A stretch of 64,000 nucleotides of DNA from Paludibacteraceae bacterium. Lineage in GTDB: Bacteria > Bacteroidota > Bacteroidia > Bacteroidales > Paludibacteraceae. This document shows, piece by piece, positions 1-64,000 of the stretch (position 1 is the stretch's first letter; each line of letters starts with the position of its first letter). The notes below the pieces were generated by a model. It worked only from the letters and a program-made list of their open reading frames with translations, did not search any database and had not been told where the DNA came from. Location: positions 1 through 64,000 of the forward strand of contig JAGBVI010000005.1 of the NCBI GenBank assembly GCA_017630395.1, given 5' to 3'. Both the position numbers and the translations under genes were made by a program.

Positions 1-470
1 CAGAGCAAAAGAAAGTATTTGAACACCAAATTGATGTAGCAATACAGCTGCAAAAACCCATTTGTATTCACTGTCGCGAGGCTTTTAACGAGGTAGTGGA
101 TAGTCTTAAAAAGTTCAATCCTGCTCATGTGCATGGTGTGTTTCATTGCTTTACAGGCACACCAGAAATGGCTCAACAAATAGCCCGATTGGGCGATTTT
201 TATTATGGCATTGGCGGTCCTTCTACGTACAAAAATGCCAAATTTATCAACGATATTCCTCAAATTCCGTTGTCTCGTATCTTATTAGAGACCGATGCTC
301 CTTACTTGCCTCCTGTTCCTTTTAGGGGAAAACGAAATGAACCTGCTTACGTGGTTTATGTGGCTCAAAAATTGGCAGAAGTGTATCAAATTTCATTGCA
401 CGAGGTAGAAAAACAAACGAATCAAAATGTTAAAACGTTGTTTTTCGACGACTCTGTAAATCTTTTTTAA
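1..470 (+). CDS. tatD: TatD family metal-dependent DNase, C-terminal part
   Basis: The open frame enters from the left edge, so the start lies outside the window; only about 156 C-terminal residues are present. Family features can be read directly: a metal-ligand histidine in IHCREA, the FHCFTG segment, and LLETDAPYLPP followed by RGKRNEP near the C-terminus, the usual TatD/YcfH order of motifs. TatD enzymes are cytoplasmic TIM-barrel hydrolases of the amidohydrolase superfamily with 3'-5' DNase activity. The frame ends about 75 bp before tRNA-Ser. The call is secure at family level; which TatD paralogue it is cannot be told from this fragment. Confidence 0.93.
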   Translation, partial: EQKKVFEHQIDVAIQLQKPICIHCREAFNEVVDSLKKFNPAHVHGVFHCFTGTPEMAQQIARLGDFYYGIGGPSTYKNAKFINDIPQIPLSRILLETDAPYLPPVPFRGKRNEPAYVVYVAQKLAEVYQISLHEVEKQTNQNVKTLFFDDSVNLF

Positions 471-544
471 GAATTTCCTTTGTTGATTGGCTTACTTTTT
501 GTATCTTGCACTCGTTTTTAGTGCCCATTGGGTACTTGCCTCCT

Positions 545-632
545 GGAGAGATGCTCGAGTGGTTGAAGAGGCACGCCTGGAAAGCGTGTATACGCCTAAA
601 GCGTATCGCGGGTTCGAATCCCGCATTCTCCG
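545..632 (+). tRNA. tRNA-Ser (anticodon GGA)
   Basis: A cloverleaf with the long variable arm of a class II tRNA can be drawn. The acceptor strands are GGAGAGA and ATTCTCC, with a G-U pair and a mismatch at the inner end. The anticodon stem-loop CACGC-CTGGAAA-GCGTG gives anticodon GGA. The variable arm has a TACGC/GCGTA stem and the T arm is GCGGG-TTCGAAT-CCCGC. The discriminator is G, as usual for tRNA-Ser. The 3' CCA is not encoded. The exbB gene begins 48 bp downstream. Confidence 0.95.
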
Positions 633-680
633 CAAAAGAATATAATAATAATGTAAAGTAATAATTAATCAAAAAAGAAA

Positions 681-1550
681 ATGAAAAAAATTTTTGCAAC
701 ATTAGCGATTTTAGGAGCTATGACATTTGGTCTTACTTCTAACATTTTAGCACAAGACGATGAATTCTTCCAAGAAGAATCAGAACAAGTAGTAGAAGAA
801 GCAGCTGAAGAAGCACCGGCTGCAGAAGAGGTTGCACCGGCAGCAGCACCAGCAGCGGCTCCTGTAGCAGCACCAGCAGCACCTGCTCAAGAACAACCAG
901 CAGTAGAAGAAGAGGTTAGTATGTTCAAAGCATTAAAAATCAAATTCATTGAAGGTGATGCATTCTTCATGTCATTCGTTGCTCTATGTTTGATTATTGG
1001 TCTTGCATTGTGTATCGAAAGAATTATCTACTTATCATTGGCTGCGACTAACACTAAAAAGTTGTTAGAAAAAGTAGAAGCTGCTTTGGACGAGAGAGAC
1101 CCAGAAAAAGCAAAAGAAATTTGCAGAAACACTCGTGGTCCGATTGCATCAATCATGTATCAAGGTCTAATGAGAATTGACGAAGGTGCAGATGTTGTAG
1201 AAAAGACAGTTGTATCATACGGAGGTGTACAAATGGGTGCATTGGAAAAGAATGTAACATGGATTTCATTGTGTATTGCATTGGCTCCAATGTTGGGATT
1301 CATGGGTACAGTTATCGGTATGATTCAAGCGTTCGATAAAATCCAACAAGTAGGTGATATTTCGGCTACAGTCGTTGCAGGAGGTATTAAAGTGGCTTTG
1401 TTGACAACAGTGTTCGGTTTGATCGTAGGTATGATTCTTCAAGTATTCCTAAACTTCATCTTGACAAGAATTGAAGCTTTAACAACTGAAATGGAAGATT
1501 CTTCAATCAGCCTTTTGGATTTAATTGTTAAATATGATGCTACAAAATAA
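681..1550 (+). CDS. exbB: ExbB/TolQ/MotA-family proton channel protein
   Basis: This is a 289-residue inner-membrane proton-channel subunit that with ExbD uses the proton-motive force to energise outer-membrane processes through TonB-like proteins. Residues 1-25 look like a cleavable signal peptide ending in ILAQ. They are followed by an acidic, then Ala/Pro-rich, low-complexity linker (about 26-78). Three membrane segments follow (about 95-117, 192-216 and 231-258), the last two being the conserved MotA/TolQ/ExbB core with LAPMLGFMGTVIGMIQAF. A signal peptide plus linker ahead of the first membrane helix is a common variation in Bacteroidota. It is the first gene of an operon with a small membrane protein and two exbD genes. 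I see no clear promoter motif between tRNA-Ser and the start, so co-transcription with the tRNA is possible. Confidence 0.95.
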   Translation: MKKIFATLAILGAMTFGLTSNILAQDDEFFQEESEQVVEEAAEEAPAAEEVAPAAAPAAAPVAAPAAPAQEQPAVEEEVSMFKALKIKFIEGDAFFMSFVALCLIIGLALCIERIIYLSLAATNTKKLLEKVEAALDERDPEKAKEICRNTRGPIASIMYQGLMRIDEGADVVEKTVVSYGGVQMGALEKNVTWISLCIALAPMLGFMGTVIGMIQAFDKIQQVGDISATVVAGGIKVALLTTVFGLIVGMILQVFLNFILTRIEALTTEMEDSSISLLDLIVKYDATK

Positions 1551-1570
1551 TTTGATTTAAAAATATTAAT

Positions 1571-2041
1571 ATGCAAAATATAAGTGAAAAAATACCTTCA
1601 ATCGCGTTAGCCGTTCTAATGGTTATTACGCTGATTTTATGCGGATTATTCTACGCAGGAGGTACAGAATCAGTAGAATGCACAAGTGGCAGTTTCGATG
1701 CTCCCACACACACTGACTCTATGATAAATTGGATATATGTCCTTATTATCGTAACAGGGATAGCAACTTTGGGACTTGCAGGGCTCTCATTTATTATAAA
1801 AATAAAGAAAGATCCAAAATCTGTAATCGTTCCAACAGTAGCAATGATCTTTTTAGTTTTAATGTTGTGTATTACTTATTTTGGAGCAGATACTACTCCT
1901 ATGAGCATTGTTGGATACGAAGGATCTCAAGAGCCTTGGGTATATAGAATAACAAACATGTGCATGGTTACATCTGCAATTTTAGCTACAATAGCTACAA
2001 TTGTTACATTATTTGGATTTCTTCTAAAACGTTTTAATTAA
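1571..2041 (+). CDS. small four-helix membrane protein of the exbB-exbD operon
   Basis: A 156-residue protein whose function I do not recognise. Four hydrophobic segments are visible (about residues 10-30, 52-77, 85-103 and 127-152). The loop after the first contains one cysteine and several acidic residues. It lies 20 bp after exbB and 6 bp before the first exbD, so it is almost certainly co-transcribed with them. Genes for uncharacterised membrane proteins at this place in ExbB/ExbD operons are known in Bacteroidales. A structural or accessory role in the channel complex is an inference from position alone. Confidence 0.85.
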   Translation: MQNISEKIPSIALAVLMVITLILCGLFYAGGTESVECTSGSFDAPTHTDSMINWIYVLIIVTGIATLGLAGLSFIIKIKKDPKSVIVPTVAMIFLVLMLCITYFGADTTPMSIVGYEGSQEPWVYRITNMCMVTSAILATIATIVTLFGFLLKRFN

Positions 2042-2047
2042 TAAGCC

Positions 2048-2662
2048 ATGGCAAAAAAGAGAGAAATACAGGAAATTAACGCAAGTTCAATGGCGGATAT
2101 TTCGTTCTTGTTGCTCATCTTTTTTCTTGTTACAACATCAATGGCTACGGATAAAGGATTGATGAGACGTCTTCCAGCTCCTGTTCCTGAAGAGGAAAAG
2201 AAAGAGGAAGAAGTGGAAATCAACGAGCGTAACATGATGATGATTCTTATCAACAGCAACGACCAATTAATGGTCAATAACGAGTTGATGGATGTTAGAG
2301 ACTTAAAAGAAAAAGCAAAAGAATTTATTGCCAACCCTAATAATAGCGAAACATTACCTGCAAAGAAGGTTGAAAACATTCCTTTCTTCGGTGATATCGC
2401 CATTACAAAGGATCACGTAATTTCTTTACAGAACGACCGCGGAACATCATATCAAGCATATATAAATGTGCAAAATGAATTGGTTGCAGCCTATAATGAA
2501 TTGCAAAATGATTTGGCTAAAAACAAATTCGGAGCAGCATTTGAAGACTTGGATGATGATAGAAAAAAGGCGATCCAAAAGGTGTATCCACAGAGAATAT
2601 CTGAGGCAGAGCCTAAAAATTATGGTCAACAACAAGCAGCAGCTGAAGGAGGGGCTCAATAA
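2048..2662 (+). CDS. exbD: ExbD/TolR-family biopolymer transport protein (first copy)
   Basis: This 204-residue protein has one N-terminal membrane anchor (about residues 16-32, sequence ADISFLLLIFFLVTTSM) that starts with the conserved membrane aspartate, D17, which carries protons in ExbD/TolR. The remainder is a periplasmic domain with a charged EEEKKEEEVE stretch near residue 50 and a Gln/Ala-rich tail. It is longer than a typical ExbD of about 140 residues because of an extended C-terminal region. Its stop codon overlaps the start of the next exbD by one base (TAATG), which suggests translational coupling and fixed stoichiometry. Two different exbD genes per exbB are usual in this phylum. 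Confidence 0.94.
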   Translation: MAKKREIQEINASSMADISFLLLIFFLVTTSMATDKGLMRRLPAPVPEEEKKEEEVEINERNMMMILINSNDQLMVNNELMDVRDLKEKAKEFIANPNNSETLPAKKVENIPFFGDIAITKDHVISLQNDRGTSYQAYINVQNELVAAYNELQNDLAKNKFGAAFEDLDDDRKKAIQKVYPQRISEAEPKNYGQQQAAAEGGAQ

Positions 2663-3141
2663 TGGCAAAGTTTAGAAAAGATGGAGGTAAAAAATTACCT
2701 GCAGTAAGTACTGCTTCCCTTCCGGATATTATTTTCATGTTGTTGTTCTTCTTCATGACTACAACATCCATGAAAGAGGTTACGTTGATGGTTGACCAAA
2801 AGATGCCTCAAGGAACAGAGTTAAAAAAATTGGAAAAGAAATCGTTGGTTAGATATGTTTACATAGGAAAACCCAAAGCTCAATTCCAAAAATCATACGG
2901 TTCAGAATCTCGTATCCAATTGGATGATGCTTTTGCTAATGACCCTAAAATGGTAGAATCTTACATTGCAACTAAACGTGCAGCAATGAACGAAGATGAT
3001 CAGCCATTTATGATAGTATCTCTAAAAGTAGATAAAGATACTAAAATGGGTATTGTAACAGATGTTAAGCAAGCTCTTAGAAAAGCTCAAGCACTAAATA
3101 TCAGTTACACTGCAACGCAAAGAGCTAATAGCAATTATTAA
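2662..3141 (+). CDS. exbD: ExbD/TolR-family biopolymer transport protein (second copy)
   Basis: A 159-residue ExbD with an N-terminal membrane segment, PDIIFMLLFFFMTTTSM, in which D22 is the conserved proton-carrying aspartate. A periplasmic domain follows and ends in the VKQALRKAQALNISY region typical of ExbD C-termini. It overlaps the preceding exbD by one base and is the last gene of the operon: a strong intrinsic terminator begins about 20 bp after the stop. The two ExbD proteins differ clearly in sequence and length and are probably not interchangeable; a mixed dimer is possible but cannot be judged here. Confidence 0.94.
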   Translation: MAKFRKDGGKKLPAVSTASLPDIIFMLLFFFMTTTSMKEVTLMVDQKMPQGTELKKLEKKSLVRYVYIGKPKAQFQKSYGSESRIQLDDAFANDPKMVESYIATKRAAMNEDDQPFMIVSLKVDKDTKMGIVTDVKQALRKAQALNISYTATQRANSNY

Positions 3142-3160
3142 TTGATAATTGAACTCATAA

Positions 3161-3198
3161 AAAAAAACGGTCTGCAAAATTGCAGACCGTTTTTTTTA
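3161..3198 (+). terminator. intrinsic terminator after the exbB-exbD operon
   Basis: A perfect 10-bp stem (CGGTCTGCAA / TTGCAGACCG, 3168-3177 and 3180-3189) with a two-base loop is preceded by a run of A and followed by a run of T. The flanking A and T tracts make it potentially bidirectional. Confidence 0.93.
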
Positions 3199-3312
3199 TA
3201 GATAAATCGAATCTAAAAAAATAGAATAAAATAAGAAGAAACTTAAAATGAGTATAAATTTTCTTTATTTTTATAGAGACAGTAATTAAAATCAAAAAAA
3301 ACTATAAATAAA

Positions 3313-3344
3313 TTTCTTCAATTAAAGAAAAAAGAGTACCTTTG
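3313..3344 (+). promoter_or_regulatory. promoter of rplM-rpsI(-rpsB-tsf), Bacteroidota type
   Basis: A -7 element TACCTTTG lies at 3337-3344, with a TTTC (degenerate TTTG) 20 bp upstream at 3313-3316. The transcript would carry a leader of roughly 95 bases before the GTG start. That leader can form a small stem-loop (CTT-GCCC-GAAG inside a GCTC/GAGC pair, about 3379-3405), a possible site for ribosomal-protein autoregulation. The leader function is inference. Confidence 0.7.
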
Positions 3345-3444
3345 CGCCCAAATTATTATCCAAAAAAAATAGTCAACGCTCAAAGCTTGCCCGAAGTAGA
3401 GAGCAAAAGAAAGATTTATTAAACAATTAAAAACAATTAAAGCA

Positions 3445-3900
3445 GTGGATACTTTAAGTTACAAAACCATTTCTGCGAACAAGGCAACCGTTAATAAAGA
3501 GTGGGTTGTCGTGGATGCGACAGATCAACCATTGGGACGAATGGGATCAATCGTAGCAAAAATTTTAAGAGGTAAGTACAAACCTAACTTCACTCCTCAT
3601 GTAGATTGCGGAGACAATGTAATCATTATCAATGCGGATAAAGTTAAGATTACAGGAAATAAAGCTACAGACCGTATTTATTTGAGCTACACAGGTTACC
3701 CTGGAGGACAAAGAGAAATTACTCCCGGAGAATTACTAAAGAAAAGTCCTGAAAAATTATTCAAGAAAGTAGTAAAAGGTATGTTACCAAAGAATCGTCT
3801 TGGAAGAGCTATTTTAGGAAATCTTTACGTGTATGCTGGAGCTGAGCATAATCACGCAGCTCAACAACCAAAACAAATAGATATAAACTCAATTAAGTAA
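3445..3900 (+). CDS. rplM: 50S ribosomal protein L13
   Basis: A 151-residue large-subunit ribosomal protein, recognisable from VVDATDQPLGRMGSIVAK, RGKYKPNFTPHVDCGD and the MLPKNRLGRAI block near the C-terminus. The length agrees with Bacteroidota L13. The start is GTG: no suitable ATG lies nearby and the following MDTLSYKT is the normal N-terminus in this phylum. It precedes rpsI by 5 bp, the near-universal L13-S9 pair, and the promoter lies about 100 bp upstream. Confidence 0.98.
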   Translation: MDTLSYKTISANKATVNKEWVVVDATDQPLGRMGSIVAKILRGKYKPNFTPHVDCGDNVIIINADKVKITGNKATDRIYLSYTGYPGGQREITPGELLKKSPEKLFKKVVKGMLPKNRLGRAILGNLYVYAGAEHNHAAQQPKQIDINSIK

Positions 3901-3905
3901 TAAAT

Positions 3906-4292
3906 ATGGAAGTAGTTAATGCCATTGGTAGAAGAAAAGCTGCGGTAGCACGCGTTTACTTAAAAGAAGGTGATGGAAAGATTATCATCAACAATAAGGA
4001 TCTTACAACATACTTCCCTTCAGGAATTTTGCAATATGTTGTAAAACAACCTTTAAACAAATTAGGATTAGCTGAAAAATTTGACATCAAAGCCACATTA
4101 GATGGTGGAGGATACAAAGGACAAGCTGAAGCTTTGAGATTGGCAATCGCTCGTGCATTGGTTAAAGTTGACGCAGACAATAAACCAGCTCTTAAGTCAG
4201 AAGGATTTATGACTCGTGACCCACGTGAAGTTGAACGTAAGAAACCGGGGCGTCCTAAAGCAAGAAAGAGATTCCAATTCAGTAAACGTTAG
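3906..4292 (+). CDS. rpsI: 30S ribosomal protein S9
   Basis: A 128-residue small-subunit protein with the family start (AIGRRKAAVARVYLKEG), the GGGYKGQAEALRLAIARAL block and the basic tail KKPGRPKARKRFQFSKR that reaches the ribosomal P site. The final Lys-Arg of S9 proteins is present. It follows rplM directly. About 140 bp containing two hairpins separate it from rpsB. Confidence 0.98.
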   Translation: MEVVNAIGRRKAAVARVYLKEGDGKIIINNKDLTTYFPSGILQYVVKQPLNKLGLAEKFDIKATLDGGGYKGQAEALRLAIARALVKVDADNKPALKSEGFMTRDPREVERKKPGRPKARKRFQFSKR

Positions 4293-4307
4293 TACTTGGT
4301 TGAAGTG

Positions 4308-4387
4308 GAGGATAATATCCTCTTATTTCAAAAGAAGAATACGTTTAGTATCTAAATTTATCGGACTCGGAAGACTACCGATAAATT
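4308..4387 (+). promoter_or_regulatory. two-hairpin leader before rpsB
   Basis: A short palindrome (GAGGATAATATCCTC, 4308-4322) is followed by a 10-bp stem (AATTTATCGG / CCGATAAATT, 4355-4364 and 4378-4387) with a 13-base loop. No TAnnTTTG element is visible here, so rpsB is probably read through from rpsI. The second stem ends about 45 bases before the rpsB start. A processing site or an S2-responsive regulatory structure is a reasonable guess but unproven. Confidence 0.5.
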
Positions 4388-4431
4388 GGTTAAATAAAAA
4401 AGAATGTAAACGATAAAAAAATTAAAAGAAA

Positions 4432-5256
4432 ATGTCAAGAACTAATTTTGATGAATTATTAGATGCAGGTTGTCACTTTGGACACTTGAAAAGAAAATGG
4501 AATCCTGCAATGGCTCCTTATATTTTCATGGAGCGTAATGGTATCCATATAATAGATCTTCATAAGACTGTAGTAAAAATTGAAGAAGCAGCTGCTGCAT
4601 TGAAGCAAGTTGCAAAATCGGGCAAAAAAATTCTTTTCGTAGCAACGAAAAAACAAGCGAAACAAGTTGTTGCTGATAAGGCATCAGAAGTTTCAATGCC
4701 ATATATCACTGAAAGATGGGCTGGAGGTATGTTGACTAACTTCCCAACAATCAGAAAGGCAATCAAAAAAATGACCTCAATTGATAAGTTAACAAACGAT
4801 GGTACTTTCGATAACTTATCAAAGAGAGAAAAATTGCAAATTTCTCGTCAAAGAGCTAAATTGGAGAAGAACTTAGGTAGTATCTCTGATATGACAAGAC
4901 TTCCTTCTGCCGTATTTGTTGTTGACGTAACAAAAGAACATATTGCAGTTAAAGAGGCTAAAAGATTGGGTATTCCTGTATATGGTATCGTTGATACAAA
5001 TTCTAATCCTAATGATGTTGATTTCGTTATTCCTGCAAATGATGATGCAACAAAATCTGTTGAAATCATTATGAGTGCCTTGTGTGCCGCAATCAAAGAG
5101 GGATTGGAAGAAAGAAAAGTCGAAAAGGAAGAGAATGAGGCTGCAGAAGCTCCTGAACAAAAAAGAGAGCGCAAAAAGGTAGCTAAAAAAGCTAAAATTG
5201 ATGGAGACGCTATCAATGCAAAAGTAGCTAGCAAATTCGAAACTCCTGAAGAATAA
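4432..5256 (+). CDS. rpsB: 30S ribosomal protein S2
   Basis: A 274-residue small-subunit protein with the hallmark segments LLDAGCHFGHLKRKWNP, VATKKQAKQVV, ERWAGGMLTNFPTI and a VDTNSNPNDVDFVIPAND block. The C-terminus carries a Lys/Glu/Ala-rich extension of about 45 residues beyond the conserved core, as in other Bacteroidota S2 proteins. It lies 33 bp before tsf, the conserved rpsB-tsf pair. Confidence 0.98.
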   Translation: MSRTNFDELLDAGCHFGHLKRKWNPAMAPYIFMERNGIHIIDLHKTVVKIEEAAAALKQVAKSGKKILFVATKKQAKQVVADKASEVSMPYITERWAGGMLTNFPTIRKAIKKMTSIDKLTNDGTFDNLSKREKLQISRQRAKLEKNLGSISDMTRLPSAVFVVDVTKEHIAVKEAKRLGIPVYGIVDTNSNPNDVDFVIPANDDATKSVEIIMSALCAAIKEGLEERKVEKEENEAAEAPEQKRERKKVAKKAKIDGDAINAKVASKFETPEE

Positions 5257-5289
5257 TTATAATTGTAAAACTAGTAAATTTTAAATACT

Positions 5290-6114
5290 ATGGCTGTAAC
5301 AATGGCTGACATCAGCAAATTGCGTACAATGACGGGTGCAGGTATGATGGACTGTAAAAAAGCTTTGGAAGAGGCTGGAAATGATTTCGACAAAGCAATG
5401 GAAATCATCCGTAAAAAAGGTCAGGCAATTGCTGCAAAAAGAAGTGATCGTGAAGCTTCTGAAGGTTGTGTATTAGCTGCTTCTAATGGTGGTTTTGCTG
5501 CTGTTGTCGCTCTTAATTGCGAAACAGACTTCGTAGCTAAAAATGAAGATTTTATCGCGTTGACAAAACAAATCTTGGACAAAGCTATCGAAGAAAAACC
5601 AGCAGATCTTGAGGCTTTGAAAGCAACTAAAATTGGTGATTCTACTATCGAACAATTAGTTACTGATAAATCAGGTATCACTGGTGAAAAAATGGAATTG
5701 AGCGTTTATTCTCAAATTAAAGGTGAATCAACTATCGCTTATATCCACCCAGGAAACAAACTTGCTGCTATCATCGCTTTCAACCAAGCTGGTGTTGATG
5801 CTCAAGTTGCTAAAGACGTTGCAATGCAAGTTGCTGCTATGAATCCTATCGCAATTGATAAAGATAGCGTTCCTGCTGATGTTATCGAAAAAGAAAAAGA
5901 GATTGCAAAGGATAAAGCTCGTCAAGCTGGAAAACCTGAGAATTTGTTAGACAGAATCGCTGATGGTGCTATGAACAAATATTTCCAAGAAAATACTTTG
6001 TTGAACCAAGCATTCATTAAAGAGTCTAAAATCTCTGTTGCGCAATATATGGATAGCGCAAGCAAAGGTTTGACTGTAACTGCAATGAGTCGCGTTACTT
6101 TGAATGAAGAGTAA
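5290..6114 (+). CDS. tsf: translation elongation factor Ts
   Basis: A 274-residue guanine-nucleotide exchange factor that recycles EF-Tu-GDP. The N-terminal UBA-like domain (residues about 6-45) contains RTMTGAGMMDCKKAL, and the core begins with the NCETDFVAKNEDF signature. The C-terminal coiled-coil module and the repeated dimerisation domain follow. It is the last gene of the ribosomal-protein cluster and ends in an intrinsic terminator 20 bp downstream. Confidence 0.98.
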   Translation: MAVTMADISKLRTMTGAGMMDCKKALEEAGNDFDKAMEIIRKKGQAIAAKRSDREASEGCVLAASNGGFAAVVALNCETDFVAKNEDFIALTKQILDKAIEEKPADLEALKATKIGDSTIEQLVTDKSGITGEKMELSVYSQIKGESTIAYIHPGNKLAAIIAFNQAGVDAQVAKDVAMQVAAMNPIAIDKDSVPADVIEKEKEIAKDKARQAGKPENLLDRIADGAMNKYFQENTLLNQAFIKESKISVAQYMDSASKGLTVTAMSRVTLNEE

Positions 6115-6130
6115 TTGTATTATTCTACAT

Positions 6131-6168
6131 AACAAAAAGGGGAACGAAAATCGTTCCCCTTTTTTATT
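6131..6168 (+). terminator. intrinsic terminator after tsf
   Basis: A stem of about 13 bp (AAAAGGGGAACGA / TCGTTCCCCTTTT) with a three-base A loop is followed by a T run. It separates the ribosomal cluster from the convergent recQ gene. Confidence 0.94.
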
Positions 6169-6243
6169 ATATGGCTTCGAGCAATATCGATACCATTCTA
6201 CTTGTATTGAATTGAAATTATAATAGGATTGATTTTTAGATTT

Positions 6244-6330
6244 TGCTCAAATCCTATTTAGAGCTTATTTGGAGAGATTTAAAATTTATTTTTATATATA
6301 TTCTGTAGAAAATAGTGGTCTACTCACAAA
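6244..6330 (-). repeat. degenerate family A repeat (partial)
   Basis: The stretch GAGCTTATTTGGAGAG, then an AT-rich segment, then GTAGAAAATAGTGGTCTA resembles one half of the family A elements (compare 16880-16955). The outer end is not recognisable and the other half is absent, so this is a remnant. It runs up to the 3' end of recQ. Confidence 0.45.
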
Positions 6331-6336
6331 TAAAGA

Positions 6337-8256
6337 TTACACCTTCTTATTAATGGTAAGCATTGTATCATCTATTAGTACCAATTCTCCATTATCTAAC
6401 ATCCATCTAATTATTTCCTTGACAACTGTTTCATCTTTAATATATTCTAAAATCAAATTAGAAAGAGAGCTGGGTGAATCTTTTAATTTTGAGAGGATCT
6501 TCTCTCGATAACTATAAAATACATGGTTAGAAATGCCTGAATAACTCTTTGCTCTACAAAAATCACAAATTCCACAATAGGCTGATTCCATTTCTCCGAA
6601 ATATTGTAACAACATCCTACTCCTACAGTGATCATTTTCAGAAACATAGGCTATAATTTTATTTATCTTATCCTCAAAACGAGCTAACCGCTCTTCATAT
6701 ACACCCTTTGATATAACAATATATTTTTCATCCACCCTTCGTTGTAAAAATATTAAATAGGGCGATTTCTTACCCGGAATGTACTTAATTAAATGTAATT
6801 TTGATAACAACAATAGTTGAGAATACAATTGGTCTCTAGTTAAATCTAAACGAGATGCTAAATAATCTTCATCAACAGGAATCAAATCGGTGAATATACC
6901 GGTATAACTTCTTAATAAAATATCTACTAACTCTGTTAATCCAGGAAGTCCGTTTAAATCTGACGATGGAGAAAACAGCTGAGAAGAAGTCACAATAAAT
7001 TGGACTTTTGATGTTGAGCTAATCTCATCTGTCAATTCCAAATATCCAGCTTGATGCAATATTTTCAACGCACTAAAGGTCTGAAGAATAGGTAGTTTGC
7101 ATTGCTGACAAAAGAGCGACAAACTAAAATCTTTCACAAAATCTTCTCCCTCTCCTACTCCAATATTATAATAATAACATATCTTATTATAAATCGAAAC
7201 GACAAAATCTTTACTGGGAAAAGAATCTGAAATTCGCTTTTTTAATTTTGTTATATCAGTTTTATTGTATAATAATGTAGCATAAGCTAACTTTTCATCT
7301 CTACCGGCTCTACCTGCTTCCTGAAAATAGGCCTCAAGAGTATCCGGGATATCAATGTGAATTACTGTTCTTACATCAGGTTTATCAATTCCCATTCCAA
7401 ATGCATTGGTTGCAACAATAACTCTGCACTCTCCACTTTTCCATGCAGACTGACGTAAATCTTTCTGTTCATTGGTTAATCCTGCATGAAAATAATCTGC
7501 TGTATAACCTTTAGTTTGCAAGAATTCTGCAATTTCTTTGGTTCTTGATCTATTCCTAACATAAATAATAGATGTTCCATGTACACTGTCAAGAATCTTC
7601 ATCAACATTCCTAACTTATCGTCCGTTTTTCTTACTATATATGCAATATTTTTTCGAAGAAAACTTTTTTGAAATAATTTCCCATTACGAAATTTCAATT
7701 GTTTCTGAATATCTAAAACAACATCCGGAGTAGCCGTGGCGGTTAGGGCCAAAACAGGAGCTGAAGGTATCAAATCTCTAAGTTCAGCAATTCTTAAATA
7801 CGAAGGTCTGAAATCATACCCCCATTGAGATATACAATGAGACTCATCAACAACAATCAGCGAGACATTCATTCTTTTTACCTTTTCCAAAAAGCAATCT
7901 GTCGAAAGACGTTCAGGAGAAACATATAAAAACTTATAATCACCATATATGCAATTATCCAAAATAATATCAATTTCTCTAGATGTGATTCCTGAATAAA
8001 TTGCTGTAGCCATAATATTACGCATTCTTAAATTCTCAACCTGATCTTTCATCAAGGCGATTAAAGGAGTTACAACAATACATATACCGGGCATATATAA
8101 TGCCGGCACTTGAAAGGTTATACTTTTTCCTCCTCCGGTAGGCATCAACCCCAACACATCATGACCCTGACAAACAGCATCTATAATATCCTCTTGCAAA
8201 GGACGAAAATCAGAATAGCCCCAATATTTTCTTAGTATTGATTGATACTTTTCCAC
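6337..8256 (-). CDS. recQ: ATP-dependent DNA helicase RecQ
   Basis: A 3'-5' superfamily 2 helicase acting in recombination and fork repair. Motif 0 (FRPLQEDII), Walker A (PTGGGKS), the DESH box followed by CISQWGYDFRPSY, the aromatic-rich loop and the motif VI region EAGRAGRDEK are all present. A zinc-binding RecQ-Ct cluster ends in YCGICDFC. With a GTG start at 8256 the protein has 639 residues and begins MEKYQSIL, close to the expected N-terminus; a TTG at 8280 in the same frame would add eight residues. The C-terminus has a winged-helix region, but I see no clear HRDC domain. It shares strand with recJ upstream, fitting a RecQ-RecJ resection pair, but a repeat-bearing gap of about 430 bp lies between them. 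Confidence 0.95.
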   Translation of the reverse strand: MEKYQSILRKYWGYSDFRPLQEDIIDAVCQGHDVLGLMPTGGGKSITFQVPALYMPGICIVVTPLIALMKDQVENLRMRNIMATAIYSGITSREIDIILDNCIYGDYKFLYVSPERLSTDCFLEKVKRMNVSLIVVDESHCISQWGYDFRPSYLRIAELRDLIPSAPVLALTATATPDVVLDIQKQLKFRNGKLFQKSFLRKNIAYIVRKTDDKLGMLMKILDSVHGTSIIYVRNRSRTKEIAEFLQTKGYTADYFHAGLTNEQKDLRQSAWKSGECRVIVATNAFGMGIDKPDVRTVIHIDIPDTLEAYFQEAGRAGRDEKLAYATLLYNKTDITKLKKRISDSFPSKDFVVSIYNKICYYYNIGVGEGEDFVKDFSLSLFCQQCKLPILQTFSALKILHQAGYLELTDEISSTSKVQFIVTSSQLFSPSSDLNGLPGLTELVDILLRSYTGIFTDLIPVDEDYLASRLDLTRDQLYSQLLLLSKLHLIKYIPGKKSPYLIFLQRRVDEKYIVISKGVYEERLARFEDKINKIIAYVSENDHCRSRMLLQYFGEMESAYCGICDFCRAKSYSGISNHVFYSYREKILSKLKDSPSSLSNLILEYIKDETVVKEIIRWMLDNGELVLIDDTMLTINKKV

Positions 8257-8280
8257 AATAAAGAATCCGATAATAAACAA

Positions 8281-8690
8281 ACAAAAACGTTCTTTTTTGA
8301 TTAAAATAAATCGATTAAAACATTTGATTCACTCTGCCCTAACAGACACAATCTAAACAAAAAACGAAATCATCTCAAACCAATTTATAGAAATCATCCA
8401 ATAGAATGCATAAACATATAGAATATTAAGAAGCTATTTAAATTTAAAAAAAAACTTTAAAGTTTCACTCTCTGATTTTCGGCATCTTTGAGATTCTTTT
8501 TAACCGATTTACATTATTCCAATTATGATAATAGTTCACCATTTTCTATAAAAGGAATAATAAAAATAAATTAAAAAATCTCTCTCAAATATGCTCGAAA
8601 TAAATTTTAAACAACGTCTTATAGAGGTAACAAATTAATCTACACACTATTTGTTTATACATTCTAATCACCTTAGAAAATCCCCCTAAA
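8281..8690. other. intergenic region recQ-recJ
   Basis: No gene is evident. The region holds the full family A element listed separately and, at 8381-8398, a short AATTTATAGAA match to the end of family B elements. No convincing promoter motif for recQ was found. Confidence 0.6.
8428..8620 (+). repeat. family A palindromic intergenic element, copy A1
   Basis: A 193-bp non-coding element. Its left end is AAGAAGCTATTTAAATTT and its right end, read on the other strand, is AAGACGTTGTTTAAAATT, so the ends are inverted repeats. The internal arms also pair imperfectly (GGCATCTTTGAGATT near 8481 against TCTCAAATATGCTCGAAA near 8585). It shares a 28-base identical block (8577-8604) with copy A2 at 12831-12858. 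It has no coding capacity. Confidence 0.8.
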
Positions 8691-10439
8691 TTAGGTAGTA
8701 CTCTTTTTTATATCTTTAATTACCAACTGAATAGTAGTATTACCATTAAAGGTATTTTCCTCAATTGAATAACAAATATCCACAGGATTCAAACTCTTGA
8801 TATAATCATTAAACTCTGACATACCAAAAGCAATACCATTCATAATACACTCTGACTTGGAATCGATTAGCTCCAATTTCAAATGCTCTTGCTCCTTACC
8901 TACCACTTTACTTGTTCCATAATCAAATGTACGACGAGTAACAAAAATAGGTTTCATATTTTCCGGACCATACGGACTAAATTGTTTAAGTAAACGGAAA
9001 AATTTAGGCGTTATGTCACAAAAATCTATACAAGCATCGATATCAATCTGAGGCAAACGTTGCTCTTCAGACAAGTTTTCCGACACATATTTTTCAAATC
9101 TTCTCTGAAATTCAGGAACATTTTCCTCTTTCATTGACAAACCTACAGCATACATGTGTCCTCCAAAATTCTCTAATAGGTCACGACATGATTCTATAGC
9201 CTTATAAATATCAAAACCCTGAACAGATCGTCCGGAACCGGTTGCACAGCCATTGGAATGAGTCAAAACGATTGTTGGTTTATAATATCTTTCGGTTAAG
9301 CGAGATGCAACAATTCCAACAACACCTTTATGCCAATTAGGGTTATAAACAACAATAGAACTTTGCGTATTGAAATCATCTGCATTTTCTAACTCTTCAG
9401 TCGCCTCTTCCGTAATATTTTTATCCAGTTTTTTTCGATCAAGATTATATTGATCTATCTTTTCCGCCATTTTCTCAAGCGTAATTCTGTCTGCTGTTGA
9501 TTCTTCAGGAATAATTAACAACTTTACAGCTTCCTTAGCCGATTGCAAGCGTCCGGATGCATTCAATCGAGGTCCGATTTTAAAGACAATATCACTTACA
9601 GAAATTTCTTTATCGGTGAGTCCACAAACATCAATAATACTTTTCATTCCTACACAAGGAGACATATTAAGTTGTTTCAAACCATAATAGGCTAAAATAC
9701 GATTTTCACCGTTAATCGGAACAATATCTGATGCAATACTAACTGCAAGCAAGTCTAAAAGAGGTATTAAGGATTCAAACTCAATATTGTTATTTTGAGC
9801 AAAGGCTTGCATCAACTTAAATCCCACCCCACAGCCTGAAAGATTAGAATCTGGGTAAGTAGAATCTACTCTTTTAGGATCTAATACAGCAACTGCATTA
9901 GGCAACGTATCATCCGGAGTATGATGGTCACAGATAATAAAATCAACACCTAAACTATTGGCATACTCAACTTTTTCAACAGCTTTAATACCACAATCCA
10001 AAGCAATTACCAAATTGAACTTATTCTTCGCGGCATAATCAATCCCTTGATACGAAACTCCGTACCCCTCTGTATAACGGTCCGGAATGTAAAAATCCAC
10101 TTGGGATTTAGAACAAAAGAATTTACGCAGAAACTTATAAACCAAAGCAACTGCAGTAATTCCATCTACATCATAGTCCCCATAAACCAAAATCTTCTCC
10201 TTACGTCCGATTGCTTGATTCAGACGATCCACGGCCTTATCCATATCATTCATCAGAAATGGATCATAGAGTTCGGTTAATTGAGGACGGAAAAAACTCT
10301 TAGCTTCACTAAAAGTTGTAATTCCTCTTTGAACAAGTAATTGACATAGTATCGGACTAATTCCCAATGCTTCAGAAAGGTCCTGCTTTTGCTTTTCTTG
10401 CTCAGGTGTAAGAGGAATAAAATTCCATTTACTAACCAT
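8691..10439 (-). CDS. recJ: single-stranded-DNA-specific exonuclease RecJ
   Basis: A 582-residue 5'-3' single-strand exonuclease of the DHH phosphoesterase superfamily. The DHH-family metal motifs are visible: VYGDYDVDGITA, ALDCGIKAVE and CDHHTPDD, with LDPKR following. The DHHA1 part contains the SGRLQSAKEA and GSGRSVQGFDIYKAI segments, and a C-terminal OB-like region completes the protein. The length matches RecJ (about 570-580). It lies upstream of recQ on the same strand, and the two proteins cooperate in gap resection in the RecF pathway. The ATG start gives MVSKWNF, which agrees with other Bacteroidota RecJ proteins. Confidence 0.97.
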   Translation of the reverse strand: MVSKWNFIPLTPEQEKQKQDLSEALGISPILCQLLVQRGITTFSEAKSFFRPQLTELYDPFLMNDMDKAVDRLNQAIGRKEKILVYGDYDVDGITAVALVYKFLRKFFCSKSQVDFYIPDRYTEGYGVSYQGIDYAAKNKFNLVIALDCGIKAVEKVEYANSLGVDFIICDHHTPDDTLPNAVAVLDPKRVDSTYPDSNLSGCGVGFKLMQAFAQNNNIEFESLIPLLDLLAVSIASDIVPINGENRILAYYGLKQLNMSPCVGMKSIIDVCGLTDKEISVSDIVFKIGPRLNASGRLQSAKEAVKLLIIPEESTADRITLEKMAEKIDQYNLDRKKLDKNITEEATEELENADDFNTQSSIVVYNPNWHKGVVGIVASRLTERYYKPTIVLTHSNGCATGSGRSVQGFDIYKAIESCRDLLENFGGHMYAVGLSMKEENVPEFQRRFEKYVSENLSEEQRLPQIDIDACIDFCDITPKFFRLLKQFSPYGPENMKPIFVTRRTFDYGTSKVVGKEQEHLKLELIDSKSECIMNGIAFGMSEFNDYIKSLNPVDICYSIEENTFNGNTTIQLVIKDIKKSTT

Positions 10440-10680
10440 ATATATTTTTTTTTATTTTTTCTGCTATCAATCATCAACACTATTCATCCTAAACCATTCT
10501 ATAATGAAGCCTCATCGTCAACCAATATTCTTCCTCCTTCAATATCTCAAAATATGCTTCAAAGTTGTAAAGTTAATAAAAGTATGGCAGAAATTCATCT
10601 TTGAAAGAAATTATTTAGAAAAAAAAAGAAGAAAAAATAAAAAAGTTGTAATTTCGCACTCGAAATAGCAAAGAAAAAAA

Positions 10681-12456
10681 ATGATTGAAGAATATTTTAT
10701 ACGATTTTTAAGATGGAGAGATAAGAACATCAAAGAAAGACAATTCATTCTTTTTTTGAGTTTTTTAATCGGAATTGCATGTGCTATTGCAGCCCACGTT
10801 CTGAAATTTTTAATAGAGACATTGCACCACTTTGTTAATAGCCATTTTGCAGAAGGAGACTTAAACTATTTATACCTTGCGACACCAATTATTGGTGTCT
10901 TTTTAGCCTATACTTACGTTAAGTATTTTGTCAAAGATGATATTAGCCATGGAGTAACAAAAATCATGTTTGCCATCTCTCAAAAAAAAGCACGTATAAA
11001 GAAACATAATATGTGGTCATCTATTATAGCGAGTTCACTCACTATCGGCTTTGGAGGGTCTGTAGGAGCCGAAGCTCCAATTGTATTGACTGGTTCTGCT
11101 ATCGGTTCAAACTTAGGACAATTGTTTCGTCTCGAACAAAAAAATTTAATGTTATTAGTTGGTTGCGGTGCTGCCGGTGCTATTGCTGGAATCTTTAAAG
11201 CGCCTATTACCGGTGTCATCTTTACTTTAGAAGTTTTAATGTTGGATTTGACAATGGCCTCCATTGTCCCTCTATTAATTTCAGCAGCAACAGCTTCTGT
11301 TTTTACCAATTTCTTCTCTGGCTCAGAGCTGATGTTTTCATTCAACATGACAGAACCTTTGTTAATGGACAGAATCCCCTATTATATCCTATTAGGCATA
11401 CTATGTGGATTTGTATCCCTCTATTTCACTCGTTCAATGACTAAATTGGAAGCTTTTTTTGGTAGCATAAAATCTCCTGCTGTCAAATTATTGGTGGGTG
11501 GTATTTTACTGAGTGTACTTATCTTTTTTATCCCTCCTTTATACGGAGAAGGCTATAACACAATTACTTTGCTACTCAATGGAGATGTACAAGCCGTAAC
11601 TCAAAATAGTGTATTTTACAAATTTCGTGATAATTTTGGCTTAATTACCCTCTTTCTTTTTTTGATAATTTTCTTTAAAACGTTTGCCTCTGCCGCTACC
11701 AACGGAAGTGGTGGTACGGGTGGTATTTTTGCACCAAGTTTGTATATGGGCTGTATCACCGGATACTTAATGGCTTACATCGTAAATTACTTCCAAATCA
11801 ACAACTTATCTGAAAAAAACTTTGCCCTTGCCGGAATGTCCGGTGTGATGGCCGGTGTAATGCACGCCCCTCTAACAGGAACTTTCTTAATTGCCGAATT
11901 GACAGGTGGGTATGGTATGTTCTTAGCTTTAATGGTAACTGCAACTATTGCCTACATTACAATTTTAGCATTTGAACCTCATAGCTTATACGCTACTCGT
12001 TTGGCTATTAAAGGAGAACTTTTAACCCACAACAAAGATAAAAGTATCTTAACTCTGTTGAAAACAGAAAATGTTATAGAGACTGACCTTCAAACTCTTC
12101 GCCCTAACATGTTCCTTGGTGATGTAATAAATTTGGTTGCTCAGTCTAAACGAAACATCTTCCCTGTCTTGGATTCAAAACAAAGAATGGTCGGACTTAT
12201 TAGTTTGGATGAAATAAGAAACATAATGTTCCGACCGGAATTGTACAATAGATTTAAGGTATCCAGCCTTATGGTATCTCCTCCTGAATACGTTTCTATT
12301 AACGACCCAATGGAAGTTGTGATGCATAAGTTCGAAAAAACTAAAGCGTGGAATCTTCCGGTTGTAGACGAAAAAGAAAAGTATGTTGGATATGTATCCA
12401 AATCAAAAATATTCAATGCTTACCGTGATTTGTTAGTACATCTTTCCGATGAATAA
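10681..12456 (+). CDS. CLC-type chloride channel or transporter with C-terminal CBS pair
   Basis: A 591-residue inner-membrane protein with ten or more hydrophobic segments in residues 20-440 and two CBS domains in about 455-590. The CLC signature is at residues 126-133 (GSVGAEAP), where E131 corresponds to the gating glutamate of the GxEGP motif; the usual Gly after Glu is Ala here. A second signature, GSGGTGGIFAPSLYMG, lies near residue 345. CLC proteins are chloride channels or chloride/proton exchangers, and the CBS pair may bind adenine nucleotides. Which of the two transport modes applies cannot be told. A weak -7-like TAATTTCG lies at 10649-10656. The gene stands alone on the plus strand. 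Confidence 0.92.
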   Translation: MIEEYFIRFLRWRDKNIKERQFILFLSFLIGIACAIAAHVLKFLIETLHHFVNSHFAEGDLNYLYLATPIIGVFLAYTYVKYFVKDDISHGVTKIMFAISQKKARIKKHNMWSSIIASSLTIGFGGSVGAEAPIVLTGSAIGSNLGQLFRLEQKNLMLLVGCGAAGAIAGIFKAPITGVIFTLEVLMLDLTMASIVPLLISAATASVFTNFFSGSELMFSFNMTEPLLMDRIPYYILLGILCGFVSLYFTRSMTKLEAFFGSIKSPAVKLLVGGILLSVLIFFIPPLYGEGYNTITLLLNGDVQAVTQNSVFYKFRDNFGLITLFLFLIIFFKTFASAATNGSGGTGGIFAPSLYMGCITGYLMAYIVNYFQINNLSEKNFALAGMSGVMAGVMHAPLTGTFLIAELTGGYGMFLALMVTATIAYITILAFEPHSLYATRLAIKGELLTHNKDKSILTLLKTENVIETDLQTLRPNMFLGDVINLVAQSKRNIFPVLDSKQRMVGLISLDEIRNIMFRPELYNRFKVSSLMVSPPEYVSINDPMEVVMHKFEKTKAWNLPVVDEKEKYVGYVSKSKIFNAYRDLLVHLSDE

Positions 12457-13104
12457 TGTAAAGTTTGTTCCATATATTCATTTTGCTAAATTTTTGAATT
12501 CACTTATAGTAGATTTTGAAAAAAAATGGAATAGCTAAATATCTATAAATTACTAGTAAATAATAGGTTGCAAAAAAAAACTAAGAAGTATATCCTCAGA
12601 AAATTTATACTTTTTTGAGTACAATGTGAGAATTTATAAAACCTAACTCTATCAAAAAAAATAATACATAATCAATTAAGAAGCTGTTTAAATTTTATTA
12701 AAAAAAATACTTTAGAATTTCACTCTCTTATTTTCGGCATCTTTGAGATTGTTTTTAATCTATTTTTATTATTCTTTTTTGATAATAGTCCACTATTAAC
12801 GGCAAAAAAAATAATAAAAATAACCTAAAAAATCTCTCTCAAATATGCTCGAAATAAAATTTAAACAACTTCTAAATAACAAGTATTTTACACTTATACT
12901 TAGATTCTCTCATTGCAACAATGAATACTCAAGAGGTAACTAATTCAATACAAACAAGATATACAATCATATTTAAAGAATTCTGCATAAAGAAAAAAAT
13001 TAAACAACATAAAAACGTAATTTATAGAAGTCATCACGATAGATAATAGTACGTTTTTTTTTACAAAACACACTTCAAAATTAGTACACTTCAAAAGTTA
13101 TGAT
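12457..13104. other. long intergenic region clcA-like to purT
   Basis: About 650 bp without a gene. It contains the full family A copy A2 and, at 13018-13035, an AATTTATAGAAGTCATC stretch that matches the family B end motif in reverse. The rest is AT-rich with nothing I recognise. Confidence 0.6.
12678..12873 (+). repeat. family A palindromic intergenic element, copy A2
   Basis: A 196-bp element in the same orientation as A1, starting AAGAAGCTGTTTAAATTT and ending AAATTTAAACAACTTCT. It shares with A1 the blocks TTTTCGGCATCTTTGAGATT (12731-12750) and a 28-base block at 12831-12858. Similarity to A1 is high along the whole length, suggesting recent spread. Confidence 0.82.
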
Positions 13105-13112
13105 TACCTTTG
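13105..13112 (+). promoter_or_regulatory. -7 promoter element of purT
   Basis: TACCTTTG matches the Bacteroidota -7 consensus and lies 24 bp before the purT start. No good TTTG -33 element is present at the expected spacing. Confidence 0.6.
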
Positions 13113-13136
13113 AACGTATTCTTAAAGAAATAGAAA

Positions 13137-14318
13137 ATGACAAAATTTGGTACTATATTTAAACATGAGGGAAAAAAAGCCCTACTATGTGGCTCTGGAG
13201 AGTTAGGGAAAGAAGTGGCAATCGAACTACAACGTTTGGGCATTGAAGTGATTGCACTTGATAAATATGAAAATGCACCGGCAATGCAGGTTGCACATAA
13301 ATCCTACGTACTTTCGATGTTGGATGGAGAAAAATTGCGAGAAATTATTGCAAAAGAAGCTCCGGATTATATCATTCCGGAGGTTGAAGCAATAGCTACT
13401 TCAACTTTGGTGGAATTGGAAAAAGAGGGATACAATGTCATACCAACTGCTCGAGCAACATTTCTGACTATGAATAGAGAAGGTATTAGAAAGTTGGCTG
13501 CAGAAGAGTTGGGATTAAAAACCTCTCCTTATCGTTTTGCATCTACCAAAGAAGAATATATTAATGCCGTTACGGAAATTGGTATTCCTTGTGTTGTAAA
13601 ACCGATAATGAGCTCATCCGGTCATGGGCAGAGCGTTGTCAAATGTAAAGATGATATAGAAAAATCATGGGCAATGGCTCAAGAAGGAGGAAGAGCAGGA
13701 GCCGGGAAAGTAATTGTTGAAGGGTTTGTAGATTTTGACTATGAAATTACCCTTCTAACCGTAAGACATAAAGACGGAACAAGTTTCTTAGAACCAATCG
13801 GTCATTGGCAAAAAGATGGTGATTATCAAGAGTCATGGCAACCTCAACCAATGAGTACACCTGCACTAGAAAAAGCACATGATATCGCAAAAAAAATTAC
13901 TGATGCACTTGGTGGAAGAGGAATCTTTGGAGTAGAAATGTTTATAAAAGGGGACGATGTAATCTTTAGCGAAGTTTCCCCTCGACCTCACGACACAGGA
14001 ATGGTAACTATGATTTCTCAAGACTTATCTGAATTTTCTCTTCATGTCAGAGCAATCTTGGGACTTCCTATTCCTAACATAGCCTTCCATGGTCCTTCTG
14101 CATCCAAAGCCGTAGTGGTTAGAGGCAATAGCGAAAATGTTTCGTTCGAAAATTTAGACAAAGTATTATCTATTCCCGATACACAAATTAGAATTTTTGG
14201 CAAACCGAATGTTCAAGACCATCGAAGAATGGCCGTACTATTAGCTCGGGGAAAAGATATTGAGGAGGCAAAAGAAAAGGTTAATCAAATGTACAACTCC
14301 CTTAAAATAGAGATATAA
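13137..14318 (+). CDS. purT: formate-dependent phosphoribosylglycinamide formyltransferase (GAR transformylase 2)
   Basis: A 393-residue ATP-grasp enzyme that makes formyl-GAR from GAR, formate and ATP in purine synthesis, without folate. The N-terminal domain has [17 protein letters not shown]. The ATP-grasp core contains [16 protein letters not shown] and ends in [20 protein letters not shown] with DTGMVT. Its length equals that of E. coli PurT (392). It stands upstream of lysC with a 39-bp gap and could share its transcript, though the pathways differ and the gap holds a Shine-Dalgarno-like AAAGGAG for lysC. Confidence 0.96.
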
Positions 14319-14357
14319 TTAATAGTTAGGTAATTACCCTTATAAAGGAGAAGATAT

Positions 14358-15677
14358 ATGAAAGTTATAAAATTCGGAAGTTCTACTGCAACATCTCCAC
14401 AAAGATTATTAGAGATTGCAGATTTAGTTTCTCAGCATAAAGGAGAGTCAAACATCGTAGTATTTTCTGCTATTGATGGAACAACAGAGAGTTTAGAAGA
14501 GATATCGGATTATTTGTATAAAAAGAATGCAGATGGTGCGAAAGAACTAACCAACAATTTAGAAAGACAATATATTAATTGGGCAAATAAATTGTATCAA
14601 GATTCTGACCGTTGCAACGAAGTAAAATTGTATATAACAGAAATGTTCAACTCAATTAGAGAAATTTCTAAAAATATTTTTACAATTTTCGAAGAAAAAA
14701 GAATAATTGCTTGCGGAGTTACACTATCTACTCACTTGATGTATGAATGCTTCAAAGAAAAGGGAATAAACGTTAAAAAACTCGCAGCCACAGATTTTAT
14801 GCGTATCGACAAGAACGAAGAACCTGACGTAAACTATATAAAAGAGAATCTCAAAAAACAGTTAGATCAATTGGGAGAAGCTGACATATACATTACAGAG
14901 GGGTCCATTTGCAAAAATGCATATAACGAAATCGATTATTTGGGAATAGGCGGAAATGATTATACTGCATCATTGATTGGTGCCGCAGCTCAAGTTGATG
15001 AAATTATATTCTGGAGCGACTCCGATGGGATTTACAACAACAATCCTCGCATCGTCAAAAACGCAGAACCTGTAAAAGAGTTAAATTTTGACGAGGCTGC
15101 TGAGATCTCCTACTTCCTGACCCGTATCATTCACCCGACTTGCATAATGCCAGCCAAATTGGCGAATATTCCTGTGCGGTTGATGAGCATCGGTAATCCA
15201 AGCAGTGAAGGAACTTTGATTTCTAATGACTTTGCACAAAATTGCATGAAAGCCGTTGCATCAAAAGATGGTATCACCTCCATTAGAATCAAATCCGGAA
15301 GAATGTTGATGGCTCATGGTTTCTTACGCAAAGTATTCGAGATTTTTGAAAACCATAAAACAGCAATTGATATGGTAACTACTTCAGAGGTTGGTGTATC
15401 CATAACAATTGACAACGACAGACATATTGAAGAGATTATGGATAGTTTAAAACGTTTTGGAACTGTATCTTGCCAAAAAGGGATGACTATTGTTTGTATC
15501 ATCGGTGATTTGTCTTGTCAAAACATCGGTATGCAAAGTCGTATCGTTAATGCTTTAGAAGAGATTCCTACCCACATGATTTCGTATGGTGGTAGTCCTT
15601 TTAATATCTCTTTTTTAATCAGCACAAGAGATAAAGAAATTGCTTTAAATGCTCTAAATAATCAACTTTTTAACTAA
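14358..15677 (+). CDS. lysC: aspartate kinase
   Basis: A 439-residue enzyme that phosphorylates aspartate, the first step toward lysine, diaminopimelate, threonine and methionine. The N-terminal KFGSST replaces the commoner KFGGTS, and the kinase core carries GIGGNDYTASLIGAA and FWSDSDGIYNNNPRIVK. A tandem ACT regulatory region occupies roughly residues 305-439 (GITSIRIKSGRMLMAHGF, then VSITIDNDRHIEEIM), suggesting feedback control by an amino acid. It lies 7 bp before lysA, which suggests the lysine or diaminopimelate branch. The start has an unusually good Shine-Dalgarno sequence (AAAGGAG, 14344-14350) for this phylum. Confidence 0.95.
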   Translation: MKVIKFGSSTATSPQRLLEIADLVSQHKGESNIVVFSAIDGTTESLEEISDYLYKKNADGAKELTNNLERQYINWANKLYQDSDRCNEVKLYITEMFNSIREISKNIFTIFEEKRIIACGVTLSTHLMYECFKEKGINVKKLAATDFMRIDKNEEPDVNYIKENLKKQLDQLGEADIYITEGSICKNAYNEIDYLGIGGNDYTASLIGAAAQVDEIIFWSDSDGIYNNNPRIVKNAEPVKELNFDEAAEISYFLTRIIHPTCIMPAKLANIPVRLMSIGNPSSEGTLISNDFAQNCMKAVASKDGITSIRIKSGRMLMAHGFLRKVFEIFENHKTAIDMVTTSEVGVSITIDNDRHIEEIMDSLKRFGTVSCQKGMTIVCIIGDLSCQNIGMQSRIVNALEEIPTHMISYGGSPFNISFLISTRDKEIALNALNNQLFN

Positions 15678-15684
15678 CTACACA

Positions 15685-16842
15685 ATGATAAAAGGTAAAT
15701 TCCCAATAGATAAATTCAAAAAGATTGAAACTCCTTTTTACTACTATGATGTTGCATTATTAAATGAAACATTGAATCTTGTTGAACAAGAGTCATCCAA
15801 ATACGGATTCATGGTTCATTATGCAGTTAAGGCGAATGCAAATCCTAAAATTTTAAAATTAATTGCAGAAAGAGGATTTGGAGCTGATTGTGTCAGCGGA
15901 AATGAGGTACAAGCTGCCATTGACGCAGGATTCCCAGCCTCTAAAATTGTATTTGCTGGTGTCGGAAAAACTGATAGAGAAATCAACTTAGCTCTTGATC
16001 ATAATATCTTTTGCTTTAACGTTGAATCAATTCCAGAATTGGAAGTATTAAATGAACTTGCAAAATCCAAGGGGAAAATTGCCTCTATTGAGTTAAGAAT
16101 CAATCCTAATGTAGATGCTCATACACATCACTACATCACTACCGGATTGAACGAAAACAAATTTGGATTTAGCATGGACGACTTGAAATCTGTAATAGAA
16201 ATGACTCGTTCAATGACTAATATTGAATTAATTGGTCTTCACTTTCATATAGGCTCTCAAATCACAGACCTAAATGCGTTTGAGACTCTATGCGCAAAAA
16301 TTAATGAATTACAAGACGAGGTAGAAAGTTGGGGGATATATCTTAAAAATATAAATGTTGGAGGCGGATTGGGCATCAATTATGAACACCCAAATCATAT
16401 TCCTATCCCCGATTTTGAATCCTACTTCAGACTCTTTTCAAAACACCTGAAATTAAGGGCTGGACAACATTTACATTGTGAACCAGGACGCTCTATTGTT
16501 GCTCAATGTGGTTCTTTAATTACGAAAGTAACATACGTAAAAAAGGGGGGTACAAAACAATTTGCAATTGTGGATGCTGGCATGACAGACCTTATTCGCC
16601 CTGCTCTATATGAAGCTTATCATCGTATAGAAAATATATCGTCTCAAGGGGAAATCGAAAAATATGATGTAGTTGGACCAATATGCGAATCATCCGACGT
16701 ATTTAATAAAGATGTAGAACTAAATTCTACTCAACGTGGAGATTTGTTAGCAATACGCTCCGCCGGTGCTTACGGAGAAATAATGGCGTCTCGCTATAAT
16801 CTTAGACGATTGCCTATCGGGTATTTATCTACTGAAATTTAG
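15685..16842 (+). CDS. lysA: diaminopimelate decarboxylase
   Basis: A 385-residue PLP enzyme of the alanine-racemase fold that decarboxylates meso-diaminopimelate to lysine. K49 in VHYAVKANANP is the PLP lysine. HFHIGSQI, NVGGGLGINYE and CEPGRSIVAQCG are the other family blocks, and GPICESSDVF with the RSAGAYGEIMAS region provides the substrate-binding Cys and Tyr from the partner subunit. It follows lysC by 7 bp, a compact lysine module. A family A repeat begins 17 bp after the stop. Confidence 0.97.
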   Translation: MIKGKFPIDKFKKIETPFYYYDVALLNETLNLVEQESSKYGFMVHYAVKANANPKILKLIAERGFGADCVSGNEVQAAIDAGFPASKIVFAGVGKTDREINLALDHNIFCFNVESIPELEVLNELAKSKGKIASIELRINPNVDAHTHHYITTGLNENKFGFSMDDLKSVIEMTRSMTNIELIGLHFHIGSQITDLNAFETLCAKINELQDEVESWGIYLKNINVGGGLGINYEHPNHIPIPDFESYFRLFSKHLKLRAGQHLHCEPGRSIVAQCGSLITKVTYVKKGGTKQFAIVDAGMTDLIRPALYEAYHRIENISSQGEIEKYDVVGPICESSDVFNKDVELNSTQRGDLLAIRSAGAYGEIMASRYNLRRLPIGYLSTEI

Positions 16843-16858
16843 AAATCAGTTTAAATTT

Positions 16859-17048
16859 AGAAGTTGTTTAAATTTATTTTGAGCCTATTTGAGAGAAATT
16901 TTGAAGATTATTTTATTATCATTTAGAAGTATAGCGGACTATTATCAAAAAAAATAATAAAAACTAGTTAAAAATTATCTCAATATACCGAAAAACAAGA
17001 AAGAGAAACTCTACTACTTTTTTTTCAATAAAATTTAAACAACTTCTT
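16859..17048 (-). repeat. family A palindromic intergenic element, copy A3
   Basis: A 190-bp element with near-perfect inverted ends (AGAAGTTGTTTAAATTT and AAATTTAAACAACTTCT). Internally GAGCCTATTTGAGAGA sits on the left and TACCGAAAAACAAGAAAGAG on the right, the opposite order to A1 and A2, so it is inserted in the other orientation. It directly follows lysA. Confidence 0.82.
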
Positions 17049-17247
17049 AATCTTAGTTCATAAAAAAGCTTTGACTTCTCTGAGTGAATTTTATCAGTTT
17101 TATACCTTCTAGTGAAACTACGCCCTTCTTTCACATAGCAATTTGCTATAAATAAATTCAAAATTTTACGAAAGGAGTTTTATAGAAGCACACATAAAAC
17201 CATTGCTCAAAGAATATCAAAAATAGATTTTAAACACCTTCTTAGAA
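17049..17247 (+). repeat. family B-like element next to A3, ending in a family A-like terminus
   Basis: The block ACGCCCTTCTTTCACATAGC followed by AATTTGCT (about 17120-17146) matches TGCCCTTCTTTCGCTTAACA plus AATTTACT in the family B copy at about 41111-41138. A GGAGTTTTATAGAAG stretch near 17175 resembles the family B end. The region closes with ATTTTAAACACCTTCTTA at 17230-17247, which resembles a family A end. It therefore looks like a compound or nested repeat. No gene is present from the lysA stop to the next start. Confidence 0.5.
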
Positions 17248-17282
17248 AAACGTTCTTAGAAAGAAAAAAATTGAAACTTTAA

Positions 17283-18464
17283 ATGCAAGAATATTTTGAA
17301 ATATTACTTCTCTATCCTAATTGGATAAAATTTATAATTGTAGGATTATTTGTTTCTCTATTGATTCAATTGTTCTACTATTTGCACTACTACAATGGCA
17401 TAATCAGATACAATCGCAAAATCAAAAAAAATTTAATTGGATATACCACAAGTAAACCGCCTGTATCTATAATTGTATGCGCTAAGAATGAGTCTGAAAA
17501 CTTAGAGTTGAATCTTCCATTGTTATTGGAACAAGAGTACCCTCAATATGAGGTAATTGTAGTAAATGATGGTTCGACCGATGAAAGTTGCGATCTATTG
17601 GAACGATTGGATAAAAAATATTCCAATTTATATCACACATTTTTACCGATGGACGCAAAGTATATGAGCCGAAAAAAAATGTGCTTGAACGTTGGAATTA
17701 AAGCGGCCCACTACGAACACTTAATAATCGTTGATGCAGATTGTGAGCCCGGAAGCAAAAAATGGTTATCTAACATAATGAAAAACTACACCCCTGAAAC
17801 AGATATAGTATTAGGGTATAGCGATTTCAAAAAAAAGAATGGATTCTTATATCGCTTAATAGGATACGAAAATCTTTTATCTACAATGCAATACATGGGA
17901 TATGCATTAAAGGGCAAAGTATTAAGAGGTACCAGCAGAAATCTATCCTACAAAAAATCCACATTCATAAATAATAAAGCATTTTCATCGCACCTTGACT
18001 TAGAATATGGTGATGATGATCTTTTTGTGCAAGAAATATCCACATCGAAGAATGCAAAAATTGAATTCTCTCCGGACTCATCAACGCATACTAATAGAGA
18101 ATTGAGTTTCAAAAATTATATGTATGACAAGGAACGAAGAATGATGACTCAGGGCAGATACAAGGGATATTTGAAAACTTTGCACTTTATCGATAGTTTA
18201 AGCAAACTTATGTTTATAATACTCCTAATCGGATTAATAATTGGGGCTATCATAGAAAAAGATATAATATTAGCAACGATAGCCGGAGGCATATTCTTAT
18301 TAAAATTTACGACACAATGTATCGTCATTAACAAAACCGCAAATATTCTGCAAGAGCGTAAATTTTATTTATCGATCCTACTATTTGAATTAATCAGACC
18401 TTTAATTTCTCTATATGTTGCAATAGTAAAAACATTTTCTAAGAACAAAAATACATGGAAGTAA
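17283..18464 (+). CDS. membrane-associated family 2 glycosyltransferase
   Basis: A 393-residue GT2 protein. A hydrophobic segment at about 15-38 anchors the N-terminus. The GT-A catalytic domain follows with PPVSIIVCAKNESENLE, VVNDGSTDES and the DxD-type VDADCEPGS, and the acceptor region contains LEYGDDDLFVQE. Three hydrophobic segments lie near the C-terminus (about 295-390). It transfers a sugar from a nucleotide donor, probably to a glycan or lipid at the inner membrane; donor and product cannot be inferred. It is followed at once by mazG, with a gap of 2 bp if the second ATG of mazG is used. Confidence 0.9.
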   Translation: MQEYFEILLLYPNWIKFIIVGLFVSLLIQLFYYLHYYNGIIRYNRKIKKNLIGYTTSKPPVSIIVCAKNESENLELNLPLLLEQEYPQYEVIVVNDGSTDESCDLLERLDKKYSNLYHTFLPMDAKYMSRKKMCLNVGIKAAHYEHLIIVDADCEPGSKKWLSNIMKNYTPETDIVLGYSDFKKKNGFLYRLIGYENLLSTMQYMGYALKGKVLRGTSRNLSYKKSTFINNKAFSSHLDLEYGDDDLFVQEISTSKNAKIEFSPDSSTHTNRELSFKNYMYDKERRMMTQGRYKGYLKTLHFIDSLSKLMFIILLIGLIIGAIIEKDIILATIAGGIFLLKFTTQCIVINKTANILQERKFYLSILLFELIRPLISLYVAIVKTFSKNKNTWK

Positions 18465-18466
18465 AT

Positions 18467-19258
18467 ATGGAAAAGAAACTAGAAGCATTCAAAAGATTAC
18501 TAAACATCATGGATGAACTTCGTGCAAAATGTCCATGGGATAAAAAACAAACTTTTGACTCTCTCCGAGCCAACACCATCGAAGAAACATACGAATTGTG
18601 TGATGCAATTATGAAAAAAGATACAAAAGAGATAAAGAAAGAGTTAGGCGATGTTTTACTTCACATTGTATTTTATTCAAAAATTGCCTCAGAAACAAAT
18701 GATTTTGACATTGCAGACGTATGCAACTCTCTTTGCGACAAGTTGATTTTTAGACATCCTCACGTTTTTGGAGAAGGAAATGCCCAGAATGCGGGAGAAG
18801 TTGAAAAGAGTTGGGAACAAATCAAACAAAAAGAAAAAGATGGCAACAAAAGTGTTTTAGCAGGAGTTCCCGATGCACTCCCTGCATTAATAAAATGCTA
18901 TCGAATACAAGACAAAGCAAGAAATGTAGGGTTTGATTGGAAAGAGAAAGAAGATATTTGGCATAAGGTTGAAGAAGAGTTGAATGAATTTAAAGATGAA
19001 GTTCATGCTATGAATCAGGAAAAAATGGAGGAAGAGTTTGGCGATTTATTATTTAGTATGATTAATGCAGCCCGCCTCTACAAGATTAATCCTGAAAATG
19101 CATTAGAACGTTGCAACAGAAAATTTATAAGACGATTTAATCACATAGAGAAGAGATGTAAAGAAGAAAATAAAGAATTATCTCAACTAAGTTTAGAAGA
19201 GATGGATGCTTACTGGGACGAAGCAAAAAAAATTGAGAAAGAAAACATACAATCGTAA
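18467..19258 (+). CDS. mazG: nucleoside triphosphate pyrophosphohydrolase MazG
   Basis: A 263-residue all-alpha NTP pyrophosphohydrolase with two MazG repeats. The first holds CPWDKKQTFDSLR, EETYELCDAI and KKELGDVLLHIVFYSKIA with the metal-binding Glu and Asp residues, and RHPHVFG follows. The second carries VEEELNEFKDEV and EEEFGDLLFSMINAARLY. It removes pyrophosphate from NTPs and may limit incorporation of damaged nucleotides or affect (p)ppGpp. An ATG at 18455 would overlap the glycosyltransferase by 10 bp; the ATG at 18467 gives the usual N-terminus MEKKLEAFKRLL. Confidence 0.95.
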   Translation: MEKKLEAFKRLLNIMDELRAKCPWDKKQTFDSLRANTIEETYELCDAIMKKDTKEIKKELGDVLLHIVFYSKIASETNDFDIADVCNSLCDKLIFRHPHVFGEGNAQNAGEVEKSWEQIKQKEKDGNKSVLAGVPDALPALIKCYRIQDKARNVGFDWKEKEDIWHKVEEELNEFKDEVHAMNQEKMEEEFGDLLFSMINAARLYKINPENALERCNRKFIRRFNHIEKRCKEENKELSQLSLEEMDAYWDEAKKIEKENIQS

Positions 19259-19347
19259 AATTGTTTTTTAATCATCTATGAATAGAGAATTTGAGCAACT
19301 TCAAATTTGGTAATTTTTAAGGTTGTCTAAAGAATAGAGGTACTATA

Positions 19348-19379
19348 TTTTTATAGAAAATCAAAAAGAATTATCTTTG
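19348..19379 (+). promoter_or_regulatory. promoter of proS
   Basis: TATCTTTG at 19372-19379 fits the -7 consensus, with a T-rich TTTT at 19348-19351 near the -33 position (20-bp spacing). The proS start is 65 bp downstream. Confidence 0.55.
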
Positions 19380-19444
19380 CAATTGAAAAAGAGTAATAAC
19401 AAATGGGGATTAGCAGATAATTATCCCCAACAATAAATAGAGAA

Positions 19445-20926
19445 ATGGCAAAAGAATTAACACCGCGCAGTGAAGACTACTCACAATGGTATAACGATTT
19501 GGTTATAAAGGCAGACCTTGCAGAAAATTCAGCAGTAAGAGGTTGTATGGTTATAAAACCTTACGGATATGCAATTTGGGAAAAGATGCAACATGAATTG
19601 GATAGAATGTTTAAAGAAACCGGGCATTGCAATGCCTATTTTCCTCTATTTATTCCCAAATCATTCCTTAGCAAAGAGGCTGATCACGTAGAAGGGTTTG
19701 CTAAAGAGTGTGCTGTTGTAACTCACTATCGCTTGAAAAATAATCCGGATGGTAGCGGTGTGGTGGTAGATCCAGAGGCTCGATTGGAAGAGGAATTGAT
19801 TGTTCGTCCCACTTCTGAAACCATCATTTGGAATACATACAAAAATTGGATCCAATCATACAGAGACCTCCCTATTCTTTGCAATCAATGGGCTAATGTT
19901 GTAAGATGGGAAATGCGGACTCGCCTATTCTTGCGCACAGCAGAATTCTTATGGCAAGAGGGGCATACGGCTCACGAAACATACGAAGAGGCAGAAGAAG
20001 AGGCTCAAAAAATGTTGAACGTCTATGCTGACTTTGCAGAAAACTTCATGGCTATGCCTGTTGTAAAAGGGGTAAAATCTGCAACAGAACGCTTTGCAGG
20101 AGCTGTTAATACTTATACAATTGAAGCATTAATGCAAGATGGAAAAGCATTACAGTCTGGAACTTCTCATTTCTTAGGGCAGAACTTTGCAAAAGCTTTT
20201 GATGTTCAATTCCAAACAAGAGAAGGAAAATTAGATTATGTTTGGGCAACATCTTGGGGAGTATCAACCCGACTAATGGGTGCTCTTATCATGTCGCATT
20301 CTGATGATAATGGCTTGGTGTTACCTCCAAACTTAGCTCCAATACAGGTTGTCATAATTCCTATTGCTCAGAAAAAATTGACTCCTGAAATGAATGAAAA
20401 AATTGATGATATTATTGCAAAACTTAGGGCATTGGGAATTTCTGTAAAATATGATTATGCAGAAACTAAAACTCCAGGCTGGAAATTTGCTGAATATGAA
20501 TTAAAAGGTGTTCCTGTTCGTTTAACTATCGGACCTAGAGATTTTGAGAATGGAACCATAGAAGTTGCTCGCCGCGACACATTGGAAAAAGAAAATGTGG
20601 CAATGGAGGGAATCGAAAATTATGTAAAAGATTTGTTGATTCAAATTCAAAAGAATATTTACCAAAAGGCTCTTGATTATCGTAAAACTCAAATTAAAAA
20701 AGTAGATAATTACGAAGAATTTAAAAAAGAGATTGAAAAAGGAGGATTTATTTTGGCTCACTGGGATGGAACTGCTGAAACAGAGGCTAAAATTAAAGAA
20801 GATACAAAAGCTACTATCCGCTGCATTCCTTTTGATACTTACTTAGATGACGACAAAGAACCGGGCAAGTGTATGGTTACAGGAAAACCTTCTGCTTGTC
20901 GTGTTCTGTTTGCAAGAGCATACTAA
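19445..20926 (+). CDS. proS: prolyl-tRNA synthetase (eukaryote/archaea-like type)
   Basis: A 493-residue class II aminoacyl-tRNA synthetase that charges tRNA-Pro. The catalytic domain has [20 protein letters not shown], motif 2 [20 protein letters not shown] and motif 3 [20 protein letters not shown]. There is no bacterial-type editing insertion between motifs 2 and 3. An anticodon-binding domain follows and the protein ends in a terminal tyrosine (LFARAY). These features mark the shorter eukaryote/archaea-like ProRS that Bacteroidota commonly carry. A family C hairpin lies just after the stop. Confidence 0.97.
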
Positions 20927-20945
20927 AAGGTTACTAATAAAAGTG

Positions 20946-21007
20946 GTGTATCATAATTCTCAATTGCTCTTCTCTTCAGGAATGGGTAATTGTAAATTAT
21001 GATACAC
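20946..21007. repeat. family C hairpin, copy C1
   Basis: A perfect 13-bp inverted repeat (GTGTATCATAATT at 20946-20958, AATTATGATACAC at 20995-21007) encloses 36 bases, with a further partial pairing inside. It is 19 bp after proS and probably stops or stabilises its transcript. The stem resembles those at 27767 and 33044. Confidence 0.75.
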
Positions 21008-21028
21008 TGTTTCTAAACTGACAATACA

Positions 21029-22231
21029 ATGAAAAGGATACTATTCTCCCTACTCTTTTTATGCTCATGTTGGGCAATTTACTCAAATGGAAATGATATT
21101 GACTCATTAACAAATCTATACCAACAAGAACTAATCAATAAAAGTGATAATCGTTCTCCTTTCTTTCTGCAAAAAGAATCTCAATTACAAATAGAAGAGG
21201 AAAAGGGGTTGTATTTTTATCCTTCAACTGACGTATTTGTCAGAGATGCTGAATATTTTCTTCCAATGACCAAAGGATACACCGCATTAGGGTTTCATCT
21301 CAACCCCTCTTTTGCCTATAAATTCAATGATAAAACTCGCGTTGAAATGGGTGTACATCTTGTTGGAATTGCTGGAGACAAAAAAGGAATACGAAGAGTT
21401 TTACCCATCGTTAGATTAGAATACAAACCTGTAAAATGGCTTCACATTGTGGGGGGAACTTTATACGGCAATTTATCTCACGAAATATATGAACCTATGT
21501 ACGATTTTGATAGGTACTTCTATTCAAATCAGGAAATGGGGTTGCAAATTCTTACAAATACGCGTTATTGGAAGGCTGATATTTGGTGTAATTGGGAACA
21601 ATTCATCGTACCCAATGATGATTTTCAAGAGAAATTTACTTTCGGATGGAAAAATAATCTAAAATTACCCTTAAATAATATTGAACTTTCTATTCCTCTC
21701 GACCTCATGGCTAATCACAGAGGCGGACAATATACTTCACTCAAAGATACATGTATAGAAACATTGATAAACGTAACGGTTGGCTTGAAGGGTAAATTCA
21801 CCGGAAATGAGAAAATACATTTTACCGGAGAAGTTCCTTTTTTTCTGTTTAAAAATCAATCAAACAAAGAACATATACACACAGCCTACCCTCAAGGATG
21901 GGGCGTTTATCCCATGTTTACCATTCAAAACAATCCGATCAAATATGAACGAAATCAATGGCTCGTTAATTTAGGCTTTTGGTTAGGAGATAAATACATA
22001 TCCGGAAGAGGAAGTTATTTATTCCAATCAAGCTCTCTATTTGATCCATTATATCGTAATGTAACAAGAAAAATGGGTACTGCTAAAATTTATTACGGGC
22101 ACCAATATAAAGGCTTGAAACTTGGAGTAGAATTTCAAGCCTACTATGACATAGAAGAAAAAGGGATAGATTACTCAGCAGGAATCTACCTAAATTTCAA
22201 CAAAGGATTTAAAATTTATAGTTGGAAGTAG
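21029..22231 (+). CDS. probable outer-membrane beta-barrel protein
   Basis: A 400-residue protein of a family I do not recognise. Residues 1-19 form a signal peptide (MKRILFSLLFLCSCWAIYS). The mature part is rich in alternating hydrophobic and polar residues with many aromatic residues (GYTALGFHLNPSFAYKF, TRVEMGVHLVGIAG, LEYKPVKWLHIVGGTLYG) and ends in an aromatic-rich strand (GIYLNFNKGFKIYSWK), the pattern of an outer-membrane barrel. Function and ligand are unknown. It begins 22 bp after the family C hairpin behind proS and converges with the HdeD-like gene. Confidence 0.75.
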   Translation: MKRILFSLLFLCSCWAIYSNGNDIDSLTNLYQQELINKSDNRSPFFLQKESQLQIEEEKGLYFYPSTDVFVRDAEYFLPMTKGYTALGFHLNPSFAYKFNDKTRVEMGVHLVGIAGDKKGIRRVLPIVRLEYKPVKWLHIVGGTLYGNLSHEIYEPMYDFDRYFYSNQEMGLQILTNTRYWKADIWCNWEQFIVPNDDFQEKFTFGWKNNLKLPLNNIELSIPLDLMANHRGGQYTSLKDTCIETLINVTVGLKGKFTGNEKIHFTGEVPFFLFKNQSNKEHIHTAYPQGWGVYPMFTIQNNPIKYERNQWLVNLGFWLGDKYISGRGSYLFQSSSLFDPLYRNVTRKMGTAKIYYGHQYKGLKLGVEFQAYYDIEEKGIDYSAGIYLNFNKGFKIYSWK

Positions 22232-22273
22232 ATTAGCAGAAATTAACATGAGATAATTAGATACAATACCTCA

Positions 22274-22834
22274 TCAATCATCAATCTTTTTTTGTGGCTT
22301 AATTTCAAATGCTATCCATATCCAAGTAAATCCCCAATATATCATTAAAATAGAGGAAACCATCACAATGCCCAACATAGAAAACAGCGGAAACGCCAAA
22401 AGAAAAATTGAAATAATTAATAACAATATCCCATTGAAAAGGAAAAGTCCCCATTGACGATGATTGTTTTTCATTTTCATTGAGGCTCTGATATAAATTA
22501 TACCACGATAAAACAATATAATTGCGAATAAAATTGTCAAAAACAACTCTGATATATTAACATTAAGAACTAAATAGGCTCCTAAAATAATATCCAACAA
22601 TCCGGCAATAAACAATAATCTCCAACCTTTAACATCTCTATCATTGGTAGCAGTCATCATTTGAAAAATTCCACCCACAAGAAGAGAAATACCAAATAAC
22701 GAGGCTATAAATAAATAGGCTTGAGAAGGTTGAAACACAAAATATATTCCCGCTAAAAGTGAGATAATACCCCAAACGAGCAACCATTTCCACTGGGAAA
22801 GATAGCCCCAAAAATTCAGATATTGATTTTCCAT
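22274..22834 (-). CDS. HdeD-family (DUF308) membrane protein
   Basis: A 186-residue integral membrane protein with about six short hydrophobic helices spread over the whole length. The repeated GIISLLAGIYFVFQPSQA / GLLDIILGAYLVLN pattern is characteristic of the HdeD/DUF308 family. E. coli HdeD is linked to acid resistance at high cell density, but a role here is not shown. The ATG at 22834 (MENQYLNF) is preferred over an in-frame TTG at 22861. Confidence 0.85.
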   Translation of the reverse strand: MENQYLNFWGYLSQWKWLLVWGIISLLAGIYFVFQPSQAYLFIASLFGISLLVGGIFQMMTATNDRDVKGWRLLFIAGLLDIILGAYLVLNVNISELFLTILFAIILFYRGIIYIRASMKMKNNHRQWGLFLFNGILLLIISIFLLAFPLFSMLGIVMVSSILMIYWGFTWIWIAFEIKPQKKIDD

Positions 22835-22922
22835 AAATACAATAATTTTTCTATTAAACAATACCTATAACCAAATGTTGGGTCCGTTTGAGGTGAAAGA
22901 TAATAAAAAAAATTAAACAAAA

Positions 22923-23675
22923 TCAAAGGTTTAAAGAATCTTTTATAATGTTATAGGCAATATTTATCTCTTTAGCCTTAGCCACAGCTTCTTCTAATTG
23001 CCCTTTATCTCCTTTTTCAAAGCGATCCGGGTGATTCTTAAACATCAAATATCTGTAAGTTCGCTTAATCTCTTCATAAGAAGTATTCGGTTTTAAACCT
23101 AAAACAGCGTATGCATCTATAAGACGTTGTGAAGGGGTTGAAGATAATGTGGAACTACTTTTATACTCAACGAAATATTTTTTATACTCGTCCAAAAATC
23201 GGTCATAGTCAGACTGCTTTATCGTTCGTTCCATTATAATCTTTAACACCTCCAATTCGGCAGGATAAATTCCCTCATTCTGAATTGCAATGTCAAAAAG
23301 GAGTTTAACCAAAGCTACCCGATCTTTGTATTCAAGAAATTCACGAGCATCAAAACTTCTCTTATGAATATTTAAATTACGCTTTTTCAATAAAAGCATT
23401 ACTTCTTCATCAACAACATTACTAATATATTTATAATTATCACCACAAACACTTTTAACGTAATTATGTATAAGAGCTTTTACCTTAGGATTATAATCAC
23501 AATTATACTTAAGAATGATAGTAAACAGACCGACTGAAACTTTTGCTTTATTTATAATAAGTTCTTTGTCTGCTTTATATCCCCAATAAAAAAATCCCCC
23601 ATAAATAAAAAAATATAAAAAAACTATCACTACAGAAGACACTATATCATTCAAAATTAAAAGGAGAATATCCAT
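22923..23675 (-). CDS. membrane-anchored J-domain co-chaperone, DjlA-like
   Basis: A 250-residue protein with three parts. A single N-terminal membrane helix covers about residues 9-32. A helical middle region (about 45-165) resembles the TerB-like domain of DjlA. A C-terminal J-domain spans about 187-250 and carries the HPD motif in KNHPDRF. J-domains stimulate DnaK ATPase, so this would recruit DnaK to the inner membrane. The architecture matches DjlA (membrane helix, TerB, J) with a shorter central part. It diverges from glyA and lies 61 bp upstream of the HdeD-like gene. Confidence 0.85.
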   Translation of the reverse strand: MDILLLILNDIVSSVVIVFLYFFIYGGFFYWGYKADKELIINKAKVSVGLFTIILKYNCDYNPKVKALIHNYVKSVCGDNYKYISNVVDEEVMLLLKKRNLNIHKRSFDAREFLEYKDRVALVKLLFDIAIQNEGIYPAELEVLKIIMERTIKQSDYDRFLDEYKKYFVEYKSSSTLSSTPSQRLIDAYAVLGLKPNTSYEEIKRTYRYLMFKNHPDRFEKGDKGQLEEAVAKAKEINIAYNIIKDSLNL

Positions 23676-23819
23676 AAGAAAAAAAAATAATTTTTATCAT
23701 CATTAAACAAGAAAACCAACTTAATTTAGGCTTCTTGAAAAGCAAATGCAAATATATGAATTTATAAAAATAGTTGCAATAAATTTAAACTGGTTAATGG
23801 ATTATTTCAGAGATAATAT

Positions 23820-23827
23820 TAACTTTG
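23820..23827 (+). promoter_or_regulatory. -7 promoter element of glyA
   Basis: TAACTTTG matches the Bacteroidota -7 consensus, 38 bp before the glyA start. The -33 region is not clearly conserved. Confidence 0.6.
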
Positions 23828-23865
23828 CAAAAAAAAAGAAAATTCAACTATTCAAACTATAGATT

Positions 23866-25146
23866 ATGGTAAGAGACACTGCTATTTTTGAAATTATCGA
23901 AAAAGAACGTCAAAGACAATTAAAAGGTGTAGAGCTTATCGCATCAGAAAACTTTGTTAGTGAACAAGTTATGCAAGCGATGGGGTCATGTTTAACAAAC
24001 AAGTACGCAGAAGGTTATCCTGGACACCGCTACTATGGAGGTTGTGAAGTTGTTGACTTAAGTGAACAATTAGCAATAGACAGATTGAAACAAATTTTTG
24101 GAGCTGAATGGGCTAACGTTCAACCTCACTCAGGAGCTCAAGCAAATGCTGCTGTATTTTTGGCATGTATGAATGCCGGAGACAAATTCTTAGGATTAAA
24201 TCTTTCTCATGGTGGACACCTTTCTCATGGTTCTCCTGTAAACTTCTCAGGTTTGATGTTTCAAGCATTGGAATACAATGTAAAAGAAGAGACTGGACGA
24301 GTTGACTATGATCAGTTGGAACAAGTGGCTCGCACAGAAAAACCTAAATTAATTATAGCAGGTGCTTCTGCCTATTCTCGCGAATGGGATTATGCTCGTA
24401 TCAGAAAAGTTGCTGATGAAATTGGGGCAATTTTCATGGTAGATATGGCACACCCAGCAGGACTAATAGCAGCTGGGTTGCTTGAAAATCCTGTAAAGTA
24501 TGCTCACATCGTTACTACCACAACCCACAAAACATTAAGAGGCCCAAGAGGTGGTGCAATTATGATGGGTAAAGACTTTGAAAACCCATGGGGCAAGAAA
24601 ACTCCTAAAGGGGAAATTAGAAAAATGTCTGCGCTACTTGACTCTGCTGTATTCCCTGGAATACAAGGTGGTCCATTGGAACATGTTATTGCTGCCAAAG
24701 CAGTTTCTTTCGGAGAAGCGCTTCTTCCTGAATACAAAGAATATCAACTTCAAGTGAAGAAAAATGCAGCTGTTATGGCTCAAGCTTTTATGGATAAAGG
24801 TTACAAAATTATTTCTAACGGTACTGATAACCACTCTATGTTGGTTGATCTTCGTCCTAAATTCCCTGAACTAACAGGAAAGGTTGCTGAAAAGGCTTTG
24901 GTTGCTGCTGATATCACAACGAACAAAAATATGGTGCCTTTTGACTCTCGTTCTCCTTTCCAAACTTCAGGATTACGTTTTGGAACACCTGCTATCACTA
25001 CTCGTGGTGCAAAAGAGGAATTAATGGTGGAAATTGTAGAGATGATTGATACCGTTCTTAATGCTCCTGAATGTGAAAAAACAATAAAAGCAGTTAGAGA
25101 AAAAGTTAATTCAATTATGAGTGACTACCCTCTATTTGCATGGTAA
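23866..25146 (+). CDS. glyA: serine hydroxymethyltransferase
   Basis: A 426-residue PLP enzyme interconverting serine and glycine with tetrahydrofolate, the main source of one-carbon units. Family blocks are [27 protein letters not shown] and [14 protein letters not shown]. The PLP lysine is K222 in [15 protein letters not shown]. The C-terminal [17 protein letters not shown]-like block is present (as [17 protein letters not shown]). It has its own promoter and terminator. Confidence 0.98.
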
Positions 25147-25171
25147 TTTCATCTACTCAGATAACAAAAAA

Positions 25172-25207
25172 ATGGTGCTACAATAAAAATGTGGTGCCAT
25201 TTTTTTT
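25172..25207 (+). terminator. intrinsic terminator after glyA
   Basis: An 11-bp stem including three G-U pairs (ATGGTGCTACA / TGTGGTGCCAT) with a seven-base loop is followed by seven T. It marks the end of glyA; the decayed mobile-element patch begins after it. Confidence 0.88.
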
Positions 25208-25247
25208 AGTTCCTACAATAACCTTAAAATTAAATTTCCTAAAAGTC

Positions 25248-26067
25248 GATATATAAAACTACTTGAATTAATTAACAAAAATTATATCAAATCTATTGAA
25301 AATAAGACTGATAGAGATAAAAATATCCGGATAAATATTTCTTATTTAGCGGATTTTTACCTAACTTTGTTTAAAGAGATGAAAGGAGAAAGCGTTCTCC
25401 AAAAGCAAATTATTATCGACCCAGATTAGATTCGGAAATTATTAGCTCCTTGGGGTTATGATAAGACAAATGCTCCTGAATTTCATAAAATAGGAGGTGA
25501 ACTTACAAATGTTGTTTCTCGTAAAGTTTTTATTATGAATATGATATTAAGAACATAGCATTCCTTACAGGTGCAGCGGCATCAGGGAAGTCAAGAGCTT
25601 TGCGAAATGAAGCAATTGCAGAAAAATTAAACTTGAATTCTTATTCCGTTATCTATGACTCTCCAATTACGGATTTTACTATTTTTGCGAAAGATCTCGC
25701 AGAACCGTTACTAAATAAAGGAATTAAAATCTGTTACATACAAGTTTACAATGACCCTGTAACAACATTTAAAAATATGTTGCATAGAGGTGTAAACGAA
25801 GGACGGTTCTTACATTGTTTATATTTCTTAAACGGAATGTTAGCACAGAAAGATAGGGTTACTGCTATTGCATCAGAGTTCGATAGTAGAGATGGTTTCA
25901 CATACATAGGCATAAATAACTCTGAAAACATCGCTAAGGAGGAGTTATGCGATTTTAAGGAGGCTGAAAAAACATTCGATTACAATATTACTTTAAGTCA
26001 AATTAATAAAATGTATGAGTATGGAGAAGATTATAGAAAGCACTTACACCAAGAGAGAGAGAATTGA
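25248..26067 (+). pseudogene. broken zeta-toxin-like P-loop protein
   Basis: Several pieces of one or two P-loop proteins are readable but interrupted. In one frame, KLLELINKNY leads to KQIIIDPD, is cut by TAG at 25427-25429, then continues IRKLLAPWGYDKTNAPEFHK to VVSRKVF. The sense then moves to another frame near 25525-25535, giving YYEYDIKNIAFLTGAAASGK with a Walker A motif, then VIYDSPITDF and YIQVYNDPVTTFKNMLHRG, ending at 26067. The IDPD..R block followed by an H residue, and the P-loop with YNDP, resemble zeta-toxin kinase domains from phage and conjugative-element polyvalent proteins. A stop plus a frameshift make an intact product unlikely; the last 155 residues could still be made from a TTG at 25600. 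Confidence 0.65.
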
Positions 26068-26309
26068 GAGCTCAGGACAAACTGGAGGAACTCGACAAGA
26101 TGTACATGGAGGAGTTAGGCTATTATCCGTTGCTCACACAACGAGAAATAATGAAGATACCATTACCGATGTCTTACGAGGACTACTTCATGTTAAAGTG
26201 GCGCTACAGCTACAGCTCAGGCAAAGCCTATTCTACAATGCCGGAACCGTGGAAGAGTCAATTTTTGGAGTGGAACAGGAAGGAATTAGAGGAGCTTGGA
26301 ATGGATTAA
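26064..26309 (+). CDS. small acidic protein of the zeta/JAB patch
   Basis: An 81-residue ORF of unknown function starting with TTG, with a 4-base overlap (TTGA) with the end of the zeta-like frame, a typical translational-coupling arrangement. The sequence has normal protein character: LEELDKMYMEELGYYPLL, then MSYEDYFMLKWRYSYSSG and a PWKSQFLEWNRKELEELG end, rich in Glu, Tyr and Trp. The overlapping frame that extends the JAB protein upstream looks like noise by comparison, so I take this small ORF as the real reading here. It probably belongs to the same mobile-element remnant. Confidence 0.5.
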   Translation: MRAQDKLEELDKMYMEELGYYPLLTQREIMKIPLPMSYEDYFMLKWRYSYSSGKAYSTMPEPWKSQFLEWNRKELEELGMD

Positions 26310-27019
26310 ATGGAGAAAACATAGATCCAAAAGCAATAAAAGATGAGCTCATAAGAAACGTCAGTGCTGGGATTAAAGATTCGGACTTAGTAGAAAGGGC
26401 AAAGTTCATCTTTATAGGAGAAGAACTTGCGACAAATCAAATTCAAAAGGAAATGGATATGATCAGAAATCCTGAGAAATATCTTCCTCCTCACTACAAG
26501 GCGATGTTAGAAACCAACATCGATGATGAAAGCAAATTCCAACAAGGAGAATTTGTCAACTCAGAGAGAGTTTTTACTTTGAAAAAATGGGATTATGTAA
26601 TGGGCAGCACAAACATTTCCGGACCCGGTCAGGTTGCGGAAATGTTTCAGCATCTAGAGAGTTTTGGAGTAGAAAACACATTTGCGGTTTTTATTCCCAA
26701 GGGGGAAGATGGCGAATCAAAGGCAATTGTACAATATCTCAGTAGCGGAGAACGTTCTTTTTCTCTCATAAATTCAGATGCAATCATTCACGGAGCAATC
26801 AGATGTGATGCAAAGGATGTATATTTTGTGCATAACCATCCATCCGGGAATATTGCACCAAGTCCTCAAGACATCCAAATATATTCAAGACTTTCGGAAG
26901 GATTATCATACCACGGAATAAATTTAAAAGAGGGGGTTATCATCAACACTAATACGGGTAAGTACGGTATATTTACTTCAACATCAAAAGAAGAACTGAA
27001 CAAAACTGCATCAGAATAA
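26270..27019 (+). CDS. RadC/JAB-domain protein of mobile-element type
   Basis: The C-terminal half is a RadC-type JAB (MPN) domain with the metal-binding signature VHNHPSGNIAPSPQD, preceded by the usual FAVFIPKG...AIVQYLSSGERSFS strand region and INSDAIIHGAIRCDAKDVYF. The N-terminal part (about 110 residues, IDPKAIKDELIRNVSAG onward) is helical and charged and is not part of classical RadC. The open frame reaches back to 26015, but its first 85 codons overlap the better small ORF and read poorly, so I suggest the GTG at 26270 (249 residues); the true start is uncertain. RadC-like JAB proteins are common on conjugative elements and phages of Bacteroidota. Whether this one is active is unknown, but the metal ligands are intact. 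Confidence 0.65.
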   Translation: MEQEGIRGAWNGLNGENIDPKAIKDELIRNVSAGIKDSDLVERAKFIFIGEELATNQIQKEMDMIRNPEKYLPPHYKAMLETNIDDESKFQQGEFVNSERVFTLKKWDYVMGSTNISGPGQVAEMFQHLESFGVENTFAVFIPKGEDGESKAIVQYLSSGERSFSLINSDAIIHGAIRCDAKDVYFVHNHPSGNIAPSPQDIQIYSRLSEGLSYHGINLKEGVIINTNTGKYGIFTSTSKEELNKTASE

Positions 27020-27352
27020 TTGCAATCATATAGCATATTGAAATTTTCCAAAACTGTTTTTAGCAAAGATTATAAGCCGGATGAAGATTATAAGATGCAA
27101 TCTTCTCGACATGTTGCAGAATATTTATCAAGGCTGCGATTTGGTGAAAGTGGCAAAATTGGGTATTTGCTTGTAAACAAAAAGTTGAATGTTATAGGAA
27201 ATTTCTTTCTACAAGCAAGTGATATAAATCTTTCAAACAAAGATAAGATTGTACAAGAGATAGCAGATAATGCAATACGATATTCCGGTTCAGGAGTCAT
27301 TTTATATGGACGATTCGATATGAATCCGTCTATTCTGCAAATCAATTATTAG
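27020..27352 (+). CDS. second JAB-like fragment without the metal-binding motif
   Basis: Up to 110 residues, in the same frame as the preceding JAB gene and separated from it only by that gene's TAA; the reading begins at a TTG (27020), with an ATG at 27095 as alternative. The segment MQSSRHVAEYLSRL, then IGYLLVNKKLNVIGNFFL and IVQEIADNAIRYSGSGVILY follows the N-terminal half of a RadC JAB domain closely. At the place of HNHPSG it has GRFDMNPS and then ends. So it is either a truncated paralogue or a non-catalytic JAB domain. A fusion with the upstream gene broken by the TAA is also possible. Confidence 0.5.
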   Translation: MQSYSILKFSKTVFSKDYKPDEDYKMQSSRHVAEYLSRLRFGESGKIGYLLVNKKLNVIGNFFLQASDINLSNKDKIVQEIADNAIRYSGSGVILYGRFDMNPSILQINY

Positions 27353-27396
27353 AATCATAACACCAATTACCAATTTTTAGTAAAACAAAGCTGCTA

Positions 27397-27427
27397 ATTG
27401 CGACGTTTTAGGTACATACTAACTTTA
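27397..27427 (+). promoter_or_regulatory. promoter of the YtxH-like gene
   Basis: ATTG at 27397-27400 and TAACTTTA at 27420-27427 are separated by exactly 19 bp, the preferred spacing for the Bacteroidota -33/-7 promoter. The last base of the -7 box deviates. The start codon is 14 bp downstream. Confidence 0.65.
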
Positions 27428-27440
27428 AATATATAAAACC

Positions 27441-27713
27441 ATGAAAAAATTAAATTGCCTTTTAGCTCTTATTGGAGGAACTGCAATCGGAGTCATTACC
27501 GGTATGTTGGTTGCACCTAATAAAGGAGCAGAAACAAGATGTAAAATCAAACATTTGATGAGGAAACAAAAACACTTTGCAAAAGAACATATTGTTGAAT
27601 TCCTTAAAAACAAAGGGATCACAATCTCTGATGAAGAATTAAATCAATTATTTCATCGTTGCAACTGTGAGTGCGACTGCGAAACCCAACAAGAAGAAAA
27701 GTTGCAAAATTAA
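27441..27713 (+). CDS. YtxH-domain small protein
   Basis: A 90-residue protein. The N-terminus is a hydrophobic glycine-rich segment (LLALIGGTAIGVITGMLVAP) followed by NKGAETR, the hallmark of YtxH proteins. The rest is a basic then acidic tail with a Cys-rich end (HRCNCECDCETQ). YtxH proteins are small membrane-associated stress-type proteins of unknown mechanism. The five cysteines or near-cysteines at the C-terminus are notable and could bind metal, but this is speculative. It has its own promoter and converges with aguB across a family C hairpin. Confidence 0.85.
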   Translation: MKKLNCLLALIGGTAIGVITGMLVAPNKGAETRCKIKHLMRKQKHFAKEHIVEFLKNKGITISDEELNQLFHRCNCECDCETQQEEKLQN

Positions 27714-27766
27714 CAACGAAAGTAAACTATGAAAAAAAGTATCTAAACCTTCACTTTCGTTAAAAA

Positions 27767-27839
27767 GTGTGTCATAATGAGAAACAGAAAAAAGGTACTA
27801 AAAAATTCCCTTTCTTCCAATTCATGCATTATGACACAC
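27767..27839. repeat. family C hairpin, copy C2
   Basis: A perfect 13-bp inverted repeat (GTGTGTCATAATG, 27767-27779; CATTATGACACAC, 27827-27839) flanks 47 bases that can pair further (GAAAAAAGG with CCCTTTCTTC). It sits between two convergent genes and could terminate both transcripts. Confidence 0.78.
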
Positions 27840-27896
27840 ACTCATTTAGATAAACTCATCACAAACAGGTGTTAGTATGAAACAAAAACACCTCCA

Positions 27897-28772
27897 TCAA
27901 TCTCGATAACGTTTAACAATATCTCCATAAAAATCTATCCTTCTATCTCGCAAAAAAGGCCAAATACGACGAACACACTCAGAACGTTCTAAAGAAACCT
28001 CCACAACTGCTATTTCTTCTTTTTCATCAGAAAGGAGTTCAAGCATTTCTCCTTGTGGTCCCGCCACAAAACTACTTCCCCAGAATTGGATACCATTCGT
28101 TTGGTGAGAAGGATCTTCCTCCCACCCTACACGATTAACAGAAATAACAGGCAACCCGTTGGCTACAGCATGACCTCTTTGAGAGATTGTCCATGCATCA
28201 CGTTGACGAGTTTTCTCCGCTTGGGTATCTGTACTCTCCCATCCTATTGCTGTAGGATAAATCAACATATCAGCCCCGGCTAACGCCATTAAACGAGCTG
28301 CTTCAGGATACCATTGATCCCAACAAACCAAAACGCCTAACTTCCCAAGAGAAGTTTGAATTGGCTGAAAGCCTAAATCCCCCGGAGTAAAATAAAACTT
28401 TTCATAATATGCTGGATCATCAGGAATATGCATTTTACGATACTTGCCGGCAATCGTTCCATCTTTTTCTATTACAACGGCTGTGTTATGATATAATCCA
28501 ACAGCACGTTTTTCGAAAAGAGAAAGAACCAAAACAACGCCTAACTCCTTTGCTAACGCCCCAAAATCAGTTGTTGATGGTCCCGGAATTGTTTCAGCCA
28601 AATCAAATTGGTCTGTATCTTCTGTTTGGCAAAAATAAAGTCCATTATGCAATTCTTGCAATACAATCAACTGAGCTCCTTTCTCTGCACATATACGAAT
28701 GTTCTGCATCAATTTAGCTTTATTTGCTTGAATATCATTTGAATTACTTTGTTGAATCAAACCTACTTTCAT
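27897..28772 (-). CDS. aguB: N-carbamoylputrescine amidase
   Basis: A 291-residue nitrilase-superfamily enzyme. The catalytic triad is visible as E40 (VLQELHNGLYF), K113 (YRKMHIPDDP) and C150 (VLVCWDQWYPEAAR). YHNTAVVIEKDG, FTPGD and the SQRGHAVANGLPV block are typical of the plant/bacterial carbamoylputrescine amidase branch. It hydrolyses N-carbamoylputrescine to putrescine, CO2 and ammonia. aguA, which makes its substrate, is upstream on the same strand but 544 bp away across a repeat-filled gap, so it may be transcribed separately. Confidence 0.95.
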   Translation of the reverse strand: MKVGLIQQSNSNDIQANKAKLMQNIRICAEKGAQLIVLQELHNGLYFCQTEDTDQFDLAETIPGPSTTDFGALAKELGVVLVLSLFEKRAVGLYHNTAVVIEKDGTIAGKYRKMHIPDDPAYYEKFYFTPGDLGFQPIQTSLGKLGVLVCWDQWYPEAARLMALAGADMLIYPTAIGWESTDTQAEKTRQRDAWTISQRGHAVANGLPVISVNRVGWEEDPSHQTNGIQFWGSSFVAGPQGEMLELLSDEKEEIAVVEVSLERSECVRRIWPFLRDRRIDFYGDIVKRYRD

Positions 28773-29316
28773 AATCTAAATAATTTAAGATGAGCGCTAT
28801 AAATTCACCATTAAAATTGAAAATATGTAAATTGAGTGGGTACCTTTTAGGCACTCTTTGATTTCTTTTGCAACTTAGAAACAGTTATAATTTTATTTCG
28901 AGCATATTTGAGAGGGATTTTTAAGATTATTTTTTTTCGTTAATAGAGAATTTTTATAAAAAACAATAATAAAAACGGATAAAAAAGAGCCTCAAAGATG
29001 TCGAAAAGAAGAGTAAATTTTAAAAAATTTATAACGGCTTCTTATTATTTGTCAGTCTTTCAAAGTGCTTTCTATGCTTACCCTTTCTTGTTCCACAACC
29101 TAAACTAAAGGCAACTATTATAAATTACGTTTATACTCTCTGCGATATTTTTGAAATAATTTTACTTAACAAGTTCCAATTGACTCTATCTCAATGCCCT
29201 TCAATATCACCACCAATAGGTCCAATCTAAAAAAATATTCTTCAAAATCATCTCAGTCCAAAAATTCCACGAAATCAATCTATAGAACTAAGCTAAAGAT
29301 AAAAAAAAGTCAAGTT
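28773..29316. other. aguB-aguA gap filled with repeats
   Basis: A 544-bp stretch without a gene. It holds family A copy A4. Possible B-like ends flank it (CGCTATAAATTCACC near 28791 and AACTATTATAAATTACG near 29116). A TTCAAAATCATCTCAG block at 29241-29256 recurs at 46287-46302. A 61-codon plus-strand frame near its right end reads like noise. Confidence 0.55.
28877..29045 (-). repeat. family A palindromic intergenic element, copy A4 (diverged)
   Basis: The left half carries TTTCGAGCATATTTGAGAGG and the right half CCTCAAAGATGTCGAAAAGA, the same core blocks as A1/A2 on the opposite strand. The ends (AGAAACAGTTATAATTTT and AAATTTATAACGGCTTCTTA) are more diverged than in the other copies. It lies between aguA and aguB, which are often adjacent. 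Confidence 0.72.
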
Positions 29317-30336
29317 CTAAAAAAGACCTTTCGGGTATTGCATGGTTACACAATGAAGAGAGCCATGCTGTTTTATTAAAACACGACAATCAATCCCCAC
29401 TACATCTCTATCCGGGAAAGCTTTTTCAAGTTGTCTCAAAGCTATCTCATCCGTTTCGGAACAATAAATAGGAACCAATACGGCGTTATTCATAATCAAA
29501 AAATTAGCATAAGTTGCAGGCAAACGTTCGCCATCATCATAACATGGTGTAGGTAACGGAAGGGGAATCAAATTATACGGGTTCCCTTCTATTGTTCTAA
29601 AATTCTTCAGTTCCTGTTCCATTTGATACAATGCATGGAAATGTTCATCATTCTCATCAGAGCATTGCACATAAGCAATAGTATTCTCATTACAAAAACG
29701 AGCTAAAGTATCTACATGAGAATCTGTATCATCACCGGCAAGATAACCACTATTTAACCATAAAAAACGTTTTGCTCCTAAAGAGAGGGATAAACACGCC
29801 TCTATTTCCTCCTGAGACAATTGTTCATTACGATTGACAGACATCAAACACTCTCGAGTAGTCAAAATTGTACCTTTCCCATCCGACTCAATGCTGCCCC
29901 CTTCTAATACAAAATGCAAATAACCTTTGTAACCGACATTGTCTTGAAAAAGAGCAGATTGATACAAAGCCTTAGAGATCTGATTATCCCAATTAGATGC
30001 AAACTTCATTCCCCAACCATTAAACTGAAAATCACATAAAAAAGGAGTTCCATCTTCAATGACTGTTATAGGACCATGATCTCTTGCCCAAGTATCATTA
30101 GAAGAAATTTCCCTAAACAAAATATTATCTAAGGAAATTCCATCTAAATCTTTTTTCACCTCCTCGATGGAATGACACACAATCAAGAGCTTTTCTCTCT
30201 TTACAATTTCACGAGCAATAGCCACATAGCATCTGCGCACGTCAGCTAATATAGGAGCCCAATCGCTATTCTCATGAGGCCATGTTAATTGCACCCCACA
30301 CTGCTCATGCCATTCCGCCGGAAGAAATAAATCCAT
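29317..30336 (-). CDS. aguA: agmatine deiminase
   Basis: A 339-residue enzyme of the guanidino-group-modifying (pentein) superfamily that converts agmatine to N-carbamoylputrescine and ammonia. The N-terminus AEWHEQCGVQLTWPHENSDW is typical, as are NDTWARDHGP, FNGWGMKF, LEGGSIESDGKGT and LNSGYLAGDDTDSHVD. The nucleophile is C329 in GSLHCVTMQYP near the C-terminus. It sits 12 bp after serS and would be co-transcribed with it. The agmatine would come from arginine decarboxylase, which is not in this window. Confidence 0.96.
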   Translation of the reverse strand: MDLFLPAEWHEQCGVQLTWPHENSDWAPILADVRRCYVAIAREIVKREKLLIVCHSIEEVKKDLDGISLDNILFREISSNDTWARDHGPITVIEDGTPFLCDFQFNGWGMKFASNWDNQISKALYQSALFQDNVGYKGYLHFVLEGGSIESDGKGTILTTRECLMSVNRNEQLSQEEIEACLSLSLGAKRFLWLNSGYLAGDDTDSHVDTLARFCNENTIAYVQCSDENDEHFHALYQMEQELKNFRTIEGNPYNLIPLPLPTPCYDDGERLPATYANFLIMNNAVLVPIYCSETDEIALRQLEKAFPDRDVVGIDCRVLIKQHGSLHCVTMQYPKGLF

Positions 30337-30348
30337 ATAGTAACAAAA

Positions 30349-31620
30349 TTAATCAATAATATCAAAACCTGTGTAAGGTACCAATGCTTTAGGAATACGA
30401 ATACCTTCAGCAGACTGATTATTCTCTAACAATGCTGCAACAATACGAGGCAAGGCTAAAGCGCTTCCATTCAAAGTATGACACAATTGTGTTTTCTTAT
30501 CAGCTCCTTTGAATCTACACTTTAAACGATTAGCTTGATAAGTATCAAAGTTAGAAACAGAAGATACTTCCAACCAACGATTTTGAGCAGCTGAATACAC
30601 TTCAAAATCGAAGCATGTGGCAGCCGTAAAACTCATATCACCTCCACAAAGATGAAGAATACGATACGGCAACTCCAATTTCTGCAACAATCCTTCTACA
30701 TGAGCCAACATCTCTTTATGAGATTCTTTTGAATGTTCAGGAGTATCAATTCTCACAATTTCAACTTTCGAAAATTCATGAAGGCGATTCAATCCTCTTA
30801 CGTCCTTTCCATAAGAACCTGCTTCACGACGAAAACATTGTGTATAAGCACAATTCTTTATAGGCAACTCTTTTTCCTCAAGAATTACATCTCTATAAAT
30901 ATTGGTAACCGGCACCTCTGCTGTAGGAATCAAGTACAAATCGTCTAATTGACAATGATACATTTGTCCCTCTTTATCAGGTAATTGACCAGTACCATAT
31001 CCGGAAGCTTGATTTACCACCGTAGGAGGCATAACCTCCAAGTATCCTGCCTTACGAGCTTCATCCAAGAAAAAATTAATCAAAGCACGTTGTAATTGAG
31101 CGCCTTTCCCCTTATATACCGGAAATCCTGCTCCAGTGATTTTTACACCTAATTCAAAATCAATCAGGTCATATTTTTTTGCCAAATCCCAATGAGGTAA
31201 TACCTCTCCTTTTAGGTCTGGAATATCATTCCCTGTTTTCACAACAACATTATCTTCTGCTGTTGCTCCTTCAGGAACTTCATCATAAGGCATATTTGGA
31301 ATCGTACAAAGAATTTCATTAATTTTAAGTTGTGCCGACTCCATTTCTGCTTGCAAGTTTTTAGTTGATTCTTTTAAAGAACTAACCTTTAACTTTACAG
31401 CTTCAGCCTCATCTTTTTTTCCCTCTTTCATCAATTGACCTACACTCTTTGACAAGGCATTAATTTCAGACAAAGTACTATCCAATGAAGTTTGAGAAGA
31501 ACGTCTTACTTTATCCAAACTTAAAACCTCTTCTATAGGGGCTTTGGCATCAAATCTTTTTTTTGACAATTTACGGATTACCTCTTCCGGATTTTCCGTA
31601 ATAACTTTAAGCGTTAACAT
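30349..31620 (-). CDS. serS: seryl-tRNA synthetase
   Basis: A 423-residue class II synthetase. The N-terminal antiparallel coiled coil (about residues 25-105, rich in Lys, Glu and Ser) binds the long variable arm of tRNA-Ser. The catalytic core contains TAEVPVTNIYRD, motif 2 CFRREAGSYGKDVRGL and motif 3 NGSALALPRIVAALLEN, and the product ends in a VPYTGFDIID tail. It is in a tight minus-strand run with the FKBP-like lipoprotein (27 bp) and aguA (12 bp). Confidence 0.98.
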   Translation of the reverse strand: MLTLKVITENPEEVIRKLSKKRFDAKAPIEEVLSLDKVRRSSQTSLDSTLSEINALSKSVGQLMKEGKKDEAEAVKLKVSSLKESTKNLQAEMESAQLKINEILCTIPNMPYDEVPEGATAEDNVVVKTGNDIPDLKGEVLPHWDLAKKYDLIDFELGVKITGAGFPVYKGKGAQLQRALINFFLDEARKAGYLEVMPPTVVNQASGYGTGQLPDKEGQMYHCQLDDLYLIPTAEVPVTNIYRDVILEEKELPIKNCAYTQCFRREAGSYGKDVRGLNRLHEFSKVEIVRIDTPEHSKESHKEMLAHVEGLLQKLELPYRILHLCGGDMSFTAATCFDFEVYSAAQNRWLEVSSVSNFDTYQANRLKCRFKGADKKTQLCHTLNGSALALPRIVAALLENNQSAEGIRIPKALVPYTGFDIID

Positions 31621-31647
31621 ATTTTCGTTAAATTATAATTTTTACGA

Positions 31648-32166
31648 TTACTCTACATTCACAACTTTTTTTAATTCCATTTCATAAATCAAAGCAGAAT
31701 AAGCCTCAACAGAAACTGTATCACTTTCTCCATAAAAAATCTTCCCAGTAGATCCATACATCAAGTAATACGGCAAATAGATTGTATGATTAGAGCCTTC
31801 ACTCATATATCGGATTCCAATATGCAATCCTTCCATTAATTCATCCATACACACTTGTTTTTCAACCTCTTCAAATACTTTACCATCTATTCTTTTTCCT
31901 ACATAGGCAATCTGAACAGAATCATTAGCATCCGGTTTCTTTCCACTTCCTTTTGAATTAATTCTAAACAAACATCCTCTATCATCAGAAATAATTCCTT
32001 CCGCATTTTTTAAAGAATTAAAAAACTCCTCTCCCTCTTCTTTATTCTTTTGCATTTGCGCTATAATATCTTCCTTTTTTTCTTCTTCTTCTTTGTTACA
32101 CGAAAAAAGAGCAAGACAGATAAAAGGTATTAACAACCAAACCTTATTAACATTCATACAATTCAT
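31648..32166 (-). CDS. FKBP-like peptidyl-prolyl isomerase lipoprotein
   Basis: A 172-residue lipoprotein. After a signal peptide a lipobox LFSC is followed by NKEEEEKKEDI; the highly acidic/basic linker after Cys is common in exported Bacteroidota lipoproteins. The C-terminal domain (about 60-170) has FKBP features: VQIAYVGKRIDGKVFEE, a GIRYMSEGSNHTIYLPYYLM block and YEMELKKVVNV at the end. Several active-site residues of classical FKBP differ, so activity as an isomerase is not certain. An in-frame ATG nine bases downstream (MNVNKVW) is an equally good start. It lies 4 bp after the methyltransferase. Confidence 0.85.
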   Translation of the reverse strand: MNCMNVNKVWLLIPFICLALFSCNKEEEEKKEDIIAQMQKNKEEGEEFFNSLKNAEGIISDDRGCLFRINSKGSGKKPDANDSVQIAYVGKRIDGKVFEEVEKQVCMDELMEGLHIGIRYMSEGSNHTIYLPYYLMYGSTGKIFYGESDTVSVEAYSALIYEMELKKVVNVE

Positions 32167-32170
32167 ATTT

Positions 32171-32806
32171 CTACAATTTTCTTATTAAAGTCATACCGTC
32201 ACGAATAGGCAAAATCACCTTTTCTACCAATTGGCTATCAACTAAATAATCATTAAACTTCTGAATCCCTACCGTTTGAGCATCTTTAGAATCTTCTAAA
32301 ACATGACCATCCCACAAAGTATTATCAGCAATAATCAATCCGCCTTTACGAATCTTAGGAAAAACTATTTCAAAATACTCTACATAATGACGCTTATTAC
32401 CATCAATAAAAGCAACATCAAATTCCATATCTAAATTAGGTAACAAACTCAATGCATCACCAATATGAAGTTTTACTTTTTCGCCATTGGGAACCGTATC
32501 AAACAGATTTGTCAAAAACTCTTCCATTTCATCATTTATCTCAAAAGTATGAATTTCACCATGTGATGGCAACGCTTCTGCCATACATAAAGCCGAATAT
32601 CCTGTAAATGTCCCAATTTCGAGAACTTTTTCAGCCTCAACCATTGCACAAAACATCTTCAACATACGTCCTTGCAAATGACCGGAAAGCATACGGGGCT
32701 TCAGCGTGTACAAATGAGTATCACGCGTCAACTTTTTTAAGGCTTCTGGTTCTTCATCTATATGAGAAAGAACGTAAGCATCCATATCTAAATTTTGCAT
32801 ATCCAT
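32171..32806 (-). CDS. class I SAM-dependent O-methyltransferase
   Basis: A 211-residue protein of the Methyltransf_3 (catechol/caffeoyl-CoA O-methyltransferase-like) family. The SAM loop is VLEIGTFTGYSALCMAEAL, followed by an acidic strand end (HTFEINDEM), the metal-binding FDVAFIDGNKRHY and LIIADNTLWDGHV. The substrate is unknown. The frame extends to a TTG at 32845, but a promoter -7 box lies inside that extension, so I choose the ATG at 32806. It heads the run with the lipoprotein, serS and aguA. Confidence 0.9.
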   Translation of the reverse strand: MDMQNLDMDAYVLSHIDEEPEALKKLTRDTHLYTLKPRMLSGHLQGRMLKMFCAMVEAEKVLEIGTFTGYSALCMAEALPSHGEIHTFEINDEMEEFLTNLFDTVPNGEKVKLHIGDALSLLPNLDMEFDVAFIDGNKRHYVEYFEIVFPKIRKGGLIIADNTLWDGHVLEDSKDAQTVGIQKFNDYLVDSQLVEKVILPIRDGMTLIRKL

Positions 32807-32814
32807 TTCAACTG

Positions 32815-32822
32815 CAAAGATA
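32815..32822 (-). promoter_or_regulatory. -7 promoter element of the O-methyltransferase operon
   Basis: TATCTTTG on the minus strand matches the -7 consensus and ends 8 bp before the ATG at 32806. The transcript would have an almost absent 5' leader. Confidence 0.6.
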
Positions 32823-33189
32823 AGAAACTGTTTTGATATTCTCAATAATTCTACACATTGGTTTAAGATAAAATAAGGTTACACTCATAATTTTATATAA
32901 TAAAGCAAGGTATATAAATTACTAGATTTCTACCTAAATTATTATTTCAGATACTTTTGAATTCACTTCCTTATTCGGATTATATTCACTCAGTCACGAA
33001 AGCCTACATCTCTTTTTTGAGAATCAACTAACTACAAAATAAAAAAGTGTGTTATAACACATCTACTTTCATGTATTTTAACACACTTTCGCGATCCTAT
33101 CAAAGGAATTTATTCAAAAGAAATCTACTCCAAACACTCTGAGTAAACCATTATAAATCAAAAGAAAACTCTTCGAAAGATCTAAAAAA
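32823..33189. other. intergenic region O-methyltransferase to porP-like
   Basis: About 370 bp without a gene. The only structure I can support is the family C hairpin at 33044-33089. Confidence 0.6.
33044..33089. repeat. family C hairpin, copy C3
   Basis: An 11-bp inverted repeat (AAAGTGTGTTA / TAACACACTTT) with a 24-base loop, A-rich on the left and T-rich on the right. It lies downstream of the porP-like gene (minus strand) and could end that operon's transcript. Confidence 0.7.
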
Positions 33190-34173
33190 TTACCAATACA
33201 CAACCGGACAAGGATATCTCTCTTTCACGCGAATCACATAGATTAAGTTAATTTCATGCGACCACGAACCATTTTTTTTCTTTCTGGTGGTAAACAAATC
33301 ATAAACATAACAAGCTTGGAAACTACCAAATTGAAGTCCAGCCATAAAAGAAGGGACGTATGAATCATCAAAATCAGTTTTAAAAGTAACACCTGCCAAA
33401 ATTGGGCTAATCAACACTCCCACACCCAACAATAAATTTTGAAATTCATCTTGTTTTTGATAATACAAGTTGGTAAATAGGTAGTTACTAGAAAGGTCGG
33501 AACGACTAAACAATCCATTTTTATACTGCAAATCCTTAAACCAAGAAACATGTCCCACAAACTTTCTTTCCAATACATTATTGGGTTTATCCATAAATCC
33601 ATTTTTAGGTTCACCTATATGATAAACAGAAACACCCAAAGTCAACTTATTATCAATCACAAAAGCACCTCCAACCGAGAAATCAGGATAGACACGAGAA
33701 TCACTACCTAAATTCTCCATAGTATTATGAACTGCATCACGATAGAACGGGTCATATTGATCTTCAAATGTCAAGTCACCACCTCTAAAATTCGCAAATA
33801 CAGTACCTTGAACACCTAAACGAATAAAGAAATGCTCTTTCAAACGAAAAGTATGACAATAAACAACATCAAACTCATTAACTTGATAAGTACCGGCTGC
33901 CATATTATCATACGAATAAGCTACTCCCACAGAACACATTTGCTTATAAAAATTCTGGTCATACGAAGCCCTCACAGTATGATATTTATTTCCCAAAGCA
34001 GGCCACTGCTGCCTATAGTTCAAACCAAAACGAACTGCATTTGCAGCCCCCGCCAATGCCGGATTTAAACTAAATGGCACCATATTGTGATTCGAAAAAG
34101 AATAATCCTGCGCCCAAACAGAGGACAACAAACTGCCCAATCCTATCAATATTACTAAAAACGTCTTTCTCAT
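33190..34173 (-). CDS. PorP/SprF family type IX secretion membrane protein
   Basis: A 327-residue outer-membrane protein. Residues 1-21 are a signal peptide ending VWAQ, followed by the family start DYSFSNHNMVPFSLNPALAG, and RFGLNYRQQWPAL, ASYDQNFY and GVAYSYDNMAAGTYQ further in. This N-terminal pattern (few residues, then NPALAG) is diagnostic for PorP/SprF proteins. They act with T9SS in the export or surface anchoring of large C-terminal-domain proteins. It follows the 1,495-residue T9SS protein by 7 bp; such pairs are the rule for SprB-like adhesins and are functionally linked. Confidence 0.93.
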   Translation of the reverse strand: MRKTFLVILIGLGSLLSSVWAQDYSFSNHNMVPFSLNPALAGAANAVRFGLNYRQQWPALGNKYHTVRASYDQNFYKQMCSVGVAYSYDNMAAGTYQVNEFDVVYCHTFRLKEHFFIRLGVQGTVFANFRGGDLTFEDQYDPFYRDAVHNTMENLGSDSRVYPDFSVGGAFVIDNKLTLGVSVYHIGEPKNGFMDKPNNVLERKFVGHVSWFKDLQYKNGLFSRSDLSSNYLFTNLYYQKQDEFQNLLLGVGVLISPILAGVTFKTDFDDSYVPSFMAGLQFGSFQACYVYDLFTTRKKKNGSWSHEINLIYVIRVKERYPCPVVYW

Positions 34174-34180
34174 AACTAAT

Positions 34181-37100
34181 CTATTTTATAATAGTTACAT
34201 ATCCTTTCTTTTCAGCCTCTTTATAGATTCCCTTAAAAGTGCTCGAATAATTCACTACCCAACCATAAACTCCTTGAGGGCAATATTGACCATCTGCATA
34301 TTTTCCATTCCAAACATCATCAATACTCTTACCTTCAAAAAGCACCTGACCTAAACGATTATAGATAATATAAGTAAAGTTCTCCATAAATTCTCCTCCA
34401 CGGAATTTGAATACATCATTCAAACCATCTCCGTTTGGAGAGAATGCATTAGGAGCCCAAAAATCCTTCCATACATATACATAAGAAGAACCTGTATACT
34501 CACACCCTAAATCATCAACTGCTTTCACTTCCACCAAAAATGAATCTGTAGTAGTTGCATCATATTCTGAATATTCGTATGACACTTCATTTCCTACAAT
34601 CTCTCGTTCACCATCACCAGGATACCAATACCAAGTACACTCCTTGGGCGTATATCCTATAAAATGAACACGTCGGTCCTCTTCTTCAATAATAGCCGGT
34701 TTAACCGAGAAATTAAGCGAATCATAATCTTTTGGGTCAATGATAATAGAATCCGATTCTAAACAACCATACTCATTCTTTCCTATCACAAAGAACTTTG
34801 TGCGCTCTGAAATCAACGGCTCTACTAGTCCTCCACTTGAACCTTCAAAACCTGAGATCTTTGGTTCTGAATACCATGTATATGTATGAGCTCCACTTGC
34901 TTTCAAAGCAACAGTTGTTAACAATCCCGGACAACCATCTTTCCCAACTTCCTCCAAAGATACATTAAAATCTGGATAAACCTTAACAAAAGTGTCTTTT
35001 TTTGCACTACAACCATTCAATAATTTTCCAATCACAGTATAATTAGCATCTGAAGCAAGAGAATAATGGATAGTGGAACTTGTATCTCCGGTACTCCATT
35101 CATAGAAATCTGCTCCCATAGCAACCAATGTAAAAGAGTCATCTTTACAAACATATAAATCTCCAACTATATTGATATTTGGCTTCGGAAGAGTATAAAT
35201 ATAAATATCTTTATAATCCTTACAATCTCCATATCCTCCAGCCAAGGTTATACGCATATTCCCTTGCGGTTCATACTTCAATCTACCGCTCTGAGATAGA
35301 ATTTCTCCATCTTTCTCCCAAGTATAATTTGAAGCCCCACTCGCCACTAAATCCAATTCATCACCCAAGCAGACTGTTGTCTCTCCCGTAACAGACACCA
35401 CAGGAGGATCCACAGTATTTACTCGATGCACTTTCGTATTAGTACATCCATAGACATCCCATGCTTTCACCTCTAAAGACAAGGTATCTTGAACAACTTT
35501 CGAAACATTCTGCGACATTTCTCCACTACTCCATACATACTGTATCAAATTATCTCCTGAAACAGAGAATATTGCAGTTGTATTTTTACATACTGTTGTT
35601 GGTCCATCAATACCAACAACCGGACGAGGCTTTATAGTATATGGAATTGTTAAACTTGTTGAACATCCATCACTATTAAATCCTGTTAAGGTAATAGTAG
35701 ATGAATTCATCGGGAAGGATTTAAATATTTCCCCATGTATTGATGCATTCCACGTATATTCATCAGCACCGTGCGCTAATAAAATTAATGAATCTCCTAC
35801 ACAAATATTAGTTTTTCCATCAATCCAAATGTATGGTGCATCTATTATATTAATAGGAATATCCAAACGAGAAGTACATCCGCTTGTCGTTCCTTCCACC
35901 CAGATTGATGTACTTTTTTCAAGCGATTCTACAAAATTATTGGATGCACTTCCATTGCTCCATTTGTAGGAATATGCTCCAGATACAGACAAACTAACGG
36001 CTGTTCCCCTGCATACTTTAGTTTTACCTTGATAAGTTAATTGTGGGAATGGGATGGTAGCAATAGTATGCGATTGAACAGAAGAACATCCAAAAGAAAT
36101 CTCTTTAGCAATCACTTCAAATTGCGTTGTATCAGAAATAAATGTAGTGATTTGAGATCCTACAAATCCATTATCCCACTGAAAGACACAGTCAAATTCA
36201 ACCCCCTCTGCCTTTAACGTCACTTCTGAATTTTCACATATTGTAGAAGGCGCATCAATCTGAAACTTAGGCTTTGGATGAACATTTACCACGTAACTAT
36301 CATTTCCTTTACAGCCTGCTTCTGAAGTTCCTGTTACATAAAAGGTTTGTCCTCGCTCCAAAACCTTGTTAATTTGACTTTCTGTCTCTCCTGTTCCCCA
36401 CTCGTATGTAGCTGCTCCTATCGCAAAAAGAGATACAGAATCCCCCTCACAAATATCTTGTTTACCTTGGATAGAAACTGTTGGATTCGGGTTCACATCG
36501 ACAGGAATTTCTAACTTAGTTACACAACCATTAGAAGTTCCTTCAACCCAATACGACGTAGTAAGCAAATCCGGAACTCTTGTCACTGCTGATTTTAGTG
36601 TTCCATCATCCCACTTATAAGTTTGTGCACCTTCTACCCAAAGAGATAATTGCTCCCCTTCACATATTTTTTGATTACCATGCAAAATCAATTCAGGTTT
36701 ATTATTCACTATTAGTTTATATTGAGCTTGATTGCTACATCCATTTGAATCAGTTCCTAAAACTTCATAAACATCAGAACTAACAGGAGCTATCATAAAT
36801 GAATCTCCCATAAACACATTTTGCCACAAATACTCTGCTCCTCCTTCTGCTAAAAGTGTGGCTGTTTCTCCAGAACATATAGCAGACGGACCAATCACCT
36901 TTATCTCCGGCAATGGATTAACTTCTACTTTAACTTTCTTTGATGTTTTACATCCCGTCTGCGTATAGGTACCGGTTACTTCATATTCTAATGTTTGCTG
37001 AGGAATGATATGTAAAGTATCTCCAACATGTCCCGTATTCCAAACATAAGAATCAGCATCTCCCCAAACCCATAATTTAGCAGGAGTATTGAAACAAGCT

Positions 37101-38668
37101 GCCGTATCTCCTTTAATAAATATTGTAGGAGAAGCAGAAACCGTCACATAAACATCTTTAGAGTATTCACAACTAAATTTATCGACAATAACCACCTTGT
37201 AATATTGACTTTGTTCTCCTCGAGTACTAAGGGATATATCTTTAGAAATAGTATCTCCATCTTGATTCAACCAATAAAATTCATTTCCAATTCCAGAAGA
37301 AAGTACAGATAGAGATATTGGATCTCCATAACATACCTGCTGGTCTCCATCCACTGTAATCAATGGCAAATCATTCACTTGAACCGTACGAGATACAGAT
37401 TCTACACAACCATTTCCGGAGGTAATTTTTAGGGTTACCATATAACTTCCTGGTGCGCTATATATATGAGTTGGTGACTCTGCTGCGGAGGTTAGTCCAT
37501 CACCAAAGTCCCACCAATAAGCCTTAATTGTATCTCGCTCTATTGTAGAGGTACTTTCAAATTTAACGGCCAAATCACATGCACTTTTACTCTCAAAATT
37601 TGGCTTCATTTCGATGGTATTTAACACCGTATCAGCCAATAGGTTTGTACACGCTGCATCTGAACCAATCATACGGCAACAATATTTTGCACCATCCACT
37701 ATCTCTGAATAAGGGATTCTCACCTCATGAGGAGAATTAACATTTGTCTCTAATGGCAAATTATCATTACAACGATACCATTCATAACGTTCAAAACCAA
37801 TTGGAGCGGTGATGTAAGCATCATCATTACCACAATTTCGAGGAACAAGTCGGAACTGCTCCGTTTTACCCCAAAAATATCCGTACGCCTTATGACTTCC
37901 TGCTTGTTGTCTATTTCCGACATCCACCAAACAATCATTTACTTGTAATGCAATATTAACAGTATAACCAATATAAGGGGTTAAATCATAACTAACGGTT
38001 CTCCATGGTTGATAAACATACTCCTCAGGTGCTTGAGTACTTTCTACTTTAGCCTCATAACAACTCGCCGGATTTCTTAACAGCGTGGAAGAGTTAAAAC
38101 TTGCTCCTCCATTAAACGACTCACAAGGGAGAGTTACTTTATTTCCATCCGGCGACAATAATTCCACTGAAACCGAAAACGAGGGCATTTGATAAGAGGT
38201 GTGATTATCAGATGTTGGCACATGTAAAACACACGCATACTTATAAGTAAACAAGGTACTTTCCTCATTAACAACAAAACTATATGTCATTCTTTCTGCA
38301 TTGGCAGAAGCATTATTTCTACCATCTGCATAACCAGAATTTTTACCAATTTGTATTACAATCTCATCATCCGGATTAACAAGGAAACCACTACATGCAA
38401 TAATTGGATCGACAGAACCCATATCTCCAGACAATAATATACGTTCATCTGCTCTCGCTCGTGCCTCAGAGACTTCCGTCCACTTGTACTGATAATCGTA
38501 TGAGACTCCATCTTCTGTCTGCATTCTTACCGGTGTATAAAGACCCGTATAAAGTTTCCATCCGTCTAATGTCCCATTAATCTTCAAACCTGTATTCTGA
38601 GAAAAAGCTTCAATAACAAAAAAAAGACCTATCAATACAGAGCCAATAAAAAAATAAATTTTCCGCAT
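34181..38668 (-). CDS. T9SS type B surface protein with Ig-like repeats and PKD domain
   Basis: A 1,495-residue secreted protein. A signal peptide (about 1-23) is followed by a large N-terminal module to about residue 340 that includes AERMTYSFVVNEESTLFTYK and ends near TAPIGFERYEWYRCND. A PKD domain follows (YWWDFGDG, then HIYSAPGSYMVTLKI). About twelve tandem Ig-like repeats come next, each with a C-G/C-N start such as ICEGDSVSLFAIGA and a later GC. The last 87 residues, from about 1409 (FSPNGDGLNDVFKF), are the gliding-motility-type C-terminal domain that directs T9SS export (type B sorting). It is in an operon with porP/sprF and probably sits on the cell surface as an adhesin. The target is unknown. 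Confidence 0.94.
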   Translation of the reverse strand: MRKIYFFIGSVLIGLFFVIEAFSQNTGLKINGTLDGWKLYTGLYTPVRMQTEDGVSYDYQYKWTEVSEARARADERILLSGDMGSVDPIIACSGFLVNPDDEIVIQIGKNSGYADGRNNASANAERMTYSFVVNEESTLFTYKYACVLHVPTSDNHTSYQMPSFSVSVELLSPDGNKVTLPCESFNGGASFNSSTLLRNPASCYEAKVESTQAPEEYVYQPWRTVSYDLTPYIGYTVNIALQVNDCLVDVGNRQQAGSHKAYGYFWGKTEQFRLVPRNCGNDDAYITAPIGFERYEWYRCNDNLPLETNVNSPHEVRIPYSEIVDGAKYCCRMIGSDAACTNLLADTVLNTIEMKPNFESKSACDLAVKFESTSTIERDTIKAYWWDFGDGLTSAAESPTHIYSAPGSYMVTLKITSGNGCVESVSRTVQVNDLPLITVDGDQQVCYGDPISLSVLSSGIGNEFYWLNQDGDTISKDISLSTRGEQSQYYKVVIVDKFSCEYSKDVYVTVSASPTIFIKGDTAACFNTPAKLWVWGDADSYVWNTGHVGDTLHIIPQQTLEYEVTGTYTQTGCKTSKKVKVEVNPLPEIKVIGPSAICSGETATLLAEGGAEYLWQNVFMGDSFMIAPVSSDVYEVLGTDSNGCSNQAQYKLIVNNKPELILHGNQKICEGEQLSLWVEGAQTYKWDDGTLKSAVTRVPDLLTTSYWVEGTSNGCVTKLEIPVDVNPNPTVSIQGKQDICEGDSVSLFAIGAATYEWGTGETESQINKVLERGQTFYVTGTSEAGCKGNDSYVVNVHPKPKFQIDAPSTICENSEVTLKAEGVEFDCVFQWDNGFVGSQITTFISDTTQFEVIAKEISFGCSSVQSHTIATIPFPQLTYQGKTKVCRGTAVSLSVSGAYSYKWSNGSASNNFVESLEKSTSIWVEGTTSGCTSRLDIPINIIDAPYIWIDGKTNICVGDSLILLAHGADEYTWNASIHGEIFKSFPMNSSTITLTGFNSDGCSTSLTIPYTIKPRPVVGIDGPTTVCKNTTAIFSVSGDNLIQYVWSSGEMSQNVSKVVQDTLSLEVKAWDVYGCTNTKVHRVNTVDPPVVSVTGETTVCLGDELDLVASGASNYTWEKDGEILSQSGRLKYEPQGNMRITLAGGYGDCKDYKDIYIYTLPKPNINIVGDLYVCKDDSFTLVAMGADFYEWSTGDTSSTIHYSLASDANYTVIGKLLNGCSAKKDTFVKVYPDFNVSLEEVGKDGCPGLLTTVALKASGAHTYTWYSEPKISGFEGSSGGLVEPLISERTKFFVIGKNEYGCLESDSIIIDPKDYDSLNFSVKPAIIEEEDRRVHFIGYTPKECTWYWYPGDGEREIVGNEVSYEYSEYDATTTDSFLVEVKAVDDLGCEYTGSSYVYVWKDFWAPNAFSPNGDGLNDVFKFRGGEFMENFTYIIYNRLGQVLFEGKSIDDVWNGKYADGQYCPQGVYGWVVNYSSTFKGIYKEAEKKGYVTIIK

Positions 38669-39072
38669 AATAATAATTTTCTAGCAAAAAAACTTTGAAC
38701 ACCCCATACATAAACAAAAATCAAACTCTAAAAAGCCATAAAACAAACAGACATACAGCCTTACGCCTATTTCAAAATCTTTTGCAATGTGTTTTTCAAT
38801 TCAATTTTTAAGCGACCTTAAATTCTTATATTCGTATTTAAACTACATATAATCAATCTTCTATCCTAACTATAGGCCTCAAAAATCGTGCCAAATTTAA
38901 TCAATTTAAATTAATATGAAAGGATTTATAAGATTTTTTCAACGAAAATAATTATTTTTTCAACGAACATTCATTTATCCTCCGTCTTAAGATGGACTCT
39001 ATTAATTCATTTTACAAAATAATTGATAAAATCTTCCTTAAATCTTCTACTATTTATTTTGCAACTAAATGT
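38669..39072. other. intergenic region upstream of the T9SS operon
   Basis: About 400 bp, AT-rich, between the start of the T9SS protein gene and the 3' end of the M16 protease gene. I see no gene, no family A to C element and no TAnnTTTG promoter. A long leader or a non-standard promoter for the operon is possible. Confidence 0.5.
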
Positions 39073-40311
39073 TTACCTCTCTTGCCGCGAATAATTCAAA
39101 ACAAAAAAGCGAGATTCATCAAGAACCTCATTTGCAATTTCAAGAAGTTCTTTGGGTGTAATTGCCTTCAACCGCTCTTCAACATCATCTAAAGACTCAA
39201 ACCTGTCGAAATAGAGAAAACTTTTTGCCAACGAAAGGACTAAACTTTCTTTATTCTCTTGCCCAATAGCCAATTGTCCCATCAATTGTTTTACGTACCT
39301 GCTTAATTGTAGAGTGGTAAAAGATTTTTCTCTTAGTTTTTTTAACTCCTTAAAAATCAATTCTTGACAATAGTCTCTATTTTTTTCATCAGACCCGAAA
39401 TAAATAGATAATAATCCACAATCAGAATAGGATGTCAGACTGGATTCTACACTATAAACCAAACCTGCTCGTTCTCTCAATGCCAAGTTAAATTTACTGT
39501 TCATTCCAGGTCCTCCTAAAACGTTATTCAACAAATAGAGAGGCAACCTCTTATCACTATGTAAACCGTATGCATAAGCCCCCATCATTGTATGCGATTG
39601 ACTAACTCTTTTCTTGATAGTACGATAGATTGGCTGACATTCTTGGGGCACTTCTCTGCATATTGTTTTGCGTTTTTCTGGAATGGCTCCAAAATAAAGT
39701 TCAGACCACTTGACAATTTTTTTAAAATCAACATTCCCTAGAGAAAAGAAAACAATTTGATCCGTACAATAGTTGCGAGAAACAAAATTTATGGCATCTT
39801 CCGAACGATATTTCCTCAAATGTTTTGCATCTCCCAAAATATTGCGACCAATGGATGAACCATTAAAAATTAGATTTTCGAACTCATCATAAATCAATTC
39901 TGAAGGAGAATCTTTATAAGAATTAATCTCATCAATAATCACTTCCACCTCTTTAGCAATCTCATGGGAAGGAAATATAGAATGAAAAACAATATCAGAG
40001 CATAATTCCATCGCTCTTTCAAAATCAGAGGATAAAACAGTTGCATAAACAAAAGTTTCTTCTTTAGTTGTATAGGCGTTCAACTCTCCTCCAACAGAAT
40101 CTAAGCGATTAAGAATATGCCACGATTTACGCTTCTCAGTCCCTTTGAAAAGCATGTGTTCCACAAAATGAGCCATACCGGACTCTTCTATCAACTCATC
40201 TCGAGTTCCGGAATTAATCACAAACCCACAATAAGCCACAGGAGAACTATCCCACAGATTGACAACACGAATACCATTAGACAATAGGTATGTAGATACT
40301 TGTGGCTCCAT
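39073..40311 (-). CDS. M16 family zinc metalloprotease
   Basis: A 412-residue protease of the pitrilysin/insulinase family. The inverted zinc motif is at H48-F-V-E51-H52 in MAHFVEHMLFKGTEKR, and the third ligand is probably in the VEVIIDEINSYKDSP helix. The C-terminal domain has RVSQSHTMMGAYAYGLHSDK and NNVLGGPGMNSKFNLALRE, which is a strong M16 block. It resembles the mitochondrial-processing-peptidase-like (PqqL/YmxG type) single-chain proteins. There is no signal peptide, so it is probably cytoplasmic. It is 6 bp after the DUF3109 gene and in the same transcript. Confidence 0.94.
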   Translation of the reverse strand: MEPQVSTYLLSNGIRVVNLWDSSPVAYCGFVINSGTRDELIEESGMAHFVEHMLFKGTEKRKSWHILNRLDSVGGELNAYTTKEETFVYATVLSSDFERAMELCSDIVFHSIFPSHEIAKEVEVIIDEINSYKDSPSELIYDEFENLIFNGSSIGRNILGDAKHLRKYRSEDAINFVSRNYCTDQIVFFSLGNVDFKKIVKWSELYFGAIPEKRKTICREVPQECQPIYRTIKKRVSQSHTMMGAYAYGLHSDKRLPLYLLNNVLGGPGMNSKFNLALRERAGLVYSVESSLTSYSDCGLLSIYFGSDEKNRDYCQELIFKELKKLREKSFTTLQLSRYVKQLMGQLAIGQENKESLVLSLAKSFLYFDRFESLDDVEERLKAITPKELLEIANEVLDESRFFVLNYSRQER

Positions 40312-40317
40312 CCTCTT

Positions 40318-40905
40318 TTAATCTCTTTTTAAATTCTTCAATTCGTCGGCTGCTATACAAACTTTTTCATACCACTCCTCTCCAAATCTCCGAATCAGAG
40401 GTTCTTTCAAAAATTGATACAGAGGAACACCTCTCTCCTCTCCTAATGTAAAGGCTGATTTACAAACGCGCCACTTATGAATATTCAAAGCAATAGTCCC
40501 ATTCCGAAGAGGTTGCAAACGTATCGGATAGAGATGGCACGAAATGGGTTTGTAAAATTCTGACAAACCTGCTCTATAAGCCTTCTCTAAAGCACACTTA
40601 CAAACACCCTTTTCGTCAAAATAAGTAAAAACACATTCTCCGCCATTCACAATTGATGTCACTAAATCACCCTCTTCGTCGATATATGACACTCCTTGCT
40701 CTTTTATTATTTTTTTCGATTTATCAGACAAATCATCCCATACGATAGGCAACGATTTCTCTAATTCTGCTAACTCTTCCTCTTTCAATGGGGCTCCGGA
40801 ATCGCCCTCTATGCAACATTCCCCTTTGCACTTTGCTAAATCACAGCAGAACTTCATCTCAAAAAGTTCTGTTGAAATAATTGTATCGTCAATCTGAATC
40901 ATCAT
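40318..40905 (-). CDS. DUF3109 family cysteine-rich protein
   Basis: A 195-residue protein with many conserved cysteines: FCCDLAKCKGECCIEGDSG at the start, GVCKCALEKAY, ISCHLYPIRL and KWRVCKSAF in the C-terminal half. This matches the DUF3109 family, distantly related to the YkgJ Cys cluster proteins, for which metal binding (zinc or iron-sulfur) is suspected but function is unknown. The frame also runs to a TTG at 40926, but that lies in a promoter -7 box, so the ATG at 40905 is taken as start (ATG at 40902 also possible). First gene of a two-gene operon with the M16 protease. Confidence 0.85.
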   Translation of the reverse strand: MMIQIDDTIISTELFEMKFCCDLAKCKGECCIEGDSGAPLKEEELAELEKSLPIVWDDLSDKSKKIIKEQGVSYIDEEGDLVTSIVNGGECVFTYFDEKGVCKCALEKAYRAGLSEFYKPISCHLYPIRLQPLRNGTIALNIHKWRVCKSAFTLGEERGVPLYQFLKEPLIRRFGEEWYEKVCIAADELKNLKRD

Positions 40906-40923
40906 AAGCTTAAAATTATTTGA

Positions 40924-40931
40924 CAAAGGTA
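40924..40931 (-). promoter_or_regulatory. -7 promoter element of the DUF3109-M16 operon
   Basis: TACCTTTG on the minus strand, 18 bp before the ATG at 40905, matches the Bacteroidota -7 consensus. No clear -33 element was found. Confidence 0.6.
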
Positions 40932-40995
40932 ATCAATTCTTTGCAATAATATTTACGAACAACCATAAATTACGTTTTATCGTTTTTTATCTTAA

Positions 40996-41185
40996 AGGCA
41001 GGTTCTATAAATTCACTGTCTTAAATAGAAAATCATTAATCATGTAGGAATAAACTTTTTGATATATTTCGATACTTACTCTTTATCTGTCTGTCATAAT
41101 ACCTGCTCTCTGCCCTTCTTTCGCTTAACAATTTACTCAAAAAAAAAATCAGAAATTACGCAAAATAAATTGATAGACCCTCCTA
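40996..41185 (+). repeat. family B palindromic intergenic element, copy B1
   Basis: About 190 bp with inverted ends: AGGCAGGTTCTATAAATTCA on the left and, on the other strand from the right, AGGAGGGTCTATCAATTTAT. The interior holds TGCCCTTCTTTCGCTTAACA, which recurs at about 17120. It is non-coding and lies between the DUF3109 promoter and nadE. Confidence 0.65.
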
Positions 41186-41217
41186 AATACAGAAAAGGAA
41201 ATCATAATTTGCAGAAG

Positions 41218-41250
41218 TTGCCTTAAATTCTCTATTTTTTTCTAACTTTG
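41218..41250 (+). promoter_or_regulatory. promoter of nadE-topB
   Basis: TAACTTTG at 41243-41250 with a TTG at 41218-41220, a spacing of 22 bp, slightly longer than ideal. The nadE start is 14 bp downstream. Confidence 0.6.
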
Positions 41251-41264
41251 GAGGATAAAAAATA

Positions 41265-43202
41265 ATGAAAATGAAAAATTACGGATATATAAGGGTTGCT
41301 AGTGCTATACCCTCAATAAAGATTGCTGATTGTCATCATAATGCGGACAAGATTATAGAATTAATATTAAAGGCTACTAAAGAAGACGTGGAAGTTGTCT
41401 GTTTCCCGGAATTAGTATTAACCGGATATACTTGCAACGATCTATTTTTTCAATCTCATCTTTTAAATCGTGTTGAGAAAGAGTTGTTTCGCATCATGGA
41501 AGAGACAAAAAAATCAAAAATTGTTTCTATCATCGGTACCCCTCTGAGAATTAACAATAGGCTCTACAATGTAGCAGTTGTTTGTCAAGAGGGAAAAATC
41601 ATCGGGATTGTTCCCAAAAGTAATCTACAAGAGAATAGGCTAAGGAAAGAGAGTATATGGTTTTCTTCCGGGAAAGAGATAAACAATGAAAGTGTTTGGT
41701 TGGAGAATGAAGAGATTTCTTTTTCTCACAAACAAATATTCGGAAATAACGGGTTCCATTTTGCTATTGAAATTGGGAATGAAATTGGACAAAAGGACTC
41801 AATAATGTCGGAATTAGCCTTAGAAGGTGCAGACATACTTTTCAATCCCTCCGCAATCAATGACTTAGCCGGGAATTACAATTTTAATAAAAATCGTATA
41901 GCAGTTCATGCTGCAGAAAATTGCATTGGTGTAGTCTCTTCTTTCGCAGGATTTGGAGAATCAACAACTGATTTAGTATTTGGAGGCTCCGGTATAATTT
42001 ACGAAATGAACGAGATTATTGCAGAAGGAGAAAGATTTTCTATCGAAGATCAATTGGTAATTTCTGAAATTGATGTAGAGAAAATTCATCAAGAGCGTTT
42101 ATTACATTCTGAATTTAAATCTCACATCAATCAAAAGTCTATTGTTTACACAGCGACAAAAGATTCTAACCTATCAATCGGACACTTAGTCAGACCTATT
42201 ACAGCTCGTCCTTTCCACGTTGCATCAGATATAAATGAACGTTGTGAAGAGCTATTTTCCATACAAGTAAATGGATTAGCAACCCGCCTACATCACACAG
42301 GCATAAAAAGGAGTGTAATAGGGATTTCAGGCGGATTAGACTCCACTTTAGCTCTCCTAGTTGCGGTAAAAACATACGACAAACTGCAAATTTCAAGAAA
42401 AGAAATTTATGGGATAACAATGCCTGGATTTGGGACAACAGGAAGAACCTATCAGAATGCACTCCAGATGATGGAATCTCTTGGAATCTCAATTTTAGAG
42501 ATTCCTATTAAAGAGGCTTGTTTACAACATTTTAAAGACATAAACCATAATCCAGAACTCACAGACACTACATTTGAAAATGCACAAGCAAGAGAACGTA
42601 CTCAAATATTGATGGACTATTCAAATAAAATTAATGGTTTAGTGATTGGCACCGGCGATTTATCGGAAATCGCTTTAGGTTGGGCAACCTACAACGGGGA
42701 TCATATAAGCATGTACTCTGTCAACGCAAATATTCCTAAAACATTAGTACGCACCATGGTTGAATATGTCGCTAAGAATCAATTGGATAAAACAGTCCAA
42801 AAGACATTAATGGACGTTATTGCCACGCCGGTAAGTCCGGAACTTCTTCCGTGTGGAGAGGCTGGTGAAATAAAGCAAAAAACAGAAGATGTCGTGGGAC
42901 CTTACGAATTACATGACTTTTTTCTATACTATACCATTCGTTATGGTTTTGCGCCTCGAAAGATATTTTTCATGGCACAACAAGCATTAGACTACAACGA
43001 TGAAACACTTCTGAAATGGATGCGAAACTTCTTTAAAAGATTTTTCACTCAGCAGTTTAAGCGTTCTTGCATGCCAGACGGCCCTAAAGTTGGCAGTGTA
43101 GGCTTATCACCTCGCGGAGATTGGAGTATGCCAAGTGATGCGACAGCAGCAATTTGGTTGCAAGAAATAGATGATATGATTAACGAATATTCCGTAAAAT
43201 AA
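41265..43202 (+). CDS. nadE: NAD+ synthetase with degenerate glutaminase domain
   Basis: A 645-residue two-domain enzyme for the last step of NAD+ synthesis. The C-terminal synthetase domain is intact: GISGGLDSTLALL (PP-loop), MPGFGTTGRTYQNA, GTGDLSEIALGWATYNGDH and DVIATPVSPEL. The N-terminal nitrilase-like domain should release ammonia from glutamine with a Glu-Lys-Cys triad. E49 (CFPELVL) and K118 (VPKSN) are present, but where homologues have Cys-Glu-Asp the sequence reads AIEIGNEIGQ, with G171 (codon GGG) instead of Cys. The downstream AGFGESTTD block is conserved. So glutamine hydrolysis is probably lost and the enzyme may use free ammonia. It is 6 bp before topB. Confidence 0.93.
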   Translation: MKMKNYGYIRVASAIPSIKIADCHHNADKIIELILKATKEDVEVVCFPELVLTGYTCNDLFFQSHLLNRVEKELFRIMEETKKSKIVSIIGTPLRINNRLYNVAVVCQEGKIIGIVPKSNLQENRLRKESIWFSSGKEINNESVWLENEEISFSHKQIFGNNGFHFAIEIGNEIGQKDSIMSELALEGADILFNPSAINDLAGNYNFNKNRIAVHAAENCIGVVSSFAGFGESTTDLVFGGSGIIYEMNEIIAEGERFSIEDQLVISEIDVEKIHQERLLHSEFKSHINQKSIVYTATKDSNLSIGHLVRPITARPFHVASDINERCEELFSIQVNGLATRLHHTGIKRSVIGISGGLDSTLALLVAVKTYDKLQISRKEIYGITMPGFGTTGRTYQNALQMMESLGISILEIPIKEACLQHFKDINHNPELTDTTFENAQARERTQILMDYSNKINGLVIGTGDLSEIALGWATYNGDHISMYSVNANIPKTLVRTMVEYVAKNQLDKTVQKTLMDVIATPVSPELLPCGEAGEIKQKTEDVVGPYELHDFFLYYTIRYGFAPRKIFFMAQQALDYNDETLLKWMRNFFKRFFTQQFKRSCMPDGPKVGSVGLSPRGDWSMPSDATAAIWLQEIDDMINEYSVK

Positions 43203-43208
43203 AAAAAG

Positions 43209-45023
43209 ATGATAGTTTGCATAGCCGAGAAACCCAGCGTAGCAAGAGAAATTGCCAATATCTTAGGTGCTCGTTCTAAAAGGGATGGATACATAGAGGG
43301 GAATGGTTACCAAGTTACTTGGGTATATGGTCATTTATGTACTTTGAAGGAACCTCACGATTATAATCCCAATTGGAAACGTTGGTCAATCTATGATTTA
43401 CCATTAATACCGAAGCCATTTGGAATAAAATTAATTGAGAACGAAGGGTCGATTAAACAATTTAAAGTAATCGAAAATTTAGTTCAGGCTGCCGACAAAG
43501 TCATCAATTGCGGGGATGCCGGTCAAGAAGGAGAATTGATTCAACGTTGGGTATTAAAAAAGGCGCAATGCAAATGTCCTGTCGAGCGACTATGGATATC
43601 CTCATTGACTGAAGATGCGATTAAGGAAGGATTCCAAAATCTGCGTCCTGAGGCTGATTTTAACAAACTTTATGAGGCCGGAATGATGCGAGCTATCGGA
43701 GATTGGCTACTTGGAATGAATGCAACCCGACTATACACACTGAAGTATGGGCAAAATAAACAAGTTCTCTCTATCGGTCGTGTTCAAACCCCAACTTTGG
43801 CATTAATTGTAAATAGACATAAAGAGATTACCGAGTTTGTTCCTGAACAATATTGGGAATTAAAAACAATTTATCGAGACACTACATTTTCTTCAACAAA
43901 AGGGAAATTCAAGTCGGAAGAGGAGGGAAAAACCTTTTTGGAAAGTATGAGTGGTCACGAGTTTGAAGTAACAGATGTCTCTTCAAAAAAAGGGACAGAA
44001 CAAGCTCCGCGATTATTTGACTTAACATCTCTTCAGGTGGAATGCAATAAAAAATATGGAATGTCTGCCGACGACACTCTACGCACCATACAATCTCTAT
44101 ACGAAAAAAAGGTAACTACCTACCCAAGGGTTGACACCACCTATCTAAGTGATGATATCTACCCAAAGGTTGAAGGTATATTAAAAGGATTAAAATCCTA
44201 TACAGAACTTACCAATCCTATATTAGCCACTAAAATTCCTAAATCAAAAAAGATTTTTGATAATTCAAAAGTAACAGACCACCATGCTATAATTCCTACC
44301 GGAGTTTCTCCTACCGCATTAACGATGGAAGAACAGAGAGTTTTTGATTTAGTAGCACGTCGTTTTATTGCCAATTTTTATCCTATATGCATCAATTCAA
44401 CAACTACTATCTTGGGCAAAGTCAACGATATTGAGTTCAAGACATCAGGAAAGCAGATTCTTGAACCCGGGTGGAGAGTTGTTTTTTCCAAAGAAAAAGA
44501 GGAAGAAACAAGCGAGAAAGAGAAGGAAGAAGAGAAAACCTTACCTCTTTTTGAGATTGGAGAAAGAGGGGCGCACGAACCTGGATTGTTGGAACGATGG
44601 ACACAACCTCCCAAACCTTACACAGAAGCAACCTTGCTCCGCGCAATGGAAACAGCAGGAAAACAGATGGAGGATGAGGAATTGCGAGAACTAATGAAAG
44701 AGAATGGTATAGGACGCCCCTCTACGCGAGCAAATATTATAGAGACACTCTATAAAAGAAATTACATGCGTAAAGAAAAAAAGAATATTGTTCCTACAGA
44801 TACAGGTATAAGTTTAATTAATACGATAAAAAATGAACTTCTCAAATCAGCCGAGTTGACAGGACAATGGGAAAAGAGATTACGAATGATAGAACATAGT
44901 TCATACGACACAGTGACGTTTATGACGGAACTGAAAGAAATGGTTACGGGTATCATTCAATCCGTAAAATATGACAACTCGCAAAATTTCGCACTCTCAG
45001 AAAACCAAACGAATAATAAATAG
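43209..45023 (+). CDS. topB: DNA topoisomerase III
   Basis: A 604-residue type IA topoisomerase that decatenates and relaxes DNA through a single-strand break. The Toprim domain starts IAEKPSVAREIA with E7 and continues INCGDAGQEGELIQRW. The active-site tyrosine is Y305 in VTTYPRVDTTYL. Further family blocks are SIGRVQTPTLALI, VTDHHAIIPTG and the NGIGRPSTRANIIETLYKR region. The C-terminus is short and shows no zinc fingers, typical of the Bacteroidota form. An acidic stretch EEETSEKEKEEEK lies at about 433-445. It is co-transcribed with nadE. Confidence 0.95.
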   Translation: MIVCIAEKPSVAREIANILGARSKRDGYIEGNGYQVTWVYGHLCTLKEPHDYNPNWKRWSIYDLPLIPKPFGIKLIENEGSIKQFKVIENLVQAADKVINCGDAGQEGELIQRWVLKKAQCKCPVERLWISSLTEDAIKEGFQNLRPEADFNKLYEAGMMRAIGDWLLGMNATRLYTLKYGQNKQVLSIGRVQTPTLALIVNRHKEITEFVPEQYWELKTIYRDTTFSSTKGKFKSEEEGKTFLESMSGHEFEVTDVSSKKGTEQAPRLFDLTSLQVECNKKYGMSADDTLRTIQSLYEKKVTTYPRVDTTYLSDDIYPKVEGILKGLKSYTELTNPILATKIPKSKKIFDNSKVTDHHAIIPTGVSPTALTMEEQRVFDLVARRFIANFYPICINSTTTILGKVNDIEFKTSGKQILEPGWRVVFSKEKEEETSEKEKEEEKTLPLFEIGERGAHEPGLLERWTQPPKPYTEATLLRAMETAGKQMEDEELRELMKENGIGRPSTRANIIETLYKRNYMRKEKKNIVPTDTGISLINTIKNELLKSAELTGQWEKRLRMIEHSSYDTVTFMTELKEMVTGIIQSVKYDNSQNFALSENQTNNK

Positions 45024-45328
45024 AAATAATAATACGTTGGCATAATTTATTGATCCTATTAAGGATTTAAACAGGGCGAATGCAATTCGCCCCAACAGCG
45101 TAACTGAAATCAATATAATGCAAAACACATCAAAGGTGGTAATTTAGGGAGTACTTAATTATGCCAATAGGTTTTCCATTAATGTAATTTACGATTTTTG
45201 TATATAAGTGGCACATAACAAAAATATACAACATAAACGTTGAAATACTAAACGTGTTAAATATCAAGAATATATCAACTTAAAAACATATTATACTAAC
45301 AGGTAAGCAATAAATCGTATAAAACATC
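45024..45328. other. intergenic region after topB
   Basis: No gene. A short perfect palindrome GGGCGAATGCAATTCGCCC (45074-45092) lies 50 bp after topB and is followed by CAACAG; no T run follows, so it is not a classical terminator. Confidence 0.6.
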
Positions 45329-45370
45329 AATCCCGTTTTTGCAAACTTCGTATAATGCAAAAACGGGATT
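45329..45370. terminator. strong 15-bp hairpin between convergent topB and barrel gene
   Basis: A perfect inverted repeat (AATCCCGTTTTTGCA, 45329-45343, and TGCAAAAACGGGATT, 45356-45370) with a 12-base loop. It sits between convergent genes. There is no long T tract on either side, so intrinsic termination is likely but not certain. Confidence 0.6.
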
Positions 45371-45419
45371 ATCTTATAGAATGAATTTCTAAAGAAGAGT
45401 CGCCCCCCCCTGAAAAAAC

Positions 45420-46091
45420 TTAGAATCTCAAACCAGCACCGGCAGAAAAAGATCTATTTTTAAAGGCCAAAGAATTCGAATTAGCATTTGCATTCATGCA
45501 ACCAAATTCAGCATTAACCTTCACAGTTACGTATGAAAAAATCAATCTGATACCACAATCAATACCGAAATCAAAATTTTTCAATAGATTTTGTTCCTCT
45601 TCATCATTAAAAAATGCCTTATACTCCATCGTACGAAGACCATATTGAGCCAAATTATTATCAGAGGTAACAGCATAATTACCTGCTATACCATAACCCA
45701 CATACGGACCTGCCATAATTTGCATACCACATTTTCTTGAAAATGGAATATTCAAAGCAAAATCAATCGGCAACTCAATATACATAGAGGTCATATCCGT
45801 GGTTGTTTCTGCCAAGTCAATTTTAACATTTTGCACATACCCTTTACTTTCAAAGACTAAAGATGGAGCAAAAGAGACCCATGAGAAAAATATCGGGAAG
45901 TCACCTCCAATTCCGGCACGGAAACCAATTCTATAATCTGTGTGCTTAGCCGTTGTAGTACTATAAGTTGCACCACCTTCAATCAAAAAATGAGGTCTAT
46001 CAAACGGACTAAATTGACGATACGGACTAATCTGAGCATTTGCACATAGTACAAATAGCGAAGTAAGTAAAGCGATTACAATTTTTTTCAT
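45420..46091 (-). CDS. PorT-like outer-membrane beta-barrel protein
   Basis: A 223-residue protein. The signal peptide (about 1-19) ends CANAQ. The mature part has short alternating strands with aromatic ends: HFLIEGGATYST, YRIGFRAGIGGDFPIF, VSFAPSLVFESKGY, MYIELPIDFALNI, MQIMAGPYVGYGIAGNYA and FDFGIDCGIRLIF. It ends FSAGAGLRF with a terminal Phe for outer-membrane assembly. This is the pattern of the PorT/OmpW-like small barrel proteins abundant in Bacteroidota. No specific function can be given. Confidence 0.82.
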   Translation of the reverse strand: MKKIVIALLTSLFVLCANAQISPYRQFSPFDRPHFLIEGGATYSTTTAKHTDYRIGFRAGIGGDFPIFFSWVSFAPSLVFESKGYVQNVKIDLAETTTDMTSMYIELPIDFALNIPFSRKCGMQIMAGPYVGYGIAGNYAVTSDNNLAQYGLRTMEYKAFFNDEEEQNLLKNFDFGIDCGIRLIFSYVTVKVNAEFGCMNANANSNSLAFKNRSFSAGAGLRF

Positions 46092-46430
46092 TTTATTTTA
46101 GTTATAATTTCTAATTTTCCTCTTTCAAAATGCCCACGCCAAAGAATAATTTTCTCAAGACATCTATTTAAGGACAATTTTTATTTATTTTAGACGACAC
46201 TGAATTCTCTTTGTTTATCCAATAATCACCCCAATCACGATGACAACAACACTCATTCTCCAATAATCCAACTTAAACAAATCCCCTTCAAAATCATCTG
46301 AGTTAATTAATCAAAACTACATTTAGCGGTTGCGAATTTAACCATTTTTTTTTCAATTCAACAACTATCTACCAAAAATCGTTATAAAATCCCCCAAGAT
46401 TCTCATTGATTTACTTTTCAAAACCAAGGA
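46092..46430. other. intergenic region barrel gene to miaB
   Basis: About 340 bp without a gene or family A to C element. A TTCAAAATCATCTGAG block (46287-46302) with CCAATAATCCAACTTAAA shortly before it resembles 29214-29256. Confidence 0.5.
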
Positions 46431-47747
46431 TTAAACCTCTTCCCCAATAAGAGTTGCCGAAGTTGAAGAGAAAACTTTCACTTGAACTAAATCCCCCACT
46501 TTATGATTTCCTTTAGGAAAAACAACCACTTTGTTTTGAGAAGTTCTACCAAAGAGTTGGTCTTCAGATCGTTTAGAACGCCCCTCTACCAAAACTTCAA
46601 AAACCTTACCAATATCCCTTTGATTGCTCAATGCAGACATTTGGTTTTGTAACGCAATAATTTCGTTAAGTCGAGCAATTTTCACCTCTTCTGGGACATT
46701 ATCCGGAAGATTTTTAGAAGCAAAAGTACCCGGTCTTTCAGAATACTTAAACATAAATGCCGAATCGAAAACAACCTCCTTCAACAATGACAAAGAGAGC
46801 TGTTGATCCTCATCTGTTTCATCATGGAATCCACAAAACATATCAGTAGTAATACCGCAATCAGGAATAATTCTTCGAATTGCAGCAATTCTGTTCAGAT
46901 ACCATTCACGAGTATATTTTCGATTCATTGATTTCAGAATTTTATCACTACCCGACTGAACCGGCAAGTGGATATGCCGACAAATATTAGGATAATTCAC
47001 CATTGTTTCCAATACATCATCACTCATATCCTTAGGGTGAGAAGTAGTAAAACGAATTCTCATAGAAGGATAAGCCTCCGCAACAATAGACAATAATTGA
47101 GCAAAATTAACTACTCTCTCGCCCTCATTAAAACAGTAAGAGTTGACATTTTGTCCCAAAAGAATTACCTCTTTGAATCCACGTTTATTTAAATCCTCAA
47201 TCTCATTCAAAATACTATTCACTTCACGACTCCTCTCTCTACCTCTTGTATAAGGGACAATACAGTAAGAACAGAAGTTATTACAACCTCTCATAATTGA
47301 AACGTAACCGGAGATAGAATTACCGGAAATACGAGAAGGAATAATGTTTTTATAGGTCTCGGTTGTTGAAAGTTCCACATTAATTGCTTGGTAACCTTGC
47401 TCAACCATACCAATTAAGTTAGGCAAATCCAAATAAGCATCGGGACCAACAACCAAATCTACCACTTTCGACTCTAACAAAGCCTCCTTTTGACGCTCTG
47501 CCATACACCCTAATATACCAACGATTAATTTCCGTTTCTTTTTTAAGGTTTGAAAATAGGTCAATCGACTATCAATTTTTTGTTCTGCATTATCACGTAT
47601 AGAACAAGTATTAACAAAGACAGCATCAGCCTTTTCCAAATCGGATTCCACCTCATATCCGGCTGTTTTCATAACAGATGCAACCACCTCACTATCAGCC
47701 ACATTCATTTGACAACCGTAGGTTTCTATGTATAATTTCTTTGCCAT
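46431..47747 (-). CDS. miaB: tRNA-2-methylthio-N6-dimethylallyladenosine synthase MiaB
   Basis: A 438-residue methylthiotransferase with two iron-sulfur clusters that adds a methylthio group to i6A37 of tRNAs reading UNN codons. The N-terminal domain has C12 (TYGCQMNVADS), C48 (VNTCSIRDNAEQK) and C81 (GCMAERQ) as cluster ligands. The radical SAM motif is RGCNNFCSYCIVPYTRGRER. The C-terminal TRAM domain ends FSSTSATLIGE. The closest alternative, MtaB or RimO, is less likely because of YGCQMN and the length. Confidence 0.96.
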   Translation of the reverse strand: MAKKLYIETYGCQMNVADSEVVASVMKTAGYEVESDLEKADAVFVNTCSIRDNAEQKIDSRLTYFQTLKKKRKLIVGILGCMAERQKEALLESKVVDLVVGPDAYLDLPNLIGMVEQGYQAINVELSTTETYKNIIPSRISGNSISGYVSIMRGCNNFCSYCIVPYTRGRERSREVNSILNEIEDLNKRGFKEVILLGQNVNSYCFNEGERVVNFAQLLSIVAEAYPSMRIRFTTSHPKDMSDDVLETMVNYPNICRHIHLPVQSGSDKILKSMNRKYTREWYLNRIAAIRRIIPDCGITTDMFCGFHDETDEDQQLSLSLLKEVVFDSAFMFKYSERPGTFASKNLPDNVPEEVKIARLNEIIALQNQMSALSNQRDIGKVFEVLVEGRSKRSEDQLFGRTSQNKVVVFPKGNHKVGDLVQVKVFSSTSATLIGEEV

Positions 47748-48101
47748 TATAAAATCTAAATATAAAGAAACTACTTAAGGAAACTTTAAAAATTAGATAT
47801 TGAAAATAAATCGAACATTTTTTCAGGTCTATTAAAATTCAATTTACTATCCTATTCATATTCACCAAATTACAATCATACATCACTCCATAGCAAATAG
47901 AAACAACCTAAGCAAATACTCTTCAAAACACTCTCGACCTAAATGATAAAATTTGCCTTAAATTTTAATGCGTCAAAGTTATAAAATTATAACCGGATTT
48001 CAAAGAAAGAAAAACACTTACTTCATCATTAAACTTTTACTCCAACTATTTATCATAGCGACAAAAAGAATCAATTTCCGCAAAGAAATAAGGCGTACGT
48101 A
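47748..48101. other. intergenic region miaB to lptB
   Basis: Divergent region of 437 bp to the lptB start. No gene is convincing: a 66-codon plus-strand frame at 47968 contains the lptB promoter and has an unlikely composition. Nothing recognised apart from the lptB promoter. Confidence 0.5.
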
Positions 48102-48131
48102 TTGTAGAAACCAACAAAAACCTTACTTTTG
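48101..48131 (+). promoter_or_regulatory. promoter of lptB
   Basis: ATTG ending at 48104 and TACTTTTG at 48124-48131 have exactly 19 bp between them, an excellent match to the Bacteroidota -33/-7 promoter. The start codon is 54 bp downstream. Confidence 0.78.
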
Positions 48132-48184
48132 CAATGAGAAAAATGGAGAACCTCATCTCAATAAATAACCGAAAATAAGAGTTT

Positions 48185-48943
48185 ATGGAAAACAGCATGG
48201 TGCTTCGCACAGAAAATTTGGTAAAAATATATGGTCAACGAACTGTAGCCAACAATGTATCCATCAATGTAAAGCAGGGAGAAATTGTAGGACTTTTGGG
48301 TCCTAATGGAGCCGGGAAAACGACCACCTTCTATATGACAACCGGACTAATTGTTCCGAACGCAGGAAAAATCTTTTTGAATGAAGAAGAGATTACCAAA
48401 TATCCTGTTTACAAAAGGGCGCAAAAAGGAATTGGCTATCTGGCGCAAGAACCCTCTGTGTTTCGAAAAATGAGTGTAGAAGACAACATTCGCTCTGTAT
48501 TAGAGATGACCAACTTTTCGAAGGAATATCAACAAGAGAAATTGGAAAATTTGATATCAGAGTTTAATCTATCACATGTTCGCAAAAATTTGGGAGATCG
48601 ACTTTCCGGAGGAGAAAGAAGAAGAACAGAAATCGCTCGTTGTTTGGCCATTGAACCTAAATTCATTATGCTTGATGAGCCTTTTGCTGGTGTAGATCCC
48701 ATTGCGGTTCAAGATATCCAAGAGATTGTTTGGAAACTAAAAGAGAAAAACATAGGAATTCTGATTACCGACCATAACGTAGATGAGACCTTGTCTATTA
48801 CAGACCGCGCTTATCTTTTATTTGACGGGAAAATTTTATTCCAAGGCACCTCTGAAGAGTTGGCCCAAAACCCAATTGTAAAAGAAAAATATTTAGGAAA
48901 AGATTTTGAGTTAAAACGAAGAATGCCAAGTAAAGAGGCATAA
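48185..48943 (+). CDS. lptB: LPS export ABC transporter ATP-binding protein
   Basis: A 252-residue ABC ATPase. Walker A is [13 protein letters not shown], the Q-loop region [19 protein letters not shown], the signature [17 protein letters not shown], Walker [18 protein letters not shown] and the switch His in [11 protein letters not shown]. This combination matches LptB, which powers transfer of lipopolysaccharide from the inner membrane to the outer membrane with LptFG. LptFG and LptA/C are not adjacent. LivF/LivG-type transporters are more distant. It has its own promoter. Confidence 0.92.
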
Positions 48944-48947
48944 CTTA

Positions 48948-48993
48948 AAAGTTTGTTCAGATTTTATTTCGAACATATTTAAGAGCTATTTTT
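48948..48993 (-). repeat. truncated family A end (A6)
   Basis: AAAAGTTTGTTCAGATTTT followed by ATTTCGAACATATTTAAGAG and CTATTTTTA matches the outer 45 bases of family A elements (compare 16859-16905). The rest is missing; a family B element begins immediately after. Confidence 0.65.
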
Positions 48994-49055
48994 AGGAGGG
49001 TTCTATAAATTCATTTCGAGGAATATAACTCAAAATGAGGTTATAGGACCCTACG
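48994..49055. repeat. family B compact palindrome, copy B2
   Basis: A 62-bp hairpin: the left arm is AGGAGGGTTCTATAAATTCA plus TTTCGAG, the right arm on the other strand CGTAGGGTCCTATAACCTCA plus TTTTGAG. Arms are about 27 bases with few mismatches and an 8-base centre. It directly abuts a truncated family A end between the convergent lptB and rnhB. Confidence 0.7.
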
Positions 49056-49151
49056 CATAATTATCCCAAACAGAGAATAGGAAAACAAATTCCTTCCGGG
49101 TATTTTCAAGCCTTACATTAAGAAGTTGATAAAGAAGAAGACCCCAAAGCC

Positions 49152-49751
49152 TCAAAAATCCAATTTAAGCTGAGGGTCCAAAAGCGTAAACGATTTTCGA
49201 TGATGGCAGGTAGCCCCGAAACGTTCAATAGCAGCACGATGATCTTTTGTAGGATAACCTTTATTTTTCTTCCACTGATACGCAGGAAATTCCTCTCCGA
49301 TTTTTACCATATAATCATCTCTATACGTTTTAGCCAACACAGATGCAGCAGCAATCGAGAGAAATTTACCATCCCCTTTTACAATGCAATGATGAGAAAT
49401 ATCATGATAAGGGAGAAACCGATTCCCATCAATAATAAGATGTTGAGGTCTCACCTTCAATTGCTCTAATGCACGATGCATAGCCAAAAAAGAAGCCTTG
49501 AGTATATTTATCTCGTCTATTTCCTGAGCAGAAACCACGCCGACAGCCCAATCCAGAGCCTGTTCTTCGATAAGTGGACGAAGTTGATACCTCATCTTTT
49601 CGGTCAACTTTTTAGAGTCATTCAACTCTTCACAAGAAAAGTCATCCGGAAACACCACTGCGGCAGCAAAAACGGGGCCCGCCAAGCAACCACGTCCGGC
49701 TTCATCACAACCAGCCTCCACGACATTTGGAGTATGATAAGGTAACAACAT
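49152..49751 (-). CDS. rnhB: ribonuclease HII
   Basis: A 199-residue enzyme that nicks RNA-DNA hybrids, in particular single ribonucleotides in [23 protein letters not shown] contains the first catalytic Asp and Glu, LIIDGNRF the second Asp, and the [11 protein letters not shown]-type block [11 protein letters not shown] the third. The C-terminal [20 protein letters not shown] block is typical of RNase HII. It lies 4 bp after the M28 peptidase on the same strand and is likely co-transcribed. Confidence 0.97.
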
Positions 49752-49755
49752 ACAA

Positions 49756-50745
49756 TTACTCGCTATAAATTAACAATTCCAAAACATTTCCCACCATTTT
49801 CAACGACTCTTTGTCGATATTCTGAGGCGTATCATAGATTGTATGCCAAGTGGAAGGAAATCCCCTATTCGGACTAAAATCAATGATATCAATAGTCGGA
49901 ATTCCGGTAAGAATATTAACATAATAGTGATCATCCACGATAGAGCCGGAAGTTTTAGAAACAAAAGTCTGAGAGTAGCCCAAAGAGTGAGCCACGGACC
50001 ACACTTTTGCCAAAATTTCAGGAGCAAACTGTTGCGAAATCACATCATAACCAAAGTTAGGATTAACGCCCCCCACCATATCGAGAAGAATACCATAGAT
50101 AGGTTTTACCGAGTAAGGTTTCTTAGCCCCCCAATATTGAGAACCTAAGCACCAAGTATCCTCCGAATCATTTTGAACGAAGGACGGAGTACCATAATCC
50201 TCCGAATCAAATAAAACGATATCAACACCTACTGAAGGAGCCTTTTGCTGCCAAATCCTCGCCAATTCCAACAGGACAGCCACACCGCTGGCACCATCAT
50301 TTGCACCCAAAACCGGTGACTTCCAATTCACCTCAGCATCATTATCACAATAAGGACGAGAGTCCCAATGCGCAAACAACGCAATACGTTTGGGATGCGA
50401 AGGATTTATTTGAGCAATAATATTGGTAGAGTGTAAAATTTCACCATTATAAGCTTTTGCATCAAACTTTTGCAAAGTAACGAGGGCACCATACTCGGAC
50501 AATTTTTTCTCGAGATAGGCTGCACAAGCCACATGAGCAGGCGTATTAGGAATACGCGGACCAAAATCGCACTGTTTTTGCAAAAAGGAGAAAGCCGAAT
50601 CAGCAGAAAAGTTAAATTGCATAACTATTTTTGAGGAATCTGATGTAGGTTGTGTATTCCTATTCTCGGAATTAAGCGTAGAATGATTTGCATTACACGC
50701 AATGAAGAAGAGAGAAAAAAGAAGAGTTTGAACAATGTTTTTCAT
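49756..50745 (-). CDS. M28 family peptidase / glutaminyl cyclase-like lipoprotein
   Basis: A 329-residue protein of the M28 zinc-peptidase fold. With an ATG at 50745 it begins [17 protein letters not shown], a lipoprotein signal with Cys17. The frame continues upstream without a good start. Family blocks are [16 protein letters not shown] (first His-Asp), [19 protein letters not shown] (bridging Asp), VLFDSEDYG (Glu/Asp) and [10 protein letters not shown] (later His). This resembles the glutaminyl-peptide cyclotransferase-like M28 subfamily of Bacteroidota, which can cyclise N-terminal Gln; cyclase versus aminopeptidase cannot be told here. It is upstream of rnhB. Confidence 0.88.
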
Positions 50746-50901
50746 AAAATAAGATATAATTCGTAATTCATGCCAAATACAGGACGAGCAGTTACCTTTT
50801 TCCGTAAAAAAAGAATAACAGAAGTACACTTTTGCAGAGATTACCAAAAAATAATATGTTATTGCAAAAAAGGTTGTGTAGAATTTACACAACCTTTTTG
50901 A

Positions 50902-50977
50902 TGGTAGCGGATCCGGGAATCGAACCCGAGTTTCAGCCGTGAGAGAGCTACGTGCTAGGCCACTACACTAATCCGCC
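50902..50977 (-). tRNA. tRNA-Glu (anticodon CTC)
   Basis: On the minus strand the acceptor GGCGGAT pairs with ATCCGCT (first pair G-U). The D arm is GTGT-AGTGGCCTA-GCAC. The anticodon loop CTCTCAC gives anticodon CTC, closed by TAGCT/GGCTG. The T arm is TCGGG-TTCGATT-CCCGG. A CCA follows the discriminator A, so the 3' end may be encoded. The type is glutamate by anticodon and by the resemblance of the loop to other tRNA-Glu. Confidence 0.93.
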
Positions 50978-50993
50978 ATTCTTAATTTCGGCA

Positions 50994-51024
50994 CAAAGGT
51001 AATACTATTTTTTAGAATTGCAAA
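50994..51024 (-). promoter_or_regulatory. promoter of tRNA-Glu
   Basis: On the minus strand TTTG (51021-51024) and TACCTTTG (50994-51001) are separated by exactly 19 bp, a textbook Bacteroidota promoter, ending 16 bp before the tRNA. Confidence 0.85.
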
Positions 51025-51090
51025 CTTTTACAGAAAAAATTTTACTAAATTAAAGTTTTTTACAAAACTACTGATTTTATATTTGGAAAG

Positions 51091-51267
51091 ATGAGAAAAA
51101 GAATTTACTTTTACAAATTGAATAGTAGTGGTAAATTAAGGCAAACACCTTACAATTGGATTACCACTAAAGATGAAAGTTTACTATCTATTTTTGTAGA
51201 GAAGCAAATTAAGAGAGTAAAAGAATGCAACAAGATCGAAACAAATAGGGGTAAACAGAGTAAGTAG
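51091..51267 (+). CDS. possible small basic protein upstream of the giant gene
   Basis: A 58-codon frame with ATG, reading MRKRIYFYKLNSSGKLRQ, then PYNWITTKDESLLSIFVEKQ and a basic tail ending RGKQSK. Composition looks protein-like (charged and hydrophobic residues in a plausible mix), and it ends 22 bp before the giant gene. I do not recognise a family. It overlaps a long inverted repeat, so it may equally be an untranslated leader that happens to be open. Confidence 0.3.
   Translation: MRKRIYFYKLNSSGKLRQTPYNWITTKDESLLSIFVEKQIKRVKECNKIETNRGKQSK
51126..51169 (+). promoter_or_regulatory. double-stem inverted repeat upstream of the giant gene
   Basis: Outer stem TAGTGGTAA / TTACCACTA (51126-51134 and 51161-51169), inner stem TAAGG / CCTTA (51137-51141 and 51148-51152). 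A TATTTTTG that could be a -7 element lies just downstream at 51189-51196 but has no -33 partner. The repeat could be a protein-binding operator or a leader structure. Confidence 0.45.
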
Positions 51268-51289
51268 GAAGCAAATAAGAAAGTTAAGT

Positions 51290-54200
51290 ATGAAACAGAG
51301 AAGCAACATGAACGACAAGAAGTTTCTACACATCATAAGATTGGTATTAACCCTCATTATTGTAGGAGGAGTTAGTAGTTCGCTCTATGCCAAAAATGAA
51401 GACACCCCCAACTTGGACTTCAGCAAAGGAACATGGGAGGGCTGGACCAGGTATTATGGGTATTATGGACCGGTCAATATGCTTACCCCTACCAATGGAA
51501 AAGTTGTTTCCAATAGTTTGAATGCTCGTGATGTTGACGCTACTGATGTATGGACATTAAAGAATGACCAGATCTCCGGAACCAATTATGGTATGTTTGA
51601 AATTGTCAGTTCAAGTTCTAATGACAACAACTTAGCTTGTGACAACTTAAAATTGGTACCGGAAGGAAGCACACATACTGTTAGAATCGGGAATATGGGA
51701 TTCCCTGAAATCTATGCAACTTCAGACTTTGTAGGTAATTGGTATAGACGAGCCATGGCAGAGCGCATGACCTATAGTTTTACAGTAACAGAAGCCTCAT
51801 CCCTGCTCACCTATAAGTACGCAACTGTTATTCAAAAAGATTCTGAACATGAATCGTATCACGATAGTGAAGGAATGGCACCATTTTCTGTAACCGTAAC
51901 CGCCAATAATGGCACTGTATTATGTAACTCTATGGTGGTAAAGAGTGATTCTGAGTTAAAAAAGGCCTCTATTATACAACAAAAAGGAACCTACCAAACC
52001 GTATGTACACAATACTCTGACAATTGTATAAATTTAAGTGATACCAAATATTACTTTGAAAGAGACGAATGGGGAGGAGGAAAGAGATATTATTACTATG
52101 ATAATAGAGGAAGAAAAAAGAGTTATACTGACAATGACAATGCCATGATTTGGGATGCAACTGCAAATTGTTACCGCTTGTGCATGGAGAGGGAGTGTAT
52201 AAAAACAGAATCTATTTTTATCCCGGATGACAAAGCCTACCCCTGCTACCAATCCAACTTAACACAAGATGTATTGGATGAGATGTATTACAAGGAGTGG
52301 GCCACCATTGTCTATGACTTAAGAGACTATATTGGTCAAACCATTACCATTGATGTTCGGAATCGAGATTGTTTGGAATATGGTTGGGTGTGTAACGGAT
52401 GTAATGCTTACGGAAACTTTAGTAACCTTAAGGTTGTTACACAAAACACTGGAACAGCAAATTGTTTGTATTGCGGAAGGACTAATTGGACATTTTCTTC
52501 ACGGATTATGGCCGGTTTTCACCGCACCTACGGTTACTTCACGGCGGAGACATCTAAAATGGAGTTAACCGTACAAAATTGTGGAGATAAACACGATGCC
52601 AAAATCACTGCTCCAGAGGGGTTTGCATCTTACGAGTGGAGAGATCCTAACGGGAATGAATTGATGACCGAAGAAGGTCACCCCAATGTGGCTATTGTTC
52701 CCTACGGTAGCATTCAACCTAACAAGGATTACACTTGCACCATGAAGAGTGCTGACCCTGACTGTGAGCCGATTGTAGAGAAATTCAGATTAAACAACCC
52801 TCCTATCGAATTGGACTTTACAGCGGATGTAGCCTGCTTCAATGAGGTACAATTTACCGATAACAGCAAGGTGCTTCCCGTAACCATTGATGGAGAAGAG
52901 GTGATTTACGACTCTATTGTCAACAGAGTATGGTCTTACTACGAAGATGGTGAATTGGTGGAAATTGCAGAAAAAAATCCTTTGATTCAATTCAATTGCA
53001 AAAACAATACAACTTGTACCTACGAGGTTAAATTAACCGTTTGGACAGCCAACGACTGTAAACGCGAAATTACCAGGGAGATAGAAGTACAACCCCGTCC
53101 GGATGTAGAGTTGCTTGGAGAAGACAAAGTATGTTTTGGTTATTCCACTCCAATTGAATTGAAGAACTACAATTATAGCGATAACATCTACTATTGGTTA
53201 AATGAATCCGGAGACACCCTTGCAAAAGGATCAGGCGATGCATACAGAATCTACGATGCCCAACCTACCAATGGAACAGCCACCTATACCCTACGCATCG
53301 AACGTCAGGAAGTATCAAATTTAGACAAGATCAGAACCTGTCGTTACATCGGGGAACATAACATCACCGTATTGGAGACACCTACAGTAGCTGTAACAGC
53401 CAATAACACCTACTTCCCTACCATAGATGGAAATCCTGCTAAGGCAATTGATATCTGTTTGAAGGCAAAAGCCCATTTGACTGCAACAACCAACATGAAT
53501 TGCGACATAGCATGGTTTGAAGATATTAACGATATATTACATACAACCGGAGATAACAATATAAGCAACTACACGCACACCATAACAGATAGCACCAAGG
53601 TGTATCTCAAAATGTATGTAGAAGCTACATCAAAAACAAATGGATGTAAAGCCTACGATTCCATCTACATCAAGGATTTGCCAATACCAGAAATAACCAT
53701 TGAAGGTCCGGACGAGATTTGCGCCAACACCACAGAACTCTATACCGCAACAGGAGATGGAAAACCTGAGAGTTATGTATGGACCACTGCCGAAGGCAAC
53801 AACTTCCAAATGCCGGGCATCTCTATCACACAACCGGAAACGAGTAATGGAACTTCTGCAAAATACACCTACTCCGTAATGGGAGTCGGCATCAACGGTT
53901 GTAGCAACAGTGTAACGAAAGAGATTGAGGTCTTCAATGCACCGGTACTTAGCGTAAATGGAAGCACACAAATCTGTGAAGGCGGAGAGATAGCTCTATC
54001 GATTGGCGGAGCAGATAGTAGTAGTTGGGATAATGGAGCACAATTGCTTGGCGGAGCAGAAATGAAAGAGACTCCTGCCAACACGAGAAAGAGCTACATG
54101 GTATATGGATACAAGAAGAACAATACGGCACTCTGCATGAGCAAGATAGAGATTCCGATCACAATTCACAGCAAGCCGAACATTCTCATTACCGGTATCA

Positions 54201-57200
54201 CCGATATCTGTGAAAACCAGATTGTCACGTTAACCGCCAGTGGAGCTTCGCGATATGAGTGGAACGATGCCAACAAGACAAAAAATGCCGTAATGACGGA
54301 CTCGCCTAACGACACCACAACTTACAATGTAATTGGATATACAGATATAACCTCTACCCTCTCATGTGCAGGAGAAAACAGTGCCACCGTAATTGTACAC
54401 GATGCACCACAATTCACACTTGCGGCAGACCCGGAAAGAGTGTGTGAGGGCGAATTGACGACCATTACGCCAACAGCCGAAGAGGGCTATCAAATCACCA
54501 CCTATCAATGGGACAACGGAGCACTCAACAACACATTAACAACAAGTGTCAATACAACACAAACTTTTGGAGTAACAGCAACCGACCGATATGGATGTAC
54601 CAATCATGGCACAATAGAGGTAAAAACGAAACCCTTCCCAACACTTACCATAGATGCCGGAGATGCTATCTGTGAAAATTCAGAAGCAACCGTTAAGGTA
54701 TCCGGAGCAGATGAATACACATGGGAACACGGAGATGAAAAAGGAAGTGTAACGAACGTAACAAACAAAAATGGTTCATTCTCTCATCAACCCAAAGGAA
54801 CAGGAGAAGTATTCTACCTAATAACCGGAACAACCGAAGGATGTAGTACCAAAGAGCAAGCCAAAGTCACTATTTCCGAAGCACCGGCCATAGCCATAAC
54901 AGGATATGAAAATGGCGTTTGTTTAGGCGGAAGCGTAACCATCACTGCCAGCGGAAGTGCAGAAGGAAAGATCTACCAATGGCTCGATGGCAATGGAGAC
55001 ACTATAAAGAGTGCTACAGGAGAAAATCACAACAAATTAACTTTAACGCCGGAGAAAGCCGGATTATACCAATACACAGCAATAGGATTTGACTCTAAAG
55101 ATTGTAAAGGGAAAGCCACCATTACATTAGAGGTCTATGAAAATCCTGTAGTAAAAATAGGTGCATCCGACAAGAACACCAACTGTATAGGAACCAATAT
55201 AGAACTAACAGTAGCGGCTCCTAATACCAACATTTTCAATTGGACATTACAAGATGCCAATGGAAATAGTTTAGGAGATGCAAGCGGAGCAACAATAAAC
55301 ATTCCTATGCAACAAACCACAAAATTTACTGTGGAGGCCACCGACATCAATGGATGTAAAGGGAAAGCAGATACAACCATCATTGCAAAACCCTATCCGG
55401 AATTTCAAATTAGTGGGAATGACTATGTTTGTCAAAGTGCTAAAGAGATAACTCTGCAAGTAACAGGAACAGAAGGGACTCAATATACATGGACAAAGGG
55501 AACAACGACAACAACAGGAGCCAATTTCACGGATAAGAATGTCAATCTTGATGGACAACGATCCTATGACGTAACAGTATCCGGGGATTTAGATGGATGT
55601 CGGTTAGAGCAAACCTATAAATTAAATATCATCACACCTCCCAATATTTATATCTCGGGAAACAATGCCTATTGCGAAGGTGAAGAGGTTGAACTAACTG
55701 CCAAAGGAGGAGTAGAAGGAGAATACATTTGGAACAACGATTCCGAACAAAAAAGTGGAACATATACTACAAAAGCCTCCACCGATAAAACCCAGTTTAT
55801 TGTTGAGGGAAAAGATAGTAGAGGATGTAGTAATACAGCCACATTTGACATCAGCGTAAAAGAAGCTCCGGAAGTAAAAATAAAAACACCGGAAAGCACA
55901 GAAATATGTAGAGAATCAACCATAAAATTAGAAGTTGAAGGAGCTCAAAATTTCACATGGGAAAAGGTGAGCAATAACCATGCAGAAGATTATGCATGTA
56001 CCAATTGTGGAAGCATCAACCCACAAATCACAGAAGATGTAAAATACATTGTAACCGGGAAAGATGCAGAAGGATGTATAGGCAAAGACTCGATATTAAT
56101 TGAGGCGAAAGAGATTCCTGAAATTACCATCAGCGGAGCCGGGGTTGTCTGCATGAATGAAGGAATCGTCTTAAAAGCAAAAAACATCAACAAGAATACC
56201 ACTATAACAAAATGGGTATGGTCAGAAAAAGACAATGATGGCTACGACTCAATCCTAACAATAGAGGAATTAGACGGAAAGAGATCCTTTACAGTCACTG
56301 CCACTTCAGATGCGGGATGCGAAAAGCAAGCGACAGCAGAAGCAGATGTATATACCCCGCAAAGTATCGGTATTGACCATGGAACAGGCTTTGTTTGTTA
56401 TGGCGGAAGCATGACTATCCATGCTATTGGAGATGCCAATTTAACATACACATGGAAGAAAAAAGATGATGCAACATGGAGTGCAAGCGGAAAATCTGTA
56501 ACCATAGATAACATCACATCCAACTTTGAAATTCAACTTTCAGCCGTAGATGGACAAGGATGTGAAAGTTTTGCAGAACCGAAAGAGATTGTTAGTAATC
56601 CACTACCAACGATTGCAATTACATCAGACAAAGAAGGTGGATTGTGTAAGGGCAATTCGATCAAACTTACTGCCCAAGCGAAGAACAACGCAACCATGCA
56701 AAATGGAGGATGGGAATGGTTTGATGCAAATAAGCAATCAATGGATAACAAAGTGGGATCATTGCAACTAAATAACATTACAGAAGCAACTACTTATTAT
56801 GCAGTCGGGAAAGATATCAACGGCTGTCAGTCTGATACAGCCCGTTATGATATCAACATACTATCCACACCGGAAGTAACAATAGAAGGTCCGGATACCG
56901 TATGTAAAAACAGTGAAATCACCTTGATTGCCCAAACCGATGCGGGCAACAGTGTCAAATGGAATAATAATGATGAGGGTCCTCAAATAACAGAAACATT
57001 AACCATTGCGAAGGAGTACACATTTACAGCAGTCGTAAACAATAGTTCTTGTAGTACTACAGCAAGCAAGAAGATAGTAGTAAATGACAATCCACAAGTT
57101 ACCCTAACGAGTGTGAATGGAAAGAGCAGTGTTTGTGAAGATGAAACCATCGACATAAAAGCCAACACAGAAAATGATGTAACCTATAGTTGGGAAAATG

Positions 57201-60200
57201 CGACATCAACAAGCAACATAGCCAATTACAAGCCAACCGAGGGCTCAAATACAATCAGTTGCAAAGTGACAGTCACAGAAAAAAACACAAACTGTCAATC
57301 AACAGCCAATTTCAACGTTACAGTCAACCGCAGACCTACATTGTATATCAATGGAGAAACAAATGGAAGAAGCAAAGTATGCGAAGGTGACAACATCTCA
57401 TTAACAGCCACAGGACTCTCCTCAAAGAATTACGATTGGTATGCAGACGATGTAGTTGTAGGAGGAAGTGACAACTACCATCCGAACATACTAAAGAAAA
57501 CAGAATACAAAGTTATTGGAAGCGATGAGAATGGATGTAAAGGAGAGGCAATTTATACTGTTGACATCAAGCCATTCCCTACATTCGAAGTAGCAAACAG
57601 TACTATATGTAGCGGAGAAGAAGCTAAAGTAGAAGTAAAGAATGGAAATGCCGAAAAATATAGATGGGAATGGGAAAATGGATCTTATAAAGGAGTTGAA
57701 AAAGAAACCATCTATAAAGAGACATTAACAGAGAGCAAAGTCTATACGCTATATGGAGAGTTAGATGGATGTGTAACTCCGGTAGGAAAAACAGCAACCG
57801 TAACAGTAAAAGCATTGCCAACAATTACCATAGAATCCAATCCACTATCCAAAGAGATTTGTCTGAACGAAAGTATAACATTGAATGCATTGGGAGGAGA
57901 AAGTGGAAAATATAATTGGAATCAAGGAGGAGGACTAACAACCAACAACCAAGACAAAGTTACAATCACCCCTGAAGCAGTTGGAAGCTACAGCTATAGC
58001 GTAATAGGGGAAAAAGATGGTTGTACCAATACCGGAACAATTAACATTACAGTGAATCCACTACCAACAGTAGCAATAAAAGCCACTGAAAAGAACATCT
58101 GTATAGGCGAAAGCGTAACATTAAATGCCAGCGGTGCCGACTCATACGTATGGAGTTCAGGGAACTCGACATGGAATGGAACCAGCATCTCCCCTATTAT
58201 AGACAAAGAGACAATAATTAGTTTGGTAGGAACAGATGGCAAAGGATGTAAGAGCGCACCGGAAACTATCACCATCCAAACAAAGAGTAAACCGGCAGTA
58301 AGTTGGACAAAGGTAGAAGTGTGCGAAGGAGCAAATGCAGAAGTTGTAATCAACGGAGCAGAGTCTGTTATATGGAAAGAAGATGGTGTAACCACAACCA
58401 ACAGCAGAACATTTGAGAATGTAAAAGAAGAAAAAACCTATCAAATTACTGTTATAAACAACGGGTGTGAAAAAGATACATTCATTACCATCTACGTCAA
58501 TAAACTTCCTGTCATCTCTCTAACCAATAACTTAGGAGAGAAGAATGCAATATGTAAAGGAGACGAGGTGGAAATAAAAGCCACTGCAGAAAATTGCAAA
58601 TTCACTTGGAAAACAGGGGAAGATAAGGTAACAATATCCGGAACAAACAACGAATTGCTCACCTATCGTCCAACAGAAGCAGGAACAAGAGAGTACAGAA
58701 TCATTGCAGAAAACAGCACAACACACTGCTTTGATTCAATCAACTACACCTACAATATAAACGATCTTCCAACCAATGAAATAGCAGGAACAAATGTTGT
58801 ATGTATTAATAGTACAATAAGATTAGAATCACAAGGGAAAAATTTTGTGACCTACTCATGGGCAGAGAGCAGTAATACCGATTATATAATTGGAACACAG
58901 CCAATATTGGAAGCAGCTATCGATTCTGACAAGAAGTACACATTGGTCATTAGTGATCAGAATGGATGTAGAGACACATCCAGCTATGAAGTAAAGGCAG
59001 TAAGATACCCAACATTCAATTTTGAATATGACAAAGTATGTGCTAACAACAGCGGAAAAGTACAAATAAAAGATGTAACACCAACCACAGCTCAAATAAA
59101 TTGGCAATGGAATGGAGGTACAGCAAACAATATATCAGAAGTAACTGCAACATTAAAAGAAAATACAACATTCACAGTAAGTGCATACGTTTCAATAGAT
59201 GATGTCAACCGTTGCGAAACCACTCAAACATTTGAAGCAACAGTATATGATGCGCCAAGTTTCACTATTCAAACCAACAGAGATAATGATGAAATTTGCG
59301 AAGGCGAATCAATTGAATTAAGTGCGAGTGATGATAGTTACACCTATACATGGACAAATCCGAATGGAGGCGAAGAGGATATACTTGGAACGACTCAATC
59401 CATAACCGTATCCCCTAACAGCAACAACACCTATCAAGCGACTGCTACCAACAAAGAAAAATGTACAACAGTTGTAACGAAAGAAGTAAACGTAAACATA
59501 AGACCAAAAGTTGAAATTACAAAAGAAGGAGCAGCTTGTCCTGGTAATACAGTAACAGCCATAGCATCCGGAGCAGCATCATATAAATGGCTAAACGACA
59601 AGCAAATAGAAATAGGAAACTACACCAACAAGCAAAGTATAAAAATTGCAGAAGAAGGCAGTACAGATACTACATTCTACGCCGTTGGAACAAGTAGTGA
59701 GGGATGCTCAGACACCACAAAAGTTGAAATTCAAAAACTATCCAACCCAAAATTAGAGTTTAAAGGAAATTTGGTTATTTGTGAAAATAACATTCCTGAG
59801 ATAACCGTATCAGGAGCATCAGCATACCAATGGTTTGATGAAAACGGAGTTATTGGAGTTGGAGAGAAACTTCCTGTTAAACAAGCATTAACAGAGACAC
59901 AAACATATACTGTAATTGGTAGCGATGGAGAAAATTGTTCATCAGAAGAGACAATAACAATAACCGTGAATAAGAACCCATCAGTATATATATCTGCAGC
60001 CAATACAGATAATATGACAAAAACCAATATTTGCTTAAATGATTCCGTTGTGTTAACAGCCCATGCCGATAACGTAATATTTGAAAATTGGGAAGATGGT
60101 AAGCTACTTGTCAAAGGAGAGAGTATTGGAAACAAAACCTATAGTGTCAACGTAATAGAACAGAGCACAAAATGCCCAGGTACAGCAACCTACGACGTCA

Positions 60201-63200
60201 ACACACTAGGATTACCGGGAGTAAAAATCGTATCAAATTCCAACTCGGTTTGCGAAGGAATGACAATTACACTCACATCAAATGACGAATACAAAACCTA
60301 TCAATGGTACACATACGATGAAAACAACAAAACCAATTTAAATTCAAACATTGGAAGTTGGACACAACCGTTGACAGCCACAACTCAATACATATTGGAG
60401 GTAACAGATGAAAATGGTTGTAGGAACAATGATACCACCGAGGTAATTGCAAAACCATACCCAGAAGTAAAATTCAATTATCCATCAGTATGTTCCGGAA
60501 CTCCGGCTATAATTACAGCAACCGAAAGTACAGCAGATGAATATATTTGGCCAAGCAATGGTAAAAGCGAAGGCAATGTATGGACTTCTGAAGAAAAGTT
60601 AACAAATAAGAAAAGTTTCACCATCACAGTTGGAAAAGAAGAGTGCTATAAAAGTCATAGCATAGAAATAGAAGTAAATGACAAACCTAATATTTCTGTA
60701 AGCGTAAATGGATCAGAAACAAATGGAAATTCAGTGGAAATTTGTTCCGGAAGTAATGTGGTATTGGGAGTAACCTCAGACAATAAAACATTAAGTAGTT
60801 ATGAATGGATTGCAAACAATACTATTGTAAGCAAAAAACAAGAACACAGCGAAAATGCTCTAACAAACAGCACTACTTATAAAATTAAGGTTGCAGATAC
60901 AGAAAGTTGTGAAAATGAAAAAGAACAAATAATTATAGTAAACACACCGCAACCAATTATTGTCAGCGGAAATAACAGTGTATGTGAAAATGGAGATGTC
61001 ACATTAAGTGCAAGCGGAAGCAAAAACTATAGTTGGACTATCACACCATCAAACGGTGCAACCATACGATATAACAATGACGATAAGAGCAATGTCACTA
61101 TACAAAAAATAAAAGAAAACATAGAAATTGCAGTAAGTGGAATCGACAATAAGGGATGTAAAAATGATACCGTAAAACATACTATCGTAGTAACTAAACA
61201 ACCAACATTAACCATCACAAGCAACACAGGCAAGATGGAATTATGTAGTGGTGAAAATATAACATTGACCGCTACAGCAGACGACAAATCCGTAATTAGA
61301 TGGAAAAATAACAGTTCAGACGGAGAAGTATATACAACTCCAACATTGAACACAACACAAAAACAAAGTTATACCTACGAAGTATCCGTAAATTACGGAG
61401 AAGGAAACACATGTAAAGCAGACTCAATCGTAACAATTATAGCCAATCCACTTCCGATTGTACAAATTACCGGAGATATTGCATTTTGCGAAGGCGGAAA
61501 ATCTACATTGACAGCAAGTGAAATGTATGGAAACAGCAACAAGACCTTTGCATGGACAAACTTTGATAAAGGAGTAAATCCAATCAAAGTAACAGAATCC
61601 GGAACATACGAAGTAAAAGCAACCGATAACGTAACAGGCTGTATCAGTGAAAAGAAAGAATACATTGTTACCAAATATAATAATCCGACAGATGTAACTA
61701 TCACATCAGAAGAGGCTACTTGTAAAGACTCAACCATTACATTAGTTGCCAACAGCAAAAACAAGATGGAATATGAGTGGTATCAATTAGGAGTCAACAA
61801 TGAAAAAACGCACGTAGGTTCCGGAAATTCAATCGAACAAACAATTACAAAAGATGAACAATATAAGGTAGAAGTAGCAGAACCACATACCCTATCTAAC
61901 GGACAGATTTTGAGATGTTATGATACAATTGACTATGCAGTAACGGTAAAAGAAGCACCAATATTCTTCTTTAACGCAGAAAGCATTTGCTACGGTAAAG
62001 ACCTTACAATAAGCATTAATGGTCCGTCTGACGCAGAATATACGTGGAATAAGCAAAACCATGTAGGCCAGAGCTATACCGACAAAGAATTAAAAGAAGC
62101 CGGTAGTTATTCAGTCACTGCCCTATTGGACGGATGTGCATTGACTAAAGATACAACTATAAACATCTATGCATTACCTGTTATTAACAGTTTGAATGCA
62201 GAAGAGAGTGTATGTTTAAAATCAGAAATGATGATTACATCCGACTGTATGGGAAGTGGAGCACTAAGCTATAGTTGGACAACCAATAAAGATCAAAATA
62301 GTATTATCAGCAACACAAACGGAGCGACACTAAAAGTTGCACCAACGACACAAGATGAAAGAAAATACTATTTAGAGGTAACAGACGAGAATAATTGTAA
62401 AAACAAAGACTCAATCATTATCGGAATCAAATCATTGCCTGCTATAGATATTGATGGCGAGTTGACCGTTTGTAAAAACAGTGACATAACATTAAGTGTC
62501 AAGAACAACTTAACATTCAATTGGTATCAATATGACGATGCCACAAACAAAAAGGGAGATTTATTGATGTCCGGCAGCGGAAATGACCCTTTCACGCAAA
62601 CAATTACAGAAGACCGAACATTCTATGTTGAAGTAGAAAATAGCGATGGTTGTACAAATGGAGAAATCGTTCGAGTAAAAACAAACGAATTACCAGAGAT
62701 AAAATGGAGCGGGGAAAATGAAATATGTTATGGAGAAACGAGTGAGATTATGTTTATTGCTCAACAAGCTGGAGATAAATATACATTAACAGATGAGAAT
62801 AATAACATAGAAACAAATATATTAAGTAAAGCCTTCTCCCCTACTACAACTACAAAGTACAAAATTGAAGTAACATCAAGCAATAATTGTACCAACACAG
62901 GTGAGTTAGAAATTAAAGTAAATGCATTACCTGAAATTACAATTAACAATGTAAAAGAAGGAAGCAGCAATATTTGTTTAAATTCCGAGATTGAACTCGG
63001 AGCAGGAAGCAATGTGCCATGTCAATTTAAATGGAATACAAGCTCCACTGAAGATACAATAAAGGTGACAGCCAATACCCTTGCAGGATTTACGGCAGTA
63101 TTAGTTGGAACCGATGAAAATGGTTGCGTTGACTCAGCTAAGTTTGACGTAATAGGATTACCATTACCTACAATAGAAATCGGAGGAGTTAACAAAGTCT

Positions 63201-64000
63201 GCGAAGGATCAACAGCAGAAATATATGTAAAGAATGTAACACAAAATATGAATTATTTATGGAAAGATAATAATTCAACAGATGTTGAAAGAAAAGTAAC
63301 CATAGATAAGGATACCATCATGTACATAACAGGAATTGATAAAAACACCCAATGTAGCAATGAAGGTTCATTCAAAATTACAAAAATAAAATATCCAACA
63401 TTAGAAGTAACACCAAGCGACACAACAGTATGTTTGGGTAACGAGATAACATTTAAAGCCACTTCCGATGCAGCAATTATATATTGGAATGGAATTGCGA
63501 GTGTAAATAAGAAATATAAATATCTTGTAAATGAAGCTGCCGAGATAACCATAACTGCTGAAGATAATTCATGTACAACAAACAAGGTAGTAAAAGTAAA
63601 CTATTATGAATTACCAAAAGTGGAGATAAGCGATCCGGGAATTGTCTGTGAAAACAGTAAAAAAGAGTTAATCGCAGAAGTTACAGGAGGAAGCACTCCA
63701 TATATCTACGAATGGAGTGGACTGATAGCCAGCAGTGAGGAAAATAAAGCGGTTACCAATTTATTGACACCAGCTGACAACAATGAAAAATTCAAAGTAT
63801 CTGTTACAGATAAAAACGGATGTATCGGTACAGATTCCACGCAGGTTGAAGTTGCAGAAAATCCAACCATCACTATTGCAGTCGAAAAAAGTGAAATTTG
63901 TGAGGGCGATATAGCGAAGTTAACAGCATCCGGAGCAGGAAATGACGGAACATATTTATGGAATACAAATGAAACCGGAGCCATTATAACTCCAACTATC
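51290..64000 (+). CDS. giant T9SS-type surface protein with tandem Ig-like repeats, 3' end outside window
   Basis: One frame is open from 51290 to the right edge, at least 4,237 codons, so the C-terminus is not seen. A signal peptide with a hydrophobic core (LVLTLIIVGGVSSSLYA) starts the protein; an in-frame ATG at 51308 is an alternative. The next 450 or so residues form a Cys-rich N-terminal module with AERMTYSFTVTEASSLLTYK and TAPEGFASYEWRDPNGNEL, closely like the 1,495-residue protein. A PKD-like domain and then about 45 Ig-like repeats follow, each about 80-90 residues with a Cys near the start (such as ITDICENQIVTLTASGAS) and a later GC. The repeats are diverged, not identical. A T9SS type B C-terminal domain is expected beyond the edge. 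A large exported adhesin is the likely role; I cannot name a ligand. Confidence 0.9.
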   Translation, partial: MKQRSNMNDKKFLHIIRLVLTLIIVGGVSSSLYAKNEDTPNLDFSKGTWEGWTRYYGYYGPVNMLTPTNGKVVSNSLNARDVDATDVWTLKNDQISGTNYGMFEIVSSSSNDNNLACDNLKLVPEGSTHTVRIGNMGFPEIYATSDFVGNWYRRAMAERMTYSFTVTEASSLLTYKYATVIQKDSEHESYHDSEGMAPFSVTVTANNGTVLCNSMVVKSDSELKKASIIQQKGTYQTVCTQYSDNCINLSDTKYYFERDEWGGGKRYYYYDNRGRKKSYTDNDNAMIWDATANCYRLCMERECIKTESIFIPDDKAYPCYQSNLTQDVLDEMYYKEWATIVYDLRDYIGQTITIDVRNRDCLEYGWVCNGCNAYGNFSNLKVVTQNTGTANCLYCGRTNWTFSSRIMAGFHRTYGYFTAETSKMELTVQNCGDKHDAKITAPEGFASYEWRDPNGNELMTEEGHPNVAIVPYGSIQPNKDYTCTMKSADPDCEPIVEKFRLNNPPIELDFTADVACFNEVQFTDNSKVLPVTIDGEEVIYDSIVNRVWSYYEDGELVEIAEKNPLIQFNCKNNTTCTYEVKLTVWTANDCKREITREIEVQPRPDVELLGEDKVCFGYSTPIELKNYNYSDNIYYWLNESGDTLAKGSGDAYRIYDAQPTNGTATYTLRIERQEVSNLDKIRTCRYIGEHNITVLETPTVAVTANNTYFPTIDGNPAKAIDICLKAKAHLTATTNMNCDIAWFEDINDILHTTGDNNISNYTHTITDSTKVYLKMYVEATSKTNGCKAYDSIYIKDLPIPEITIEGPDEICANTTELYTATGDGKPESYVWTTAEGNNFQMPGISITQPETSNGTSAKYTYSVMGVGINGCSNSVTKEIEVFNAPVLSVNGSTQICEGGEIALSIGGADSSSWDNGAQLLGGAEMKETPANTRKSYMVYGYKKNNTALCMSKIEIPITIHSKPNILITGITDICENQIVTLTASGASRYEWNDANKTKNAVMTDSPNDTTTYNVIGYTDITSTLSCAGENSATVIVHDAPQFTLAADPERVCEGELTTITPTAEEGYQITTYQWDNGALNNTLTTSVNTTQTFGVTATDRYGCTNHGTIEVKTKPFPTLTIDAGDAICENSEATVKVSGADEYTWEHGDEKGSVTNVTNKNGSFSHQPKGTGEVFYLITGTTEGCSTKEQAKVTISEAPAIAITGYENGVCLGGSVTITASGSAEGKIYQWLDGNGDTIKSATGENHNKLTLTPEKAGLYQYTAIGFDSKDCKGKATITLEVYENPVVKIGASDKNTNCIGTNIELTVAAPNTNIFNWTLQDANGNSLGDASGATINIPMQQTTKFTVEATDINGCKGKADTTIIAKPYPEFQISGNDYVCQSAKEITLQVTGTEGTQYTWTKGTTTTTGANFTDKNVNLDGQRSYDVTVSGDLDGCRLEQTYKLNIITPPNIYISGNNAYCEGEEVELTAKGGVEGEYIWNNDSEQKSGTYTTKASTDKTQFIVEGKDSRGCSNTATFDISVKEAPEVKIKTPESTEICRESTIKLEVEGAQNFTWEKVSNNHAEDYACTNCGSINPQITEDVKYIVTGKDAEGCIGKDSILIEAKEIPEITISGAGVVCMNEGIVLKAKNINKNTTITKWVWSEKDNDGYDSILTIEELDGKRSFTVTATSDAGCEKQATAEADVYTPQSIGIDHGTGFVCYGGSMTIHAIGDANLTYTWKKKDDATWSASGKSVTIDNITSNFEIQLSAVDGQGCESFAEPKEIVSNPLPTIAITSDKEGGLCKGNSIKLTAQAKNNATMQNGGWEWFDANKQSMDNKVGSLQLNNITEATTYYAVGKDINGCQSDTARYDINILSTPEVTIEGPDTVCKNSEITLIAQTDAGNSVKWNNNDEGPQITETLTIAKEYTFTAVVNNSSCSTTASKKIVVNDNPQVTLTSVNGKSSVCEDETIDIKANTENDVTYSWENATSTSNIANYKPTEGSNTISCKVTVTEKNTNCQSTANFNVTVNRRPTLYINGETNGRSKVCEGDNISLTATGLSSKNYDWYADDVVVGGSDNYHPNILKKTEYKVIGSDENGCKGEAIYTVDIKPFPTFEVANSTICSGEEAKVEVKNGNAEKYRWEWENGSYKGVEKETIYKETLTESKVYTLYGELDGCVTPVGKTATVTVKALPTITIESNPLSKEICLNESITLNALGGESGKYNWNQGGGLTTNNQDKVTITPEAVGSYSYSVIGEKDGCTNTGTINITVNPLPTVAIKATEKNICIGESVTLNASGADSYVWSSGNSTWNGTSISPIIDKETIISLVGTDGKGCKSAPETITIQTKSKPAVSWTKVEVCEGANAEVVINGAESVIWKEDGVTTTNSRTFENVKEEKTYQITVINNGCEKDTFITIYVNKLPVISLTNNLGEKNAICKGDEVEIKATAENCKFTWKTGEDKVTISGTNNELLTYRPTEAGTREYRIIAENSTTHCFDSINYTYNINDLPTNEIAGTNVVCINSTIRLESQGKNFVTYSWAESSNTDYIIGTQPILEAAIDSDKKYTLVISDQNGCRDTSSYEVKAVRYPTFNFEYDKVCANNSGKVQIKDVTPTTAQINWQWNGGTANNISEVTATLKENTTFTVSAYVSIDDVNRCETTQTFEATVYDAPSFTIQTNRDNDEICEGESIELSASDDSYTYTWTNPNGGEEDILGTTQSITVSPNSNNTYQATATNKEKCTTVVTKEVNVNIRPKVEITKEGAACPGNTVTAIASGAASYKWLNDKQIEIGNYTNKQSIKIAEEGSTDTTFYAVGTSSEGCSDTTKVEIQKLSNPKLEFKGNLVICENNIPEITVSGASAYQWFDENGVIGVGEKLPVKQALTETQTYTVIGSDGENCSSEETITITVNKNPSVYISAANTDNMTKTNICLNDSVVLTAHADNVIFENWEDGKLLVKGESIGNKTYSVNVIEQSTKCPGTATYDVNTLGLPGVKIVSNSNSVCEGMTITLTSNDEYKTYQWYTYDENNKTNLNSNIGSWTQPLTATTQYILEVTDENGCRNNDTTEVIAKPYPEVKFNYPSVCSGTPAIITATESTADEYIWPSNGKSEGNVWTSEEKLTNKKSFTITVGKEECYKSHSIEIEVNDKPNISVSVNGSETNGNSVEICSGSNVVLGVTSDNKTLSSYEWIANNTIVSKKQEHSENALTNSTTYKIKVADTESCENEKEQIIIVNTPQPIIVSGNNSVCENGDVTLSASGSKNYSWTITPSNGATIRYNNDDKSNVTIQKIKENIEIAVSGIDNKGCKNDTVKHTIVVTKQPTLTITSNTGKMELCSGENITLTATADDKSVIRWKNNSSDGEVYTTPTLNTTQKQSYTYEVSVNYGEGNTCKADSIVTIIANPLPIVQITGDIAFCEGGKSTLTASEMYGNSNKTFAWTNFDKGVNPIKVTESGTYEVKATDNVTGCISEKKEYIVTKYNNPTDVTITSEEATCKDSTITLVANSKNKMEYEWYQLGVNNEKTHVGSGNSIEQTITKDEQYKVEVAEPHTLSNGQILRCYDTIDYAVTVKEAPIFFFNAESICYGKDLTISINGPSDAEYTWNKQNHVGQSYTDKELKEAGSYSVTALLDGCALTKDTTINIYALPVINSLNAEESVCLKSEMMITSDCMGSGALSYSWTTNKDQNSIISNTNGATLKVAPTTQDERKYYLEVTDENNCKNKDSIIIGIKSLPAIDIDGELTVCKNSDITLSVKNNLTFNWYQYDDATNKKGDLLMSGSGNDPFTQTITEDRTFYVEVENSDGCTNGEIVRVKTNELPEIKWSGENEICYGETSEIMFIAQQAGDKYTLTDENNNIETNILSKAFSPTTTTKYKIEVTSSNNCTNTGELEIKVNALPEITINNVKEGSSNICLNSEIELGAGSNVPCQFKWNTSSTEDTIKVTANTLAGFTAVLVGTDENGCVDSAKFDVIGLPLPTIEIGGVNKVCEGSTAEIYVKNVTQNMNYLWKDNNSTDVERKVTIDKDTIMYITGIDKNTQCSNEGSFKITKIKYPTLEVTPSDTTVCLGNEITFKATSDAAIIYWNGIASVNKKYKYLVNEAAEITITAEDNSCTTNKVVKVNYYELPKVEISDPGIVCENSKKELIAEVTGGSTPYIYEWSGLIASSEENKAVTNLLTPADNNEKFKVSVTDKNGCIGTDSTQVEVAENPTITIAVEKSEICEGDIAKLTASGAGNDGTYLWNTNETGAIITPTI

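Follow-up and report, generated by a model that had tools for sequence, protein, structure and literature searches.

Organisation of the locus

The window analysed here is a stretch of 64,000 nucleotides corresponding to positions 1-64000 of contig C37 (143,951 bases) of a 3.57 Mb draft genome comprising 128 contigs (G000). At its right end, a single uninterrupted frame of 4,237 codons was found on the forward strand (51290..64000), in agreement with the original prediction. When the sequence past position 64,000 was followed, as had been proposed, the gene was found to end with a stop codon at C37:74917. The complete gene, designated G1 (C37:51290-74917, + strand), encodes 7,875 amino acids, 211 of which are cysteines, with the first 4,237 of its 7,875 codons lying in the window. 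Its start resembles a signal peptide, as judged by eye only. Residues 1-520 (51290..52849, + strand) form an N-terminal module (N-module) with a cysteine-rich insert, and the rest of the window part (52850..64000, + strand) is occupied by an array of Ig_7 domains, recognised with Pfam, a repeat HMM and alignment.

Pfam assigned the window part of G1 to Ig_7 (PF19081, E 5e-96) and the part beyond the window to Ig_7 again together with CHU_C, with the Ig_7 match in the giants lying above the gathering score; Ig_7 is an Ig-like domain known to occur in association with CHU_C. The NCBIfam model TIGR04131 was also above cut-off in the part beyond the window, the type B C-terminal domain (CTD; CHU_C/TIGR04131) being located at C37:74645-74914 (+ strand). 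Such HMM searches for Ig-like and C-terminal domains had been suggested as a check, and the sorting domain that had previously been inferred was found to be present. On the basis of this domain, G1 is a predicted type B substrate of the T9SS.

A second giant gene of the same plan, G2 (C37:75414-98792, outside the window; identified by ORF, Pfam and CTD), lies after a gap of 496 bases and encodes 7,792 amino acids. BLAST aligned G1 from residue 319 to its end with G2 from residue 251 to its end in one stretch (35% identity), with the N-termini forming a separate second stretch (38% identity). G2 is followed by an opposite-strand AMP-binding gene and MutS2 (identified with Pfam). A PorP/SprF gene was also looked for downstream of the giant; none lies directly downstream, and none adjoins the giants in the species of the window. 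Such a gene was found instead downstream of a short paralogue (34181..38668, - strand; identified with BLAST, profile and NCBIfam). This paralogue encodes 1,495 amino acids with the same N-module, 14 repeats and a type B CTD, and its N-module is 33-34% identical to that of G1, bearing out the claim that the module is common to a smaller protein. TIGR04131 was above cut-off for G1, G2 and the paralogue. The PorP/SprF gene (33190..34173, - strand), 7 bases downstream of the paralogue, encodes 327 amino acids, was over cut-off for PF11751 and TIGR03519, and has the C-terminal tail YPCPVVYW.

Ig_7 repeats and cysteine pairs

A repeat HMM built from the Cys-to-Cys units of G1 itself counted 92 repeats in G1 and 91 in G2, and zero over the same threshold in each of five shuffled copies of G1. 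At least two cysteines were present in 91 of the 92 repeats of G1 and in 89 of the 91 of G2. An alignment of 20 giants contained 91 conserved Cys pairs (91-92 being the figure for the whole array), 45 of which lie in the window part, matching the earlier estimate of about 45 repeats there. The pairing of cysteines within each repeat, likewise part of that prediction, was thus confirmed at the level of conserved positions in all giants aligned. Each Ig_7 domain is probably stapled by one predicted disulfide.

Random pairs of G1 repeats show a mean identity of about 28%. Similarity between repeats peaks at lags of 3, 6, 9 and 12, most clearly in the last third of the array, which suggests that the array probably grew by the copying of a three-domain block. 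Among ten species, the linker that separates the second Cys of each repeat from the first Cys of its successor has a mean of about 26 residues and a spread of about 0.55, with the Cys-to-Cys stretch within the repeat being more variable (spread about 3.2). Rigid joints and free loops would explain such steady linkers and variable interiors.

Each giant contains about 200 cysteines, of which 191 are invariant (described below), although neither of the oxidases VKOR (PF07884) and DsbB (PF02600) was detected in any of the ten genomes searched (G000 and nine congeneric genomes). This raises the question of how the roughly 90 predicted disulfides per chain would form in these bacteria.

Conservation of domain number across the genus

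A search of genome contigs for the N-module identified 13 loci, eight in Paludibacteraceae and five in Bacteroidales. A source was given for six of these (three rumen, one reticulum, one omasum and one horse faeces). An N-module profile matched 29 of 61 genomes (the genome of the window and 60 relatives), including all 16 of the genus. Both giants were intact in 12 of these 16 genomes; in G003 both copies are cut by contig ends, and for G008, G012 and G014 no full-length giant was present among the matches listed.

The 24 giants of the 12 congeneric genomes with both copies complete were aligned using MAFFT. They range from 7,792 to 8,449 residues, with a lowest pairwise identity of 28%. Across all 24, 191 Cys columns are invariant, and 92 Cys pairs fall in the array. 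Within the array, no run of majority columns longer than 11 residues is missing from any giant, and the number of residues between successive invariant array cysteines differs by at most 40, approximately half a repeat, so that no whole domain appears to have been gained or lost. By this measure of conserved cysteines, the domain count, about 92, is unchanged over the 24 giants of 12 congeneric genomes.

That the repeats correspond in order was examined by sliding one array against the other. For G1 and G2 of the window genome, identity was 34.9% in register and 21.4% one repeat off, with values of 26.7% versus 20.2% and 27.1% versus 19-21% in two other species. Best-hit colinearity of single repeats was less clear than this slip test, with 23-60% of repeats colinear in six pairs compared to approximately 1% by chance. 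In a tree of 20 giants, the split between G1-type and G2-type proteins predates the species split. The two genes stand in tandem in nine of the 12 genomes and on different contigs in G002, G004 and G013. The G2-type copy was found beside a MutS2-like gene in all 12, with one gene between them in G000 and G006; MutS2 was confirmed by Pfam in the window genome only, being recognised in the other genomes by its size, its location and the sequence of its end.

A ready change in length is the general expectation for repeat adhesins, and comparison with other repeat proteins of the group showed that this does occur. Two giants of the sister genus, both of which share the N-module type of G1 and G2, differ markedly from them and from each other: that of G018 has 10,533 residues, with 118 repeats by profile and 121 Cys pairs by spacing, and that of G020 has 6,028 residues, with 44 repeats by profile and 58 by spacing, indicating that the profile undercounts in G020. 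The G018 gene (G018:C12:24035-55636) has a PorP of its own immediately after it. For the short paralogue, 14 repeats were counted in the window genome and 13 in each of three further species. Close to the locus, an unrelated protein with repeats has 1,196 residues in G010 and 1,763 in G011, two genomes whose giants are 65% (G1-type) and 67% (G2-type) identical. This variable protein (G010:C4:89403-92993 and G011:C9:68295-73586) is Cys-rich, with BSPA-like leucine-rich repeats by eye. As these controls vary, a constant repeat number is not the general rule in this group. It is unusual among repeat proteins for twins to keep the same count of Cys-paired Ig-like domains across a genus.

Between the two closest species, dN/dS was 0.18 for G1 and 0.125 for G2, and both giants are therefore under purifying selection over that interval. 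The draft status of the genome, with its 128 contigs, might raise the concern that the frame is an artefact of assembly or annotation; this is exceedingly improbable, as 24 full-length colinear giants were recovered from 12 separate genomes and dN/dS is far below 1 in both. The two giant type B T9SS surface proteins, G1 and G2, are real, complete and conserved as a pair.

The proposed PorP/SprF carrier

Nine of the 21 CTD matches in the genome were compared. The CTDs of G1, G2, the short paralogue and an adhesin on contig C60 are 55-71% identical mutually and 27-36% identical to the five others. The paralogue and the C60 adhesin each have a PorP directly after them with the tail end PCPVVYW, and the same tail follows the paralogue in three further congeneric loci (L051, L091 and L100), these being all that were seen whole. 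In the sister-genus genomes G018 and G020, a PorP lies directly after the giant itself, with the tail YPCPVVYW or YSCPIIYW. For F. johnsoniae, the available part of PMC12618676 describes three orphan type B substrates with CTDs more than 44% identical that share one carrier, as well as one carrier that accepts the CTD belonging to another pair, the two CTDs being 68% identical. Taken together, the grouping of the CTDs, the adjacency of giant and PorP with a like tail in the sister genus and the sharing of carriers in F. johnsoniae suggest that the giants most likely use the CPVVYW-tailed carrier beside the paralogue in trans; the paralogue itself is proposed to use this carrier as well.

Eight PorPs above cut-off are encoded by the window genome. 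A tail Cys beyond the Pfam domain is present in all three PorPs that directly follow an adhesin gene (L033-L035), with no OmpA gene seen beside them, in none of the four beside an OmpA-domain gene, and not in the one beside GldK. On its far side the C60 carrier has a contig end about 990 bases away, which limits the view of its neighbours there. In the accessible text of PMC12635249, SprF of F. johnsoniae is tethered via one Cys of a tail Cys-X-Cys to Cys343 of GldK, part of the moving track, and a single tail Cys is the pattern of P. gingivalis PorG, unlike that of SprF. Static type B substrates of F. johnsoniae are thought to pair with PorE-like proteins, according to the portions available of PMC9143113 and PMC12618676. 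By analogy, the adhesin-linked carriers, with a tail Cys and without an OmpA partner, could plausibly belong to a movable class.

Comparison of the PorP of the window with the PDB gave no match at E 0.01. Two N-terminal PorP pieces that closely resemble each other occur elsewhere in the genome (G000:C29:8670-8870 and C112:4-210), one of them at a contig end, which suggests a duplicated or broken carrier gene.

Gliding-type genes

GldK was above cut-off in all ten genomes searched, and GldH and GldD in all five genomes searched for them. A GldJ-like protein was present in 10/10 genomes below cut-off, with scores of 393 or 401 bits compared to the NCBIfam cut-off of 458; the protein of the window genome scored 401 bits with GldJ and 226 with GldK. 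Cys291 and Cys347 of its GldK align with cysteines of P. gingivalis PorK, as does Cys460, while Cys441 does not.

GldJ was also considered as a special mark of giant-bearing genomes. This was rejected, since GldJ-like proteins are widespread: the GldJ model gave some match in 61/61 genomes, a single stretch of at least 284 bits in 48 and a score over cut-off in 12. In the literature searched, no report of gliding in this genus was found.

Comparison with known systems

The resemblance of G1 to SprB-like adhesins, as originally proposed, stands as regards a giant type B T9SS substrate and gld-type genes in the genome. It does not extend to an adjacent SprF, and the solved protein that the repeats match best by far is a different one, GhpA. 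With SprB of F. johnsoniae the giants share their repetitive nature, the PorP/SprF carrier family, a carrier with a tail Cys, and genes for GldJ-like, GldK, GldD and GldH proteins. They differ in being two co-conserved giants with an N-module of their own, a non-adjacent carrier and a fixed count of Cys-paired Ig_7 domains, and in a carrier with one tail Cys (YPCPVVYW) where SprF has Cys-X-Cys in the available part of PMC12635249.

Among solved structures, GhpA of Aureispira (PDB 9flp and others) matches the repeats by far the best. A three-repeat profile matched GhpA with an E printed as 0, followed by an Ig-like domain protein at 1.7e-25 and a tail protein at 3.2e-18. The window part of G1 matched it at 3.2e-109 (next match 3.9e-09), and GhpA was the only match of the part beyond the window (1.7e-75). 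GhpA is a chain of 5,898 residues that spans a filament and forms a heptamer, as far as described in the accessible portion of PMC13319060, and is secreted by the T9SS and attaches to prey flagella according to the available part of PMC11205867. The giants resemble it as very large T9SS-secreted chains in which many homologous Ig-like domains follow one another. They differ in their N-module, whose profile did not match GhpA (9flp), in that heptamers or hooks are not known here, and in that the T6SS sheath family VipB (PF05943) was detected in 0/10 genomes, a search that a distant Bacteroidales type could escape. T6SS-based ixotrophy was considered as well; with VipB in none of the ten genomes, killing of that kind is unsupported.

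The PG1035-PorP-PorE static anchor of P. gingivalis also combines a type B CTD with a PorP-like barrel. In contrast to it, no OmpA/PorE-like gene was seen beside the carriers linked to the family of the giants, while four other PorPs of the same genome do have an OmpA-domain neighbour.

Proposed adhesive fibres of fixed length

Given the gene structure, the CTD, the repeats with their fixed number and the carrier family, G1 and G2 are probably adhesive fibres anchored at the cell surface, which might travel on a track of the gliding type. The CTD would remain attached to an outer-membrane barrel of the PorP/SprF type, and the two giants would most likely share the carrier with the CPVVYW tail whose gene neighbours that of the short paralogue. 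The approximately 92 Ig_7 domains, each probably with one disulfide, would make a rigid rod, with the N-module acting as a binding tip at its outer end. As the domain number is fixed, the rod would be of set length, about 0.35-0.4 micrometre if each domain measures about 4 nm, and the constant count suggests a fixed-length adhesive fibre. The tail Cys of the carrier suggests a tether to GldK, in which case a GldJ/GldK track may carry the fibres in the manner of SprB. Against the reading as a whole stand the single tail Cys compared to the Cys-X-Cys of SprF, the lack of an adjacent carrier, the GldJ-like scores below cut-off, the wide occurrence of GldJ-like proteins, the lack of VKOR and DsbB matches in ten genomes and an N-module that is not the part conserved least over longer times.

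The count might also have stayed constant for reasons other than selection for length or register, if G1 and G2 are redundant tandem duplicates whose strongly diverged repeats seldom recombine. At a mean identity of about 28% between random G1 repeats, slippage would be rare, and the lengths of the two arrays show little sign of mutual adjustment at the level of single domains: the domain lengths that changed from one clade to another in G1 show no correlation with those that changed in G2 (r = -0.04), and the length covariation specific to the domain index is weak (0.313 compared to 0.212 with shuffled indices, p = 0.013). However, repeat numbers do change within the group, as in the two sister-genus giants and the paralogue (14 versus 13), both giants remain intact in 12 of 16 genomes, the remainder being contig-cut or unresolved, and purifying selection acts on both between two close species. 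Redundancy is consequently regarded as a somewhat unlikely explanation. The same length data bear on a bolder proposal, in which G1 and G2 would pair up domain by domain in a hetero-oligomeric filament whose length is fixed, the register freezing both counts and a barrel with a single tail Cys carrying the fibre on the track. Total array lengths of G1 and G2 do correlate (r 0.97; ten species in about three clades), but domain-by-domain co-evolution of length gave only the weak signal above, and for this reason the paired filament is held to be quite improbable.

Alternatively, the giants might form an appendage like the grappling hook of GhpA, in which multi-chain bundles capture other cells and are static rather than carried on a track. 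As GhpA shows, long chains of Ig-like domains are able to form bundles, and G1 and G2, whose domain counts have long stayed equal, could do so with one another. A pair of colinear chains with matching counts would be well suited to in-register bundling, and no other solved structure matches the repeats nearly as well as GhpA. Ig_7 is, however, a general domain family, so that such a match is no proof of an orthologue, the N-module is without a match to GhpA, and a carrier with a tail Cys and no OmpA partner favours the mobile class. A static appendage of this type is therefore considered unlikely.

Fibres of this general kind are already known from SprB and GhpA. New within the literature searched are the twin arrangement, the unchanged count of Cys-paired domains and the occurrence in a genus of gut Bacteroidales, along with a carrier probably supplied by the operon of the short paralogue; searches covering giant or Ig-like T9SS adhesins, Paludibacteraceae and the rumen found no report of a twin pair among the titles and abstract openings covered, with subscription literature thinly represented. 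Two proteins of about 8,000 residues that split before the sampled species have kept about 92 domains and 191 cysteines in 24/24 copies at identities down to 28%, and so make the idea of a protein molecular ruler, or of a paired filament, amenable to testing. The adhesive fibres proposed here would also link a lineage of gut Bacteroidales to the model of a carrier barrel tethered by a disulfide to a moving GldK track.

The N-module as a candidate tip

Along G1, the highest dN/dS, 0.34, is reached in the N-terminal tenth, the part that includes the N-module. This fits a fibre anchored at its C-terminus with a changing outer end. Among distant orthologues, mean identity (two values for each region) is highest for the CTD (65 and 72%), compared to 47 and 51% for the N-module and 37 and 39% for the array stretch with the lowest conservation. 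The N-module is thus better conserved over long times than the worst array stretch, which weakens the argument for a variable tip.

The N-module of G1 had no Pfam match at E 0.1, and its profile found no relative in the PDB (best E 0.9). Weak scattered Pfam matches were obtained for some of 15 members of the module (best E 0.0057), and no convincing family match was found for the cysteine-rich insert. This insert (in the module at 51290-52849 of the window and in L040-L052) is variable in length and contains CxxC pairs that appear zinc-ribbon-like by eye.
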